A DNA stretch of 64,000 nucleotides from Bryobacter sp. (GTDB taxonomy: Bacteria > Acidobacteriota > Terriglobia > Bryobacterales > Bryobacteraceae): assembly GCA_022843625.1 (NCBI GenBank), contig JALHNH010000033.1:1-64000 (forward strand). The letters are read 5' to 3'. A program made the position numbers and the translations under genes. The notes below the pieces were generated by a model. It did no database searches and was not told the DNA's origin. It was given only the letters and a program-made list of their open reading frames with translations. Below, one piece after another: positions 1 through 64,000 of the stretch (position 1 is its first letter; each line of letters begins with the position of its first letter).

Positions 1-2
1 GC

Positions 3-752
3 CTCCTGGGCCGCTACCTCATGGATACGGTTGGCTTCGGCCTCTCCGGCTACGTACCAGCACTCGAAGGCATGCCGCAATACAACACCGATGGCAACGG
101 CGGCGCGCACCTCTTTATGCCGTGGTGGCTCTGGGACAAACACCAGAAGCTCGACTTCCCGCGTGGCTATCACATCGAAATCGGCGGCGGCTACAGCCTC
201 CCCGGTATCGGCTCCTATCACGGCGCTGCTCAGCGTCTGGGCTACGGTGCAGACATGAAGACCAAGATTCGCGAAGGCTACGGTGCCACCATCGGCTTCG
301 CCGGCCGTGGCGAGATGATCCCCAACATCCACTCCTATTGCGAGCTCGATCCAAACGTCGTCGACAAGTGGGGCATCCCGGTTCTCCGCTTCCACTTCAA
401 GTGGACCGACTACGAATGGAAACAGGCCCGCCACATGGAGAAGACCTTTACCGAGATCATTACCGCAATGGGTGGCCGCGTCTCGGGTCTGAGCGCAGCT
501 CAGCGTGAAGCAAATGGCATCTCGGTGCCCGGCACAATCATCCACGAAGTGGGTGGCGCGCGCATGGGTACCTCGATGAAGAACTCTGTTCTCAATGGCT
601 ACTGCCAGGCACACGAGATGCGCAATCTCTTTGTCATGGACGGAGGCAGCTTCGTCTCAAACCCCGACAAGAACCCGACACTGACAATCAATGCGCTCGC
701 CTGGCGCGCTTGTGACTACCTGGCAGAGGAGATGAAAAAAGGAAATGTCTAA
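3..752 (+). CDS. GMC-family oxidoreductase, C-terminal part
   Basis: The reading frame is open from the first bases of the window, so the FAD-binding N-terminus lies outside. What is visible is the GMC_oxred_C region: HEVGGARMG near 542-568, which holds the family's catalytic histidine, and the closing NPTLTINALAWR segment near 674-709 that contacts FAD. GMC enzymes oxidise alcohols or sugars. The gene overlaps the next one by 8 bases; that gene encodes a Gluconate_2-dh3-like small subunit. The pairing suggests a periplasmic sugar/alcohol dehydrogenase complex of the gluconate 2-dehydrogenase type. The substrate cannot be read from the sequence. Confidence 0.9.
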   Translation, partial: LLGRYLMDTVGFGLSGYVPALEGMPQYNTDGNGGAHLFMPWWLWDKHQKLDFPRGYHIEIGGGYSLPGIGSYHGAAQRLGYGADMKTKIREGYGATIGFAGRGEMIPNIHSYCELDPNVVDKWGIPVLRFHFKWTDYEWKQARHMEKTFTEIITAMGGRVSGLSAAQREANGISVPGTIIHEVGGARMGTSMKNSVLNGYCQAHEMRNLFVMDGGSFVSNPDKNPTLTINALAWRACDYLAEEMKKGNV

Positions 753-1446
753 TCTCGTAGCCCTCGAATCGATAGACCGTCGCGCCGTTCTGCGTGGCAT
801 CGCCCTGGCCATCACCGCCTCAGGCACGCTGGACCTCGAAGCCGCCCAGCACGTCCACACCGAGACCACCGCCGAGAAGGCCAAAACCGGCACCTACAAG
901 CTGAAGGAATTCACTGCCGCCGAATATAAAACTCTCGAACGGCTAGCCGAACTGATCGTGCCCGCAGACAAGGTCTCCGGCAGTGCCAAAGATGCCGGCG
1001 CCCCCGAGTTCATCGACACTTTGTCGAGCCAAAACGATACCCTCGCCGATCTCTTCCACGGCGGCCTCGCCTGGATGGAAGCCGAGATGCGCAAGCGCTA
1101 CAACACAGGCTTCGTCGCTGCCAAACCCGAGCAACAAACCGCCATGCTCGACCTCTTGGTAGAGGCAGGCCGCAGCGAAGCCGAACGCCGCAGCGAAGAA
1201 CTGGTTTATCAGAAGGCTGCCGTCTACAAAGAGTTCAGCAACTACACTGTGAAGCGAGAACACGAGCTTGCCGTCGGTGCGCGCTTCTTCGACTGGGTCC
1301 GCAAGATGACCGTCGACGCCTTCTACACCAGCCCGATGGGAATCAAAGACCTTGGCTACCTGGGCAACAAGGCACTCTCGAAGTACGAAGTGCCCAAGGA
1401 AGCGCTCGATTACGCAATCAAGCGCAGCCCATTCGCCAACGGCTAG
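745..1446 (+). CDS. Gluconate 2-dehydrogenase subunit 3-like protein (Tat signal)
   Basis: This 233-residue protein begins with a twin-arginine type leader (DRRAVLRGIALAITASG, about residues 11-27) and continues as a helical protein of the Gluconate_2-dh3 family (FTAAEYKTLERLAELIVPAD). In the known complexes this small subunit accompanies a GMC-type flavoprotein and is exported with it through Tat. The start overlaps the end of the GMC gene by 8 bases, so the two are translationally coupled. Its stop codon overlaps the convergent hydrolase's stop in a CTAG tetranucleotide at 1443-1446. Confidence 0.82.
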   Translation: MSNLVALESIDRRAVLRGIALAITASGTLDLEAAQHVHTETTAEKAKTGTYKLKEFTAAEYKTLERLAELIVPADKVSGSAKDAGAPEFIDTLSSQNDTLADLFHGGLAWMEAEMRKRYNTGFVAAKPEQQTAMLDLLVEAGRSEAERRSEELVYQKAAVYKEFSNYTVKREHELAVGARFFDWVRKMTVDAFYTSPMGIKDLGYLGNKALSKYEVPKEALDYAIKRSPFANG

Positions 1447-2612
1447 TCGAGAATCGCGCCGTACGCCATATTGACGAAAGCATTGCGCTCCTCAGACCCG
1501 CCTTCCCGGTGGATCATGAAGATCCCAATCATGTCGCGCTTGGGATCGATAAAACAATAAGTGCCATAGCGTCCGCCGTGTCCATACGTACCTTCAGACA
1601 GCGGAGCAGCAGCAGAATCACGCGCTACGGCCCACGCCAGCCCATAACCCATTCCCGGCCCGTTGGTCGACAGCATCCCGGTATGCACCTTCGTCATCGT
1701 TTCTATCGAATGTCGTGACAGAATGCGCTGCCCGTTGAGCTGGCCTCCATTGAGAAGCATCTGATAGAGCAGAAACAAATCGCTGGCCGTCGAATAGAGG
1801 CCGCCTTCGGGCAGCGGGTATTTTGCTCCATCGCGAAACTTCATCGCGCCCTCACCCAGAGGGTCTGAGCTGTACTTCAGCGGCTTGCCCTCTGTGAGGA
1901 TATAAGCCGTAGGCATGCGGTTCCACTTCTCTTTCGGCGGATAGATGTAGGTGTCTTTCATCCCCAGTGGAGTGAAGATCCGTGCCTCGAGAAACTTCTC
2001 AAACGGCATGCCCCCTAGCACCTCAACGATACGCGCCAGCGTCGCAATGCCGGCATTGCTGTATTGCCACTTCGAGCCTGGCTCAAACTGAATCGGCGTT
2101 TGCGAGTAGATCAGCACCACCTCAGATAGCGTCTTGTGCAGCGCCCCATGCAGCTCGCCAATCCCGGCTGGAGGGTTCAGCACCATGCCCGAGGTATGGG
2201 TCATCAGATCACGAATCGTGATCAGCCGCGCCGGCTTCCTTAAGTTGCTGCCTTCAAGCAACATCAGCCCACGAAACTCCGGCAAATGCTTCTCAACAGG
2301 GTCCAGGATCGAGAGCTTACCTTCCTCAGCCAGCATCATTGCGGCCATGGCCACCACGGGCTTGGTCATCGAATGCAGTTGAAAGATGGCATCAGTTCGG
2401 ATCGGCTGTTTCGATTCGATATCGGTATAGCCAGCCGCATCAAGTGCGGCGATCTTGCCGTGCCGTGCCACTAGCGTCACGGTTCCCGCCATCGTACCAG
2501 CGTCGACAAAACTCTTCATCCGCACCGGAATCTTGGCCAACCGGGCCGGATCAAGGCCCGTCTGGGCCACCAGCACGAATCCACTACAAAGGAGAATCAG
2601 CAATCGAAACAT
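1443..2612 (-). CDS. Secreted serine hydrolase, beta-lactamase class C/esterase family
   Basis: A 389-residue protein with a Sec signal peptide (MFRLLILLCSGFVLVAQ). The beta-lactamase/penicillin-binding fold motifs are all present: SMTK at 81-84 (catalytic Ser81, Lys84), YSN at 183-185 and HGG at 344-346. The HGG third motif is more typical of esterases and D-aminopeptidase-like members than of true AmpC enzymes, so an esterase or peptidase role is more likely than antibiotic resistance. It converges on the preceding gene with overlapping stop codons. Confidence 0.88.
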   Translation of the reverse strand: MFRLLILLCSGFVLVAQTGLDPARLAKIPVRMKSFVDAGTMAGTVTLVARHGKIAALDAAGYTDIESKQPIRTDAIFQLHSMTKPVVAMAAMMLAEEGKLSILDPVEKHLPEFRGLMLLEGSNLRKPARLITIRDLMTHTSGMVLNPPAGIGELHGALHKTLSEVVLIYSQTPIQFEPGSKWQYSNAGIATLARIVEVLGGMPFEKFLEARIFTPLGMKDTYIYPPKEKWNRMPTAYILTEGKPLKYSSDPLGEGAMKFRDGAKYPLPEGGLYSTASDLFLLYQMLLNGGQLNGQRILSRHSIETMTKVHTGMLSTNGPGMGYGLAWAVARDSAAAPLSEGTYGHGGRYGTYCFIDPKRDMIGIFMIHREGGSEERNAFVNMAYGAILD

Positions 2613-2699
2613 CCCTGCATTCTATCGATTACCAATCGAATCGAGAGACGCCCCATTGATATTTGGCGGATATAGGAGTAGAGTCACGCTACCGTTTGT

Positions 2700-4982
2700 A
2701 TGAAGACCTTAAAGGTATCGCTGACACTCCTGGCCGTCCAGGCTCTGTCACTCCAGCTCTTCTGCCAGACTTCTCCGAGCTCCCAGCTTCCTCCGGCCGC
2801 AAAGATCCAAGTCGACTTTAACCAGCACATCCAACCCCTCCTTGCAGCGAAGTGTTTCTCCTGCCACGGAGGCGAAGTAACCCAGGGCGGCCTGCGCCTC
2901 GACCGTCGCCAGCAAGCGATGCGCGGCGGCGATTACGGGCCCGTGATTATTGCCGGCGATAGCGCCCAAAGCAAGCTCATCAAGCGAGTTTTTAACGGTG
3001 ATGGCGGCTTGCGCATGCCACCCACTGAGGCCTTGTCCGACGATGAGATCAGTCTGCTGCGAGCTTGGATTGACCAGGGTGCCGACTACCGCATCGAAGT
3101 GAAGGAAGACCTAGCTCCGAAGGCAATCGCTCCGGGCGTTGCAGCCTTCTTCAGCGCGATCCGGAACCGTGACGATAAAGCAGTTGCAGCTATGATTGCG
3201 GCCGATCCCAAACTGATCGATGCGCGCGATCTGGCAAACTCGACTCCGCTCCACATCGCTGCCGCATACGGAACCATTGCCACCATGAAAACCCTCCTCG
3301 ACAAGAGTGCAGACGTAAACGCGAAGAATCGTCGCAAATCGACTCCTCTTGCCTGGGCTCTCCATGACGAAGCCCGCGTGAAGTTGCTGCTCACTCATGG
3401 CGCAGACGTGAATGCTCGCCTGGTGGACGGCACACCAATACTGCGACAGGCTGCCATGCTGGGCAACAGCAACCGGGTTCTCCAGTTACTGCTCGACAAG
3501 AATGCCGACCCGAACATTGGCACTGCCACAGGTCTTACGCCATTGATGGCCGCCGCCAATCGCGGCAACGTCGAGGCAATGCAGATGCTGCTCGCCAAAG
3601 GAGCAAAGGCTGATGCGAAGAACGCTGCTGGCTCTTCCGCACTTGTTTTTGCAGCCGGGAGTGGCCAGCCAGCCGCTGTAAAGCTTCTTCTCGAAAAAGG
3701 AGCCGACCCGAATACAAAAACCAAGCGTGGCGAAACGGCCCTCAATGCCGCCGCGACGCAGGGTGTCGAAGAGAGCGTGCGCCTCCTGATTGCCCGCGGA
3801 GCCAAAGTGAACACCCAGGATGAGCGCGGCTATTCGCCACTCATGCACGCTGCATCATCCGACGCAGTACCTGTTGGTACAGTGAAGCTTCTTCTCGCCA
3901 GCGGTGCAGATGCCAAGCTCACGGCAGAGTATGAAAGCACGGCCGCCGCGCTTGCCGCCAAGCGCGGTGATACGGAAATCGCCCGGCTGCTTGGCGTTGC
4001 TGAGACCGTGCGACTGATCGTAACCCCAGTCAGTGATGTGAAGTCCTTAAGCCCTTCGCAGGCAGTGCAGAAAGCACTTCCTCAACTCGAGAAGCAAAGC
4101 TACAACTTCATCCGCATCGGTGGGTGTAATTCCTGCCACGCCCAGGACCTCGCATCGGCAGCCGCTGGTCTGGCAAGAGCCCGTTCGATCCCGGCTCCCA
4201 AAGAGATCCCGCAGTTGACTGGAGCCATGACAGGCATTTCGGCCGAGCGCATTCTCGACCTGGGAGTTGTTGGAGTGGTCGGTATGGCATGGGAACTCTT
4301 TGATCTCGGTATGAACCAGCAGCCGAAGACCCCTTACACCGATGCCGTAGTCCATTACATTCGCGCGATGCAAGCGGAAGACGGACACTGGAAGAGCGGT
4401 CAGAGCCGCCGGCCACCGATGACCAATGGCGACATGCAGACCGCCGCGCTATCCATCTACTCGCTCAAGAACTATACGCCCGCGGCCAGCCGTGCTGAAT
4501 CGGAACACGCGATCAGCAAAGCCAGAACATGGCTTGAGCGCCAATCACCAACAAATTCACAAGATCGTGCCTTCCATCTGATGGGTTTGGTTTGGTCAAA
4601 TGCCTCAGAGGATTCGATCTCCCGTGCGACAAAGGCCCTGACGGAATCACAACGGCCTGAAGGTGGTTGGGCACAGTTGCCGAATATGGGCAGCGATGCC
4701 TACGCAACCGGCGAGGCTCTCTATGCGCTGCACACTGCGGGTGTCTCTACCCACAGCCCTGTGTACCGCAAAGGCATCTCCTATCTATTGCGGACGCAGG
4801 CAAGCGACGGAACCTGGCACGTCAAGACCAGAGCCATCTGGCTGCAGCCCTACTTTGAAAGTGGCTTCCCCTACGGCACCGATCAATTCATCTCCGCTGC
4901 TGGAACTGCCTGGGCCTCGATTGCGCTGTCCCTGGCCGTCGATCCTGCATCGGCAACATCGACCATCGCCCGGAATCAATAG
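2700..4982 (+). CDS. Cytochrome - ankyrin repeat - alpha/alpha-barrel fusion protein
   Basis: A 760-residue exported protein built from four parts. After a signal peptide comes a planctomycete-type cytochrome C domain (PSCyt1-like) with CFSCH at 52-56 and the typical MPP at 106-108. Then follow about eight ankyrin repeats (roughly 145-450; repeated units such as TPLHIAAAYG and TPLMAAANRG). A second haem motif, CNSCH, lies near 477-481. The last 200 residues contain repeats such as DGHWKSG, EGGWAQLP and DGTWHVKT that recall the alpha/alpha barrels of squalene cyclases and prenyltransferases. No catalytic DXDD motif is visible, so a binding or redox role is inferred rather than a cyclase. Its stop overlaps the convergent dehydrogenase gene by 7 bases. 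Confidence 0.8.
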   Translation: MKTLKVSLTLLAVQALSLQLFCQTSPSSQLPPAAKIQVDFNQHIQPLLAAKCFSCHGGEVTQGGLRLDRRQQAMRGGDYGPVIIAGDSAQSKLIKRVFNGDGGLRMPPTEALSDDEISLLRAWIDQGADYRIEVKEDLAPKAIAPGVAAFFSAIRNRDDKAVAAMIAADPKLIDARDLANSTPLHIAAAYGTIATMKTLLDKSADVNAKNRRKSTPLAWALHDEARVKLLLTHGADVNARLVDGTPILRQAAMLGNSNRVLQLLLDKNADPNIGTATGLTPLMAAANRGNVEAMQMLLAKGAKADAKNAAGSSALVFAAGSGQPAAVKLLLEKGADPNTKTKRGETALNAAATQGVEESVRLLIARGAKVNTQDERGYSPLMHAASSDAVPVGTVKLLLASGADAKLTAEYESTAAALAAKRGDTEIARLLGVAETVRLIVTPVSDVKSLSPSQAVQKALPQLEKQSYNFIRIGGCNSCHAQDLASAAAGLARARSIPAPKEIPQLTGAMTGISAERILDLGVVGVVGMAWELFDLGMNQQPKTPYTDAVVHYIRAMQAEDGHWKSGQSRRPPMTNGDMQTAALSIYSLKNYTPAASRAESEHAISKARTWLERQSPTNSQDRAFHLMGLVWSNASEDSISRATKALTESQRPEGGWAQLPNMGSDAYATGEALYALHTAGVSTHSPVYRKGISYLLRTQASDGTWHVKTRAIWLQPYFESGFPYGTDQFISAAGTAWASIALSLAVDPASATSTIARNQ

Positions 4983-5842
4983 AAGGCCTTGATGATGGCA
5001 CTGTTGTCCTCGCCTCCCCAGCCCGCTTCGATTGCGCTGCGCAGCAGTTTCTCATGCAGGTCAGTGAGCGGGATCTTGGCGCCATTTGAACCGGCACTCT
5101 GCTGCATCAGGGTGACGTCCTTCCAGTGTTGTGCCAGCCGTGCTTCTGGTTGAAAGTCACCCGATAACATCTTTTGTCCTTTGTTGTCCATCACCCTGGC
5201 GTAGGCCGGGCCTGCCTTGAGAATTTCAAGAGCGCGCTGCGGGTCTACGCCACTTTTGCGTGCGAATTCAAGCCCTTCGGCCAGCACCGCCCGTTGCAAG
5301 CCCAACACCAGATTGAGAACCAGCTTCATTCGACTTCCAGATCCCGTTGCACCGGTGTGAAAGACCTGCCTGCCAAATTGCGCCAACAGATCTCCGGCAG
5401 CGATAAACGCCAATGGCGCGGCGCCGCACAGAACGATAGCATCCCCCGCGGCAATCTGACGGCTTGAACCTCCGAGCGTAGCGTCAAGGTAATGCACATC
5501 TCGGCCTTCCAGCTCTTTGCCCAGCTTCTCAACGATTTCAGGATCGCCGGTCGTAGTATCGAGAATCAGGTCGCCAGCTTTCAAATCCGATGAGATCTGC
5601 TTTAAAGCCTCCTGTACTTCGTTCGTGCCCGGAAGACTGAAAATCACTCGGCGGCACCGTCGTGCGATTTCGATCTCCGAGGCCAAAACCTTTCCCCCGA
5701 TCGATTCAACGCGCAATCTCGCTTCCGGGCTGGGGTCAAAGGCGAAGACACAGAATCCCGCTGCCAACAGACGTTGTGCGAGCGCGGTGCCAACCAGCCC
5801 CGCGCCAAGAAGACCGACGTCTTTGTTCAGGGATTGGGTCAT
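4976..5842 (-). CDS. NAD(P)-dependent beta-hydroxyacid dehydrogenase (3-hydroxyisobutyrate dehydrogenase family)
   Basis: The frame is open further upstream, but the conserved family sequence begins at the ATG at 5842, giving 288 residues. The Rossmann motif GAGLVG is at 13-18, the substrate-binding segment TLGGSSRQIAAGD at about 122-134, and the catalytic lysine is K173 in GSGSRMKLVLN. These enzymes oxidise 3-hydroxy acids or reduce semialdehydes (valine or glyoxylate metabolism); the substrate is not determined here. The start codon lies within CATG at 5840-5843, directly abutting a possible start of the divergent transporter gene. Confidence 0.88.
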   Translation of the reverse strand: MTQSLNKDVGLLGAGLVGTALAQRLLAAGFCVFAFDPSPEARLRVESIGGKVLASEIEIARRCRRVIFSLPGTNEVQEALKQISSDLKAGDLILDTTTGDPEIVEKLGKELEGRDVHYLDATLGGSSRQIAAGDAIVLCGAAPLAFIAAGDLLAQFGRQVFHTGATGSGSRMKLVLNLVLGLQRAVLAEGLEFARKSGVDPQRALEILKAGPAYARVMDNKGQKMLSGDFQPEARLAQHWKDVTLMQQSAGSNGAKIPLTDLHEKLLRSAIEAGWGGEDNSAIIKAFY

Positions 5843-5879
5843 GCAAAGGGAAAGTATCATAACTTGGTTGACGCAGCCA

Positions 5880-7115
5880 ATGCCCAACAAACTCACCCTC
5901 TCACCCTTTGCGCGTGTAGCGGTTCTTATCGCATCTTTTCTGGGCCTGCTATTTGACGGAGTAGAACTCGGCCTGATGCCCATCGCCTCGCTCTCGGTCT
6001 CGAAGAGTTTGCTTGGCGATGCTTTCACGGCAACATCGGGGGGTGACTGGTTTGCCCGCTTCACTGCGTCACTCATGCTTGGGGCAGCTGTCGGCGGCAT
6101 CGCACTCGGCAACCTCGGTGACCGCATTGGCCGTAGCCGGGCCATGGGAATTAGCATCCTCTTTTATTCCGTCTTTGCCGCGCTTGGGGCATTTGTCGAA
6201 ACTCAGGAACAGATGCTTTGGCTCCGCTTTATGGTTGGCCTCGGCGTTGGTGGAATGTGGCCAAACGGTATCGCGCTCGTCTCTGAGTGTTGGCCCTCAG
6301 CCGCAAAACCGCTGGTATCGGGCGTCATGATGGCGGGCCTCAATGCTGGCATTCTACTCTTGTCGCAATTAGCACGAATCTGGCCGATCACGCCCGATTC
6401 ATGGCGATGGATTTTCCAACTCTCAGGAGTACCTGCACTACTCGGAATCATAATTCTTGCGGCATTGCCTGAATCGCCAGAATGGCTCGCCTCACGAGGC
6501 CAGAGCCGCAAAGCCGTCGCCCCGCTTGCCGATCTATTCAAGCCCAATCTTCTTCGAACCACCCTCTCGGCAATCGTTGTCAGTGTGATTCCTCTGATGG
6601 GGGCCTGGGCAGCCAGCAAGTGGATGATCCCATGGGCGGACAAAGTGGCGGGTGCAGGAAACGTGCAATACAAAGCTGCCACTCAAGGCTGGTGGGCACT
6701 GGGAGCAATCATTGGTGCCATCGCAGGCGCAGAACTGGCAAGCCGCCTGGGACGCCGGTACAGCTATTTGTGGATCAGCATCGGTGCTACCGTCCTGACT
6801 GTTTCGATGTTTACGCTCACTGCGCCACTAGAGCCAGCCTTCCATTACGTAGTCTTCGCTCAAGGCACTGTGGCAACGCTCTTCTTCGGTTGGCTGGCGC
6901 TCTACTTGCCAGAGATTTTTCCGGTGCAGGTGCGAGCCACGGGTAGTGGCCTCGCCTACAACTTTGGCCGCTTCGGAACCGCAATTGGAGTCTTGGCTGC
7001 TGGCTTCCTCTTCAGCGCGTTGGGCGGGGACTACCCGAGAGTGGGAGCGATATGCGCACTGGTCTACGGGCTCGGCATCTTTGCCATCTTCCTGGTCCGC
7101 AATGCCGAAAAATGA
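5880..7115 (+). CDS. MFS transporter (sugar/acid type)
   Basis: A 411-residue membrane protein with about 12 predicted helices. The cytoplasmic loop motif GNLGDRIGRSRAMG, characteristic of the major facilitator superfamily, follows helix 2 and has a weaker counterpart (SRLGRRYSYL) in the second half. LPEIFPVQVRATGSG resembles the sugar/metabolite:H+ symporter branch. I chose the ATG at 5880, just before the first hydrophobic helix; an in-frame ATG at 5841 would add 13 residues and overlap the divergent gene's start. The neighbouring dehydrogenase suggests a hydroxyacid as cargo, but that is only inference. Confidence 0.85.
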   Translation: MPNKLTLSPFARVAVLIASFLGLLFDGVELGLMPIASLSVSKSLLGDAFTATSGGDWFARFTASLMLGAAVGGIALGNLGDRIGRSRAMGISILFYSVFAALGAFVETQEQMLWLRFMVGLGVGGMWPNGIALVSECWPSAAKPLVSGVMMAGLNAGILLLSQLARIWPITPDSWRWIFQLSGVPALLGIIILAALPESPEWLASRGQSRKAVAPLADLFKPNLLRTTLSAIVVSVIPLMGAWAASKWMIPWADKVAGAGNVQYKAATQGWWALGAIIGAIAGAELASRLGRRYSYLWISIGATVLTVSMFTLTAPLEPAFHYVVFAQGTVATLFFGWLALYLPEIFPVQVRATGSGLAYNFGRFGTAIGVLAAGFLFSALGGDYPRVGAICALVYGLGIFAIFLVRNAEK

Positions 7116-7144
7116 AGATTGTTATAGACTCACTTCATCGCCCA

Positions 7145-9331
7145 ATGAAACTCGGGATTCAAGCACTACTCTTCGCTTCTGTGTTGCAGGCCGCAACACT
7201 CCCCGTCGACATCAGCTTTGAGCGCGATGTGATCTCGATCCTCACAACCAAGGGCTGCAATGGCTCGGGTTGTCATGGATCTCCTGCCGGCCAGAGCGGC
7301 TTCAAGCTTTCTCTCTTTGGTTCAGATCCTGCCGCCGACCACGAGATGATCGTCAACGCACATAAGGGCCGCCGCGTCGATCTCAAAACTCCCGCAAACT
7401 CGCTGCTCCTGCGCAAACCCGCCTTTGCCATCCCGCATGGCGGAGGCAATCTGATGAGCTCGCAATCCGACGAATATCAGACCATCCTCCAGTGGCTGCA
7501 ACAGGGTGCCAAACGCAATGCCGGCGGGCCACGCATCCTCTCAATCTCGATAACGCCCCGCGAAGCGATCCTCACCCAACCCGCAGCTACCGCACAGCTA
7601 ATCGTCATCGGCCACCTCTCCGACGGCACCACCCGCGACATGACACGCGCTGTGCGCTATTCCGTTCTTGATGAAGCAGTCGTCAAGGTGAGTCAAACCG
7701 GCACAAGCACTGCTACTGGAAGAGGCCTCACAGTAGTGATGGCACGCGGGGTTGGCAAAACCGCCACCGCGCAGTTCATCGTTCTCGACAAGACTGCCAA
7801 TGCGCGCGGCGCTATGCCTTCCCCATCCAATTTCATCGATCGCGAGGTCTACTCAAAGCTGGCAGAAGTACAACTACAGCCCTATCCTCAAACGTCAGAC
7901 AGTGCCTTCCTGCGCCGTGTTCACCTAGACACGATCGGCATTCTGCCCACGCCAGCCGAGGCCGAAACCTTCCTTGCCGATACAAGCCCTGACAAGCGCG
8001 CCCGCCTCATCGACCAGCTTCTCGAGCGTCCCGAATACACCTCCCACTGGCTGGTCAAATTCGAAGACTGGTTTCGCAACTCGCAATATTATTCCCAAGG
8101 CCGCACCAACGGCAGCTTCAAACGCTGGCTCGCCGATGCAATCCGTGCCGACAAGCCCTATGATCAGAGCGTGCGCGAAATGCTCACCGCCACCGGCGAC
8201 ACCACCGTCCATCCGGCGGGCAATTTCTGGCATCCCGCCATGGACTTCATGCTGAAGACCTTTGAAGTAAGCAAGGCCACTCCCACCGTGAGCCGCCTCT
8301 TTCTCGGGCAACGCATCGAATGCACAGAGTGCCACAATCACCCACTCGAAAATCTGACCCAGGACGACTTCTACGGGATGGCCGCCTTTCTGGGCCGCAT
8401 GAAGGTCAAGCATGGTTACGCTCAATACCGGCGTATCTGGTACAACTCGCGGGATGGAGAAGTGCTGCATCCTGTTACCAAAGCGCCCGTTGCGCCCAAG
8501 TTCCTCGATGGCACCGTCCCGGTAATTGCAGAGGGTCAAGACCGTCGTGAAGTGCTGGCCAACTGGATTCTCGACAAGCAGAAGCTTCAGTTCGCCCGCG
8601 CCACAGTGAACCGCATATGGGCGGAATACTTCACTGCGGGAATCGTCGATCCGCCCGACGACTTCCGCTCTACCAACATGGCCTCACATCCCGCATTGCT
8701 CGATCAACTTGCCCAGGCCTTCATCGATGGGGGTTACCGCTTCAAGCCCATCCATCGTCTCATCCTGAACTCCCGTACCTATCAGGTGAGCTCGCGCGCC
8801 CCCAAATACAGCAATGGTGCCGACCCGCTGGAGAAAACCCTCCTCGCCCGCTATGAACCCAGAAAGCTCAGTGCCGAAGTGCTGCTCGATTCCATCGGAC
8901 AACTTACGGGTGTCCCGCAAACCTTCAACAATTACCCTGTTGGTACTTCCGCCAAAGACCTTGTCGCCAACATCGGTGCCACATACTTTCTCACCACCTT
9001 TGGCCATCCGCGACGCGACATCATGGAGCCACGCAGCCAGGCTCCGTCTCTTGCCCAAGCCTTGCACCTCATGAACGCCGACTCGATGCGGGAGAAGATC
9101 GAATCCCCGAAGAACATCCTTTCAGAGCTCCTTGAGAAGACAATCGAGGATCGTGTGATTGTCGAGGCTCTCTATCTGCGTGCCTTTGCAAGAAAACTGG
9201 AAAAACGTGAATGGCAGAGTGTAGAGCAGTTTCTCATTGCAGAAAAGGAAGCCGGGCGCACACGCCGCCGCGCCTTTGAAAACATACTCTGGGCATTATT
9301 GAACTCCAAGGAGTTTCAACTCAACCAATGA
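7145..9331 (+). CDS. DUF1549/DUF1553 cytochrome-type protein with Big_2-like domain
   Basis: A 728-residue exported protein (signal peptide MKLGIQALLFASVLQAA). The N-terminal haem-like motif is GCNGSGCHG, a CX4CH spacing (C38, C43, H44) also typical of planctomycete relatives, in place of CX2CH. A Big_2-like beta domain follows (about 130-210), then DUF1549 (FIDREVYSKL onwards) with CTECHNHP (C393, C396, H397), then DUF1553 to the C-terminus. The frame also contains an ATG at 7112 overlapping the MFS stop codon. It forms an operon with the DUF1501 gene that starts inside its stop (ATGATGA). The biochemical role of this family is unknown. Confidence 0.87.
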   Translation: MKLGIQALLFASVLQAATLPVDISFERDVISILTTKGCNGSGCHGSPAGQSGFKLSLFGSDPAADHEMIVNAHKGRRVDLKTPANSLLLRKPAFAIPHGGGNLMSSQSDEYQTILQWLQQGAKRNAGGPRILSISITPREAILTQPAATAQLIVIGHLSDGTTRDMTRAVRYSVLDEAVVKVSQTGTSTATGRGLTVVMARGVGKTATAQFIVLDKTANARGAMPSPSNFIDREVYSKLAEVQLQPYPQTSDSAFLRRVHLDTIGILPTPAEAETFLADTSPDKRARLIDQLLERPEYTSHWLVKFEDWFRNSQYYSQGRTNGSFKRWLADAIRADKPYDQSVREMLTATGDTTVHPAGNFWHPAMDFMLKTFEVSKATPTVSRLFLGQRIECTECHNHPLENLTQDDFYGMAAFLGRMKVKHGYAQYRRIWYNSRDGEVLHPVTKAPVAPKFLDGTVPVIAEGQDRREVLANWILDKQKLQFARATVNRIWAEYFTAGIVDPPDDFRSTNMASHPALLDQLAQAFIDGGYRFKPIHRLILNSRTYQVSSRAPKYSNGADPLEKTLLARYEPRKLSAEVLLDSIGQLTGVPQTFNNYPVGTSAKDLVANIGATYFLTTFGHPRRDIMEPRSQAPSLAQALHLMNADSMREKIESPKNILSELLEKTIEDRVIVEALYLRAFARKLEKREWQSVEQFLIAEKEAGRTRRRAFENILWALLNSKEFQLNQ

Positions 9332-10569
9332 TGAATCGACGCTCTCTCCTCAGTCTCGGCAGCTCTCTCTTTGGCGGCCTCAGCCTACCGCGTCTGCTGG
9401 CCGGTGCCTCTGGCCCGGCGCAGAACTGCATCATCTTCTTTCTCGAAGGTGGCCCTTGCCAGCACGATTCCTTCGACCCCAAACCCGATCAGCCGTCCGA
9501 GATCCGTGGCAGTTTCAAGACCATTCCTACATCGATTCCTGGCGTTCACTTCAGTGAACTCCTTCCTCGGTGCGCCCAAACGATATCCAAATTCTCAGTG
9601 ATCCGCTCTGTTTATTCCAAAGAAGCGATCCACGAAAAAGCCAAGCAATACATCTTCTCCGGCTCTCGCCCCAATAACGCCTTCAAGCACCCTGTCTTCG
9701 GCTCCGTTCTCGCTAAAGAACTCGGGCCCCGCAATGGGCTGCCGGCCTTTGTCTGCATCCCGCGCAAAGACATCTCTGCCGATGCAGGCTTTCTGGGCCC
9801 GGCCTATGATCCCTTCATCACCGGAGATCCTGCTGGCAAAGAATTCAAGGTACAGGATCTCAGCCTGCCCTCCAATCTGACTCTTGACGAGAGCGTATCG
9901 CGTAGCCGGCTGCTCGCCGCCATGGACGAAGAGATCCGCCAGACCGAAAAGAGCAAGACCGTAGAAGGAATGGATTACTTCTACCAGAAGGCATTCGATC
10001 TGGTGTCGTCCACCGCCGCGCGCAAGGCCTTCAATTTGAGCGAAGAGCCTGACAAACTGCGCGATGCTTATGGCCGCAACAGTGCGGGCCAGGGCGCACT
10101 GCTCGCAAGGCGTCTGGTGGAATCCGGCGTTCGCATGGCTGCCGTCTTCCAGGGCGGATACGACTCTCACACCAACAACGACGAGACCAGCCGCAAGATC
10201 TTTCCTGTCTTTGACCAGGCCTTTGCCACACTGATCACTGATCTTGAAGACCGGGGCCTTCTAGCCACAACTTTGGTGCTGGCCATCGGTGAATTTGGCC
10301 GTACCCCGATCATCAACCATTCTGCCGGCCGGGACCACTGGCCCGGCGTCTTCTCGATTGCCGCAGCAGGCGCTGGCATCCCAGGTGGGCAGATCATAGG
10401 TTCGAGCGACGCTCAGGGTGGCGCACCCAAAGACCGTCCCATCTCGATCGAAGATCTCGGGGCTACCGTCTATAAAAAGCTCGGTATCGACTTCCACAAG
10501 GAATACCGCACCACCGGACGTCCCGTAAGAATCAACAGCGACGGCACGCCAATACGCGAGTTCTTCTGA
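9328..10569 (+). CDS. DUF1501 protein (sulfatase-like fold, Tat-exported)
   Basis: A 413-residue DUF1501 protein. The leader MMNRRSLLSLGSSLFGGLSL carries twin arginines. Family landmarks seen are IIFFLEGGPCQHDSFDPKPD near the N-terminus, QGGYDSHTNN, and the GEFGRTPIINHSAGRDHWP segment, whose His/Asp residues resemble metal ligands of the alkaline phosphatase/sulfatase superfamily. The start codon overlaps the stop of the upstream DUF1553 gene by 4 bases, and its own stop overlaps the next start (TGATG), so these three genes are one translational unit. Function is unproven. Confidence 0.88.
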   Translation: MMNRRSLLSLGSSLFGGLSLPRLLAGASGPAQNCIIFFLEGGPCQHDSFDPKPDQPSEIRGSFKTIPTSIPGVHFSELLPRCAQTISKFSVIRSVYSKEAIHEKAKQYIFSGSRPNNAFKHPVFGSVLAKELGPRNGLPAFVCIPRKDISADAGFLGPAYDPFITGDPAGKEFKVQDLSLPSNLTLDESVSRSRLLAAMDEEIRQTEKSKTVEGMDYFYQKAFDLVSSTAARKAFNLSEEPDKLRDAYGRNSAGQGALLARRLVESGVRMAAVFQGGYDSHTNNDETSRKIFPVFDQAFATLITDLEDRGLLATTLVLAIGEFGRTPIINHSAGRDHWPGVFSIAAAGAGIPGGQIIGSSDAQGGAPKDRPISIEDLGATVYKKLGIDFHKEYRTTGRPVRINSDGTPIREFF

Positions 10570-12311
10570 TGCAACTGATCGCGCTGCTTCTCACCCTCGG
10601 TGCCACGCCGCACATGGATCGCATCACCCCTCTCGGTGGGCAAGCGGGCACCGTTGTTGCAGTCGAGCTTGTGGGCAAGAATCTGGCCGGCTTCACTTCC
10701 GCCCGCTTCGACACCAAAGAGATCGAGTGGCTTGAGACCTCCAGCCAGACTCCGGAGCGTGTCGTTGGGCGTGTGCGCATTTCTGCTAAAGCGGCGCTAG
10801 GCCCGCACCGCTTCCAGTGCTTCTCGAAGTCCGGCCTCTCCAATGGCCGGCTCTTCAACGTGACGGAGTTCCCGGGCCTGAACGAAGCAGAGCCCAATGA
10901 CCAGCGCAATCTTGCCCAACGCATTTCACTCAAGCCACAAGTTGTCTACGGCTACCTGAAGGGCGACGTCGATGTCGATCATTACATTTTCACGGCAAAG
11001 GCCGGCGAGCGGTGGCTCTTCGACGCGCAGTCGATCGAACGTGGAGGCTTTATGGAATCTTCCCTTCAGATACTCGATTCCACCGGCAAAGAACTTGCCT
11101 TCAATGAAGACCAAGACGAATACCTTGAGACACCGCGACTCAGCTTCCGCTTCCCGAAAGATGGAGAGTACATTCTCAAGGTGGATCAATACCGCGGCCC
11201 ACAAGGAGTGGCCTGTGGCGAAAATTGCGGCTATGCACTACACATCTCACAGCTCCCTGTAGTGAGCGCCATCTTTCCCCTCGGTGTCACGCCAGGCAAG
11301 CCCTACAATGCAAGAATCGTCGGCGAAGCCCTTGAGAGTGTTCAGGGTGCCTATCTGCAAAGAGCGCGTGGAGCCGAACACTACCGGCTTACTTTCCCAT
11401 ACTCCATGCCGGTGGATGGTTCGGATCAGGATCTCATCCAGGTGCGCGCAACCAGACTTCGAGCCACTGCTGCATTGGTAGAGGCCGAATTTCAGATTCC
11501 GAAAACGGCTCGGCCCGGACTCTGGCGATTGTGGCTCAACACGCCCAAAGGCGTTGCCGAAGCGATGTCGATCGAAATAGACCAAGACCTTAAGGCCATC
11601 GACGGGATTTTGGGGCAGGGAAACAGTTACGACATTGAGCTTGAAGCCGGACGCCCTTTTCATGCCTGGACTCTTGCCGCTCAACTCGGGCTACCCAGCA
11701 TCGATACCGTGATCGAAATCTGGAACGCCGAAGGCAAGCTCCTGGCTGAGCACGACGATCTGATGACGGGTCAGGGAACAGTCATTGGCAATCCAGACAG
11801 CAGCCTCTACTTCACGCCTGCCAAAACAGAAAGAGCAAAGCTCACGGTAAGAGACCGCACAGACCGCACCGGCCCCACTTATGCCTATCGTCTCCACATG
11901 GCAAATGAAGCTCCGTCCTTCCAACTCATCACAGAGCCTGCTGGCTTCACGATCGTTGCTGGCGGCAAGGGTACTCTCGAAGCGCTTCTCATCCGGCAGC
12001 CTGGCTTCGACAAAGCGGTAGATGTCTGGGTGGAAGGCCTGAACTCACCGAAAGCAAAGTTCCGAGCCGATCAACAGTTCGGCCCATCCGGCGACGGCGA
12101 CAACATCAACATTCCGAGCGTCCCGCTTTTGATTGAGATTCCGGCAAGTACACCTGCAGGTGACTATCCGATCCGCGTGCGAGCCAAAGCAAGCGATGGC
12201 ACTGGCCCAACGGTGGAAGGAATCTCTACTCTCTGGATTGGCCCCAACGGCAATCGTAACGACACTCGCAGGCCTCTGCCTTGCATCAACGTTCACGTGA
12301 TTGCCCCCTAG
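10569..12311 (+). CDS. Exported PPC-domain protein, third gene of a DUF1553/DUF1501 operon
   Basis: A 580-residue protein with a short hydrophobic leader. The N-terminal 100 residues look like an Ig/IPT-type beta domain (ITPLGGQAGTVVAVELVGKN). Residues about 110-220 match the bacterial pre-peptidase C-terminal (PPC) domain pattern, including GYLKGDVDVDHYIFTAKAGE and DEYLETPRLSF. The rest has more beta-sandwich-like segments and no catalytic motif I can identify. It starts on the last base of the DUF1501 stop. It is probably a secreted scaffold or binding partner of the preceding two proteins. It ends in a shared CTAG with the convergent transporter. Confidence 0.75.
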   Translation: MQLIALLLTLGATPHMDRITPLGGQAGTVVAVELVGKNLAGFTSARFDTKEIEWLETSSQTPERVVGRVRISAKAALGPHRFQCFSKSGLSNGRLFNVTEFPGLNEAEPNDQRNLAQRISLKPQVVYGYLKGDVDVDHYIFTAKAGERWLFDAQSIERGGFMESSLQILDSTGKELAFNEDQDEYLETPRLSFRFPKDGEYILKVDQYRGPQGVACGENCGYALHISQLPVVSAIFPLGVTPGKPYNARIVGEALESVQGAYLQRARGAEHYRLTFPYSMPVDGSDQDLIQVRATRLRATAALVEAEFQIPKTARPGLWRLWLNTPKGVAEAMSIEIDQDLKAIDGILGQGNSYDIELEAGRPFHAWTLAAQLGLPSIDTVIEIWNAEGKLLAEHDDLMTGQGTVIGNPDSSLYFTPAKTERAKLTVRDRTDRTGPTYAYRLHMANEAPSFQLITEPAGFTIVAGGKGTLEALLIRQPGFDKAVDVWVEGLNSPKAKFRADQQFGPSGDGDNINIPSVPLLIEIPASTPAGDYPIRVRAKASDGTGPTVEGISTLWIGPNGNRNDTRRPLPCINVHVIAP

Positions 12312-14347
12312 GTCTTTGCTTTCACCAGATGGTCTGCAATCAGGCTTTCAATCTGCTTCCAGGTAGCAGACGGTAGTGCCGTCTGAAGATACTCAAGAGC
12401 AGTACCCCGCAGGTGTCGATCCTCCGTCCCGAGTGCCCGGTAGGCCATCTCTACTGGTTCTGGAGGAAGAAGGAGCCTGAGCAGAAGGAAGAGATATTCG
12501 ACACTGGCATCTCCAGGCCTCTCCTGGTTTGCGCTTGAATTCTTGCTCATCCTGCGCTCTTCCCACTCCACACGATCCACCTGCAACTCTGCAGAAAGAA
12601 CGCGCCAAACACGTTCCGCCTGCAGCTCAAGTGCAGGACGCTCGCGCAGAATCTGGCGCATGGCGTAGGCACTGCGGAAGCGGATTTGAAAGACCGGATC
12701 CTTGAGCGCAACAGTGAGAGCGTCGAGGGCCAGTTGCGATTGACTCGCCGCCATTACCAACGGCACGCGCCGGCGAATCATGTTTTGCTCTCGCACATCG
12801 AGCAAAGCGTCGGCAAGTTGTCCGGCATGCTGCGAAGCTACGGCCTTCAATTTCTCCATCGCCAGAAACGCACAATTTGCATTCGCAAGCAATTGAATGA
12901 GCTGCCCGCAAACGAGTGGATCTACCTTCTCCATCTTGAGAAGCGCATTCTTAATGCGGCCCTCGTTGCCGGATCTTAACTCAATCAGCTGTCTGAGAGC
13001 GGGTTGCATCAGCGCTTCCAGTTGCCCGGCGTCTTGCCCCGGCAAGCCCGTCAACAGATCGGAACCTGCAACAAAGGAAATGCCAGACAGAGGATTCTCT
13101 TCTGTCGTCTTCAAGGGGCGCGCCTGTCGTGCAAGGCTTTTTTCCAGTGCTTTCAGATACGCATCTTCAAGACGCCGGGCCAGCAGCAGCGCGCCACCCG
13201 CACACAATACAGAGGCAAGCAGCATCGATTGCTGCCCGGCACTCAACCACAGCAGCAAGCCAATCAACCCACTCGCAAGCAGGTCGCCCAAGCGCTCACC
13301 CGTGACATCAATGATGCCCTTGACTGCACGCTTTTCAGAAGCAGCCACCGGTGTGTAGAACATCTCGTAACCAGACCGGAACATGGAGCCGCGGAGCACC
13401 ACTTCGAGTCCGCGCAACAGGGTCAAGCCGGCGAAGCCAAACGAGAGCAGCAGCCCTGCACCGCCAAGCACAATCGCTGCCGGCAAACTTCGCACCGGAA
13501 TTGCCGGGCCCAGCCTGGAAAGAATCGCTGGCGTCGCGAGGGTCTGCACAACAACGGCCACAACCGATGTGGCTGTGTAGAACCAGGCAAAGAACCGTGC
13601 CAGTTCTGGACCTTTGCCGATCGAGAGCGTGGCCTGAGACTTCAGTAGGAAGTCCAGCAAGCCCGCAGCGACAGACACAGTTACCACCAGCGATGCCAGT
13701 TGCACAAGGTAGGGTGATTTCCTAAGTGATTCCGTTAGCGCTGGCTTCGGGGTATGCTCGCGCACATGTGCCACCGGGTACTTGATGGTGAATATCCACA
13801 TCGCGAATCCACAGGCAATATGCAAACCGGCCGCGAAGAGAATTAATAAAGGAACGGAGCCCAGGGCAACTGTTCTCTCTGCCAGCAATCCTCCCAGTAT
13901 TCCACCCAGGGTTCCCATCCCCGCAATGCGCCCAAAAGCCTTCTGTGCCGAGCGGGGATCGAAATGCTCTGTCATCAAAGACCAGAATGAAGAAGTGAGC
14001 AGCAGGTTGAGTGCAAATACATGAAGGAAGATCGCAATAGCGGCAGCCTGGGTATTGCCGGCATAAAGGAAGTATTCGCCAACCTGTATTGCACCACTAA
14101 GCAAAAACGATCCAGGCACCAGAAGACCTGGAGAAATCCGGCTGGTAAGTTCGGAACCGGCAAAGCTGGCCGCGATGGCAAAGGCGGCCGCGACGAAGGT
14201 CATCAAGGGCAAGTCAGAAGCGGGGAATGAGGAGAGAAAGATCGAGTCCCGCAGCGTCTTGCCCGCCACCATCTGCGCGATCATCAACCCGGAAGCCAAC
14301 ATGGCAATCACGGTGGCGCGATCAAAGCGGCTTAGACTCGAAGCCAT
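12308..14347 (-). CDS. TLC-like (ATP/ADP antiporter family) membrane transporter with long cytoplasmic tail
   Basis: A 679-residue protein from the ATG at 14347 (MASSLSRFDRATVIAML). About 12 hydrophobic helices fill the first 430 residues. The segment FRSGYEMFYTPVAASEKRAV followed by KGIIDVTGERLGDLL resembles the conserved signature of the nucleotide (ATP/ADP) translocase family, which is related to the MFS. The C-terminal 250 residues are soluble, with helical HEAT-like segments (VALKDPVFQIRFRSAYAMRQ). Free-living bacteria with such proteins are thought to use them for unknown solutes, so nucleotide exchange is not implied. The divergent phosphatase gene starts 43 bases away. Confidence 0.7.
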   Translation of the reverse strand: MASSLSRFDRATVIAMLASGLMIAQMVAGKTLRDSIFLSSFPASDLPLMTFVAAAFAIAASFAGSELTSRISPGLLVPGSFLLSGAIQVGEYFLYAGNTQAAAIAIFLHVFALNLLLTSSFWSLMTEHFDPRSAQKAFGRIAGMGTLGGILGGLLAERTVALGSVPLLILFAAGLHIACGFAMWIFTIKYPVAHVREHTPKPALTESLRKSPYLVQLASLVVTVSVAAGLLDFLLKSQATLSIGKGPELARFFAWFYTATSVVAVVVQTLATPAILSRLGPAIPVRSLPAAIVLGGAGLLLSFGFAGLTLLRGLEVVLRGSMFRSGYEMFYTPVAASEKRAVKGIIDVTGERLGDLLASGLIGLLLWLSAGQQSMLLASVLCAGGALLLARRLEDAYLKALEKSLARQARPLKTTEENPLSGISFVAGSDLLTGLPGQDAGQLEALMQPALRQLIELRSGNEGRIKNALLKMEKVDPLVCGQLIQLLANANCAFLAMEKLKAVASQHAGQLADALLDVREQNMIRRRVPLVMAASQSQLALDALTVALKDPVFQIRFRSAYAMRQILRERPALELQAERVWRVLSAELQVDRVEWEERRMSKNSSANQERPGDASVEYLFLLLRLLLPPEPVEMAYRALGTEDRHLRGTALEYLQTALPSATWKQIESLIADHLVKAKT

Positions 14348-14390
14348 TGCTTGGGGTGGCCTTTCATGAGATGTAATGATAAAGCTTACT

Positions 14391-15455
14391 ATGATGCCGC
14401 GTTTCTTGTTATTTGCGCTCTTCGCTCTGGCAAAACTCTCTGCCCAGGACGTCTTCACCGGCGTTCAACGAATTGTTGCTGTCGGTGACATACATGGGGG
14501 CTTCACAGAATTCGTCACAGTACTTCGTCAGGCCGAGCTGATCGACGCAAATAACAAGTGGATCGGCGGGGCTACACACCTGGTTCAGCTTGGAGATGTT
14601 CTCGATCGCGGTGCCGACTCCCGCAAGGCACTGGACCTCCTCGCATCCCTCGAAGGACAGGCAAAGAAAGCGAAGGGCCGTGTTCATGCCCTTCTTGGCA
14701 ACCACGAAGTCATGAATATGCTTGGCGACCTGCGCTACGTCGCTCCGGGAGAATTCGCTGCCTTTGCCAATTCCGGGTCTGCCGAACTACGCAACCAGGC
14801 CTACGATTCACTGGCAGACCCATCCCGTAAATCCGACGCAGACTATCGAAAGCAATGGGAAAAAGAGCATCCTCTGGGCTGGGTAGAACACCGGCAAGCC
14901 TTCGCGCCGGATGGCCGCTATGGCAAAACCTTTCTACAGCGCAAGGCGATCATCAAAATCAACGACACGCTTTTTGTGCATGCGGGGATCAGTGCGAAAT
15001 TTGCGGCGATGTCGGTCGAAGAGATCAACCAGAATACGCGCAAAGAGCTAAAAGAGCTTACCGTCAATGGCTTCGTGATGGATCAGGAGGGCCCCTTCTG
15101 GTACCGGGGAATGGCTACCGGCTCTGAAGATACACTGACCCCACTGGTGGAATCCGTTTTGAAGAGCCTCGAAGTGAACCGCATCGTTCTCGGCCATACT
15201 CCAACAACAGGCGCGATCATGCCACGCTTCAATGGACGAGTGATCCTCGCCGATGTTGGCCTTGCCAGTGTTTACAACGGTGCCCTTGTCAGTTTAATCA
15301 TCGAAGGCGGGAAAGCAATTGCGCTGCATCGAGGGACAAAACTGGAAATCCCGTCCAGCCCCGATGCTCTGCCCGGTTATCTCAAGGCAGCAGCGGCGCT
15401 GGATCCCGCTGGCTCAAAGCTCAAAAACTACGTAGAGACCCTCGGTCAGCGCTGA
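14391..15455 (+). CDS. Secreted metallophosphatase, Shewanella-like (ShlP) type
   Basis: The ATG at 14391 gives a signal peptide (MMPRFLLFALFALAKLSAQ) and a 354-residue protein; another ATG follows directly at 14394 and one lies at 14376. The calcineurin-type phosphoesterase motifs are complete: GDIHGG, GDVLDRGADS, GNHEVMNMLGD, a distal HAGIS and VLGHTPT. The order and spacing resemble the Shewanella-like protein phosphatase group. It is expected to bind two metal ions and cleave phosphomonoesters outside the cytoplasm. It faces a putative secreted protein kinase convergently (10-base overlap), so the two could act on the same exported substrates; that is inference. Confidence 0.85.
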   Translation: MMPRFLLFALFALAKLSAQDVFTGVQRIVAVGDIHGGFTEFVTVLRQAELIDANNKWIGGATHLVQLGDVLDRGADSRKALDLLASLEGQAKKAKGRVHALLGNHEVMNMLGDLRYVAPGEFAAFANSGSAELRNQAYDSLADPSRKSDADYRKQWEKEHPLGWVEHRQAFAPDGRYGKTFLQRKAIIKINDTLFVHAGISAKFAAMSVEEINQNTRKELKELTVNGFVMDQEGPFWYRGMATGSEDTLTPLVESVLKSLEVNRIVLGHTPTTGAIMPRFNGRVILADVGLASVYNGALVSLIIEGGKAIALHRGTKLEIPSSPDALPGYLKAAAALDPAGSKLKNYVETLGQR

Positions 15456-16234
15456 GGGAGATATTCGTAAAGCTTGTCGGGACCCGCTTTTTCAAAGTAA
15501 GAGACAATCACGTCCCGGCGCTGCAAAATGGCCTTCATCTCGTCTTGCCTAAGGTAGGGCGACAGTTCTGCTTTCAACCCCCCCAAATTCAGGCTCTTCA
15601 TGGCTGCCAGAAACTGCCGGTCACATTTGTCCAGCATCTTCGGATTCAGAAGTTGCTTGTGCAAACGAAATGCTCGCGTGTGGTCAATCATCCAGATTCG
15701 CCAATCTTTGTCATAAAGAGTGTTGCCCGCATTACGGTCAGTGTTGGCAATCAATTGATCGAAGACTCGAACGATAAGCGTCTGCCTGCCCCACTTGTCC
15801 GGATCGGGGCCCATTGTGTTCTTCTTTGCCCGCTCACCCTCGTCCATCAAAACGTCCTCAACCCACCAGGTCCAGGCCGAGCCATAGCCCACATGAGCAC
15901 GTGGCACCGAAGGTGGGATCATCCCTCCCAGACCGAGCATCTTTCCCAATCGGTAGGCCGCAATGTTGAAAAGATATGTGTCCCGAAAATTGATCTCGCT
16001 CCCCATCACCCCTTCAAATTTTGCTTTCTGTTCGTTGATGGACTGAATGCTGGCGTCGTGCGTGATGGTTCCATCTGAAAGCGTCGCCCGAACAGTTCCA
16101 GTGATTCCTTTCTTGGACGCGCGTTCGCGGGTGATAGAAGCCTTTAGAAGAAATTGCTCTTTCTTTTCCAGGGTTAAACCATCTTGGGCAAAAAGCGCCG
16201 GGACAAGGAGGAGAAGTGCCATTGGCTTCCGCAT
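15446..16234 (-). CDS. Putative secreted FAM20/HipA-like kinase
   Basis: A 262-residue protein with a clear signal peptide (MRKPMALLLLVPALFAQ), starting at the ATG at 16234. It has no known enzyme name, but several segments fit the atypical kinases related to FAM20 and HipA: NFRDTYLFNIAAYRLGKML (82-100) followed by MIPPSVPR, a WWVEDVLMDEGER segment (123-135), the catalytic-loop-like DQLIANTDRNAGN (159-171, D166 and N171) and the metal-binding IDHTRAF (183-189, D184, in the place of DFG). The usual Lys-Glu pair is less clear. The role would be phosphorylation of exported proteins or sugars. The assignment is by motif reading only. Confidence 0.6.
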   Translation of the reverse strand: MRKPMALLLLVPALFAQDGLTLEKKEQFLLKASITRERASKKGITGTVRATLSDGTITHDASIQSINEQKAKFEGVMGSEINFRDTYLFNIAAYRLGKMLGLGGMIPPSVPRAHVGYGSAWTWWVEDVLMDEGERAKKNTMGPDPDKWGRQTLIVRVFDQLIANTDRNAGNTLYDKDWRIWMIDHTRAFRLHKQLLNPKMLDKCDRQFLAAMKSLNLGGLKAELSPYLRQDEMKAILQRRDVIVSYFEKAGPDKLYEYLPQR

Positions 16235-16366
16235 GGCTGACGAATATATCACACCGGTGTGTAAATTTGCACAACTGGCAGCGGCGCGAGATTGAGACTC
16301 CGTTCCAGGCTCAAGCAGGTCCGGTGAACCAAGAATCAATCCTGTATAATTCACCCGTTAGTCCGA

Positions 16367-18775
16367 ATGACGAAACTTACTCTCAATTTCGTGTTCACTT
16401 GCGGGCTGCTGGCTGCGCAATCAGACCCTGTCTTCTTTGAGCGCAAGATTCGGCCCGTGCTCGCCGAAAAATGTTGGTCTTGCCATTCTTCATCGGCAAA
16501 ACTTTCGTTTGCCGGCCTTCAGCTCGATTCAAGAGCCGCACTTGCGAGAGGCTCCGATACCGGGCCCATTGTCGTTGCTGGCAAACCGGAAGAAAGCCCT
16601 CTGTATCAGGCACTGCTCTATAAAGGTCAAACGAAGATGCCACCAACGGGCAAGGTTTCCCAGGAGGTACTTGCAGACTTTCGCAAATGGATTCTGGAAG
16701 GTGCAACATGGCCAGTCGACGATAAACCCGTCAGCACTCAAGTGGAGATAAAACAGTCAGCTACAAACCATTGGGCCTGGCAGCCTGTCTCCAGAGTTCT
16801 TCCTCCACAAGTGCAAAATGCAGCGTGGCCAATAGACGACGTGGATCGATTCCTGCTCGCCAGGCTGGAATCCAAAGGCTTGCGTCCCGTGGCCGATGCA
16901 ACAAAAGAAATCTGGCTGCGCCGGGTCTCCCTCGATCTGACCGGTCTCCCTCCTACGCCAGCCGAACAGGAAGATTTTTCGCGTCACGGCTCTTTCGAGA
17001 AAGTAGTCGATCGTCTGCTTGCCTCTCACGGCTTCGGCCAGCGTTGGGGCCGTCACTGGCTTGATCAAACCTACTATGCAGACAACATCGAAATTGGCCG
17101 TCGCGTACCCGCCCGCCACGCCTGGCGCTACCGGGACTATGTGATCGACTCTTTCAACCGTGACGTACCGTATCCTCGATTCATCCTCGAGCAGCTGGCC
17201 GGCGATCAACTCGCCTGGTCCAGGCCCGAAGAACGCCGGGCCAATTTGATTGCTACCGGATTTCTTGCCCTCGGACCGTGGCCTTTGGTCAATGCCGACA
17301 AGGAACAACTCAAAATGGATGTCGTCGACCTGCAGGTCGACATGATTGGCCGGTCTTTTCTCGGATTGACTATGGGATGCTCCCGGTGTCACGATCACAA
17401 ATTCGACCCAATCACACTTCGCGATTACTACGGCATGGCCGGCATCCTCGCCAGCACTCGTACTCTTTCTGGACGCTTGCACCTCAGCGTCTTTAGCAAC
17501 GTCAATTCTGTCGTACTACCGGAACTTCCCGAAGAGCTCCTGCAACGGGCTGAAGAAACCCGCGAGTATTGGCAGAAGCTCAGCGCTGCCCGCGACACCC
17601 TTGCCGCTTTGCGAGAAAAGCGCAAGCCCCTGACCAAGGATTCAGAAGAGGCCAAAGCAATCGACAAAGAAATTTCACAAGCCAATCAGGCCGTGAAACT
17701 CCTCGAATACCTCCCACCCGTGCCCGCAACTGCGCATGCAGTGCAGGACACCGATATGCCTGCTGACTGCCGTATCAACATTCGCGGAAACGCCCATCAA
17801 CTGGGCGCTGAAACACCGCGCAGTGCCGTGGTCATTGGTGGTAAGGGCGGCAAGCTGGATATTGCTGATTTTACGAGTGGCAGAAAAGAATTGGCCACCT
17901 GGATCGGAAGCAAAGAGAACCCTTTGACGGCTCGGGTAATGGTGAATCGAATTTGGCATCACCTCTTCGGCACCGGCATCGTTCCCAACATCGACAACAT
18001 GGGCACCCGCGCCACGCCCCCCAGCCATCCAGAACTCCTCGACTTCCTCGCCACTGATTTTGTCGAGAATGGCTGGTCAGTGAAAAAACTGATACGCCGC
18101 GTCGTTCTAAGCCGCGCCTACCGGCTCTCTGGTGATACAGACAAAAAAGCAGCCGAAACCGATCCGGAGAATCGCCTCCTCTGGCGCATGAGCCGCAGAC
18201 GCCTCGAAGCGGAAACCATTCGAGATTCAATTCTGGCAGTCTCAGGCAACCTGAGTGCCAGCTACGGGGGCCCTGCATTACCTCTGCTTGTAAAGGGCAA
18301 TCTAAATCTGGCCGAGCCGGAATTCCTGAATGAAGAGGCGACCCTCGATCCCTCCGAACGCTTCAAGCGTTCTGTCTACCTGCCAGTCTTGCGCAAAAGC
18401 CAAATGCCCGAACTCGATCTGCTCAATCTCTTCAACTTTCCAGACACCAATCAGATTACCGGCGCGAGACAAGCCACAACAATCCCGACTCAGGCTCTCT
18501 TCCTCCTGAATGCCCCCTTTGTTCTGGAGCAAGCTGCAGCACTGGCAAAACTTCTGCTCTCCAGCTCCACAGAAGACAAGGAAAGGATCCGGCTTCTAGT
18601 GCGAAGAGTTTATGCTCGCGAAGTAAAGAGCGGTGAAGTCGAACGCCTGCTTTCCTTCGCCTCTGCTTTTGCAGAGCGCAATCCCTCCGGAGGCCTGGTG
18701 GAAGCCCGGCTCGAAGCGTGGAAGCGCCTTTGCCACTCGTTGTTGATCTCAAACGAATTCCTTTACAGGAGCTAA
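16367..18775 (+). CDS. PSCyt1-DUF1549-DUF1553 cytochrome-type protein
   Basis: An 802-residue exported protein. Order of domains: signal peptide, PSCyt1 with KCWSCHS (C36, C39, H40) and the MPP segment near 91, DUF1549 (about 150-350) ending with the second haem motif GCSRCHDHKFDPI (C338, C341, H342), a short coiled segment (REKRKPLTKDSEEAKAIDKE), then DUF1553 with RVMVNRIWHHLFGTGIV. It runs directly into the DUF1501 gene 2 bases downstream. Both haem motifs have the ordinary CX2CH spacing, unlike the N-terminal motif of the paralogue at 7145. Confidence 0.9.
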   Translation: MTKLTLNFVFTCGLLAAQSDPVFFERKIRPVLAEKCWSCHSSSAKLSFAGLQLDSRAALARGSDTGPIVVAGKPEESPLYQALLYKGQTKMPPTGKVSQEVLADFRKWILEGATWPVDDKPVSTQVEIKQSATNHWAWQPVSRVLPPQVQNAAWPIDDVDRFLLARLESKGLRPVADATKEIWLRRVSLDLTGLPPTPAEQEDFSRHGSFEKVVDRLLASHGFGQRWGRHWLDQTYYADNIEIGRRVPARHAWRYRDYVIDSFNRDVPYPRFILEQLAGDQLAWSRPEERRANLIATGFLALGPWPLVNADKEQLKMDVVDLQVDMIGRSFLGLTMGCSRCHDHKFDPITLRDYYGMAGILASTRTLSGRLHLSVFSNVNSVVLPELPEELLQRAEETREYWQKLSAARDTLAALREKRKPLTKDSEEAKAIDKEISQANQAVKLLEYLPPVPATAHAVQDTDMPADCRINIRGNAHQLGAETPRSAVVIGGKGGKLDIADFTSGRKELATWIGSKENPLTARVMVNRIWHHLFGTGIVPNIDNMGTRATPPSHPELLDFLATDFVENGWSVKKLIRRVVLSRAYRLSGDTDKKAAETDPENRLLWRMSRRRLEAETIRDSILAVSGNLSASYGGPALPLLVKGNLNLAEPEFLNEEATLDPSERFKRSVYLPVLRKSQMPELDLLNLFNFPDTNQITGARQATTIPTQALFLLNAPFVLEQAAALAKLLLSSSTEDKERIRLLVRRVYAREVKSGEVERLLSFASAFAERNPSGGLVEARLEAWKRLCHSLLISNEFLYRS

Positions 18776-18777
18776 CC

Positions 18778-20202
18778 ATGCATAAACTTCACTCAGTGGT
18801 GGCAAACTCAAGGCGCGAATTCCTGCGCAAGGCCGGCTGCGGATTCGGAATGCTGGCGATAAACTCCATGCTTGCCTCGGAGTCTTTGGCGCTCCGTGTT
18901 CCTCATCACAAGCCCAAAGCCAAAAGGGTCATCTTTCTCTTTATGCAGGGCGGCCCTTCGCAGATGGACATGTTCGAGTACAAGCCCGAACTCGAAAAGC
19001 GCAACGGACAGCCGCTCTCATTCAAGCTGCCGCAGAACTACGAAGCCCCCGGGATTCGCGATTCGAGACTCTTCGGCCCCATCAGCAAGTTTGTTCGTAA
19101 AGGGAAGCGTGGCATGCTCATCACGGACATGCTTCCTAACCTGGGCGGCGTTGTCGATGACCTTTGTTTCCTCCACGGCATGCACGCCGATAGTGAAGCC
19201 CACGCTCCGGCAATCCGCCAACTCCATACCGGACATAGCATTCAGGTTCGGCCTTCGATGGGCTCCTGGGCGCTCTACGGGCTAGGGACGGAAAATCAAA
19301 ACCTCCCAGGCTTTGTCACCATCTGTCCGGTCCTCGGTGGCGACGGTGGTACACCCCAACTCTTTGGCAGTGCCTTTCTTCCTGCAATCTATCAGGGCAC
19401 TCCGATCGGCAAATCAGGCGAAGCAAAGAATGCCAGGATCGATTATTTAAGCGACGCTGGCATCAAGACATCAGAACAGCGCAAGCAACTCGATTTCCTG
19501 GCGCAGGTCAATCAGAGCCACATCGCCGATAGTGGTGCGGACTCCGAACTGGAAGGGAGAGCCGCTTCTTTTGAACTCGCCTTCCGCATGCAGATGGAAG
19601 CCCCCCGCGTCCTCGACCTTGCCAGCGAGTCCGATGAAACCCGGGCGCTCTACGGGATTGGAGAAAAAGAAACAGACGACTTCGGCCGCCAATGCCTGAT
19701 GGCCCGCCGTATGGCCGAGGCCGGCGTGCGCTTTGTTCAGATCACAGATGGTGGTTGGGATCATCACGGCAAATTGCGACAAAGTCTCCCAGTTCGCTGC
19801 CGTGCCGTAGACAAGCCAATGGCAGGCTTGATTACCGATCTCAAGCGGCGCGGGCTTCTCGACGACACACTCGTTCTCTGGGGAGGAGAATTCGGCCGCA
19901 CTCCCTTTGATCAGGACCTCTCACAAGGCAAGGCCCCGATCGAAGATCGCGGTCGCGAACACAACCCGCGCGGATTCACGATGTTCATGGCCGGTGGAGG
20001 CGTAAGGCCCGGTATCTCTCATGGGGAGACTGACGAGTTTGGTTGGGATGCGGTTAGCGGCAAGGTGCACATTCATGACCTTCACGCCACCATGCTCCAC
20101 CTGCTCGGCCTCGATCACGAGAAACTCACATACCGCTACACCGGACGCGACTTCCGGCTGACCGACGTCTTTGGTCGCGTGGTGAAAGAAGTACTCGTCT
20201 AG
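18778..20202 (+). CDS. DUF1501 protein (Tat-exported)
   Basis: A 474-residue DUF1501 protein from the ATG at 18778, preceded by CAGGAG. The leader SRREFLRKAGCGFGMLAIN has twin arginines. Landmarks: VIFLFMQGGPSQMDMFEYKP, DGGWDHHGKLRQ, GGEFGRTPF and REHNPRGFTMFMAGGG, then HDLHATMLHLLGLDHEKLTY near the C-terminus. It is the downstream partner of the cytochrome-type protein. The operon ends at the hairpin terminator at 20237. The fold belongs to the sulfatase/alkaline phosphatase superfamily; the substrate is unknown. Confidence 0.9.
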   Translation: MHKLHSVVANSRREFLRKAGCGFGMLAINSMLASESLALRVPHHKPKAKRVIFLFMQGGPSQMDMFEYKPELEKRNGQPLSFKLPQNYEAPGIRDSRLFGPISKFVRKGKRGMLITDMLPNLGGVVDDLCFLHGMHADSEAHAPAIRQLHTGHSIQVRPSMGSWALYGLGTENQNLPGFVTICPVLGGDGGTPQLFGSAFLPAIYQGTPIGKSGEAKNARIDYLSDAGIKTSEQRKQLDFLAQVNQSHIADSGADSELEGRAASFELAFRMQMEAPRVLDLASESDETRALYGIGEKETDDFGRQCLMARRMAEAGVRFVQITDGGWDHHGKLRQSLPVRCRAVDKPMAGLITDLKRRGLLDDTLVLWGGEFGRTPFDQDLSQGKAPIEDRGREHNPRGFTMFMAGGGVRPGISHGETDEFGWDAVSGKVHIHDLHATMLHLLGLDHEKLTYRYTGRDFRLTDVFGRVVKEVLV

Positions 20203-20236
20203 CTTTGGCTTCTCACAAACTCTAGCCCAATGAAGA

Positions 20237-20280
20237 AACCCGCCTGGCCCTTTTGGCCAAGCGGGTTCATTTTGGTTTTT
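20237..20280 (+). terminator. Rho-independent terminator after the DUF1501 gene
   Basis: AACCCGC at 20237-20243 pairs with GCGGGTT at 20261-20267, and TGGCC at 20245-20249 pairs with GGCCA at 20255-20259, giving a 12-pair stem with one internal mismatch. The stem is followed by CATTTTGGTTTTT. It lies between convergent genes and, read leftward, also has an A/T-containing flank, so it may serve both. Confidence 0.85.
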
Positions 20281-20297
20281 GGCTTGTAAAAGCTCGG

Positions 20298-21308
20298 TTA
20301 GAGCTCGGCCAGCGCTGCCACAAGTGCACCCTTCGCTGTCGAGTTGAGCGGCGTTTCCGCCATCCGAATCTCGCTCAATGGCAGTGGGAACTCAGATTCC
20401 TTGAGCAGCTTCTCAAAGCGGTCACGGAAGCCCTTCGGCATCGCCGTGCCGCCGGAAAGAACCATCGGAATGGGCTTGCCCATCTTCGGAATATTCCGCG
20501 AGTTCGCAAAGGCTTCTTTCAACCCGTTCACCGTAGCCCGGATCACTTCGTCGTAGTAAACGTTGAGCACCTGGTGCAACTTGTCCGCATAGTGGCCGTT
20601 GATCTGGAAGGATTCTTCCTTCGCCAGTCGAATCCGTGTGGTCAGCTCACCGGTAATTGCAGCAGCAGAACTGTCGATGTAATCGCCGCCCTTGCCCACG
20701 CTGAAGCTCAGCACGGGCACAGCCAGATAGCTCAGGCACACATTCACCAGACCACCGCCAAAGCTGATACCGATTCCCGAATAGTTGGTCTCTTCAAGCT
20801 CTGAAAAAACAACTGCCAGGCCCTCATTGATCGGGGTGGGTTCACAATCGAGCTCGCGCAGGATCTGCGCAATCGATGCATCATGGTAGGTGAGATTTTC
20901 TTCTGCGCCGAGCGGCGCGGCCGGGACGCTGTAGTACACCGGCAAACCTTGCCGTCGTTCGCCTTCGGTCAGATTCTCAATCAGTTGCTTCAGCATTGCC
21001 GCATTTTGCGGCTCGCTCGGATTGAGTACGCCACGATTCATCGGACGCCGTGATTCCGTCTGCAACAGGTCTGCAAATCGCGAACTCTCGTTGCCAGGAA
21101 CGATGATCAACTTGCCCGTGTTCTCACCGGATACGACGTATGGCACGCCTTCGCGCTTGAGTGATGCCTCGGTCATTTTCGACCAGGGCACCTCAACAAA
21201 TGCATTGAGCTGGCTCTTGTATTGGAAATCGTCATTTGCCTTGCTGGCGGCTACGATCCGGCTTGTGCCGACGTCAAGCCCGATAGCAGGAGTGTGGTTG
21301 CTTTTCAT
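20298..21308 (-). CDS. Actin-like ATPase (MreB/FtsA/Hsp70 superfamily), uncharacterised
   Basis: A 336-residue cytoplasmic protein with the three nucleotide-binding signatures of the actin/Hsp70 fold: phosphate-1 GLDVGTSRIVAA (10-21), phosphate-2 GIGISFGGGLVNVCL (178-192) and adenosine motif VLSGGTAMP (283-291). The stretch NEGLAVVFSEL (161-171) fits the interdomain segment. It is not a normal MreB or FtsA by sequence, and it is encoded behind a cell-wall amidase gene with a 4-base ATGA overlap at 21305-21308. A good ribosome-binding site (AGAGGTG) precedes the start. A filament-forming or regulatory role at the envelope is inferred from context only. Confidence 0.75.
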   Translation of the reverse strand: MKSNHTPAIGLDVGTSRIVAASKANDDFQYKSQLNAFVEVPWSKMTEASLKREGVPYVVSGENTGKLIIVPGNESSRFADLLQTESRRPMNRGVLNPSEPQNAAMLKQLIENLTEGERRQGLPVYYSVPAAPLGAEENLTYHDASIAQILRELDCEPTPINEGLAVVFSELEETNYSGIGISFGGGLVNVCLSYLAVPVLSFSVGKGGDYIDSSAAAITGELTTRIRLAKEESFQINGHYADKLHQVLNVYYDEVIRATVNGLKEAFANSRNIPKMGKPIPMVLSGGTAMPKGFRDRFEKLLKESEFPLPLSEIRMAETPLNSTAKGALVAALAEL

Positions 21309-22534
21309 GGGTTCACCTCTTGAGCTGTGCTCGAATTGGAATTTGGGTTGCCACCGCTGGACCTGTTGTTCTCTGGCAACAAAGCACTCAGGCGGCGGTA
21401 ATGGTTGCGCAATTGGGTACGTAGTTGCGCAACAGAAATAGAATTCTCTCTCGCCTGCTCTCGAAGCAGGTCTTCACTGCTGACGACGCCCTTCCACATG
21501 CGCGCCCCGGTGGCTGCAAAAAAGGTGCCGTCGTAATTAAAGCCAAAAAGATTGAGACTCGCAAGGGGTTGTAAATAATTATCAGGCAGACCCATGGCCT
21601 CAAAAGGAAAATTGCCAGCCCAATCGGTGTGATATCCAATCTGGAAGTTGCTCGGATTGATCGACACCTGCGCATGCGTCACGCAGTTTGCCGCTGGAAT
21701 GTTGTATCTCGAACGCAGCATGCGAGTCAGTGTTCTGCCGGAATCGATCTGCGCCTGCGAAATGATCGGCGCCTCATCCCCAGGCCGCGTTTGCGTCTCA
21801 AACGAGACGGCAAGGAAGGAATCGTTCAACCCGATGTAAGCCCACTTGTCGTCCGCCCAGGTCGACTTGCCGGCATGATTGGCTGCATCCGTTTCTTTCA
21901 CAATCCTAAAGACCCGGCCAAATCGATCAATCACGTAGTGATAGGCCTTTTCTTTCGATACATATTGCAGAAGAGATTCCCCAAGCAGTTTGAGCCGCCG
22001 CATCTTCTGTTCTTCGAGTTCTTCGAGCGTGCTCTCCGTTGTATGAAAGACAATACCTGCCGCCTGCTTGTCGGCCAACTGCACCAGGCTCGATGTTGGT
22101 TGATTGCGGTTCCAGGCAAAATAATCACGGGGCCGGTTTGTCGTGCTGAAGCGCGTTTCAATGTGTAAGCCGTTCGACCAGGTTTCCACCCCATTCTTCG
22201 AATCAATCAGCCATACCTTCTCGAGAGGCCCCTCACGGAAAGGCTTTGAGCCGCGGCCAGCCACCAGATTCATCGCCCCATCCGAAACAGAAATGGGTGG
22301 TGCACTACTACGGAATAGGGAGAGAGTTGGAATCATCAACAGGCAACCCAAAGCCAGCCAAAACTTCTTATTGCGCAACCACCAGTACTGTGGCCGCCCC
22401 AGCACCGTTTCCACTTGACCCACCCGCTTTTCTGTATTCTTCAAAAAACGCAGTTTCGCAACCGGGTCTTCGATCTTTGAAGCCCGCGCATCGATCATCG
22501 GATTCAAGACCTTGCGTGGAGTAATTGGGTTCAA
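21305..22534 (-). CDS. Membrane-anchored N-acetylmuramoyl-L-alanine amidase (amidase_2/PGRP type)
   Basis: A 409-residue protein with one membrane segment (about 58-74), a low-complexity linker and an amidase_2-like domain. Zinc and catalytic candidates are H164 in VFHTTES, H199 in HYVIDRFGRVFRI, H220 in NHAGKS and H287 in CVTHAQV. The C-terminus is rich in Asn/Ser. The start is taken as TTG at 22534, preceded by AGGA; an ATG at 22498 is the alternative. It would cut the lactyl-amide bond of peptidoglycan on the outer face of the inner membrane. It shares an operon with the actin-like ATPase gene. Confidence 0.75.
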   Translation of the reverse strand: MNPITPRKVLNPMIDARASKIEDPVAKLRFLKNTEKRVGQVETVLGRPQYWWLRNKKFWLALGCLLMIPTLSLFRSSAPPISVSDGAMNLVAGRGSKPFREGPLEKVWLIDSKNGVETWSNGLHIETRFSTTNRPRDYFAWNRNQPTSSLVQLADKQAAGIVFHTTESTLEELEEQKMRRLKLLGESLLQYVSKEKAYHYVIDRFGRVFRIVKETDAANHAGKSTWADDKWAYIGLNDSFLAVSFETQTRPGDEAPIISQAQIDSGRTLTRMLRSRYNIPAANCVTHAQVSINPSNFQIGYHTDWAGNFPFEAMGLPDNYLQPLASLNLFGFNYDGTFFAATGARMWKGVVSSEDLLREQARENSISVAQLRTQLRNHYRRLSALLPENNRSSGGNPNSNSSTAQEVNP

Positions 22535-22707
22535 ACAATCCTGCTACCTGAAATGGCAACTTCCAGAGCACAATCGACAAAAACATCCAGAAACCTTATA
22601 TCGATCCCCCAGGCCACACTAGGGGAACTGCTTTAGTTTATCTGGTGTTGGCAACCAACGAAACTTCTCTTCATTAGTTGAGTTTCATATAACATTAGGC
22701 CCGAACG

Positions 22708-24336
22708 ATGAAATTTGTACACCTGTTGAAAACAAAGACTTTTTGCGCCGCTATTGCGACACTTCTGCTTGCCTTCACTCCGCTGGCTGCAAAAAAAGCG
22801 TCTGATTCCGCCTCAAAGTTCAAGGAAAAAATCAACAAGCAACAGCAGGCCGAACACGTACTCAGCCGCCTCAGTTTCGGCGCTCGCCCGGGCGACCTCC
22901 AAACCGTCCAAAAACTCGGCATCAAAAAGTGGATCGATCAGCAGCTCAACCCACAGTCGATTGCCGAAAATCCAGCCCTCGAATCCATCATCGCAAAGAT
23001 GCCCACGCTGGTCCTCTCTCCGGAAGCCCTCGCCCTCAACTACCCCCCACCGCAGGTGCTCACCGCCGTAGCCATGGGCCGTATGAAGATGCCCGAAGAC
23101 CCCCAACTCAAAGAAGTCTACGAGCGACTCAGCCAGCGCTACAAAGCCCGTATCGAACGCAAAAAGACCAAGAACGAAGAGGAAGATGAAGCAGCCCAGA
23201 AGGGTATCGAAGACCGACTCCGCCGCCGAGTCGGTGCCATGACCACTGAAGAGCGCAGCGAAGCTCTCCGCAAGCTCGCCCCTCAACAGGCGGTCGCCAG
23301 CGAACTTACCGAAGCCAAAATCTACCGCGCCGTCTTGAGTGAACGGCAGCTCAATGAAGTCCTTGCCGACTTCTGGTTCAATCACTTCAACGTTTATCTC
23401 GACAAGGGTGCCGACAAGTGGCTCACCACCGCCTACGAGCGCGACGCCATCCGCCCCCATGTCCTCGGCCGCTTTAGCGACATGGTCAGGGCCACAGCTC
23501 AAAACCCGGCCATGCTCTTTTACCTCGATAACTGGACCAGCATCGCCCCCGCAGCCGGAGAAAAGCTTCGCCGCATCGCCCCCAAAGCCCGCGCCCGCGG
23601 CATCAACGAAAATTACGCCCGCGAACTCATGGAACTCCACAGCCTCGGCGTCGACGGCGGTTACACCCAAAAAGACGTCCAGGAAGTTGCCCGCTGCTTC
23701 ACCGGCTGGACGATCGAAGAACCAAACCGGGGCGGCAAATTCCGCTTCGCCGAGCGTGCGCACGACAAGGGTGAAAAAGTGGTCCTCGGCGTCACGATCC
23801 CGGCCGGTGGCGGCATCGAAGACGGCCTCAAGGTAATCGAGGTCCTCAGCGCACACCCATCCACTGCCAAATTCATCTCCCGCAAGCTCGCCCAGCGTTT
23901 TGTCGCCGACGAGCCGCCGCAAGCTCTGACCGACCGCATGGCCAAGACCTATCAGCAAACCAGTGGCGACCTCAAAGCCGTCATGAAGACCATGCTCGAA
24001 AGCCAGGAATTCATGAGCGCCGGTGCCTACAAATCGAAGATGAAGAGTCCGCTGGAGATGGTAGCCGGGGCCCTTCGCGCCACCGGTGCCACCTTGACCA
24101 ACGCCATGCCCGCCGCACAGGCCATCGCCCAGATGGGCCAGCCCCTCTATCGCAAACAGGAGCCCACCGGCTACTCCAACAACGGTGAAGAGTGGCTCAA
24201 CTCTGCTGGCCTGCTCGCCCGCATCAACTTCTCAGTCGCCCTCAGTGAAAACAAGCTGCAAGGCATCCGCATTGACAAAGACAAGTTCTCAACCATGGCC
24301 AAAAACATGGGCGCGCCCGAATGGCAGCGCCGCTAG
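22708..24336 (+). CDS. DUF1800 protein
   Basis: A 542-residue exported protein of the DUF1800 family. After a signal peptide (MKFVHLLKTKTFCAAIATLL) come the family landmarks HVLSRLSFGARPGD, LNEVLADFWFNHFNVY, NENYARELMELHSLGVDGGY and VQEVARCFTGWTI, then a C-terminal KMKSPLEMVAGALRATG segment. A charged insert (RKKTKNEEEDEAAQKG) lies near residue 155. The DUF1501 gene starts 10 bases downstream, the usual partner of DUF1800. Function is unknown; the pair is widespread in Acidobacteriota and Planctomycetota. Confidence 0.92.
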   Translation: MKFVHLLKTKTFCAAIATLLLAFTPLAAKKASDSASKFKEKINKQQQAEHVLSRLSFGARPGDLQTVQKLGIKKWIDQQLNPQSIAENPALESIIAKMPTLVLSPEALALNYPPPQVLTAVAMGRMKMPEDPQLKEVYERLSQRYKARIERKKTKNEEEDEAAQKGIEDRLRRRVGAMTTEERSEALRKLAPQQAVASELTEAKIYRAVLSERQLNEVLADFWFNHFNVYLDKGADKWLTTAYERDAIRPHVLGRFSDMVRATAQNPAMLFYLDNWTSIAPAAGEKLRRIAPKARARGINENYARELMELHSLGVDGGYTQKDVQEVARCFTGWTIEEPNRGGKFRFAERAHDKGEKVVLGVTIPAGGGIEDGLKVIEVLSAHPSTAKFISRKLAQRFVADEPPQALTDRMAKTYQQTSGDLKAVMKTMLESQEFMSAGAYKSKMKSPLEMVAGALRATGATLTNAMPAAQAIAQMGQPLYRKQEPTGYSNNGEEWLNSAGLLARINFSVALSENKLQGIRIDKDKFSTMAKNMGAPEWQRR

Positions 24337-24346
24337 GATCAATCAA

Positions 24347-25600
24347 ATGGCAACCAGACGTGCATTCCTCAAAAACTCGAGTGTAGCCATCTTTGGAATT
24401 GGCGCCTCCCCCATCTGGCTCGAACGAGCCGTTGCTGCCACCAACAACAAAAAGATCCTCGTCGCGATCTTACAGCGCGGTGCCGCCGACGGCCTCAACA
24501 TCGTCGTCCCGCACGCCGAGAAAGCCTATTACGCCGGCCGCCCCGGCATCGCCATCCCCAAACCCGGCTCCAGCGAAGGTGCCACCCTCGACCTCGACGG
24601 TTTTTTCGGCCTCAACCCCAACCTCAAATCGCTGCTTCCCATCTTTAACGAAAAGAAGCTCGCCATCATCGAAGCCTGCGGTAGCCCCGACCCCACCCGC
24701 AGCCACTTCGACGCCCAGGACTACATGGAGAGCGGCACCCCCGGCTTCAAGGCCACTCGCGACGGCTGGCTGAACCGCACCATGAGCGACGACAAAACCA
24801 AATCCCCGATCCGCGCCGTCTCTCTCGGCCCTGTACTTGCTCGTACCCTCCGCGGCCCGCAACCCGCCGTCGCCATGAATAGCGTCAAAGACTTTCAGGT
24901 CCGCGACAAAATGGCGGGCGAAGACTATATGTCCCGCTATGCTGCTTCGGTCGACACCCAGCTCAAAGGCACCGGCAAAGACACCTTTGAAGCCATTCGC
25001 CTCCTCGAAGCTCTCCGCAAGGTCGAATACGTCCCCGCCAACGGCGCCGTCTACCCCAATGGGCGCTTAGGCTCCAGCCTCAAACAAATCGCCCAGATGA
25101 TCAAGGCAAATGCCGGTCTTGAAGTTGCCTTCGCTGACCTCGGCGGTTGGGACCATCACGTCAACGAAGTCGGTGCTACCCCCTTCATTGGTCCGCTCGC
25201 GAACCTCTTGCGCGAATTCGGCGACAGCCTCGCCGCCTTCTATCGGGACATGGGCCCCCGCATGGACGATATCGTTGTCACCACGATGAGTGAATTCGGC
25301 CGCACCGCGCGCGAAAACGGAAACCGTGGCACAGACCACGGCCACGCCAACATCATGTTCACCATGGGTGGCGCGGTTGCTGGCGGCAAGATCCACGGCA
25401 AATGGCCGGGTCTCGAACGTGAACAGCTCTACGAAGGCCGCGATCTCGCCGTCACCACAGACTTCCGAGAGGTTCTCGGTGAAGTTGTCACCGGCCATCT
25501 GGGCCAACGCGACCTCTCGCGCGTCTTCCCCGGCTTCAGCCCCAAAGGCCCACTAGGCCTCTTTGCCGCAAACGCCGCCACCACAACAAAAAACTCGTAA
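24347..25600 (+). CDS. DUF1501 protein (Tat-exported), DUF1800 partner
   Basis: 417 residues from the ATG at 24347. The leader MATRRAFLKNSSVAIFGIGA has twin arginines. Family landmarks: AILQRGAADGLNIVVPHAEK, CGSPDPTRSHFDAQDYMESG, DLGGWDHHVNE, MSEFGRTARENGNRGTDHGH and the gate-like ANIMFTMGGAVAGGK. This is the branch that pairs with DUF1800, distinct from the three DUF1501 copies that pair with DUF1553. Its last 65 bases overlap the convergent PepSY gene, so the two genes share coding DNA at their ends. Confidence 0.92.
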   Translation: MATRRAFLKNSSVAIFGIGASPIWLERAVAATNNKKILVAILQRGAADGLNIVVPHAEKAYYAGRPGIAIPKPGSSEGATLDLDGFFGLNPNLKSLLPIFNEKKLAIIEACGSPDPTRSHFDAQDYMESGTPGFKATRDGWLNRTMSDDKTKSPIRAVSLGPVLARTLRGPQPAVAMNSVKDFQVRDKMAGEDYMSRYAASVDTQLKGTGKDTFEAIRLLEALRKVEYVPANGAVYPNGRLGSSLKQIAQMIKANAGLEVAFADLGGWDHHVNEVGATPFIGPLANLLREFGDSLAAFYRDMGPRMDDIVVTTMSEFGRTARENGNRGTDHGHANIMFTMGGAVAGGKIHGKWPGLEREQLYEGRDLAVTTDFREVLGEVVTGHLGQRDLSRVFPGFSPKGPLGLFAANAATTTKNS

Positions 25601-26585
25601 TAAACAGAGCCGGTAAACTCAGCCCCAGCACGGCCCAAAGCAGCCGCGCCGCAGGCCCACCCCATACGCCAAAATGCACCGCGCTGAAATTGCCAATCAG
25701 CCAGTCCCCACTGGCCCGGTCTTCGAGCTTTTCAACCCGCATCACCTCAAGCGTATAGGGATTCAGTGCCACATGGCTCACCAGTTGAAACTCGCCCTGC
25801 GTCCCATGCCGCATCGATATACGAAAGGCTTCCTTGGGCCCCGATCCCAGCGAGATCCTGTATACCTTTGCCTCCGGCACCGCCCGCTGCGCAGCCGCTG
25901 CCAGCTCGGCCAGACTCTTGCGCTCCCCCGCTACTTCCACCGCCGCCAGCTTCGGCTGATTCCTCGCCGGTAAGAACAACTTCACCCCGTCAACATAAAC
26001 CTGAAACCAGGTAAAGTAGCCGCCAGTAAAGCCCATGATCACGATGAAGACAAGCGACACCATCCCCAGATTCACATGCAGATTCCGTGCATTCCAGTTC
26101 AACCGTGAAAGCCGAGGACGCCACAGCAACAAACCCGTCACCGCCAGCAACACCAGCGCCAGCGCACCATACCCATTCACCAGCCGTCCCGTTCGCCCAC
26201 TGATCAGGTTGAAGTGAAGCTGTTCGATAAACCCCAGCCAACCTTCCTTGCGCTGATAGTACCCGCGCAACACCCTAGTCTCGGCGTCAACATAAGCCTG
26301 CCGGGCATCACCCTTCCCAATCAGATACGCCATCCAGGCGCCCGTCTCAATATCGGGCCCCGTCAGCGTCAACACCTTCCACTCTGGATACGCCTTCTGC
26401 ACCACAGACAAAGCCTCATCCGGCTGCACCCGAATCGCCCTCACCGGCTGAAACAACTCTGGCCGCACCAACGCAACGAGCTCATCCCGGTAAACCAGAA
26501 TTGACCCGGTCACACCGATCACAACGGCATAAATCCCCAGCAGGATTCCCAGGATCAGATGAATTCGAAATAGACTCTTGCGCAC
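25536..26585 (-). CDS. PepSY-associated transmembrane protein
   Basis: A 349-residue membrane protein with GTG start at 26585. It has the standard PepSY_TM layout: helix 1 (LILGILLGIYAVVIGVTGSI), a periplasmic PepSY-like stretch, GWLGFIEQLHFNLISGRTGR, then helices around 130-150 and 175-200, a periplasmic loop and a last helix near 315-335 followed by WWRRLRQRG. Members often act in iron-siderophore uptake as membrane ferric reductases or in peptidase control. No iron receptor is adjacent here. The last 65 coding bases overlap the DUF1501 gene on the other strand. Confidence 0.85.
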   Translation of the reverse strand: MRKSLFRIHLILGILLGIYAVVIGVTGSILVYRDELVALVRPELFQPVRAIRVQPDEALSVVQKAYPEWKVLTLTGPDIETGAWMAYLIGKGDARQAYVDAETRVLRGYYQRKEGWLGFIEQLHFNLISGRTGRLVNGYGALALVLLAVTGLLLWRPRLSRLNWNARNLHVNLGMVSLVFIVIMGFTGGYFTWFQVYVDGVKLFLPARNQPKLAAVEVAGERKSLAELAAAAQRAVPEAKVYRISLGSGPKEAFRISMRHGTQGEFQLVSHVALNPYTLEVMRVEKLEDRASGDWLIGNFSAVHFGVWGGPAARLLWAVLGLSLPALFITSFLLWWRRLRQRGLVGLWG

Positions 26586-26596
26586 TACAATCTAGG

Positions 26597-27295
26597 CTAA
26601 TCCAGGATCTCGTACTGCACGTCTACTTTCGCTGTCACCGGAACACGAAACAGGCCTGACCCTGAGCCGCTACTGGCCGGGGCAACAAGGATCGCGTTCT
26701 GCATGGCTCGATTTCCGTTCCCTCTGCCGTCGTCCACGGTCATGCCGCCCCGCCTGAGTAACGAGCCTCCGCCAGACTCCACCTCTACGTCCATGACCCG
26801 CCCAATGCGCCGCTTCATCGCTTTCACCATCAAGTTCACCTTGGCTTCAGCAGCCGTAATCTCCATATCCCTGGCCCGCTCACGATGCTTCAACAGGTCG
26901 TTTAGCCTGAACTCGACGGATTCCACTGTCAGCGCCGCACTATCGTAAAGTTCAAACAATAAGGCGTCATAGTCTTTCAAATCCCGCACCGTCAATTGAA
27001 CGGTTCGCCGCACCAGAAAGCCATCCGACCGGCTGTCGATCTCGGGAAAATCCTGCGCCAGATCGGCACTGGATATCTTGTGCCGATCTGCCACCTGTAA
27101 CACCGCCTCGAGATCCGCTGTATGTGTGGCCCGGGCTCGCTTCAGCAACCGGTCTCTGGCCTCAAGATTCAGTCGAACGATCGCGTAGTCTGGCTGAACC
27201 TCTACTAGAGCATCGCCACTCACTCGAATCAAACGCTCCGCACCAGCCATTGTCGAGAGCATGAAAAGCGGCAGAATTACATTGGTAAGTTTCAT
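26597..27295 (-). CDS. SIMPL (DUF541) domain periplasmic protein
   Basis: 232 residues from the ATG at 27295, which starts a signal peptide (MKLTNVILPLFMLSTMAGA). SIMPL family features follow: RLIRVSGDALVEVQPDYAIV at the start of the mature protein, alternating beta-alpha pattern, AEAKVNLMVKAMKRRIGRVM and a Gly/Ser/Arg-rich insert before the last strands (VTAKVDVQYEILD). These periplasmic or outer-membrane proteins (YggE-like) are linked to stress tolerance; biochemical function is unclear. It sits 11 bases upstream of the PepSY gene in the same direction, so they may be co-transcribed. Confidence 0.85.
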   Translation of the reverse strand: MKLTNVILPLFMLSTMAGAERLIRVSGDALVEVQPDYAIVRLNLEARDRLLKRARATHTADLEAVLQVADRHKISSADLAQDFPEIDSRSDGFLVRRTVQLTVRDLKDYDALLFELYDSAALTVESVEFRLNDLLKHRERARDMEITAAEAKVNLMVKAMKRRIGRVMDVEVESGGGSLLRRGGMTVDDGRGNGNRAMQNAILVAPASSGSGSGLFRVPVTAKVDVQYEILD

Positions 27296-27477
27296 GATGG
27301 TTCTACGTCCTGGAAAGCAAAACCGTTCCTTCCAAGTCAACTTGCGCTCGCCCATGGCAAGCACCGGCCCCGTCCTGGTGCGCTCGAAATTGACGTCCAA
27401 ATCCCTCGGCAATCTCAAGCGGAATCGCGGCCGCCTGCGCGAAGAAAATCAATCCCGAACTACTAACAATCGCTGGT

Positions 27478-27765
27478 ATGAATTTGGGGAGCAGGTCAAT
27501 TGCCGCGATAGCCAAAGCGAAGATGGACCTTCAGCTAGATAAATTGCGGGAGTATGGCGGTCTTGAGTTGATCGACCCCCATCCATCTAACCGAGGAGCA
27601 AAATGGTACGAGGCGGACGTTGGGAAGGCTCGCCCAACCGATCTCAAGGGAACACGAGGGGGCCGTCGGATCGTGTTGTTAAAGCAATCCGGGCGAATCG
27701 AAAAAATCCTCTTCACCGACGATCATTACAAACCCGGATCTTGGCTTCGAGTTATTGATGCATAG
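27478..27765 (+). CDS. Small hypothetical protein
   Basis: I do not recognise this 95-residue protein. The C-terminal half (GRRIVLLKQSGRIEKILFTD) is charged and beta-rich; there is no signal peptide or membrane segment. An alternative start is the ATG at 27523. It lies directly upstream of a decayed nuclease gene and may itself be part of a degraded mobile or defence segment. It may not be expressed. Confidence 0.35.
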   Translation: MNLGSRSIAAIAKAKMDLQLDKLREYGGLELIDPHPSNRGAKWYEADVGKARPTDLKGTRGGRRIVLLKQSGRIEKILFTDDHYKPGSWLRVIDA

Positions 27766-27792
27766 AAAATCCAGAACTCGGCTCTGGGAGGG

Positions 27793-28275
27793 GTATCATC
27801 TGAACGCTTGTGTTATGCAAAGGCCACCATCGAGAACGGCTGGAGCCGGAACATGCTGGCGCTTCATATTGAGGCCAAGCTCTTTCATCGCCAGGTCAAA
27901 GCGGTCACGAACTTTCAGCGGACCTTGCCCGCTCCCCAATCCGATCTTGCACAGCAACTGTTGAAGGACCCTTACAACTTCGATTTCCTCACCCTATCCA
28001 AAGAGGACCATGAAAGGGAGATTGAGGCTGGACTCGTCGAGCACATCCGAAATTTTCTGTTGGACCTGGGAGTCGGGTCCTCTTTCGTGGAAAGCCAGTA
28101 CCCGCTGGTGATTGCGGGCGAGGACTACAGGCTCGATCTGCTCTTCTACCACCTGAAGCTCCGTTGCTGCATCTTGATCGATTTAAAAGGCGGGGCCTTC
28201 ACGCCGGAATGCCCTCGGAATGCCCTCAGCCTGAAGTGTCCCAACGCCATTCGTCGATTGTCCTCAATTTTTTGA
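27793..28275 (+). pseudogene. Truncated YhcG/DUF1016-type PDDEXK nuclease
   Basis: The readable part resembles the C-terminal PDDEXK nuclease domain of the YhcG (DUF1016) family. It begins within the family's conserved junction (ERLCYAKATIENGWSRNML), continues with NFQRTLPAPQSDLAQQLLKD and FDFLTLSKEDHEREIEAGLV, and reaches the catalytic LDLLFYHLKLRCCILIDLKG. The whole DUF1016 N-terminal domain is missing. The reading diverges immediately after the DLK motif (GGAFTPECPRNALSLKC), so the last part of the domain is also lost. There is no proper ATG; the first possible start is TTG at 27808. This is a remnant. Confidence 0.75.
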
Positions 28276-28707
28276 GATCTTTTCTCTCAATTCCCGCCTC
28301 ATCTGACGCTCAGTCATCCAGATCAAATTTGGCCCTATACCCTTAAGCTGCTCAGAATCTATCACTTAGCCCATAAGAAAAAACCCTCGAACAAGTCCGA
28401 ATTTTGCGGAAATCAACGTCGGGACGCGCACACCCGTATCAGCTTACGAATTCCCCTGGAACACCATACCAAAGGGAAAAGAATGATGAACGCCTGACTA
28501 GCCGCTGTGCTTTTCAATAGCATTCTCGATATCTCCTGCCGTCTCCCCCACCCGCCAGCCTACCCCGTTCCGCCGATGAGAACTCTATCAGTCGCAACTA
28601 TTTTCAACATTCTTTTCCCCCTAACTCGCTGATTCCAAATAAAACCAGCCCAAGCCCAAGATTAAGACGTCCACCTCGCCTGCTAATTTCTGCTCAGGAG
28701 AAATCCC
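28276..28707. other. Intergenic region of about 430 bp without a gene
   Basis: This stretch has lower GC than its surroundings and stops in all frames. I see no tRNA, clear hairpin terminator, transposase fragment or repeat array. It separates the nuclease remnant from a frameshifted gene and is best read as degraded DNA within a small accessory island. Confidence 0.5.
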
Positions 28708-29321
28708 ATGAATGAAGAACAGAACAATGCAATCGATCCATCGACCGTGGCAGAGAACCTGGAAGCCCAAAACTCAGACCCACAGCCACGCACGAAAACC
28801 ATGACAGAAGCTGGCCTCGCCGCAAACCGCGCAAACACAAAGAAATCCACCGGCCCCCGCACGCCCTCCGGCAAGCTCAAAGCCGCCTCCAACTCCCCCA
28901 AACACGGCCTCTACTCCCTGCGTAACTTCGACAACTTCATCGCCGACCACGATCAGGCCCTCGCCGTCGCCACCAATTTCATCGAGCAATTCAACCCGTC
29001 ACACCCACCGAGGTCGCCCTCGTCCACCAACTCATCCACATGCAGATCCGCTTCCTGCAAATGGGATTCCTCTACGGCGAAGCCATGCGCTTCCGCGTCG
29101 AAGACATCCTCGCCAAACCAGTCAACTTCCCCCCCGCCCTCATGCGAGAGATCGACCGCCTCCCCACCAAAATCCAGCGCCTCGTAAAAATCCTCCGCAC
29201 AGAAATCGCCCAGCGCGAATCCTACATCGGCAACGGCGACAACGTAGAAATCGAAGCCAAACTCGACCTCGCCCGGGACAGTCGAAAACAACGCCGGGCC
29301 TGCTCTTTGACATCCTGCTAG
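28708..29321 (+). pseudogene. Frameshifted gene of an acidobacterial hypothetical family
   Basis: The first frame starts MNEEQNNAIDPSTVAENL and carries the family-like segment ANRANTKKSTGPRTPSGK followed by SPKHGLYS, as in a group of short proteins common in Bryobacter/Solibacter genomes. At about 28997, in the codon run after FIEQFN, one base is missing. The frame continues perfectly one phase over as VTPTEVALVHQLIHMQIRF and then MGFLYGEAMRFRVEDIL to a stop at 29321. The joined product would be about 204 residues. The function of the family is unknown. A sequencing error cannot be excluded. Confidence 0.7.
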
Positions 29322-29423
29322 ATACTTCAAAAACAACTGACGCCCGGGGCGTGCCCGCGCGCAGCCTGTTCCTTTCCGGCCGCTAACCCCACTCCGGGTT
29401 GCGTAAATGGATAGGCTGCGAAA

Positions 29424-29999
29424 TTAGGGCTTCTCAGACAGCGAGAGTATGGCCTGAATAGTGGCCGGATAGAGCTTGTGCTCTTGCTCTAGAATTCTTG
29501 CGCTAAGAGTCTCCTCCGTATCATCCGGCTTCACTACCACCTCAGCTTGAGCAATGATGGGGCCCGTATCAAGCCCTTCGTCCACCCAATGGACAGTGCA
29601 TCCCGTCACCTTTACGCCTGCATCAAAGGCTTGCTTTTGCGCATGTAAACCGGGAAAAGCTGGAAGCAGCGAAGGATGAATATTGACAATCCTGCCCGCA
29701 AACTCAGCAATGAAATCTTTGCTCAGCAACCGCATATAGCCGGCGAGGCAAACCAGATCCACGCTGGCATCCTTGAGGATCTGAATCACCTGCTGATCAA
29801 ACTCCGAACGAGGCACACCGCGAGACGACAGCGCATGAACCGGCAAGCCCCTCTCACGCGCATAAGCCACCCCACCTGCATCGGGAACGTTCGAGATCAC
29901 ACAAGCAATTTCGGCTTGCAACTCGCCTCGCTCTACTGCCCGATGAATCGCCTGAAAATTCGATCCACGCCCGCTCAACAGAATCCCGATACGCTTCAC
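29424..29999 (-). CDS. purN: Phosphoribosylglycinamide formyltransferase
   Basis: 191 residues from a GTG start at 29999, chosen because the family begins VKRIGILLSGRGSNFQAI; the open frame extends upstream only into purM. The catalytic triad regions are present: NIHPSLLPAFPGLHAQKQA (Asn, His) and DEGLDTGPII (Asp). It transfers a formyl group from 10-formyl-THF to GAR in purine synthesis. The GTG overlaps the purM TGA stop in GTGA (29996-29999), a classic coupled purMN operon. Confidence 0.95.
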   Translation of the reverse strand: MKRIGILLSGRGSNFQAIHRAVERGELQAEIACVISNVPDAGGVAYARERGLPVHALSSRGVPRSEFDQQVIQILKDASVDLVCLAGYMRLLSKDFIAEFAGRIVNIHPSLLPAFPGLHAQKQAFDAGVKVTGCTVHWVDEGLDTGPIIAQAEVVVKPDDTEETLSARILEQEHKLYPATIQAILSLSEKP

Positions 30000-31030
30000 G
30001 CGTAGATCACTTTCGGCTTCTCGCTCTTCTTGCCCTTCACCACGCGGCCTACTTCGACCGGTGCAAACCCGGCCTTCACTAGCGCTTTGGTCGACTTCTC
30101 GACGTCTGCCGCCGCAACACAAACAATCATGCCAATCCCGAGATTAAACGTCCTGCGCCAATCATCCTCAGGCACCTGCCCGATCTCGCGCAGCAATTCA
30201 AACAAAGCCGGAACCTTCCAGCTCTTCTTCACAATCTTTGCGTTGGTCCCCGCTGGCAGCATCCGAGGCGTATTGTCCGTAATGCCACCGCCCGTGATGT
30301 GCGCAGCACCCTTCAGCACCTTGGCCTTACGCAGCGCCCGCAGAGCGTTCGCATAGCTCAGATGCACCCGCAGCAGGGCATCGCCCACACTCTCGCCCAG
30401 CTCCGGCAACACCGTTGTCACCTTGTACTTTGCCACTTCGAATAAAAGTTTCCGAGCCAGCGAATAGCCATTGGTGTGCAAGCCATCGCTAGGCAGTCCC
30501 AGCAGCACATCTCCCGGTGCAATCGTCGCACCAGTGATCAGTTGCTTCTCTTCGCAGGCCCCGACAATAAAGCCCGCAACGTCATATTCGCCCTTCTTGT
30601 AGAGCCCAGGCATCTCGGCGGTTTCTCCGCCAATCAGGGCGCACGCATTACGCTCGCAGCCCCTTGCAATGCCGCGAATCACACTGGAAGCAATGGCCGA
30701 ATCCAGCTCCCCCATAGCGAAATAATCGAGGAAGAATAGCGGCTCAGCCCCCTGCACCATGATGTCGTTGACACAGTGGTTTACCAGGCACTCACCAACG
30801 GTGTCGTGCTTCTTTGCGGCGATAGCAACCTTGAGCTTGGTGCCGATTCCATCGGCACTCGAGATCAAAACGGGCTGCTTGTAACCTTTGATACGGAAAG
30901 CAGCGCCAAAGCTACCAATGCCTGTAAGCACGTTGGAAGAGAAGGTTCTTTTGGCGGCATCCTTGATCGATTCGACGGTTTTTTCGCCTTCTTCGATGCT
31001 GACGCCAGCTTGACTATAAGTTATGGGCAT
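29996..31030 (-). CDS. purM: Phosphoribosylformylglycinamidine cyclo-ligase
   Basis: A 344-residue AIR synthetase. The conserved start is seen (TYSQAGVSIEEGEKTVESIK), as are the glycine-rich FGAAFR, the substrate loop SSADGIGTKLKVA, VNHCVNDI, GGETAEMPG and the C-terminal ITGGGITDNTPRMLP. It converts FGAM to AIR with ATP. It is co-transcribed with purN. The divergent amidohydrolase operon begins only 33 bases upstream. Confidence 0.96.
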   Translation of the reverse strand: MPITYSQAGVSIEEGEKTVESIKDAAKRTFSSNVLTGIGSFGAAFRIKGYKQPVLISSADGIGTKLKVAIAAKKHDTVGECLVNHCVNDIMVQGAEPLFFLDYFAMGELDSAIASSVIRGIARGCERNACALIGGETAEMPGLYKKGEYDVAGFIVGACEEKQLITGATIAPGDVLLGLPSDGLHTNGYSLARKLLFEVAKYKVTTVLPELGESVGDALLRVHLSYANALRALRKAKVLKGAAHITGGGITDNTPRMLPAGTNAKIVKKSWKVPALFELLREIGQVPEDDWRRTFNLGIGMIVCVAAADVEKSTKALVKAGFAPVEVGRVVKGKKSEKPKVIYA

Positions 31031-31063
31031 GAATAGGAAATCTTCTATACTTTAGCAATCCAT

Positions 31064-32401
31064 ATGACGATACGGCGCCGACAATTCCTTAAATCCGCCG
31101 CCTGCGCCTTCACCGCCACCGGTTTATTTGCGCAGGGCAGGCCTCCAATACTCATTAGAAATGCCAGGATCGTCCCCGTCAGCGGGGCCATCCTTGCCAG
31201 GGGCGCAGTCCTTGTCGAGAACGGCTTCATCGCGGCGGTGGGCGAATCCATTTCCCCGCCAGCAGGCGCACATATCATCGAAGGTGAAGGCCTCACGGTG
31301 TACCCGGGCCTGATCGACGGCCTCTCAACCCTGGGTCTTGATGCAGCACCCACCGCCGGTTTGGCGTTGCCCACAGGCCGCGGCGCTGGTGGTCCGCCGC
31401 CAGCAGCAGCTCCTGCAACAACAATTTCCCGTGGCCCCGAAGATCGTCCACTCACCACGCCCTGGGTCAAAGCCGCAGACCTGGTTAAGACCACAGACCG
31501 CCGCTTGCCCCTCGCCCGCGCCGCCGGCTACACCAGCTCTGTCACCTTCCCCACAACCGGTATCTTCGCCGGGCAAGGTGCCGTCATCAACCTCGCCGCC
31601 GAGCGAGCCGGCCAGATGATCGTAGCTCCGTCTGTCGGCATGTACACAACACTTGCCACCAACCGAGGCGGCGGCTTCCCCAACTCCCTGATGGGCGTTA
31701 TCGCCTACCTTCGTCAAACCTATATCGACGCCGACCACTACAAGACGGCCACCGAAATGTTTGCGAAGAACCCGCAACTCGCCCGGCCCTCTTATGAGCG
31801 CGCTCTCGAAGGCATCCTTGAAGCACCCCGGACGCTCTTCCCTGCAGTGCGCGCCTACGAGATCGACCGCATGATCCGCCTCACCAAAGACTTCCCCACC
31901 AAGCCCGTGCTCTATGGCCTGCACGAAGCCTTCCGCCGTGGTGATGAGATTGCCAAAGCCGGCCTTCCCGCAATCGTGAATCTCCGCTGGCCTGAAGCTC
32001 CTCGCGATCAGGACCCCGAAGATCATGAAGACATCAAGGTACTGGAGCTGCGCGACAAGGCGCCTTCGACCCCCGGCATCCTCGCCAAAGCTGGCGTCAA
32101 GTTCACGTTCTCCAGCATCGGTGTGGACAGCCCCGCTTCCACGATTCGAGCTGTCAAGAAAGCGATCGACGCGGGCCTTCCTGCTGCCGACGCCCTCCGC
32201 GCAATGACTCTTTCAGCGGCTGAGATCTTCGGCGTCCAAAGCCGTCTCGGCTCTATCGAGAAAGGCAAGATCGCCAATCTCACCATCACGAAGGGAGATC
32301 TCTTCCAGGATTCCACCCGCGTGCAATTTGTCCTCATTGACGGCGTCAAATTCGACCCGGCACCAGAAGAAACACCCCAACGTCCGGAGTTCTCGCGATG
32401 A
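31064..32401 (+). CDS. Tat-exported amidohydrolase-superfamily protein lacking the HxH motif
   Basis: A 445-residue protein with a Tat leader (RRRQFLKSAACAFTATGLFA). The composite-domain start (ILIRNARIVPVSGAILARGA) and closing pattern (LSAAEIFGVQSRLGSIEKGK) are typical of amidohydrolases such as imidazolonepropionase-like enzymes. At the place where the family has a metal-binding HxH after the PG motif, this protein reads YPGLIDGLSTLGLDA, so both histidines are absent. It also carries a Gly/Pro/Ala-rich insert (about 104-120). It is the first of three such genes joined by overlapping codons. Catalysis by the normal two-metal route is doubtful. Confidence 0.8.
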   Translation: MTIRRRQFLKSAACAFTATGLFAQGRPPILIRNARIVPVSGAILARGAVLVENGFIAAVGESISPPAGAHIIEGEGLTVYPGLIDGLSTLGLDAAPTAGLALPTGRGAGGPPPAAAPATTISRGPEDRPLTTPWVKAADLVKTTDRRLPLARAAGYTSSVTFPTTGIFAGQGAVINLAAERAGQMIVAPSVGMYTTLATNRGGGFPNSLMGVIAYLRQTYIDADHYKTATEMFAKNPQLARPSYERALEGILEAPRTLFPAVRAYEIDRMIRLTKDFPTKPVLYGLHEAFRRGDEIAKAGLPAIVNLRWPEAPRDQDPEDHEDIKVLELRDKAPSTPGILAKAGVKFTFSSIGVDSPASTIRAVKKAIDAGLPAADALRAMTLSAAEIFGVQSRLGSIEKGKIANLTITKGDLFQDSTRVQFVLIDGVKFDPAPEETPQRPEFSR

Positions 32402-33726
32402 AATTTTCACTCTTCTTCCTACCCTGCCTCCTGTTTGCAGCCGACCCGCCGCTGGTTGTCCAGAACGCCAATATCCTCACCGTCACCAAAGGCACCGTCA
32501 AGGGCTCAATCGTAGTTGAGAACGGCAAGATCAAAGAAGTCGGCGAGAAGGTGATGGTGCCGCCCGGAGCCAAAATCGTCGATGCTTCGGGCCAATTCAT
32601 TCTGCCCGGAATCATCGACAGCCACTCTCACATTGCCGCCGATTCGATCAACGAAGGTTCAATCTCGGTCTCTTCGATGGTACGCATCGAAGACGTACTC
32701 AACCCCGAAGACGTCGCCATCTATCGTGCAATCGCCGGTGGCACAACGATCGCCAACGTCCTTCACGGTAGCGCCAATGCCATCGGCGGCCAGAACAGCC
32801 TGATCAAGCTCCGCTGGGGCAAGAAGGCCGAAGAGATGTTCTGGGATAAAGCGCAACCCAGCATCAAGTTTGCACTCGGTGAAAACCCCAAGCGCCAGGG
32901 CAACCCCACCGGCGGCCGTGTCGGTGCAGCCAACGTCAACACTCTCCGATACCCTGCCACGCGTATGGGCATCGAAGATGTCTATGTCGAGGCCTTCACC
33001 AGGGCCAAAGAATACCGAGAGTCCTGGAAAGAATACGAAGCGAAAAAAGCCAAAGGTGAAGCAGTGATTCCCCCACGCCGTGACCTCCAGTTGGAGCCAC
33101 TCGTCGATGTACTGGAAGGCAAGCGCCTCGTCCACGTCCACGCCTATCGCGCTGACGAAATCCTGATGATGATCCGAATCGCCGAACAGATTGGCTTCAA
33201 GATCACCAGCTTTGAACACATCCTCGAAGGCTACAAGGTGGCGAAAGAGATGGCAAAGCACGGCTCGGCCGGCGCTGGCTTCAGCGACTGGTGGGCCTTC
33301 AAGATCGAGGCTTACGACGCCATTCCTTACAACATGGCTATCATGGCCCGCAAAGGTGTTCTCGCCAGCGTCAACTCAGATTCGGCCGACACCATCCGCC
33401 GCCTTAATACAGAAGCCGCCAAGACCATGAAGTACGGTGGCCTCACCGAAGAAGAGGCACTCAAGCTGGTTACGATCAATCCGGCCATCCACCTCCAGGT
33501 CGACAAATATGTCGGCTCGATTGAAGTTGGCAAAGACGCCGACTTTGTCATCTGGGACAAGCACCCGCTCTCGAGCTTCGCTCGTGCCCAGCAGGTCTAC
33601 ATCGACGGTGTGAAGTACTTTGACCGCGATGAAGACGCCAGTGCCCGCGTGAAGATCGAAGCGCAGAAGAAAGCGCTCGAAGATAAACTGCGCCGGCAGA
33701 CCCCGGCCACAAGGAGACCTCAATAA
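32398..33726 (+). CDS. Exported amidohydrolase with complete HxH motif
   Basis: A 442-residue protein with signal peptide (MKFSLFFLPCLLFAA). It begins with LVVQNANILTV and has the metal-binding motif as LPGIIDSHSHIAADS. Further candidate ligands are the histidines of LVHVHAYR and SFEHILEG and the terminal Asp in VNSDSAD. The C-terminal LVTINPAIHLQVDKYVGSIE and GKDADFVIWD complete the imidazolonepropionase/prolidase-like pattern. It overlaps the preceding gene by 4 bases (ATGA) and is followed after 1 base by the third copy. It is the only triplet member with intact metal-binding residues. Confidence 0.87.
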   Translation: MKFSLFFLPCLLFAADPPLVVQNANILTVTKGTVKGSIVVENGKIKEVGEKVMVPPGAKIVDASGQFILPGIIDSHSHIAADSINEGSISVSSMVRIEDVLNPEDVAIYRAIAGGTTIANVLHGSANAIGGQNSLIKLRWGKKAEEMFWDKAQPSIKFALGENPKRQGNPTGGRVGAANVNTLRYPATRMGIEDVYVEAFTRAKEYRESWKEYEAKKAKGEAVIPPRRDLQLEPLVDVLEGKRLVHVHAYRADEILMMIRIAEQIGFKITSFEHILEGYKVAKEMAKHGSAGAGFSDWWAFKIEAYDAIPYNMAIMARKGVLASVNSDSADTIRRLNTEAAKTMKYGGLTEEEALKLVTINPAIHLQVDKYVGSIEVGKDADFVIWDKHPLSSFARAQQVYIDGVKYFDRDEDASARVKIEAQKKALEDKLRRQTPATRRPQ

Positions 33727-33727
33727 C

Positions 33728-35017
33728 ATGCGATTCTTGAGCATTCTTTTACTGGGCACAGCACTTTTTGCCAGCGACAAAGACAGCTTCTTTCTCAAGG
33801 GCGTAACGGTCTTTCCGGTTTCGAGCCCCAAAATCGACAACACCACACTGCTGGTCGTAGACGGCAAGATCGCCGACATCGGTGCCAAGTCTGCCCCTAA
33901 AGGCGTCCGCGTCATCGATGGCAAAGGTCTGCAGGTTTACCCCGGCATCATCAACTCGGCCACCAACATTGGACTCTCTGAAATCTCCTCGATCCGTGAG
34001 ACCAACGACACCGGCGAGCTGGGTGACTTCAATCCGCAACTCCGCGCGATCGTCGCCATCAATCCTGAGACGGAACACATTCCCGTCGTACGCGCCAATG
34101 GCATCTCCACTGTGCTCACCCTGCCCGGTGGCGGTGGCTTCGGCGGCGGTGGCACCGGCGTCATCCTGGGCCAGGCTGCGCTCATCCACCTCGACGGCTA
34201 CACCTATGAGGAGATGGAAATCAATCGCACGGCTGCCTATCAGATGCGCTTCCCGACGATGCAATCGCGCAGCTTCGACTTCGACACCTTTCAGTTCAGC
34301 CGCGGCTCTTTCGCCGAATCCAAACGCCGCTTCGACACCCAGATGCAGGAGATCAAGCGCTTCTTCAGCGAAGCCCGCACCTACATGCAGGCCAAAGCCG
34401 CCAAAACACCAGGCCTCAAAACCAACGTACGATTTGAGGCGATGATTCCGCTCTTTGAAGGCAAAGCGCCTCTCATGATCACTGCAAGCAAAGAGCGCGA
34501 AATCCTTGCCGCCATCAAGTTCGCCGAAGAGGAGAAGGTCAAAATTATCCTCGCCGACGTACGTGAGCCCGGCAAGGCCACCGAAGAGATCGCAAAGAAG
34601 AAGATCCCCTGTATTCTCGGGCCTGTAACGCAGTTGCCACCCGAAGCCGATATGTCTTATGACTTCAACTACGCGCTCCCCGCCAAGCTGCATAAGGCAG
34701 GCGTGAAGTTCGCCTTCGGCAGCTTCCAGAATCAGTTCGCCCGCAACATCGCTTTTGAAGCAGCCAGCGCCTCTTCCTATGGCCTGCCCTACGACGAAGC
34801 ACTGAAGGCAATCACCCTCAGCGCAGCAGAGATCTGGGGCATCGGCGACAAGTATGGCTCGATCGAGAAAGGCAAATACGCCGACCTTCTGATCACCAAC
34901 GGAGATCCGCTTGAAGTCAAAACCGACATCAAGATGCTGTTTATCCAGGGCCGCCAACAGAGCCTGGAATCGAAGCACACGCGCCTTTACGATAAGTACC
35001 GGCAACGCCCCAACTAG
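33728..35017 (+). CDS. Exported amidohydrolase-superfamily protein, degenerate metal site
   Basis: A 429-residue protein with signal peptide (MRFLSILLLGTALFAS). The composite domain (FFLKGVTVFPVSSPKIDNTT) and the terminal LSAAEIWGIGDKYGSIEKGK match the first two genes of the operon, but the HxH position reads YPGIINSATNIGLSEI. A Gly-rich loop (GGGGFGGGGTGV, about 137-148) follows. With the first copy it appears to be a metal-site-poor companion of the active middle enzyme. A three-protein complex is possible. Its stop shares CTAG (35014-35017) with the convergent ATPase gene. Confidence 0.8.
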   Translation: MRFLSILLLGTALFASDKDSFFLKGVTVFPVSSPKIDNTTLLVVDGKIADIGAKSAPKGVRVIDGKGLQVYPGIINSATNIGLSEISSIRETNDTGELGDFNPQLRAIVAINPETEHIPVVRANGISTVLTLPGGGGFGGGGTGVILGQAALIHLDGYTYEEMEINRTAAYQMRFPTMQSRSFDFDTFQFSRGSFAESKRRFDTQMQEIKRFFSEARTYMQAKAAKTPGLKTNVRFEAMIPLFEGKAPLMITASKEREILAAIKFAEEEKVKIILADVREPGKATEEIAKKKIPCILGPVTQLPPEADMSYDFNYALPAKLHKAGVKFAFGSFQNQFARNIAFEAASASSYGLPYDEALKAITLSAAEIWGIGDKYGSIEKGKYADLLITNGDPLEVKTDIKMLFIQGRQQSLESKHTRLYDKYRQRPN

Positions 35018-36795
35018 GCGACACCAGCCAGGCGAGCAATCGCCATTGCATTTGATTCCGTGGTGACCCCGGGCTTCAACGTATAGTCGAAGTCCAGCGG
35101 GTCACCATTTCCTTTTGAGCACATGTGTACATTGACGCCGTGCAGCTCAGCTGTGGCGATCTCGGTCAGTGCCAGATCGTGAGTGGAGAGTGCTCCGATC
35201 GCCCCATGCTGTAGCAAGGTCTTCACCACTGCTTCGGTCGCCACGCGGCGATCCCGCGAGTTTGTACCGCTCATGATCTCGTCTACCAGAAACAGCACCG
35301 CATCGCCTGCCCGGGCGCGCTCGATCATGATGCGCAGGCGATCCATCTCGCTCATGAACTTCGATTTGCCATTGAGCAGTGAATCCGCAATGCTGAGCGA
35401 AGCACACACCGATAGAGCCGACACTTGCAGAGAAGCAGCCCGAACAGGAGCACCGGCGAAGGCCAGCACTGAGTTGATTCCAATCGCCCGCAGCAGCGTA
35501 CTCTTACCCGACATGTTCGAGCCGCTGATGATGTAGAGCCGCGTCGAGGCATCAAAGGTGATGTCGTTGCGCACGCACGATTCCAGCGGCAAGAGTGGAT
35601 GCCCAATCGCAGTTCCACGCAAGGCGATCTCACCGGCGATCAGCTCTGGCATCACATTGTCCGAATTCTCAAACGCATAGGTCGCCAGGGATTGCAGCGC
35701 TTCAAACTCGCCCCAGGCGGCGAGCCAATCAGGTAGCGCCGCTTGATTTCGCGCCCGCCACGTCTCGATTGCAATCATCAACTGTGTACCGAGAACCAGT
35801 ACGAGTGAAGGCACATAAAACCAGTCCTTGTTGCGTTCACTCATCGCGGCCAGCAATTGCTCCAGCCGCCTTACTGCCGCCCCACTTCCCTTAACCCGGG
35901 CCACCAGGCCTAGCAACTTTGCACTTTGAAATTTCTGCTTCTCAAGCAGCTCCAGTCCATCCCGCAGCACTTCGGCCTCAATGGATACAGACCCCAGCCA
36001 ACTTTGCATCTGGCTGATCCGATCCCGAAACTGCAGGCCCACCATTGCCTGTATCCCAAGCACCGGCACAGCAAAGCGGGCTACAGACTCCCAGCTCAAC
36101 AACTTCAACCCGCCCGCCGCCACCAGCAGGATCAGGATCGAAACCGTCACCATCATGCCCACCCGCAGCATGGGATGAAACTCGATCGGAGGCAGCTCCA
36201 ACCACTCAATGAACGTCTCCCAGCGAGATTCAAAGGATTCAAACCGTCCCATCGCCACAACACTCTCGCGCAGCTCATACATCTCTCGCAGCTCAAGTAC
36301 AGCCTCCTGTCGCAAGCGGCTTTCCTCCAGACTTACCGGCTCTTTCAGGTACTTCGCGAGGCCAAGTTCACCGATCGTAGTGCGGGCGGAACAAACCAGT
36401 TGAAAGAGCGAGCCTTCTCCAAACAAGTTCAGATCGCCCGCATAGGGATGCTCTGTTTCCTCAAAGCGGTCTCCGGCAGAACCAACACCAACCCACTCAC
36501 CGGTCAGCCTTTGCATCGCACGCTCATACCAACGGAACACGCGAGCAAGGCGCCCCACTTCATCCCGGCTAGCGTTAAATCGCCGGACAGCAAAGGCCAG
36601 CAAGGGGAGAGGCGCCGTTGCCAGCCACCAATTCAAGGCTCCCTGAATAGCAAAGTAAATGCTGGCAATTGCGGCCACACCCAACCCCACCATCAGCAAA
36701 CCAGACGAAGCCGCAGCATTTTCAGCCTCAGCTTTTCTGGTCTCCAGCGCCTTCACCCGCCCCGCATATCGTTCCCGAACCTGTTCCGCATTCAT
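35014..36795 (-). CDS. Membrane-anchored MutS-like ATPase
   Basis: 593 residues from ATG 36795, which has AGG five bases upstream (a GTG at 36801 would add two residues). The N-terminus has two hydrophobic segments (about 30-47 and 56-70), and there is another pair near 228-260. The C-terminal 200 residues are a MutS-type ABC ATPase: Walker A GSNMSGKST near 422-430, Walker B AVLFLVDEI followed by MSGTNSRDR, and STHD. No mismatch-recognition domain is present. This MutS-related family has been seen in bacteria without a clear role; it is not MutS1 or the Smr-carrying MutS2. Confidence 0.82.
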   Translation of the reverse strand: MNAEQVRERYAGRVKALETRKAEAENAAASSGLLMVGLGVAAIASIYFAIQGALNWWLATAPLPLLAFAVRRFNASRDEVGRLARVFRWYERAMQRLTGEWVGVGSAGDRFEETEHPYAGDLNLFGEGSLFQLVCSARTTIGELGLAKYLKEPVSLEESRLRQEAVLELREMYELRESVVAMGRFESFESRWETFIEWLELPPIEFHPMLRVGMMVTVSILILLVAAGGLKLLSWESVARFAVPVLGIQAMVGLQFRDRISQMQSWLGSVSIEAEVLRDGLELLEKQKFQSAKLLGLVARVKGSGAAVRRLEQLLAAMSERNKDWFYVPSLVLVLGTQLMIAIETWRARNQAALPDWLAAWGEFEALQSLATYAFENSDNVMPELIAGEIALRGTAIGHPLLPLESCVRNDITFDASTRLYIISGSNMSGKSTLLRAIGINSVLAFAGAPVRAASLQVSALSVCASLSIADSLLNGKSKFMSEMDRLRIMIERARAGDAVLFLVDEIMSGTNSRDRRVATEAVVKTLLQHGAIGALSTHDLALTEIATAELHGVNVHMCSKGNGDPLDFDYTLKPGVTTESNAMAIARLAGVA

Positions 36796-36838
36796 GTCCA
36801 CCTAAGTATGAACCACCGCGCTGGGATAGCATGGCAAG

Positions 36839-38083
36839 ATGTCAAGGATCGCGCGCGTAGAGCCTCACCTGCTTACCTTCCCTTTCCCGGAGCCACTCAA
36901 GCTCAACTATTACGGTGGCGAGCGCATCATCTACAAACGCGACGCGATGCTCATCCGTGTCATCAGCGACAAAGGCCGCATCGGCTATGCCCCCGGTCAG
37001 GGCAGTGAAGCCGCGCAGTCCATGATCGAGAACATCATTGGCCCCTGGCTCATTGGTAAGTCCCTGGCCGACCCGGACGCTCTTCGCGTGCAGTTCCTGC
37101 TTGGCCCCGGTCAGGACGCGCAGGTGGCCAAGATCTACTTCACGGTCGAAGTCGCTCTTTATGACCTTGCTGCGCGCGCCAAGGGCCTGCCTGTCTCGGA
37201 GCTTCTCGGGGGCCGTGTACGCGACAAGATTCGCCTCTACGGCTCGGCCGGCATGTACATGTCACCGCAAGGCTATGCCGATGAAGCCGCAGAAGTGGCC
37301 AGACTTGGCTTCAAGGCCTACAAGATGCGCCCCGGCATGGGGCCTGAAGCCGATCTCGAAGCCGTTCGTCTGATTCGCGAACGCCTGGGCCCCGGTATCG
37401 ACATCATGGTGGATGCTCATACATGGTGGCGCATGGGCGATCGCAGCTACACACCTGAAACCGTAGAACGCCTGGCGCGCGAGTTAGCTGATCATGACCT
37501 CTGCTGGCTCGAAGAGCCCTTCACCCCTCACCGGCACGAACTCTACCGCGCACTGCACGAAGAAGACAACCTCCCCCTGGCAGGCGGCGAACACGAACAT
37601 TCAGAGGACGGATTCCTCGACCTGATGAATGGCCCCTGCGTTGACTTCATCCAGGCCGACATCATCTGCCAGGGCGGCTACGGGATGGGCCGCCGGCTCT
37701 TCACCGAAATTGAAAAGAATGACATGCGCTTTGCCTTCCACAGTTGGGGGACCCTACTTGAAATCATCGCCGCCGCCCACATCGGAATCTGCTGGCCTGA
37801 ACACGTTGTCGAGTGGTTGGAGTATCCGCTCTATCGCAAGCCGGGCCAGAAGATCATGTACGAATTCCCTCTTGCTGAAGAGATTCTGAAAGAGCCACTC
37901 AATATCGTTGACGGCGATCTGATCGTACCCAGAACCCCTGGCCTTGGCGTCGAAGTGAATGAAGCCGTGATCGAGAAATACCCCTGGAAACCTGGCCCCT
38001 GGAGCACTTTCACTCTCATCGAGCCCCCGGGCACCTGGGCCGTTTACAACGATCACAGCGTACAGTGGGTAGTAGATCAGTAA
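36839..38083 (+). CDS. Enolase-superfamily enzyme (mandelate racemase/muconate lactonizing group)
   Basis: A 414-residue protein of the MR/MLE group. The N-terminal capping domain (RIARVEPHLLTFPFPEPLKL) is followed by the barrel. Candidate catalytic lysines lie in KAYKMRPG. The three metal ligands are Asp of IMVDAHTWW, Glu of CWLEEPFTP and Glu of GGEHEHSED; the C-terminal base is probably His in FHSWGTLLE. These enzymes abstract a proton alpha to a carboxylate, usually as sugar-acid dehydratases or racemases. The specific substrate is unknown. Its start is 43 bases from the divergent ATPase gene. Confidence 0.88.
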   Translation: MSRIARVEPHLLTFPFPEPLKLNYYGGERIIYKRDAMLIRVISDKGRIGYAPGQGSEAAQSMIENIIGPWLIGKSLADPDALRVQFLLGPGQDAQVAKIYFTVEVALYDLAARAKGLPVSELLGGRVRDKIRLYGSAGMYMSPQGYADEAAEVARLGFKAYKMRPGMGPEADLEAVRLIRERLGPGIDIMVDAHTWWRMGDRSYTPETVERLARELADHDLCWLEEPFTPHRHELYRALHEEDNLPLAGGEHEHSEDGFLDLMNGPCVDFIQADIICQGGYGMGRRLFTEIEKNDMRFAFHSWGTLLEIIAAAHIGICWPEHVVEWLEYPLYRKPGQKIMYEFPLAEEILKEPLNIVDGDLIVPRTPGLGVEVNEAVIEKYPWKPGPWSTFTLIEPPGTWAVYNDHSVQWVVDQ

Positions 38084-38091
38084 ATCGCAGT

Positions 38092-38829
38092 ATGGTTGAG
38101 CTTCTCAGTAATCCGCTTACCCCCATTTCCATTGCCGCTGCTGGCATGGCTTGTGCTGTGCGCGCACCCTGGTGCGACTGGCTAGCCCCCAGCATCTACA
38201 AAGGCGACACCCGACGCAAGACTCTTGCCCTCACCTTCGACGATGGGCCCAGCGAATCCACCATCGAACTACTGGACCTGCTGGATCGTTACGGCGTCCG
38301 CGCCACTTTCTTTATGTGCGGGGCCAATGTGCGGCGCCTCCCCGATGTTGCACAAGAGGTCTTCTGCCGGGGCCACGAAATCGGCAATCACACCTACAGT
38401 CACAAGCCGCTTTATCTGCGCAGCGCAGACTACATCGAGCGTGAGATCGCAGCCGCTCAACAGACCTTTGAAGATGTTCTGTACTTTCGCCCTAAATACT
38501 TCCGTGCTCCATTCGGTTGCCGCTGGTTTGGCCTTGGGGCAGCGCAGGCGCGTCACGACTTGATGGGCGTTATGTGGACCGTGATTGGCCTCGACTGGAA
38601 GTACCTTGCCGACCAGGTAGCCCGCCGCATTGCAGACCGCGCCAGGCCTGGTGGGATCATTTGTCTTCATGACGGCCGGGGCCTTCAAATCAACCCCGAT
38701 ATCCAGAACACTCTCGATGCCTTAACGTGGGCTCTGCCTTATCTTCAGAAAGAAGGCTATAAATTTGAGACCATCAGTGAGTTGCTATGCACGACCAATC
38801 AACCGTCCGAGACACTGATCGAGGATTAG
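38092..38829 (+). CDS. Polysaccharide deacetylase family protein
   Basis: 245 residues from ATG 38092. NodB-homology motifs are clear: TFDDGPS (Asp50, Asp51), RGHEIGNHTYSH (the metal-binding His pair), FRAPFGCRW and ICLHDGRG. The short hydrophobic N-terminus could be a membrane anchor. It removes N- or O-acetyl groups from sugars, possibly of peptidoglycan or an exopolysaccharide. Its last 43 bases overlap the start of an acyl carrier protein gene in another frame, suggesting tight co-expression. Confidence 0.88.
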   Translation: MVELLSNPLTPISIAAAGMACAVRAPWCDWLAPSIYKGDTRRKTLALTFDDGPSESTIELLDLLDRYGVRATFFMCGANVRRLPDVAQEVFCRGHEIGNHTYSHKPLYLRSADYIEREIAAAQQTFEDVLYFRPKYFRAPFGCRWFGLGAAQARHDLMGVMWTVIGLDWKYLADQVARRIADRARPGGIICLHDGRGLQINPDIQNTLDALTWALPYLQKEGYKFETISELLCTTNQPSETLIED

Positions 38830-39062
38830 ACCTCACCGATCGCGTAATCAAGGTAATTGCCGACACCCAGAAGATGAGCCCTGATCTGATCGGGCGCGAA
38901 GCTACGTTTGAGGAGCTCAAGTTCGATTCCCTGGATGGCATCAACATCCTCTTCGCACTAGAGAACGAATTCGACATCAACATCCCCGACGAGGCTGCCC
39001 GTCAGATCAAGAGCATTCCCGAAATGGTTGAAGGAATCGAAAAGCTGCTAAAGCGCCCGTAA
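38787..39062 (+). CDS. Acyl carrier protein
   Basis: A 91-residue acidic protein with the phosphopantetheine-attachment serine S48 in KFDSLDGINI and the following helix FALENEFDINIPDEAARQIK. It differs from a main FAS AcpP in that a dedicated fatty-acid cluster is absent nearby. The start lies inside the deacetylase gene (43-base overlap). It ends with a 15-base overlap with the convergent ene-reductase gene. A link to a modified polysaccharide or lipid is possible from its neighbours. Confidence 0.88.
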   Translation: MHDQSTVRDTDRGLDLTDRVIKVIADTQKMSPDLIGREATFEELKFDSLDGINILFALENEFDINIPDEAARQIKSIPEMVEGIEKLLKRP

Positions 39063-40118
39063 ATACTGGTTGGGAACGCGTGCTTCTACGCCGAGTGCCC
39101 TCGCGGCATGAACAGGCCAATACGGGTTGCGCAAAAACTCCCGGGCCAGCAGCACCAGATCGGCCTGCCCGCCACTGAGAATGGCCTCCGCCTGATGGGC
39201 CTCTGTAATCATGCCGACCGCCGCCGTGGCAATGCCCCCACGATTGCGTACGGCATCGGCAAAGGGCACCTGGTAGCCCGGCCCTACCTGCATCTTCGCG
39301 TAAGCTACCGCACCGCCCGAAGAGCAATCGATCAGGTCGATACCGAGCGGCTTCACCATCTTGGCCAGCTCTACGGAGTCGTGTACCGTCCAGCCACCCT
39401 CTACCCAATCCGAGGCCGAGATCCGCAGAAATACCGGTAGATTTTCAGGCCACTCCTTACGCACAGCCGCAATCACCTCCCGCAAGAAGCGCGTCCGGTT
39501 CTCAAAGCTGCCGCCATACTCATCGGTGCGCTGATTCACAAGGGGCGACAGAAATTCGTTCATCAAATACCCATGCGCCCCATGAATTTCGATCACTTCA
39601 AATCCAGCAGCTAGCGCGCGCCTGGCAGTAGCGCCAAAGCTCTGTACCAGCCCATCAATTTCTGCGACTGTCAGTTCGCGCGGTGTATGCCAGCCCTCAT
39701 CAAAAGCAATTGAGCTAGGAGCAACGGTCTGCCAGGGGTCTACGCTCAAAGGGCCGCCGCCCTCCCAGGGCAACTGCGCACTCGCTTTGCGGCCAGCATG
39801 GCCGATCTGTATACCGGCTACAGACCCCTGCGACTTCACAAATGCCGCGATTCGTGCCATGCCTTCGGTTTGCGCGTCGGCCCAAAGGCCGGTGCATCCG
39901 TGCGTGATCCGGCCCTCAGCACTTACCGCGGTTGCTTCAACAATGACAAGTCCTGGCCCGCCAGCTGCACGAGTGCCTATGTGCGAAAGGTGCCAGTCGT
40001 TCACAAAACCATCGACTGCCGAATACTGACACATCGGTGATACACCGATACGATTGCGAAACTCCACTCCACGCAACTTCAGCGGAGAAAATAGCCTAGC
40101 GGTCACTGGGCTACTCAA
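39048..40118 (-). CDS. Old yellow enzyme family NADH:flavin oxidoreductase (YqjM-like)
   Basis: A 356-residue FMN ene-reductase. Start TTG at 40118 overlaps the ppk2 stop by 8 bases; an in-frame GTG at 40106 is possible. The active-site cysteine C30 lies in SPMCQYSA, typical of the thermophilic/YqjM class. The FMN- and substrate-binding GAHGYLMNEFLSP motif and the final LAREFLRNPYWPVHAA are present. It reduces activated C=C bonds with NAD(P)H. It is the last gene of an acyl-CoA ligase - PPK2 - OYE operon. Confidence 0.92.
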   Translation of the reverse strand: MSSPVTARLFSPLKLRGVEFRNRIGVSPMCQYSAVDGFVNDWHLSHIGTRAAGGPGLVIVEATAVSAEGRITHGCTGLWADAQTEGMARIAAFVKSQGSVAGIQIGHAGRKASAQLPWEGGGPLSVDPWQTVAPSSIAFDEGWHTPRELTVAEIDGLVQSFGATARRALAAGFEVIEIHGAHGYLMNEFLSPLVNQRTDEYGGSFENRTRFLREVIAAVRKEWPENLPVFLRISASDWVEGGWTVHDSVELAKMVKPLGIDLIDCSSGGAVAYAKMQVGPGYQVPFADAVRNRGGIATAAVGMITEAHQAEAILSGGQADLVLLAREFLRNPYWPVHAARALGVEARVPNQYLRAL

Positions 40119-40923
40119 AGCTGATCTTTTCGAGATCTGTGGTCGCCTTCGGATACTGCATCGCCATAGCTTCCATCGTTTCCAGAAGGATCTCTGATAC
40201 CGCCAGATTCCGGTACCACTTGCGGTTTGCCGGAATTACATACCAGGGTGCATTGCTCGTGCTGCACTTCTCGAGGGCAGCCTCGAATGCTTCCACGTAT
40301 TCATCCCAATACTTGCGCTCTTCGAGATCTTCAATGTTAAATTTCCAGTTGCGCTCAGGGTCTGAGATTCGCTCTTCAAATCGTTTCTTCTGCTCATCCT
40401 TCGAAATATAGAGAAAGAATTTGAGGATCTCCGTGCCATTTTCGTGCAGCATCTCTTCAAAGTGATTGATCTGGTCGTAGCGCTTCCGCCAAACCTCTCT
40501 GGGCACCATGTTGTGCACCCGCACAATGAGCACATCCTCGTAATGGCTGCGGTTGAAAATTCCGATTTGCCCTTTGCGCGGCATGGCCTTATGCACGCGC
40601 CACAAGTAGTCGTGATCCTTCTCCTCGCCTGCTGGTGCCTTGAAGCTGGTTACGACAACCCCCTGCGGGTTCAGTCCGGACATCACCTTGCGAATCGTAC
40701 CGTCTTTGCCCCCGGCGTCAATCCCCTGCAGAACCGCCAGGACCGATCTTCGGCCCTCGGCATAAAGCAGGTACTGCAATACGCTCAAACGGTTGATGTT
40801 CTTTTCAAGCCTCGCCTGGCCTTCTTCCTTGGTGGCGCATCCCGGCGTGGCCTCCGGGTCGATGTCGGCAAGCTTCAGCTTTGTCCCCGGCTTCACCAAC
40901 AGTGTTGAACTGATTTCACCCAT
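40111..40923 (-). CDS. ppk2: Polyphosphate kinase 2 family protein
   Basis: 270 residues with the PPK2 P-loop GIDAGGKDGT (67-76) and Walker B region IFNRSHYED (122-130), then the lid region with FLYISKDEQKKRFEERISDP. PPK2 enzymes transfer phosphate between polyphosphate and nucleotides. The upstream acyl-CoA ligase releases AMP, so a class that rephosphorylates AMP or ADP would make sense, but the class cannot be set by eye. The start is adjacent, without gap, to the ligase stop. Confidence 0.93.
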   Translation of the reverse strand: MGEISSTLLVKPGTKLKLADIDPEATPGCATKEEGQARLEKNINRLSVLQYLLYAEGRRSVLAVLQGIDAGGKDGTIRKVMSGLNPQGVVVTSFKAPAGEEKDHDYLWRVHKAMPRKGQIGIFNRSHYEDVLIVRVHNMVPREVWRKRYDQINHFEEMLHENGTEILKFFLYISKDEQKKRFEERISDPERNWKFNIEDLEERKYWDEYVEAFEAALEKCSTSNAPWYVIPANRKWYRNLAVSEILLETMEAMAMQYPKATTDLEKISFE

Positions 40924-42675
40924 CTAGTTCATCTCCTCTTTGCCTGCATACATCTCATTGATCTCCGCCGAAAAGTGTTCAAAGACAATGCTTTTACGGA
41001 TCTTCATCGTAGGCGTTACCTCACCATGATCGATCGAAAGTTCACGGGGCAGAATCTTAAATTTGCGAATCTGCTCGTGCGGCTCCACCTTGCGATTCAC
41101 TTCTTTTACCAGCCGCTGAATTAGCTCTTCAGCCGGCTCTTTGAGCGTCTCAACCACAGCCGGATTCAAGCTGAACAAGGCCGTCACAAACGACCGCTTG
41201 TCTCCCACCAATACCACCTGGCTGATCAAAGACTCGCCTTTGAACATGCCTTCAATGCGGTTTGGATAAATCTTCTTGCCATTGGATGCAACCAGCACTT
41301 CTTTCTTGCGGCCAGTGATGTACCAATAGCCCTCTGCATCCACGCTACCAATATCGCCGGTCAACAACCAGCCATCGGAAAATACTTTGGCTGTCGCTTC
41401 AGGGTCGTTGTAGTAACCGCTAAACAATGTGGGGCCGTTCAGGGCAATCTCACCGTCTGGCATCAGCTTGCATTCCACCGTTGGGAGCAACTTCCCGATT
41501 GAGCCTACGATCGGCTTCTTCACCGGGTTCAAGTGAGTCACGCCACCCTCGGTCAAACCAAAGCCTTCAATCAGATTCACGCCGATCGCACCAAAGAAAT
41601 TCGCCAGTTCTTTGCCTAAAGGGGCTGATCCTGATACCGCCAGCTTGATCTTGCCACCAAGCTTTTCACGCACTTTGCTAAAGATCACCTTATCCACCAG
41701 AGCAAGGGGGGCGCTCACCCAAAACGGCACTGCTTTATCGGCCCGCCTGTAATCCATCGCCTTGAGCGACAGCCCCAGCCCGCCGTGAAAGAGCTTCTGT
41801 ACCAGTGGCGGCTTCTTCTTCATCTCCGTCACCACGTTGGTATAGATGCGCTCCCAAAGCCGCGGTGGTGCCAACAAGAAGGTGGGCTGCACACTCTGGA
41901 TCTCTTTGGGCAACTTGGACAAGCTTTCGCTGAAATAGATCACCATGCCAAAGGCCAAGGGCATCAACTGCAAGACCAAGCGCTGGGTGATGTGCGCGCT
42001 GGGCAGGAAGGCGATTGTAATGTCGGTTGGGCCCAGAGGGAGAACGGCAGGTGCGGCAGCGACGTTTGAGACAATCGCGCGGTGGGTTACCATGCCCATC
42101 TTCGGCTCGCCCGTCGAGCCCGAAGTCAGATAGATAATCGCGCAATCTTCCGGCTTTGTTTCCACGTAAATTCGCGAAAACAGCTGCGGGTCGGCCACCA
42201 TCGCCTTGCGCCCCAATTCGCGCAACTCATCGAGGGTCATCACACCCTCGGCCTGGCCCGTCATCAGGATCCAGCGGATGTCCATGGGCTCTGCCCCAGA
42301 CAAACTCGCTGCGAGAGTGGCCAGCATTTTGGGGTTTTCGACGAAGGCCAGCTTCGCCTTGCAGGCGTTCAGTTTCGCAATTGCTTCGCCCTGCGGGTAC
42401 ACGGTGTACATCGCCGCCGCAGTGGAACCGTTCGAGATGATGCCCATGTCGACGAAGTAGAATTCCGCACGCGTCTCACTCTGGATCGCCACAACGTCGC
42501 CGCGCTCAATTCCGAGCGACCGCAATCCACAAGTAATTTCTTGCACAATCTGCTTGTATTGTTTCCACGAATAGGTAACGTTTTGGCCACCGCCTATGGG
42601 TTGTATCAAGGCAGTGCTATCGCCATACTTGGCTGCTGCTTCATCCAGTGCTGTAAATACGGTGCGCGTACTCAT
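40924..42675 (-). CDS. Long-chain acyl-CoA ligase (AMP-binding)
   Basis: 583 residues from ATG 42675 (MSTRTVFTALDEAAAKYGDS); the open frame continues upstream but covers the divergent gene. The AMP-binding P-loop IIYLTSGSTGEPK (180-192), the LIEGFGLTEGGVTHLNPV motif and the DGWLLTGDIGSVDAEGYWYI, GRKKEVLVASNGKKIYPNRI segments are all present. It activates fatty acids as acyl-AMP then acyl-CoA. It heads the operon with ppk2 and the ene-reductase, both plausible partners in lipid metabolism. Confidence 0.92.
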   Translation of the reverse strand: MSTRTVFTALDEAAAKYGDSTALIQPIGGGQNVTYSWKQYKQIVQEITCGLRSLGIERGDVVAIQSETRAEFYFVDMGIISNGSTAAAMYTVYPQGEAIAKLNACKAKLAFVENPKMLATLAASLSGAEPMDIRWILMTGQAEGVMTLDELRELGRKAMVADPQLFSRIYVETKPEDCAIIYLTSGSTGEPKMGMVTHRAIVSNVAAAPAVLPLGPTDITIAFLPSAHITQRLVLQLMPLAFGMVIYFSESLSKLPKEIQSVQPTFLLAPPRLWERIYTNVVTEMKKKPPLVQKLFHGGLGLSLKAMDYRRADKAVPFWVSAPLALVDKVIFSKVREKLGGKIKLAVSGSAPLGKELANFFGAIGVNLIEGFGLTEGGVTHLNPVKKPIVGSIGKLLPTVECKLMPDGEIALNGPTLFSGYYNDPEATAKVFSDGWLLTGDIGSVDAEGYWYITGRKKEVLVASNGKKIYPNRIEGMFKGESLISQVVLVGDKRSFVTALFSLNPAVVETLKEPAEELIQRLVKEVNRKVEPHEQIRKFKILPRELSIDHGEVTPTMKIRKSIVFEHFSAEINEMYAGKEEMN

Positions 42676-42702
42676 TTCGACGATGTTATCATCCCGTTTT
42701 GC

Positions 42703-43467
42703 ATGAACTACGAAAGTGAACTTTTCTTTGCACAATCCGCCGCCCGTAAGGCGGGTGAGGCTTGTATCCGTATTTTGAACCAGGGCGTTGTCGCCGAAAC
42801 CAAGTCTGATGACTCTCCTGTGACCCGGGCCGACAAAGAGAGCGAAAGGCTGATTGTCAGCATCCTCTCGCAGGCGTTCCCGGAAGACGGCTTTCTCGGT
42901 GAGGAAGGCGCCAGCCGCGAAGGAAGCAGCGGTCGCCGCTGGATCATTGACCCGATCGACGGCACGCGCGACTTCGTGCGCAACAACCGCCTCTGGGCAA
43001 TTCTTATCGGTCTCGAAGAAAAAGGCGAACCCGTCGTTGGTATCTGTTATCTGCCGATGCTGGGCGAGATGTATTATGCAGCCAAGGGCCAAGGTGCGTT
43101 CTGGGATGGCACGCCCATCAAGGCGAGTACGATCGACAGCACCAAGCAGGCCGTGATCTGCGTTAACAAACTCACTGCTGCCGTAAATCCGCCCTTCGGC
43201 CTGCCGATGCTGGAATGGCTCTCGACCTTCTGGTGTGTGCGCGTCTTTGGCGGCATCTACGATGCCATGCTGGTGGCCAGCGGCCGCATGGAGATCTGGA
43301 TGGAACCAAGCGTCGCCCCGTGGGATCTTTGCGCGCCTACGTGTATTCTTCGCGAAGCGGGGGCGAAGTTTTTTGCCCTCAATGGCAAGGATTCGATCTA
43401 TGAGGGCAACGGTGTGGCTTGCGCTCCGGGCATGGAGCCTGAAGTGCGCCGCTACCTCGGCCTTTAG
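42703..43467 (+). CDS. Inositol monophosphatase family protein
   Basis: 254 residues from ATG 42703. The Mg-dependent phosphatase motifs are complete: FLGEEGA (Glu67/68), WIIDPIDGTRDFV (Asp83, Asp86, Thr88), and MEPSVAPWDLCAPTCILREA, the C-terminal WD motif. Family members include inositol monophosphatase, histidinol-phosphatase and CysQ; the sequence resembles the histidinol-phosphatase/inositol group but this is not settled. It is divergent from the acyl-CoA ligase with a 27-base gap. Its TAG overlaps the next gene's stop in TTAG (43464-43467). Confidence 0.9.
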   Translation: MNYESELFFAQSAARKAGEACIRILNQGVVAETKSDDSPVTRADKESERLIVSILSQAFPEDGFLGEEGASREGSSGRRWIIDPIDGTRDFVRNNRLWAILIGLEEKGEPVVGICYLPMLGEMYYAAKGQGAFWDGTPIKASTIDSTKQAVICVNKLTAAVNPPFGLPMLEWLSTFWCVRVFGGIYDAMLVASGRMEIWMEPSVAPWDLCAPTCILREAGAKFFALNGKDSIYEGNGVACAPGMEPEVRRYLGL

Positions 43468-43941
43468 AGGCGGCTCTTCACAAGCTCTGCGGCGAATCGG
43501 TCTGCCTCTAGATCATCCTGCTTCTGCGCTGCCCGTAGAGAAGACATCGGCGGCATTGGCAAATGCGGAGCAATGTAAATGAGTGCCTCGGTGTCTGTTC
43601 TTGGGGATCGGACACCGTGCCGCAAGACAATGTGACCCACGGCATGGGCCAACCCCAGAGCAAGCTCTGTGCGGCTCTTCAGGCGCGATAGCACTTTGAG
43701 CGGTACCACCAAAAAGCCGCCCGGTAAACCGATGATCTGATCACGATCTACATCCAGCACCTCAAAGCTCATCTCTGGCGCGAGCAGCTTCCCCAACTCC
43801 TTCACCTCGGAATCCAAGCCAACAGCGAGTGGCCGGGCCTCACGCTGCAAATCATTACGCAAACGCTTCCCTAAGGCCTGCTCTTTCTCAGACCCAAAGA
43901 GGGCCGAAGCAAAGCAGACAAACAAACATAGAATGGTTGGC

Positions 43942-43943
<2 letters not shown>
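43464..43943 (-). CDS. M48-like protein with degenerate HExxH motif
   Basis: A 159-residue exported protein (signal MPTILCLFVCFASALFGS). It resembles the core of M48-type metalloproteases: ELALGLAHAVGHIVLRHG stands where LAHEIAHVVLRHG is normal, and DDLEADRFAAEL supplies the third ligand (Glu146) and conserved Asp. The catalytic Glu of HExxH is replaced by Ala101, so H100-A-V-G-H104 could bind zinc but is not expected to hydrolyse peptides. It may be a chaperone-like pseudoprotease. The start codon lies in CATG at 43941-43944, overlapping the divergent gene's start. Confidence 0.7.
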
Positions 43944-47022
<3,079 letters not shown>

Positions 47023-47026
47023 GCAG

Positions 47027-48400
47027 ATGCAAGAAATCAATCTCAAACGGCGTGCGTTTCTGGGCAAAGCCTGTGCTGGATTCGGAGTCGCAGCACTGAA
47101 TAATTTGCTGGCGGATTCTACTTATCGCCATCACGCGGCCAAGGCCAAACGCGTGATTTTTCTCTACCAGGCAGGCGGGCCTTCGCACCTGGAAACCTTC
47201 GACTCCAAGCCGAAGCTAGCCGAGATGCACGGCAAGCCGATGCCCGATAGTTTCACCAAGGGGCAGCAAATCGCCCAGCTTCAGGGCAAGCCGTTGATCT
47301 GTTATGGACCTCAGCAGAACTTCAAAAAGTTCGGCAAAAACGGCCAGGAGATCTGCGATCTCTTTCCGCGTATCGGCGCCGTCTCTGACGAGATCTGCAT
47401 CGTGCGATCGATGTGGACCGAGCAGATCAACCATGACCCCGCGCACACGATCATGAACACGGGCTCGATCATCACGGGCCGCCCATCCATGGGCTCCTGG
47501 CTCACCTATGGCCTTGGGGCAGAGTCGCAAGACCTGCCGGGCTTTGTCGTCATGATGTCGAGCGGGCGTGGTGGGCAGAATCAGCCCATCGCCAATCGCC
47601 AGTGGAGCGCCGGCATGCTGCCGTCGAAATTCCAGGGTGTCAAATTCAACTCTGTCGGGGACCCGGTGCTGTACGTCCGCAATCCTCCTGGCGTGTCGAA
47701 CGACATGCAAAAGGATTCTATCGATGCCGTGAATCGCCTAAACCAGAAGCAATACGCGGCCATTGAAGACCCTGAGATCCAGACGCGGATCTCTCAATAC
47801 GAGATGGCGTTCCGCATGCAAGCGAGCGTCCCCGACCTGGTAGACATGTCAAAGGAGCCAGCTAGCGTGCTTGATCTTTATGGCGCTAAGCCCGGCGACG
47901 GCAGCTTTGCCAGCAACTGTCTGCTGGCCCGGCGTCTGGCCGAGCGTGGTGTGCGATTCATCCAGCTCTACCATCGCGATTGGGATCATCACGGCGGCGT
48001 CAAGGATGGCATTGCGGCCAAGGCTCAGGAAGTGGATCGCCCCACGGCTGCGCTGATCACCGACCTGAAACAACGCGGCATGCTCGACGAAACACTGGTG
48101 GTTTGGGGTGGTGAATTCGGCCGGACACCGATGTCGCAAGGTGGCGATGGAAGAGACCATCACATCAAAGGCTTCTCTTACTTCCTCGCCGGTGGCGGTA
48201 TCAAGCCGGGGATTACCTACGGGGCGACAGACGACCTCGGTTACGCTGCGGTGGAGAATCCGGTGAGCGTTCATGACTTCCACGCCACCATGCTGCATGT
48301 GCTGGGCGTCAACCATCTGCGCATGACGGTGAAGTATCAGGGCCTCGACGTGCGTCTGACGGGAGTGTCCGGTGAGGTTGTCAAAAACATTCTCGCTTAG
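47027..48400 (+). CDS. DUF1501 protein (Tat-exported)
   Basis: A 457-residue DUF1501 protein, leader LKRRAFLGKACAGFGVAALN. Landmarks: VIFLYQAGGPSHLETFDSKP, NHDPAHTIMNTGS, YHRDWDHHGGVKDG, WGGEFGRTPMSQGGDGRDHH and HDFHATMLHVLGVNHLRMT. It sits in an operon with the large cytochrome-type gene. Compared with the copy at 18778 it carries a longer middle segment (about 170-215). Its TAG overlaps the stop of the convergent ammonia-lyase gene in TTAG (48397-48400). Confidence 0.92.
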   Translation: MQEINLKRRAFLGKACAGFGVAALNNLLADSTYRHHAAKAKRVIFLYQAGGPSHLETFDSKPKLAEMHGKPMPDSFTKGQQIAQLQGKPLICYGPQQNFKKFGKNGQEICDLFPRIGAVSDEICIVRSMWTEQINHDPAHTIMNTGSIITGRPSMGSWLTYGLGAESQDLPGFVVMMSSGRGGQNQPIANRQWSAGMLPSKFQGVKFNSVGDPVLYVRNPPGVSNDMQKDSIDAVNRLNQKQYAAIEDPEIQTRISQYEMAFRMQASVPDLVDMSKEPASVLDLYGAKPGDGSFASNCLLARRLAERGVRFIQLYHRDWDHHGGVKDGIAAKAQEVDRPTAALITDLKQRGMLDETLVVWGGEFGRTPMSQGGDGRDHHIKGFSYFLAGGGIKPGITYGATDDLGYAAVENPVSVHDFHATMLHVLGVNHLRMTVKYQGLDVRLTGVSGEVVKNILA

Positions 48401-49605
48401 TGGATCCGTTCGTAGCGGTAGCCGATTTGATCGAGCGCGGCGAAGAGAGCGTCGAGGTGCTCACTGCCCCGCGTCTCGATGGTTGCTTCAATGCTGGTGT
48501 TGCCTAACGTGACGCCATGATAAGCGCGCTCGTGCTCGATTGAAACCACATTTACGCGCATATCTGCAAAGATGCCTGTGATGCCGTGTAGTGCGCCAGG
48601 ACGGTCTGGGACAATCACGCGAATCCTGACGAGGCGGCCGTCTTTCACCATGCCGCGCTCGATGATGTGTGACAGGAAGAGCGGATCGATATTGCCGCCG
48701 CAAACCAAAGACACGGTTTTCTTGCCCTTCAGTTTGGTCTTGTTATGAAGCAGGGCTGCTACGGCAGCTGCGCCGGCTCCTTCGGCGACCGTCTTTTCGC
48801 GTTCGAGCAAATAGAGAATCGCACTTGCGATCTCTTCTTCCTCCACTGTCACCACATCATCGACGTACTTTTGCACCAGTGGCAGTGTGAGTGCCCCGGC
48901 TTTCCGCACCGCAATGCCGTCGGCGATGGTGCTCGCCGCTGGCAACTGTACTGGCTCATGCTTCTCCAATGCCGCGATCATCGACGGTACGCGACTGGTT
49001 TGTACACCCACTACCTTGATCTTCGGATTGGTTTCTTTGATCGCCATCGATATGCCGCCAATTAAACCACCACCACCGATGGGCACCAGAATTGCTTCGA
49101 CGAAAGGATTTTGGCTGAGAATCTCGAGCCCTACCGAGCCTTGCCCGGCAATCACCGCCAGGTCGTCAAAGGCATGAATGAATGTGAGCCCGTCGTCTAC
49201 CGCGCGTCGCTTTGCCTCGGCCAGAGCTTCGTCAAAACTTTTGCCAAAGAGCAGTACTTCGCCGCCAAAGCGCTCTGTCGAATTGATCTTGGTAATTGGA
49301 GCATGCTCGGGCATCACGATTACGGCACGCACACCCAGCCTGGTTGCATGATAGGCAACACCCTGGGCATGGTTGCCAGCGGAGGCGCAGATCACGCCTC
49401 TGGCGCGGTCTTCCGGCGACATGAGCAACAACTTGTTTAGCGCCCCGCGCTCTTTGAAGCTGCCCGTCATGTGCAGATTTTCAAGCTTGAAGTATGTGGG
49501 ATTGCCTGAGATCGCCGTGAAGGTCTCTGAATACTCGCACGGGGTGACATGGATCGTAGGGCGGATGCGGTGGTGCGCCGCCTCGATATCGGTGAGAGTG
49601 ATCAT
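48397..49605 (-). CDS. ilvA: Threonine ammonia-lyase with ACT domain
   Basis: A 402-residue PLP enzyme. PLP lysine is K51 in TGSFKERGALNK. ASAGNHAQGVAYHA and VPIGGGGLIGGIS bind the cofactor and phosphate. The C-terminal 75 residues (VRIRVIVPDRPGALHGITGI) form a single ACT domain, as in the catabolic-length group also used for isoleucine synthesis in many bacteria. It converts threonine to 2-oxobutanoate. The gene is divergent from the BlaI regulator gene, and the operators between them at 49648-49699 could affect both. Confidence 0.92.
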   Translation of the reverse strand: MITLTDIEAAHHRIRPTIHVTPCEYSETFTAISGNPTYFKLENLHMTGSFKERGALNKLLLMSPEDRARGVICASAGNHAQGVAYHATRLGVRAVIVMPEHAPITKINSTERFGGEVLLFGKSFDEALAEAKRRAVDDGLTFIHAFDDLAVIAGQGSVGLEILSQNPFVEAILVPIGGGGLIGGISMAIKETNPKIKVVGVQTSRVPSMIAALEKHEPVQLPAASTIADGIAVRKAGALTLPLVQKYVDDVVTVEEEEIASAILYLLEREKTVAEGAGAAAVAALLHNKTKLKGKKTVSLVCGGNIDPLFLSHIIERGMVKDGRLVRIRVIVPDRPGALHGITGIFADMRVNVVSIEHERAYHGVTLGNTSIEATIETRGSEHLDALFAALDQIGYRYERIH

Positions 49606-49647
49606 GACGTCTCCATTGTGACCCGATTTGCCGTCCTGGCCCTTAAA

Positions 49648-49663
49648 AACTAATTCCTTAGTT
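49648..49663. promoter_or_regulatory. Candidate BlaI-family operator 1
   Basis: The perfect inverted repeat AACTAA-TTCC-TTAGTT spans 49648-49663. Its right end overlaps the likely -35 box TTGACC (49662-49667). BlaI/MecI dimers bind short AT-rich dyads of this type, so this is a strong candidate for autoregulation of the BlaI/M56 operon. Confidence 0.65.
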
Positions 49664-49699
49664 GACCAAATCCGCGAATCCTGCTACTAATTCTTTAAG
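49662..49699 (+). promoter_or_regulatory. Candidate promoter and second operator of the BlaI-M56 operon
   Basis: TTGACC at 49662-49667 and TACTAA at 49685-49690 are separated by 17 bases, the ideal -35/-10 spacing, with the start codon 18 bases after the -10. ACTAATTCTTTAAG at 49686-49699 repeats ACTAATTCCTTAG from operator 1 with one difference in its first 12 bases, and covers the -10. Two repressor dimers could thus block both promoter elements. Confidence 0.6.
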
Positions 49700-49707
49700 A
49701 GTTCATT

Positions 49708-50085
49708 ATGGCCCGCAAAGAATCCACAGTCCTTACCGAAGCCGAGCACCGCCTCATGGATGTCCTCTGGACGCGCGGTGCCAGCACCGTCACTGAAGTG
49801 CTTGAAGGTCTTACGCAAGAGCCGCCGCTGGCTTACAACACCGTGCTCACCACTTTACGCATTCTGGAAGACAAGGGATACCTTACCCACGACAAAGAAG
49901 GCCGCGCCTTCGTTTACAAACCCAAAGTTCCACGCGAAAAAGCCCGCCAGAGCGCCCTCCGCCTCTTGATGAGCCGCTTTTTCGACAATTCCGCCGAGCA
50001 GCTTGTGCACAATCTGCTGTCGAGCGAAAAACTGAGCAACGCCGAAATGAAACGCCTGAAAAAAATGATCGAGGAGGCCCGCTAA
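49708..50085 (+). CDS. BlaI/MecI family transcriptional repressor
   Basis: A 125-residue protein with the family winged helix: LTEAEHRLMDVLWTRGASTV, then LAYNTVLTTLRILEDKGYLT (recognition helix region) and FVYKPKVPREKAR, followed by the C-terminal dimerisation helices (LMSRFFDNSAEQLVHNLLSS). It is cleaved or released in response to a cognate M56 protease in the bla/mec paradigm. The M56 gene starts within its stop (TAATG). The operators lie just upstream. The ligand signal is unknown; no beta-lactamase is adjacent. Confidence 0.92.
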   Translation: MARKESTVLTEAEHRLMDVLWTRGASTVTEVLEGLTQEPPLAYNTVLTTLRILEDKGYLTHDKEGRAFVYKPKVPREKARQSALRLLMSRFFDNSAEQLVHNLLSSEKLSNAEMKRLKKMIEEAR

Positions 50086-51965
50086 TGACCGAAGTTCTGG
50101 AAGCTGTACTCAACGCCTGGTGGCAGGCAATCCTGCTCACTGCAATCGTCTGGATCATCCTCCGAGACCTACCGCGCGTGAGCGCCGCGACACGCCTGGC
50201 GATATGGCAAGTCACCCTCGCCGTGGTGCTGCTGCTTCCTGCACTGCAGCTCATTCCAATGACGCGCGAAACGCCCCGCAGTGGGCCGCTTCCACCGCAA
50301 GCCAAGATTCTGCCTCTCCCCGAACTAACATCACCCATTCAGCAACCGCCAGTCATCGAAGTCTCTGACGTAAAGATTTTCGAAGTGTTGGGCAGTCTGG
50401 CCATGCTGCTTGCGCTCCTGCAACTCCTCCGCCTCGCCATCGGCTACTGGGCCGTGCGACGCCTCAAGCGAAAAAGCCAACCAAGCTCGATCCTACTCCC
50501 GCGCATTCTCACTCGCGACGCCCAAATCCGCATCACTGACCATATCGGAATGCCCATGGCAATCGGCTTTCTCCATCCGGCCATACTTCTACCCAGGCGC
50601 CTGGTGGAATCGCTTTCACCGGAAGAACTCGATCAGGTGATCCTTCATGAATCCGCACACCTCGAGCGCAACGACGATTGGGTTGCTCTCTTCGAGCGAT
50701 TCATTCGCGCCATCTTCTTCTTCCAACCAGCTGTCTATTGGATTGGCCGTCAAATCGATCGTGAACGCGAGATGGCAACAGACGATTGGGTAGTGGCTCA
50801 GTCCGGCCAGACCAAACCTTACGCCGAAGCTCTCGCCCGTGTTGCCGAATTCGGCTCCACCGGCAGTGCTCCGATCCTCGCCACCGGTGTGGGTCGGCGG
50901 AAAGAAATCTTCAACCGCATGGAAGCTCTCCTCGATTCCACCCGCAGCAAGATTCCCTACGTCTCTGGCCCCCTCGTACTCGCGGCAAGCCTGCTACTGG
51001 TTTTCCTCGTGATTCAATCCGCCCCTTTCAGCCATCTGCTTGGCTTCTCGGAATACGAGTCCAGATCGGTGGTTCAAAACGGCAGCTTCAGGCGTGAATT
51101 CAAGCATCGAGGTGAAATCCACTTCAATCCAAACGAAGACGACATCGAGTCCATGGGGCCGGGCGCAAAACTCGTCATCGTCCGCACCGAAGGCTGGAAG
51201 TCCCACTCAATCGAAATTGAATCTGGCCCCGACAACAAAATCGAACGCCGCTATTTCTCTGGCGGTATCGCCCAGCCCTACAGCACCGATGCCAGGCGAT
51301 TGCTCAATCGCGAACTCCCCCAGTGGCTCAAGGATTCAGACGTAAACCTCCCCGAGCGCCTCGCCCGCTGGGTGCAGGCCGACGGAATCGAAGGTGCCAT
51401 CCGCAAGATCCGTACCAGCCTCAACAACGGCATCAAGCGCCGCTACATCGAAGAACTCATCGCCAGTAACAAGCTCGACGTCTCTCAGTTCCGGGCTGTA
51501 CTCCGCATCGCTGAAGAAATCGGTTCCGATGGTGATAAACGCCGACTCTTTGAAAGCATCCGGGACCAGGCTCTAATACTCGGTCTTGACCCAGCCCTGC
51601 TCGACCTGATCAACTCCATCCATTCCGACGGAGATCGCGAACATCTCTTGAAGGGCCTCCTGCCGGAAGTCAGCGACGCTACGCTCCCAGGCCTCTTCCG
51701 TGCCGTAGACAAGATTCAATCCGACGGTGCCAAGACAGCCATCCTGCTGCAAGCCGCGAAAGAAATCCGTCAGCCTCTTCCGGCTGCCTTCTTCAACACT
51801 GCCGATTCGATTCACTCCTCGGGGGACAAGCGCCGCATTCTCACGACTCTGCTCAACCAAAAGCAACTGGCTCCGGAGACGATAGCCGGGATCAGTCGTT
51901 TGGCTGAGCGGATGCCAGACAATGGCGATCAGGCCGCCATTCTTCGCGAGCTCAAGCTTCGATAA
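50085..51965 (+). CDS. BlaR1-like M56 family metallopeptidase with C-terminal tandem repeats
   Basis: A 626-residue membrane protein. The N-terminal half has about four helices and the zinc motif [12 protein letters not shown] (H188, E189, H192); GIGMP-like and [13 protein letters not shown]-type segments fit M56. In place of a penicillin-binding sensor domain, the region after the last helix (about 310-335) has a beta-rich part and then about six repeats of 30-40 residues with the core I-x-S-D-G-D-K-R, seen as [45 protein letters not shown] and [15 protein letters not shown]. These may act as sensor or protein-binding elements. It overlaps the convergent ybjQ-like gene by 14 bases. Confidence 0.85.
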
Positions 51966-52278
51966 CTACTGCGGTGCCGCTTACGCTCACCATCAGCATT
52001 GTGCCCTGTCCCGGTGAGATCTCTTCGTAGTCGAGATCAATGCCGATGATTGCGTTCGCGCCGAGGCGCTGTGCTTCTTCGCGCATCTCGGTCATGGCGA
52101 TTTCTTTGGCCTTGCGCAGTTCCTTTTCATAGGTGGCAGAGCGGCCTCCGATGATGTCGGTGATCCCGGCAAAGATATCTTTAAAGAAGTTCGTACCGAG
52201 AATCGCCTCCCCGGTCACAATGCCGATATAGCGCTGGATCTTGATGCCTTCAAGGTTGGAAGTAGTTGTGAGTAGCAT
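51952..52278 (-). CDS. YbjQ/UPF0145 family protein
   Basis: A 108-residue protein with the family pattern [58 protein letters not shown] and [17 protein letters not shown]. Members form pentameric or larger rings with a heavy-metal-binding suspicion but no proved role. It ends inside the C-terminal repeats of the convergent M56 gene and starts 3 bases downstream of the TonB receptor gene, so it may be its distal operon member. Confidence 0.92.
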
Positions 52279-52281
52279 TCA

Positions 52282-54450
52282 TCAAAAGAATCGCATGGAA
52301 TAGTTAACAGCTACGCCACGGCCCATTTCTGGAGCGTATTCCTTGATGAACGAAAGATGGTTGCGGTAGAGGCGATTGTTGGCATTGAACACGTTCATTC
52401 CAAAGAAGTGGATGGTGTGTTTTTTCACCAGCGTGTAGCCGCCGCGCAGGTTTGCCGTTACGTAGCCGTCGGTGGGAGTTTCATTGGTAAACAAACGGGT
52501 TTGCCGTGCGGCGAGTACCATCTCTGGTGCTACGGAGAAGCTGCGGTAGCGCAGGTCCAGCCCGAGGCGACCGCGGACTGGCGGTGTTCGTGGGGTGGAC
52601 AGCTTGGAATCCACCAGCTCAGTACGCACTGCATCGAAACCGGCATTGAGCCAGGCCCACTTGTTCAGGCCGGCCTGCAGGCGCCCGTCAAAACCGGTGT
52701 AGCGAGTGTTGCCCTGACGGTATCTGGCCTCTGGCAAGCCATCTTCGATTGCGCCTGTGGGTGCCAGGAAGACCTGATCGCGAAGCCAGTAATTGAAGAC
52801 ATTGAGCTCGGTTTTGATGCGGCCATCCTGACGGCGGTATGAGGCATCGAGGCCATCCATGCGCTCGCGGCGCAAGTTGATATCGCCGATCTCGAAGGCG
52901 AGTAAGCCGGGGTGGGGCCCGTTGGCATAGAGTTCTTCGAGAGCCGGGGCCCGGTAAGCATGTGAATAATTTGCCACGAAGACGGACGAGCCGTCGAGTG
53001 GGACGCTGATGCCGGCGCTACCTGAGAAGCCCGTGAAGTTTCGTTCGCGGCCGAACTGCGGCTTGTAGCGATTGGTCTCGACGCGGCCGCCAAACTGCAG
53101 GCGCACGCGTTCGAGGTTGAGGGTTTCGACCCCGTAACCGGCAAAAGCATTCTGGATGGTAGGCGGCGTAATCGCCTCTGCACCGATCACATTGTAGTCG
53201 CGACGCAGCCCCCAGACGCCGAAGCTGCCCGACCATGGCCCACGTTTGGGCTGCTCAACCAGAAAGCGATAGTCCAACTGCTTGTTGAAGAACTGCGTCT
53301 CGAGCTCTCCGCCGGCGACTTCCTGATGCTTCCAGTCACTGTAGTTCACACTGTACTGGTAGCGATCTCGCATGCCGCCGTTGAGGCGGAGGTTCCAGCG
53401 CTGGTTCGGCAGGGATACGCTTTCGTGCCCGTGGCCTTCTTCTTCCTCTTCTTCTTCATGCTCTTCTTCTGGCTCGGTGGGCAATTGGTAGAGTCCTCGC
53501 TGTACGGCAAAGCTTCCGGTAAACCAGTTCCGCTTGCCGTAGTAGGAAGCCCCGGTGCTGCCGCTGTAGGCGCGTGCGCGGGAATTGTAGATACGCTCTT
53601 CTGCGCTGCGGTAATCGCTGGTTCTCTGGCCGCCGCTGGCTAGACGGAAGACCCAGCGCTCGAGGCCAAAATCAAGCCCGGCACTGCCTCCGTGCAGGCC
53701 GTTGTTGGTGCCACCAATACCCGATACATAGCCGTGGACGCCTTTGTGGCCCTGGTCTTTGGCTTCATGATGGCCGCTCACCATGTTGACGACGCCGCCA
53801 ATTGCGCTGGAGCCGTAGAGCAGGGTAGCAGGGCCGCGAACTACCTCTACTCGGTCTAGACCCTGAGGGTCTACCGGCTCGCCATGGTCTCCACTTTGGG
53901 CCCCGAGGGTGCCTGTGCGTACGCCGTCCTGGAGGATCAGGACACGGTCACCATCAAAGCCCCGAATTACGGGACGTGAGGAACCCGGGCCGAAGCTTCG
54001 CTTGTGGATCCCGGCTTCGCCGTCTAGAACATCGCCTAACGAGGTGGCCGATTTGGCCGCCAGGGTGGTGGAATCGAGAGTGAGAGTGGATGAAAAGGTC
54101 TCAAGGAATGTTTCTGCCTTGCCTGCAGAGGAGGTGACCGTCAGTTCCTGACGCAGGGGGGAAACGCCCATTTCAAAGTTCACCACGCCGTCGGTTTGAT
54201 CGGTTAACTCGACTGTGCGACGGACATCGCTTAGCCCCTCACCAACCGCAACCAGAGTGTATTTGCCAGCCTTTACGTCGGCAAACTCGAATTTTCCTTC
54301 GTCGTTACTTTCGACTACCCGACCCGTCGGCAGCAGCAAAACTGTAATGTTATGAAGCACTTCGCCATTGGCTTGGAGTTTCACCGTACCGCGAATTGCT
54401 GCTGCCTGGAGGACTGCCCCCATTAAAAACGTTAATAAGAATGATTTCAC
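52282..54450 (-). CDS. TonB-dependent outer-membrane receptor, metal-type
   Basis: 722 residues from GTG 54450, which starts the signal peptide VKSFLLTFLMGAVLQAA. A carboxypeptidase-regulatory-like domain (about 20-100) precedes the plug (SLGDVLDGEAGIHKRSFGPG, SRPVIRGFDGDRVLILQDGV) and a 22-strand-type barrel ending in YSMRFF, the terminal aromatic. An extracellular loop at about 325-345 reads EEEHEEEEEEEGHGHES, a His/Glu-rich stretch like that of zinc receptors such as ZnuD. Zinc, copper or nickel uptake is therefore likely. It follows a PEP-CTERM gene by 7 bases. Confidence 0.85.
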   Translation of the reverse strand: MKSFLLTFLMGAVLQAAAIRGTVKLQANGEVLHNITVLLLPTGRVVESNDEGKFEFADVKAGKYTLVAVGEGLSDVRRTVELTDQTDGVVNFEMGVSPLRQELTVTSSAGKAETFLETFSSTLTLDSTTLAAKSATSLGDVLDGEAGIHKRSFGPGSSRPVIRGFDGDRVLILQDGVRTGTLGAQSGDHGEPVDPQGLDRVEVVRGPATLLYGSSAIGGVVNMVSGHHEAKDQGHKGVHGYVSGIGGTNNGLHGGSAGLDFGLERWVFRLASGGQRTSDYRSAEERIYNSRARAYSGSTGASYYGKRNWFTGSFAVQRGLYQLPTEPEEEHEEEEEEEGHGHESVSLPNQRWNLRLNGGMRDRYQYSVNYSDWKHQEVAGGELETQFFNKQLDYRFLVEQPKRGPWSGSFGVWGLRRDYNVIGAEAITPPTIQNAFAGYGVETLNLERVRLQFGGRVETNRYKPQFGRERNFTGFSGSAGISVPLDGSSVFVANYSHAYRAPALEELYANGPHPGLLAFEIGDINLRRERMDGLDASYRRQDGRIKTELNVFNYWLRDQVFLAPTGAIEDGLPEARYRQGNTRYTGFDGRLQAGLNKWAWLNAGFDAVRTELVDSKLSTPRTPPVRGRLGLDLRYRSFSVAPEMVLAARQTRLFTNETPTDGYVTANLRGGYTLVKKHTIHFFGMNVFNANNRLYRNHLSFIKEYAPEMGRGVAVNYSMRFF

Positions 54451-54457
54451 ATTCTCA

Positions 54458-55243
54458 TTATACGGCGTTCCTGCGCCACTTGAGGTAAGCTGCGGCGAGT
54501 AGGCCAAAGCTGAACATGGCGTAGGTGGAGGGTTCTGGGACGTCTGAGCCGATGGCGAAGTTGTAGCCGCCGCCACCCACATTTCCGAGAAGACGATGCT
54601 GTGTGGAATAGGTAATCAGGGAAATGTCCTGCGTGGTCAGGAACATGAGTGCGCCAGAGCTATCGTTCGCAGCCGGTCCAATAAAGTTGTAGGCGTTGGC
54701 TGTGAAGCTGTAAGGGACTGCGCTAAGGGATGCAACATTATCGATTCCGTCGAGCATCGAAGCATCTAGAAAGCCGAGTAGCTCAGTGCGCTGTGCCAAC
54801 CACGGAGTTGTAATTAGATTGCCACTGGCATCAAAGGCTGTCAGATTGTTCAAGTTCTCACTGCTGTCGATGTCCAGCAGCCCAAATATAGTGCCGGTGG
54901 GCATATATCCACTGCCCAAGCCTGTAAAGTTGATCTGGCCATCGAAGCTTTCGCTGGTGTCGTTATACGACGCGCCCAGCATAGGCAAGACTCCGCCAGC
55001 ATTCAAGGGATAGAGACTTGAGAAGGTCGGCGAAATCATCGGCGTCGAAATACTGTTAGGGGCCAACCCCGGACTGCCGGAGGCGATCCCGGCATTTACA
55101 TTCGTTCTTGTGGCGACAATGGTGCCGCCATTGAAGGTGCCGTTTACCTGATTGGTTGACACGACTGTAGACCACTCGACCCACGCCGCCTGCGTGGGCA
55201 GAATTGTGATTGCCGCCAGGGCGAAAAGTTGAATTGTTCTCAT
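54458..55243 (-). CDS. PEP-CTERM sorting-signal protein
   Basis: 261 residues from ATG 55243, preceded by AAGGAG. A signal peptide (MRTIQLFALAAITILPTQA) opens an all-beta, Gly/Ser/Asn-rich protein with few charged residues. The C-terminus VPEPSTYAMFSFGLLAAAYL followed by KWRRN is a PEP-CTERM tripartite signal for exosortase-mediated sorting. The passenger domain is not recognised. Its stop is 7 bases from the TonB receptor start, so the two are probably co-transcribed. No exosortase gene lies in the window. Confidence 0.85.
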   Translation of the reverse strand: MRTIQLFALAAITILPTQAAWVEWSTVVSTNQVNGTFNGGTIVATRTNVNAGIASGSPGLAPNSISTPMISPTFSSLYPLNAGGVLPMLGASYNDTSESFDGQINFTGLGSGYMPTGTIFGLLDIDSSENLNNLTAFDASGNLITTPWLAQRTELLGFLDASMLDGIDNVASLSAVPYSFTANAYNFIGPAANDSSGALMFLTTQDISLITYSTQHRLLGNVGGGGYNFAIGSDVPEPSTYAMFSFGLLAAAYLKWRRNAV

Positions 55244-55329
55244 TGAGAAGCTCCTTGAAAAAAGTTGTGCGAATGGTTTCGTACACTTTTTCACTGCGCA
55301 GGCGGCGCAGATCAGGGGCCAATGTTTTT

Positions 55330-56469
55330 TTAGATTGTCTTCAGGCCGAGCAGCTTTGCTGCGTTGTTGTAGTAGACCTTCTTCAAGATCGTTGGCGGCA
55401 GGCCGATGCCGTAGATCTGCCACCGCCCTTGAGGCGGAACCGGTGCGGGAGCATAGTCGAAATACTCGTCTTCGGTCTCCAGAAACCGATAGTAGATGTC
55501 GTAGAGCTTGTCCCCAAAGATCTGCTGCGGGGTCTCGACGCCGTTGGGCACGGCATCGGTGCCGAAGACGATGCGGTCTTGATATTTTTCAAAAAACTTA
55601 CGCGAGGCCCGTGGCTGCCGCCCAAGCTCACCCACCCGCGCCGCGATATCGACATGCAGGTTGGGATACTTATCGAGTGCAGCGCCCACATTCGCCAAAT
55701 CCTCGGCAAAATTCCCTACATGCAAGGCAACAAACTTCGTCTTCGGGTGACGGGCAAACACTCGATTGCGCGCGGCCAGCAACTCGTCGTTGGAGGGAAA
55801 GTCCCTACCGTGAAACGACCAGTCCGGGTGGTTGTTTAACTCCTCAAAGCGCTCGTTGAAACGGTCGGTGGTGTTGAAGAACGCAATCGGGTCAGACACG
55901 TGGATCGCCACCGGCAAACCCAGCCGCCCCGCTGCATCCCACATTGGGTCGAACCGGGCATCATCTACTTTGAGCAGCTTGCCGTTCTCTCTAAGATAAA
56001 GCCCGAGGGTCTTCAAAACCTTCAGCCCACGGGCTCCATTCTGTTTGGCCTCCTCAAGCAGGGCCACCTGCTTCTTGTCGTAGCCGGGCTCTTTTGCCAG
56101 TGCCCAGGCTGGCTCGGTCATGGTCAGGAAGCGCCCGGGATGGGCCTTGTCGAACCTGGCGACAGATTGCTTCAGGCCCTCCTGATAGCCTCCGGTCAGG
56201 TTTACGAGCGTGCGAATCTTCTTGCGGTCCATCACGGGGAGCAAGTCTTTGGGATCACAGATGAACTTGCGATCTCCGGTGAGTGAGACGCCGTTTTCAC
56301 CCTGGGCCGACCAGCTCAAGTGGGCGTGGAAATCGATTACGGGGAAAGCAGGCCCTTCAAGGGCAGTCTGTTTCACCTTGAGCATTGATCTCGGTTCAAA
56401 GTCTTGAAGAGGCAATTTCTGTTGTGCAAAAGCAGCAGAGGCAGAAGCAAGAAAAAGTCGTCGTTGCAT
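55330..56469 (-). CDS. Amidohydrolase_2 (TIM-barrel) family protein
   Basis: 379 residues with a short leader (MQRRLFLASASAAFAQ), so probably exported. The metal motif is IDFHAHLSW (HxH); further ligands are likely the His of AIHVSDP, ALHVGNFAE, and the Asp in FGTDAVPNG, which precedes the C-terminal KVYYNNAAKLLGL typical of this branch (decarboxylases and lactone hydrolases related to ACMSD). The substrate is unknown. The divergent QueD gene starts 97 bases away. Confidence 0.85.
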   Translation of the reverse strand: MQRRLFLASASAAFAQQKLPLQDFEPRSMLKVKQTALEGPAFPVIDFHAHLSWSAQGENGVSLTGDRKFICDPKDLLPVMDRKKIRTLVNLTGGYQEGLKQSVARFDKAHPGRFLTMTEPAWALAKEPGYDKKQVALLEEAKQNGARGLKVLKTLGLYLRENGKLLKVDDARFDPMWDAAGRLGLPVAIHVSDPIAFFNTTDRFNERFEELNNHPDWSFHGRDFPSNDELLAARNRVFARHPKTKFVALHVGNFAEDLANVGAALDKYPNLHVDIAARVGELGRQPRASRKFFEKYQDRIVFGTDAVPNGVETPQQIFGDKLYDIYYRFLETEDEYFDYAPAPVPPQGRWQIYGIGLPPTILKKVYYNNAAKLLGLKTI

Positions 56470-56565
56470 AGTCGGAATCCTTTAAGCGTTGATCATCTCA
56501 TGAAGCTGAAATTCAGATCAGCAGACACGGGCCAGGCCCTATATTCTGGTTATAGAGAGATTTTG

Positions 56566-56934
56566 ATGTTTGAAGTGATTGTGGAGCAGCAATTTTCGGC
56601 TGCGCATTATTTGAAAGACTATCCCGGCAAGTGCGCTAACGTGCACGGGCACAACTATCGTGTGCAAATCACGGTGGAGGGAGAAGTGTTGGATCACCTG
56701 GGGATGGTGATCGAGTTTGAGGTGATCAAGCAGGCAGTAAAAAAGTGGGTGGACAAGTTTGACCACGCCTTGATCAATGAGATCGCACCCTTTGACACGA
56801 TCAATCCGAGCGCAGAAAATCTGGCTAAGTTTTTCTATGATGTGGTGGCGGCAGCGATTTCGGGCTCAGAGGCCCGCGTTACCTATGTACGGGTGTTTGA
56901 GACTGAAAAGTGTTCCGCGGCGTACCGGCCCTAG
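56566..56934 (+). CDS. queD: 6-carboxytetrahydropterin synthase / 6-pyruvoyl-tetrahydropterin synthase homologue
   Basis: 122 residues from ATG 56566. Zinc ligands H14 (SAAHYL), H27 and H29 (NVHGHNYRV) are present, as is C23 in the CANVHGHN motif that marks the QueD/PTPS-like group, and MVIEFEVIKQAV, KFDHALIN and FETEKCSAAY. It makes 6-carboxytetrahydropterin from dihydroneopterin triphosphate for queuosine. No other queuosine gene or preQ1 riboswitch is visible nearby. Confidence 0.93.
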   Translation: MFEVIVEQQFSAAHYLKDYPGKCANVHGHNYRVQITVEGEVLDHLGMVIEFEVIKQAVKKWVDKFDHALINEIAPFDTINPSAENLAKFFYDVVAAAISGSEARVTYVRVFETEKCSAAYRP

Positions 56935-56963
56935 CCGGAACCCAATTTGATTGCGAGATTCAG

Positions 56964-57224
56964 TTAGCGGCCGAAGTAAGCGGCGTTTTTCGGGGTGAAT
57001 TCAGCCCACTTCTCTGGCAGGTCGTCGAGAGCGAAGATCGCCGAGACGGGGCAAACCGGCACACAAGCACCACAATCGATGCACTCTACGGGGTCGATGT
57101 AGAGCATCGTTTCGCCTTCAAACTTCTCGGAGTCCTTCTTAGGATGGATGCAGTCCACCGGGCAGGCGTCCACACAAGCTGTATCTTTTGTCCCAATGCA
57201 GGGCTCTGCAATCACGTATGCCAT
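56964..57224 (-). CDS. 7Fe-type ferredoxin
   Basis: An 86-residue protein with two cysteine clusters in the 7Fe arrangement: C9, C17, C21, C25 and C48, C51, C54, C58 (ECIDCGACVPVCPVSAIF). The widened CX7CX3C spacing at the N-terminus favours a [3Fe-4S] plus [4Fe-4S] ferredoxin of the FdxA group. It serves as a small electron carrier; its partner is not evident. A start with AGGAGG-like sequence (GAGGAAATG) precedes it. Confidence 0.92.
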   Translation of the reverse strand: MAYVIAEPCIGTKDTACVDACPVDCIHPKKDSEKFEGETMLYIDPVECIDCGACVPVCPVSAIFALDDLPEKWAEFTPKNAAYFGR

Positions 57225-57250
57225 TTCCTCCTCAGATTAGCATGAGAAAG

Positions 57251-58237
57251 CTATAAATGCTTTCTGAGGAAGGGCCAAACAAGAGAGCCCCGAAACTCGT
57301 GACCACCCTCAAATTCTTCAAACACGAATTTGTCTTTTGCTCCTGTCTTTTCATAAACAAGTGCGGTTCGTTTGGCAGCGGCACGGCTCTTTTCGATCGG
57401 TAAGCCCTTGTCATTGTTGCCACCCTGCACCTGGAGCGGACGTGGGGTGATCAGCGAAGCAACATCAGCGGGAGACATGTCCATGAGGCGGCCTTCCGTT
57501 TTGCCGTCTGTGATAGCGGGCTGATCAGAAAAGCTACAGCTGGCTACGACGACTCCAATGCGTGGTTCAAGCGCAGCGGTGTAAAGGGAGTAGTAGCCGC
57601 CGTATGAGAGACCAATCATGGCGATACGTTTCGGGTCGATCTCGGGGCGCTTGAGGAGTTCGTCGAGGGCTAACGAAATCTTTTGGACTTCAACAGCGGC
57701 GAGGCTGGTGCCGACCGTACGGAATTTTTCGTCCAGTATCTTTCTAACATCAGGCGGAATTACTGTGCCGTTGTCCCGATCACGAAATGGGTACATCACG
57801 GTAAGGGGTGCATAGACGATGTAGCCTTCTGAGACGGCACCGCGAACCTGATCTTTGTAATTGGTTCCGCCGTTAAAGGTAGCCATCTCAGGGGTGCCTC
57901 CGCCGCCGTGCTGAGAGATAACCAGAGGAGCACGTTTGGCGACCGGCTTCTTGGGAACGATGTAGAGGCCATAAATTTCATCGCCATCGGTGAGTGGCAG
58001 GAAGCTTCGGTAGTAGTTGGCGACAGAGTCTTCGCCGGACTTTTCAAGACGGAGCGGACCTGCAGCTTTGAGGGCTGGAGCCGGGTAGCCGATGCGGTGG
58101 CGAAGGAGTTGGCGATTGGCATGGAGGTCTATTTGCTGCCAGAGCTTTTCGCGGAGAGCCATTGTATCGAGGAGCTTCTCCTCGTAAAGCTGTTGGGCAG
58201 AAAGCAGCAAGGCGAGGATGGCTCGGGTTACGATCAT
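57251..58237 (-). CDS. Secreted alpha/beta-hydrolase (acetyl-xylan esterase/dienelactone hydrolase-like)
   Basis: 328 residues from ATG 58237 (GTG at 58246 is possible). The N-terminus is hydrophobic (MIVTRAILALLLSAQQ), probably a signal peptide. The nucleophile elbow is GLSYGG; the acid is likely in the QGGNND segment and the catalytic His in GGHEF. SQHGGGGTPEMATF forms the oxyanion region. Resemblance is to acetyl-xylan esterases and related abhydrolases of polysaccharide degraders. It is divergent from the asparaginase gene 15 bases away. Confidence 0.8.
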   Translation of the reverse strand: MIVTRAILALLLSAQQLYEEKLLDTMALREKLWQQIDLHANRQLLRHRIGYPAPALKAAGPLRLEKSGEDSVANYYRSFLPLTDGDEIYGLYIVPKKPVAKRAPLVISQHGGGGTPEMATFNGGTNYKDQVRGAVSEGYIVYAPLTVMYPFRDRDNGTVIPPDVRKILDEKFRTVGTSLAAVEVQKISLALDELLKRPEIDPKRIAMIGLSYGGYYSLYTAALEPRIGVVVASCSFSDQPAITDGKTEGRLMDMSPADVASLITPRPLQVQGGNNDKGLPIEKSRAAAKRTALVYEKTGAKDKFVFEEFEGGHEFRGSLVWPFLRKHL

Positions 58238-58251
58238 GAGACCCACTTTAT

Positions 58252-59238
58252 ATGAACACGGTAGTCTTTTTTTTCACTGGCGGAACGATTTCAATGAAGG
58301 TAGATCCCGTTTTGGGTGGAGCGGTGCCGGCGCTTTCGGGTGAGGAAATTTTGGCCCATGATCCAGAGCTGTCGAGGCTTGCAAATCTGGAGGTGGTGAA
58401 CTTTGGAAGGTTAGCCGGGCCGCAGGTAACACCTCAACACATGTGGGATCTGTCGGAGCAGATACGGGCTGCCCTCGAGAGGTCCGAGGTAAGCGGTGTG
58501 GTAGTTACGCATGGCACCGATACGCTGGAGGAGACAGCATTCTTTCTTGATTTACGGCACCACTCACCGAAGCCTGTGGTGGTGATCGGAGCAATGCGCA
58601 ACGCCTCTGAGCTTTCCTATGATGGGCCTGCGAATGTAAGGGCAGCGGTGAGAGTGGCTATCGATGAAGGCGCCTGCGGGCAGGGTGTCCTTGTCCTGCT
58701 CAATGAGACGATTCATGCGGCAGCCCATGCAACGAAGATGGACACGCAGGCCATTGATACCTTTCAGTCACCTGTATTTGGGCCACTTGGCATTGTCGAT
58801 AAAGATCGTGTGTACTTTGCGCGGATGCTGAAGTACCGGCAGACGATTGTCACCTCTGCACTTGAGCTGCGAGTGGATCTGTTTCAGATGTATGCGGGGG
58901 CGGATGGGCGTTTTATCGATTCCGCAAGGGTTCAGGGCGCGAGGGGTATTGTGATTGAGGGCACGGGGCGCGGCAATGTACCACCCATGACATTGCCTGC
59001 GATTCAGAGGGCAATCGATGCAGGCTTGCCGGTTTTGCTTGCGACGCGGTGTGCACAGGGGCGGGTGCTCGATGCATACGCTTACGAAGGGTCTGGTAAA
59101 GACTTGCGGAATCGAGGAGTGATTTTTGCTGGAAGTCTGACTGGAGCCAAGGCGCGCATACTGCTGATGCTGGCGCTTGGAATCACGAGTGAAGTTAAGG
59201 AGTTGAAGAATTTGATTGAGGCGGGTCAGTACTTTTAG
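58252..59238 (+). CDS. L-asparaginase (type I/II family)
   Basis: A 328-residue protein with both threonine-containing signatures: TGGTIS (9-14, Thr12) and VVTHGTDTLEETAFFL (Thr89, Asp90). GAMRNASELSYDGPAN follows, then the catalytic Lys region HAAHATKMDTQ. There is no signal peptide, so a cytoplasmic enzyme is expected. It hydrolyses asparagine (and perhaps glutamine) to aspartate and ammonia. Its 3' end overlaps the small cysteine protein gene on the other strand by 44 bases. Confidence 0.92.
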   Translation: MNTVVFFFTGGTISMKVDPVLGGAVPALSGEEILAHDPELSRLANLEVVNFGRLAGPQVTPQHMWDLSEQIRAALERSEVSGVVVTHGTDTLEETAFFLDLRHHSPKPVVVIGAMRNASELSYDGPANVRAAVRVAIDEGACGQGVLVLLNETIHAAAHATKMDTQAIDTFQSPVFGPLGIVDKDRVYFARMLKYRQTIVTSALELRVDLFQMYAGADGRFIDSARVQGARGIVIEGTGRGNVPPMTLPAIQRAIDAGLPVLLATRCAQGRVLDAYAYEGSGKDLRNRGVIFAGSLTGAKARILLMLALGITSEVKELKNLIEAGQYF

Positions 59239-59392
59239 CGGCTTCAAAGCCACGGCAGTGAAAAACCGGGAGGCGCGGGTACTTCGGAAAGCCCGGATCA
59301 TCTTTGGCCCGGCCGCAATGATAGAAGGTGCTGCCGCGATCATTGACGATGCGGCGGACAAAGACGCAGCTTCCACACAGGCCGGGGTTCAT
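59195..59392 (-). CDS. Small conserved cysteine protein (zinc-ribbon-like)
   Basis: A 65-residue protein, MNPGLCGSC at the start, then NDRGSTFYHCGRAKDDPGFP and KYPRLPVFHCRGFE. Four cysteines (C6, C9, C26, C46) and the RGS, DP-FPKYP-LPV pattern agree with a small conserved family found in many Acidobacteriota and other bacteria. A ribosome-binding AAGGA precedes the ATG at 59392. Its last 44 bases lie inside the asparaginase coding end on the other strand. Function is unknown; one zinc ion is likely. Confidence 0.7.
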   Translation of the reverse strand: MNPGLCGSCVFVRRIVNDRGSTFYHCGRAKDDPGFPKYPRLPVFHCRGFEAAKSTDPPQSNSSTP

Positions 59393-59426
59393 TTCCTTTT
59401 GCTATGATCGCCCCACGTGAGGACTT

Positions 59427-59855
59427 GTGGCGATACAGAGCAATAAAAATCATGAACGGCGGGATCCCTGGTATCACTTTTTCCTTTCACCAGTGGTGCT
59501 GCTCAATGTTGTTTATTGGGGAATGCGGCTGGTGAGGGAACCAGACCTGAACTTGGCCTGGGGATTTATTGTGAGTTGTGGGCTGGTGGTTGCCGTGCTT
59601 AAATTGCGGCTGAATGCTTTGCGTGTGCAGGACCGGTTGATTCGGCTCGAGGAGCAGACAAGAGTCAGAAGGCTTTTGGGCAACGACGATACAAGCTGGG
59701 TGGAATCGGTGACTGTAGCGCAATGGATTGGCTTGCGATTTGCCTCTGATGGAGAGGTAGTAGGATTGGCGCGCAGAGCTTTGCAGGAGAAGCTGGACCC
59801 GAAAGAAATCAAGGAGGCAATCCGGGAATGGCGCCCGGACGAGAATCGTGTATGA
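59427..59855 (+). CDS. DUF6526-like membrane protein
   Basis: 142 residues from GTG 59427, preceded by GAGG. It begins with the family-like NKNHERRDPWYHFFLSPVVL, has two hydrophobic helices (about 18-36 and 44-62), then an amphipathic cytoplasmic domain (RLIRLEEQTRVRRLL, VAQWIGLRFASDGEVVGLAR, LDPKEIKEAIREW). Function is unknown. The stop overlaps the ATG of the lipoprotein gene (ATGA). Confidence 0.8.
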   Translation: MAIQSNKNHERRDPWYHFFLSPVVLLNVVYWGMRLVREPDLNLAWGFIVSCGLVVAVLKLRLNALRVQDRLIRLEEQTRVRRLLGNDDTSWVESVTVAQWIGLRFASDGEVVGLARRALQEKLDPKEIKEAIREWRPDENRV

Positions 59856-60328
59856 GACAGCTTTTTATAATTTTGATTTGCGGTTGGCTGGCATCTTGCG
59901 GAGGGAATACCCCGGTGGAGGAAGTAAAGAAACCCGCGCTCCCAGACCTGCCTCGCGCCATAGCTGAGGACGTGCGATTCCCTTCCCTCAACAGGAAGAG
60001 CATCGAAGTTGTTACGGCCCCGATGCTTGGGCTGACCTATCTTGGTGGCGGCAACCTGGCCCAGTATGAAACGGGAAAGCAGAAGTACAAGCTGCTGCTG
60101 ATCCGGTGCCGCAATGCAACCCAGGCGGGTAGCTATATTTTTGACATCAAAAACCAGATGAAAGATCCGAAGTTTGTGGCTTCATATGGTGGCTACTTCG
60201 ATGGAGCAACGAGCGCCGGGCCGCTCTTCGTGTTTGCCAAGGGCAGCTACATAGGCGGCATCGCAGGGTTGAGCGAAGAAGAAGCGATTCAGGCGGGCAA
60301 AGAATTTGCCGCTCGCATTCCTTACTAG
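59852..60328 (+). CDS. Small predicted lipoprotein
   Basis: 158 residues from ATG 59852. The signal peptide MRQLFIILICGWLASC ends in a lipobox (L-A-S-C), with the +2 residue Gly. The rest (PDLPRAIAEDVRFPSLNRKS, KQKYKLLLIRCRNATQAGSY) is not recognised. It is coupled to the preceding gene by an ATGA overlap. Its stop shares CTAG (60325-60328) with the convergent NTF2-like gene. Confidence 0.75.
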   Translation: MRQLFIILICGWLASCGGNTPVEEVKKPALPDLPRAIAEDVRFPSLNRKSIEVVTAPMLGLTYLGGGNLAQYETGKQKYKLLLIRCRNATQAGSYIFDIKNQMKDPKFVASYGGYFDGATSAGPLFVFAKGSYIGGIAGLSEEEAIQAGKEFAARIPY

Positions 60329-60744
60329 TTGCTGGTGTGGTCGTGGATGAACTTCCAGCCTTCTTTGGTCTTGCGACCAATCAGAGTCCAACGTCCGGAA
60401 GCTGGGCCGCCGCCGGCTTGCGTGCGGTCGAGAACAAATTTGCCGATGACGAGTGCGTATTCTTTACCAAGCATTTTCACTTCGACATCTTCAAAGTAGA
60501 GGCTGCCCATATGGACCTTGTCGGGGTAGTTGGTGCGATAACGAGTAAGAACGCCGTCGTAGCCACGCGAGACGTTTTTGCCGACGAAAGTAATCGTAGG
60601 GGACTGCTCATAAGCGCGTACGAACTCGTCTATGTCTCCGCGGTTCCAGGCTTTGGTCTGATCGTCGAGGACTTTTTTAATGGCGGCTTCTTCGCTTGCG
60701 GCAGGAAGGGAAAGCGCAAAAGCCAATACAAGAATCAATCTCAT
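60325..60744 (-). CDS. Exported NTF2/SnoaL-like protein (DUF4440 type)
   Basis: 139 residues with signal peptide (MRLILVLAFALSLPAAS). The cone-shaped NTF2-like fold is indicated by AAIKKVLDDQTKAWNRGDID, FVRAYEQSPTITFVGKNVSR, GYDGVLTRYRTNYPDK and the final GRWTLIGRKTKEGWKFIHDH, as in the DUF4440/YybH group. Such proteins bind small ligands or act as minor enzymes; none is implied here. Its start is 17 bases from the divergent methyltransferase gene. Confidence 0.82.
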   Translation of the reverse strand: MRLILVLAFALSLPAASEEAAIKKVLDDQTKAWNRGDIDEFVRAYEQSPTITFVGKNVSRGYDGVLTRYRTNYPDKVHMGSLYFEDVEVKMLGKEYALVIGKFVLDRTQAGGGPASGRWTLIGRKTKEGWKFIHDHTSN

Positions 60745-60761
60745 GCCTGAAACTATAGCTT

Positions 60762-61652
60762 GTGAGTGAGCTCGAACGGAAAATCGCAGAACGAATCCAG
60801 CGGGAAGGACCCATTCCGTTTTCGGTGTTCATGGAGATGGCTCTTTATGATGAAGCACTTGGCTATTATCGCGGGGATCCGTTTGGCAAAGACGGGGATT
60901 TCTTTACCGCATCGCAGTTGCAGCCCGTGTTTGGAGCTTATGTGCGGGCCGTTGCCGGGAAGTGGATGCCCGGCTTTGAATGCCTGGTGGATATCGGTGC
61001 CGGGCGTTGTGAGTTGAGCAAAAGCTTTGAGGATGGAGTCTACAGGAGTGTCGAAAAGGGACAGCGAATTTCCAAATCAAAAAACGCGATTTTGTTTTCA
61101 AACGAATTGATCGATGCGATGCCTGTGGATCTCTATCAGGGCGATGTGATGTTGAAAGTCGATTGTCGGGATGGACGTTTTGTCTGGTGGCCTCATAGCC
61201 CGGGCGAAGGGGTGCGCGAGACGCGAGACGTGGTGATGGCGCATCTTCATGAAGCGTATGAAGCTATCGACGAAGGCTTCTACATTCTTATCGACTACGG
61301 GTATAGAAATCTTGAGAGAGGAAGATTCGCGCGTGGATCTTTGATGAGCTATCGCAAGCATGTGGCAAACGATGAGGTGTTGCTTGAGCCTGGCAAAAGA
61401 GACATCACGGCCCATGTAGATTGGGATTCGCTGCTCGATATGGCGGTAGTTGCCGGATGGGAAGTGGCATCGTTTGAGAGCCTGAGAGCTTCTATGTTGA
61501 GCCTGGGGCCTGAAGTAATGGGAGGCCTGTATTCATTGGACGAAATGCAATTCAGGACATTGCTGTTTTCATTTGGAGAGAGCTTTGATGTTTTGATTTT
61601 GAGCAAAAGGAAGGGCCCCGATTTCGCGGGGCCCGGTTTGGTTAATAGATAA
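60762..61652 (+). CDS. MidA/NDUFAF7-like SAM-dependent methyltransferase
   Basis: 296 residues, GTG start. The family opening IAERIQREGPIPFSVFMEMA, LYDEALGYYRG and FFTASQLQPVFGAYVR are clear. The SAM motif is VDIGAGRCELS, and FSNELIDAMPVDL and FYILIDYGYRN follow. It is somewhat shorter than the usual 350-400 residues. Human NDUFAF7 methylates an arginine of complex I; bacterial members are less well known. The final 12 codons run through a strong hairpin (61613-61634), suggesting the natural end of the fold is earlier at SKRK. Confidence 0.83.
   Translation: MSELERKIAERIQREGPIPFSVFMEMALYDEALGYYRGDPFGKDGDFFTASQLQPVFGAYVRAVAGKWMPGFECLVDIGAGRCELSKSFEDGVYRSVEKGQRISKSKNAILFSNELIDAMPVDLYQGDVMLKVDCRDGRFVWWPHSPGEGVRETRDVVMAHLHEAYEAIDEGFYILIDYGYRNLERGRFARGSLMSYRKHVANDEVLLEPGKRDITAHVDWDSLLDMAVVAGWEVASFESLRASMLSLGPEVMGGLYSLDEMQFRTLLFSFGESFDVLILSKRKGPDFAGPGLVNR
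61613..61634 (-). terminator. Hairpin, likely terminator of the lysine-rich gene
   Basis: GGGCCCCG (61613-61620) and CGGGGCCC (61627-61634) form a perfect 8-base stem with the loop ATTTCG. Read on the minus strand it is followed by TTCCTTTTG, a U-rich tail, so it fits termination of the lysine/alanine-repeat gene. On the plus strand it lies inside the last codons of the methyltransferase gene. Confidence 0.65.
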
Positions 61653-61685
61653 AGATCGCACGCTCTTGCGAGCGCAACCGAAAAA

Positions 61686-61868
61686 CTACTTCTTCTTCGG
61701 AGCGGCCTTCTTGGCCGGAGCAGCCTTCTTGGCCGGAGCGGCCTTCTTTGCCGGAGCGGCCTTCTTTGCCGGAGCAGCGGCCTTCTTTGCCGGAGCGGCT
61801 TTCTTTGCCGGAGCGGCCTTCTTTGCCGGAGCGGCTTTCTTTGCTACTGCCTTGGTTGCATTCTTCAT
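61686..61868 (-). CDS. Lysine/alanine/proline repeat protein (histone H1-like)
   Basis: 60 residues from ATG 61868 (MKNATKAVAKKAAPAKK), with in-frame ATGs at 61877 and 61889 as longer options. Nearly the whole protein is a KKAAPA hexamer repeated about eight times, ending in PKKK. This is the composition of the C-terminal tails of bacterial histone H1-like and AlgP-type proteins, expected to bind DNA or polyanions non-specifically. It is extremely basic and probably disordered. A hairpin terminator follows. Confidence 0.72.
   Translation of the reverse strand: MKNATKAVAKKAAPAKKAAPAKKAAPAKKAAAPAKKAAPAKKAAPAKKAAPAKKAAPKKK
61717..61850. repeat. Tandem repeat coding KKAAPA
   Basis: An 18-base unit (plus-strand GCCTTCTTTGCCGGAGCG, with variants) is repeated about seven times; one unit has an extra GCA/GCG codon near 61775. 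It is the coding repeat of the lysine-rich gene and may vary in copy number by slippage. Confidence 0.8.
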
Positions 61869-62035
61869 TCGAATCATTCTCCCTAACATCAATTTGAGTC
61901 CCCGCGAGGAGGACTCAGTGCTTCAGATATAAAGTCTTTCGCAAATAATGTCAAGAAAAAAATGCTTCCTGGAGCAGTGCGCAAAGTTTAAAACATTTAT
62001 AAGTAAAATTGTTTCGAAGAGGAATAGCGATATCA

Positions 62036-62698
62036 ATGATGCTTCGCACACTTGTCATTATTGGCTTTGCGCTTATGTTGGCCTGTTCATGCTCCCGCAA
62101 CAAGACCACGAAGAGCGTGCCGAATGCTCCACAACCAAATGTGCGGGCGGTGAAGATTGGAGACATGGAACGAGGCATTGCCAGTTGGTATGGAGATCCT
62201 TATCATGGCCGCAGGAGTGCCAATGGAGAGGTGTTCGACATGAATGAGAAGACAGCGGCTCATCGCACGATGCCCTTCGGAACATGGGTGCGGGTTGAGA
62301 ACGAGAGCAACAGCAAAAAAGTGAATGTGAGGATCACCGATCGTGGACCTTTCGTTGGCGATCGAATCATCGATCTCTCACGGAGGGCAGCTGAAGAGAT
62401 TGAAATGATCGGGCCTGGGACAACGATGGTGAATCTGAAGGTGATCGATACTCCAAGAGGTGAAGTGGTAGAGAAGTACGGTGTTCAGTTGGCAGCATGG
62501 GAAGACCGGCGCAAGGCAGAGGAGTTGAAGAAGGAGATTGAGCGAGTAGTGAAGCGGGTGCGTGTCGTGGAAAAAGAAGGAAAGCCCGTGGTGTACCGGG
62601 TAATTGCCGGCGAGGGAACCCGCGAAGAAGCAGAAGCACTCGCTCGCAAGTTGCGGGATGAAGGGCATCGAGGATTTGTGACTCGTCATGTACCCTAG
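62036..62698 (+). CDS. rlpA: RlpA-like lipoprotein with SPOR domain
   Basis: 220 residues from ATG 62036 (adjacent ATG 62039), preceded by GAGG. The lipoprotein signal MMLRTLVIIGFALMLACS has Cys in a lipobox. The double-psi beta barrel reads GIASWYGDPYHGRRSANGEV, TAAHRTMPFGTWVRVEN and VRITDRGPFVGDRIIDLSRR, with the catalytic Asp. A SPOR domain (about 150-220, YGVQLAAWEDRRKAEELK, RVIAGEGTREEAEALARKL) binds denuded peptidoglycan at the septum. It is a lytic transglycosylase acting on naked glycan strands. Confidence 0.93.
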   Translation: MMLRTLVIIGFALMLACSCSRNKTTKSVPNAPQPNVRAVKIGDMERGIASWYGDPYHGRRSANGEVFDMNEKTAAHRTMPFGTWVRVENESNSKKVNVRITDRGPFVGDRIIDLSRRAAEEIEMIGPGTTMVNLKVIDTPRGEVVEKYGVQLAAWEDRRKAEELKKEIERVVKRVRVVEKEGKPVVYRVIAGEGTREEAEALARKLRDEGHRGFVTRHVP

Positions 62699-62785
62699 AA
62701 GAACTGTAAAAAATATGCACCTATGCCGAAACAATTCTGAAGATTTTTGCCTGTCTCGGCCCACTACCCCAAAGGTGTAGTCTCT

Positions 62786-63841
62786 ATGCGTTCATCACTC
62801 GAGGAAAATCTCAAAGTACTGATTGGCCAATCGCCGCGGATGCTGCAGTTGCAGCGACTGATCGACAAGCTGGGGCGATGCCGCTGGCCGGTGCTTGTTC
62901 TGGGCGAGACAGGCACGGGCAAGGAAGTAGTGGCGCGATCCATTCACGACGTTTTGCACGATGGGCCCTTTGTGACGATCGACTGTTCGTCGATGGTGGG
63001 GCCGTTGATGGAGAGCGAGTTGTTTGGTTACGTGAAGGGTGCGTTTACTGGAGCGAACAATTCCAAAGCAGGGTTGATCGAGCTGGCAAATGGTGGCACC
63101 GCGTTTCTCGATGAAATTGGTGAGTTGCCGCTTGAGTTGCAGGCAAAGCTACTGCGGGTTCTGCAAGAGAAGGAATATCGACCGGTGGGTGGCCTGGCTC
63201 AGAAGAGAGCTGACTTCCGCGTGATCGCGGCCACGAATCGAGATCTGGCGAAGGAAGTAGAGAAGGGAAACTTCCGCCGCGACCTCTACTATCGACTGAA
63301 CGTAGTGACGCTGCGGCTGACGCCGTTGAAAGACCGTCGCGAGGATGTTCCTCATCTTGTTGCGTACTTCCTGCGGCGGTATGGACGGATGCAGGGGATG
63401 GAGCCGGAAGTGCTTGAGGCTCTGTTGAGCTATGACTGGCCAGGAAACGTTCGCGAACTGGAGAACTGTATCCAACACATGCTGGCAGTAAACTCCGGGC
63501 CTTCTTTTCATCGCGGGGATCTGCCTTCGAGTGTCGTAAATGCGCTACAGCGTCGGGCACCAATTGCGGCCCCAACGCCCTCATTTGTTCAACCGATGAC
63601 ATATCCCGATGCATCAACCCCGAGCTTCCCGCCCTCTTATTCCTATTCAAGTGGTGCGGCTACAGCACCAGCGCTTGCGCCTGTGCCTGTCGTTCCATTG
63701 GCGGAACTTGAGCGGCAGGCGATCATGCGGGCACTGGAGTATACGAAGGGTGACCGGTTGACGGCCGCCTCGCTATTGGGAATTGGCAGGACGACGCTTT
63801 ACCGGAAGCTCAAAGAATACGAGTTGGGCGAAGAAGCCTGA
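62786..63841 (+). CDS. Sigma-54-dependent activator without N-terminal sensor domain
   Basis: 351 residues from ATG 62786 (MRSSLEENLKVLIGQSPRML). The AAA+ domain starts almost at once: Walker A GETGTGKE (40-47), GAFTGA loop for sigma-54 contact (85-90), Walker B GTAFLDEIGELP and RDLYYRLNVVTLRL. A Pro/Ser/Tyr-rich linker (about 260-305) precedes a Fis-type helix-turn-helix (DRLTAASLLGIGRTTLYRKL). No receiver, PAS or GAF domain is present, so control must be by a partner or expression. The following gene begins a response regulator. Confidence 0.92.
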   Translation: MRSSLEENLKVLIGQSPRMLQLQRLIDKLGRCRWPVLVLGETGTGKEVVARSIHDVLHDGPFVTIDCSSMVGPLMESELFGYVKGAFTGANNSKAGLIELANGGTAFLDEIGELPLELQAKLLRVLQEKEYRPVGGLAQKRADFRVIAATNRDLAKEVEKGNFRRDLYYRLNVVTLRLTPLKDRREDVPHLVAYFLRRYGRMQGMEPEVLEALLSYDWPGNVRELENCIQHMLAVNSGPSFHRGDLPSSVVNALQRRAPIAAPTPSFVQPMTYPDASTPSFPPSYSYSSGAATAPALAPVPVVPLAELERQAIMRALEYTKGDRLTAASLLGIGRTTLYRKLKEYELGEEA

Positions 63842-63877
63842 GAATAAAGGCCTGTGCCGCGCACTTTCCTGTTGAGA

Positions 63878-64000
63878 ATGCGCAAGAAGTACACCCGAAT
63901 TCTATTGCTTGAAGACAACCTGGCGGATGCGAGTTTTTTGCGTGATGCGCTCGGTGAGCTGGAAGAGCTGCAAAACGGTAACACGTGGCTGAGTCCGTTT
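63878..64000 (+). CDS. Response regulator receiver domain, start only
   Basis: The gene runs off the end of the window. The first 40 codons (ATG 63878; GTG 63854 possible) read MRKKYTRILLLEDNLADASF and then LRDALGELEELQNG, the beta-1 strand and acidic pocket (EDN) plus alpha-1 of a CheY-like receiver. The longer inserted loop suggests the Rcp1-type receivers that pair with phytochromes or hybrid kinases. The start is 37 bases after the sigma-54 activator stop. Confidence 0.75.
   Translation, partial: MRKKYTRILLLEDNLADASFLRDALGELEELQNGNTWLSPF

Follow-up and report, generated by a model that had tools for sequence, protein, structure and literature searches.

A volactin-family actin homologue is encoded with a predicted membrane-anchored peptidoglycan amidase in Bryobacter and other Acidobacteriota

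Only one member of the volactin family has been studied experimentally, that of Haloferax volcanii (HVO_2015), which forms dynamic filaments whose tips touch the membrane and has a role in cell shape (PMC10869688). Elsewhere, cytoplasmic actin-fold proteins are known to bind the cytoplasmic tail of a bitopic partner, as FtsA does with FtsN and PilM with PilN (PMC7613929). The bacterial actins known to date place wall synthesis, in the case of MreB, or the divisome, in the case of FtsA. Among peptidoglycan amidases of the AmpD type, AmpD itself is cytoplasmic, whereas AmiD and AmpDh2 occur as lipoproteins or in the periplasm.

Here, we describe a two-gene unit from a 64,000-nucleotide stretch of a Bryobacter genome, referred to below as the window, in which a putative amidase gene lies upstream of a gene encoding an actin-like ATPase, the pair spanning 22534 to 20298 on the minus strand (Table 1). 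The first-pass annotation had taken the two genes for an operon with overlapping stop and start codons. Both open reading frames and the ATGA overlap are indeed present, and conservation of the pair across eight families argues that the unit is genuine. A spacing of -4 is also the commonest arrangement, found in 22 of 84 volactin loci, and the overlap probably couples translation such that the two proteins are made together.

Table 1. Features of the amidase-volactin unit in the window
Feature	Position	Strand	Remarks
Amidase gene (gene 1)	21305..22534	-	409 aa, TTG start
Tail motif (ARASKIEDPVAKLRFLKNTE region), amidase residues 16-35	22430..22489	-	Proposed volactin handle; matches motif in 71/73 homologues
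Transmembrane helix, amidase residues about 58-76	22307..22363	-	Predicted by hydropathy and charge scan, 73 homologues; N-terminus cytoplasmic by the positive-inside rule
Catalytic domain (predicted periplasmic), amidase residues 157-320	21575..22066	-	H164, H287, D304 (putative zinc ligands), E246, H302
ATGA shared by the end of the amidase gene and the start of volactin	21305..21308	-	4 bases; sequence
Volactin gene (gene 2)	20298..21308	-	336 aa, ATG start
Phosphate-1 loop GLDVGTSR, volactin residues 10-17	21258..21281	-	D12, G14, T15 invariant
Phosphate-2 loop GIGISFGGGLVN, volactin residues 178-189	20742..20777	-	Ser182 replaces Asp and does not vary among acidobacterial, archaeal or phage volactins
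Adenosine motif LSGGTA, volactin residues 284-289	20442..20459	-	G286, G287 invariant

The ATPase had been described as an actin-fold protein unlike ordinary MreB, FtsA, ParM or DnaK in sequence, in a system without a known name. The protein does belong to a named family, Volactin (PF25216; PMC10869688), the Pfam family of HVO_2015, matching positions 2-321 of the 321-position profile with 263 bits against a cut-off of 35 (E 6e-78). Its dissimilarity in sequence to all four was borne out: for MreB, the NCBIfam model TIGR00904 gave 17.1 bits against a cut-off of 365.75, and MreB_Mbl was not listed by Pfam at E 10. Salactin was likewise rejected, with 15.1 against 27.1 bits for PF25229 and 15.2 against 400 bits for NF053533. 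A phmmer search of PDB sequences returned no match even at E 10, and the fold was therefore assessed through an AF2 model (mean pLDDT 92.8, pTM 0.91). According to this model, the gene 2 product is a full actin-fold protein, aligning by VIA with the MamK filament (Z 28.6, 296 residues, rmsd 3.0), the BeeR filament (Z 28.6, 301 residues, rmsd 3.1), MreB (Z 27.0) and actin (Z about 26). A sugar kinase or DnaK fold, the former raised as a possible objection by the first-pass annotation, was rejected, since MamK, BeeR, MreB and actin head both the Foldseek and VIA lists.

All three nucleotide-binding signatures reported for the ATPase are present, as GLDVGTSR (10-17), GISFGGGLVN (180-189) and LSGGT (284-288), and eight loop residues are invariant among 77 aligned acidobacterial volactins (D12, G14, T15, S182, G184, G186, G286 and G287). 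MreB and ParM have an aspartate at the phosphate-2 position occupied here by Ser182. In the alignment, this serine is common to the acidobacterial volactins and their haloarchaeal and phage relatives, and it is therefore a mark of the family; the substitution makes ATP hydrolysis by volactin uncertain. Volactin copies on haloarchaeal plasmids, which are similar to the window protein over the full length (34-36%), share both the serine and the GGT of the adenosine motif. By analogy with the Haloferax protein, the Bryobacter volactin may be expected to form filaments.

The gene 1 product is, as predicted from its sequence, a bitopic N-acetylmuramoyl-L-alanine zinc amidase of the Amidase_2/AmpD-PGRP fold (PF01510, 52.6 bits against a cut-off of 26, E 7.7e-14). 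In its AF2 model (pLDDT 87.8, with values under 50 at residues 69-79 and 87-91), the catalytic part matches LysCS with Z 15.9 and AmpD with Z 15.5. Residues H164, H220, E246, C284, H287, H302 and D304 are invariant among 73 homologues, and H164, H287 and D304 are the probable zinc ligands, zinc and catalytic roles being transferred from homologous amidases of the AmpD type. The four histidines previously singled out as candidates (164, 199, 220 and 287) were correct except for H199, which is not invariant, and that list had missed E246, H302 and D304. A periplasmic amidase with a membrane anchor, as had been supposed, is supported by the Amidase_2 match together with a single predicted helix. 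The enzyme thus resembles AmpD, AmiD and AmpDh2-3 in the fold and residues of its catalytic domain, but differs from them in having an N-in membrane anchor and a conserved motif on the cytoplasmic side.

We then considered how regularly the two genes are inherited together. A search of 237 Bryobacteraceae genomes for the two genes found both in 149, neither in 82 and a single one in 6 (Fisher p 5e-56, a value inflated by kinship, as the genomes are related and not independent). Gains and losses within genera are therefore better evidence, and the pair is present or absent jointly within at least six genera (g2, g121, g131, g156, g160 and g172). The discordant six are mostly fragments. Amidase only was scored in G203, G214, G219 and G612, and volactin only in G221 and G319; the G203 and G221 loci run into contig ends, volactin in G214 is matched only weakly (E 1.2e-5), the amidase match in G612 is weak (E 5e-34), and in G319 all that is left of volactin is a C-terminal piece in the interior of a long contig, with no amidase. 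Across the phylum, an evenly drawn sample of 396 Acidobacteriota genomes contained volactin in 21, with an adjacent amidase in 15, and these 15 pairs come from eight families (f1, f10, f28, f39, f43, f70, f71 and f86; that of G538 was found by tblastn). Homologues of the ATPase are therefore found mostly with the amidase, the first-pass annotation having asked whether they always occur without one. These data provide strong evidence, at the level of sequence, that volactin and the amidase constitute a functional pair. MreB is also encoded in the Bryobacter genome of the window, and in 57 of 61 genomes of the family, and the unit is therefore an addition to MreB, not a replacement for it.

The most distinctive feature of the amidase is the motif ahead of its membrane helix, of the form A-x-x-I-x-D-P-V-x-R-L-R-F-L-R. 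A loose version of this pattern matches 71 of the 73 amidases, compared to 0.09 expected in shuffled sequences. Because the pattern was drawn up after the alignment had been seen, the shuffles exclude only an effect of composition, and the contrast with the surroundings is the stronger point: the mean majority frequency is 0.62 in residues 16-35 and 0.18-0.32 in residues 36-105, the sequence between the motif and the enzyme varying freely. The motif is retained in divergent loci and in distant families. Residues 1-46 are mostly helical in the AF2 model, with high confidence to about residue 40, and the net charge ahead of the helix is mostly positive among the 73 homologues, so that the tail should be cytoplasmic. 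The motif looks like a conserved cytoplasmic handle for the volactin filament, and is a new finding. One locus bears on this idea. In G219, where volactin is gone, the tail pattern is missing in all six frames of the contig while the catalytic domain is intact, although the case comes from one draft genome (87% complete), in which sequencing error is possible. The locus is internal to its contig, with a sulfatase-like gene at the expected position of volactin.

Given the precedents of FtsA-FtsN and PilM-PilN, as well as the membrane-touching tips of Haloferax filaments, the simplest reading of the tail is that volactin grips it, and we have moderate confidence, from sequence conservation, in such docking. 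We accordingly lean towards a model in which volactin polymerises in the cytoplasm and the filament grips the conserved tail motif, while the amidase, spanning the inner membrane once, would release stem peptides from MurNAc on the periplasmic side. In this way the filament would gather and place wall hydrolysis, and perhaps switch it on, the likeliest purpose being to separate daughter cells or to remodel the wall locally; a role in shape or local wall opening may also be envisaged. This arrangement would be comparable to that of FtsA-FtsN and PilM-PilN, in that a cytoplasmic actin-fold protein is paired with a bitopic protein bearing a short N-terminal cytoplasmic tail (PMC7613929), but here the partner is the hydrolase itself, and the closest structural matches of the volactin model are MamK, BeeR and MreB. 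It would likewise resemble the MreB/Rod complex, as an actin filament placing membrane wall enzymes, with the difference that Rod carries out synthesis and the enzyme here is a predicted hydrolase.

The tail could instead bind lipid or another protein, and the two gene products might be co-expressed for a shared wall process without touching, the tail contacting lipid or a third protein such as a divisome component. The richness of the tail in basic residues fits this explanation, as does the gene arrangement, since the genes are divergent in 13 of 84 volactin loci, with a third gene between them in some, and the operon is therefore not universal. On the other hand, co-occurrence of the two genes is near perfect, and in the one case of G219 loss of the motif coincides exactly with loss of volactin. 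We consider partnership without contact unlikely, if plausible enough to be kept in mind alongside direct docking.

The full set of 84 loci shows how the pair varies. The amidase lies directly upstream on the same strand in 59 (57 counted by script, plus L061 and L063, in which trimming to the core domain had removed the volactin start), and it adjoins in divergent orientation in the 13 mentioned above, with the intervening gene, where there is one, encoding a small protein. In ten others the amidase is absent from the neighbourhood stretch, while in L125 it is downstream and in L137 about 1 kb off. No third conserved gene was found family-wide: the small protein, which has no Pfam match, measures ~220-290 aa and looks coiled-coil, is confined to part of the family, where it lies between the divergent genes (L106, L107, L109, L112, L116 and others). 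Separately, a zinc-ribbon-like gene with CPxC motifs lies directly 5' of the amidase in six loci from f10 and f71 (L249, L250, L252, L257, L259 and L063), and in L260 (G148) the amidase is followed by IS21-type istA/istB-like genes at the expected place of volactin.

Volactins of f61, f37 and f78, as well as the paralogues in L118 and L121, have no adjoining amidase, so volactin can serve other partners. In a further case without this amidase (L060, family f63; 2371-6009), the gene that begins 6 bases after volactin encodes a class A penicillin-binding protein, which combines transglycosylase and transpeptidase and has a long N-terminal extension before its membrane segment. This protein is a membrane-anchored wall enzyme, and provides a second link of volactin to wall enzymes. 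The paralogues in L118 and L121 are divergent, and in both loci the gene ahead of volactin matches methyltransferases weakly.

Domain fusions suggest further connections. In f10, f70 and f78, volactin carries an N-terminal HU/IHF domain (PF00216, E 2e-7 to 5e-14), recognised by Pfam in L063, L251, L256, L257 and L259 and by eye in L258; in f10 and f70 the fusion also has a neighbouring amidase. In L062 (3751-6358; f37), a receiver domain is fused ahead of volactin, and a gene for a MinD/ParA-type ATPase follows. In these lineages, the filament is thus joined to DNA binding and signalling, which supports the possibility that DNA is its first cargo. Volactin might then mainly position or segregate DNA, with the amidase tying separation to finished segregation, much as deletion of salactin disturbs DNA distribution (PMC10746226). 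However, the window volactin has no HU domain, ORFs of ~335 aa in most family relatives leave no room for one, and the haloarchaeal volactin affects cell shape (PMC10869688), making a chiefly nucleoid-directed role rather improbable. The receiver fusion also invites a sensory interpretation, in which the amidase domain would report the state of the peptidoglycan and its tail control volactin assembly. PGRP/AmpD folds can act as sensors, and the tail is predicted to face the cytoplasm, but the zinc and catalytic residues are all invariant, as in an active enzyme, and we regard such outside-in signalling as highly improbable. A bolder form of the docking model, which we put forward only tentatively and consider doubtful as a whole, is that at least eight Acidobacteriota families possess an unnamed morphogenesis machine in which volactin directly holds a trans-envelope amidase by its dedicated cytoplasmic motif, and that where HU fusions occur these bind the nucleoid, physically linking chromosome position and wall cleavage.

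While the actin family was known already, its bacterial setting with a wall amidase is new, and no paper on bacterial volactin, the volactin-amidase pair or HU-actin fusions was found among open-licence papers. Volactin had hitherto been studied only in haloarchaea, which have no peptidoglycan and in which such an amidase would be unusable; here it is tied to a predicted wall hydrolase in bacteria, in a large phylum that also has MreB. If docking to the tail holds, wall hydrolysis would be placed by an actin of its own, which is unusual. The two-gene unit, carried by many soil Acidobacteriota, offers a testable way into cell division and shape in this phylum.

Finally, the HU fusions and relatives in huge phages are relevant to the question of how actin families spread and take on different work. 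In contrast with H. volcanii volactin, the acidobacterial proteins, some lineages of which have the HU or receiver fusions, form a bacterial clade of their own (SH-aLRT 95) in a quick tree, apart from the haloarchaeal and most phage sequences, although the tree has a number of long branches with poor resolution, and a single f61 sequence falls among phages. Given this separate clade, and as the amidase is in no viral locus, a phage origin of the bacterial pair was rejected. Volactin relatives with 30-38% identity come from INPHARED (two huge-phage records) and IMG/VR (74 loci), together L147, L148 and L158-L231, on viral contigs of up to 595 kb; no paper on them was found in the open-licence literature. 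Many of the viral volactins lie in a conserved gene row, in which, among the rows tested, some neighbours match virion structural or tail tape-measure families, and one 297 kb viral contig carries two volactin copies (L169 and L198).
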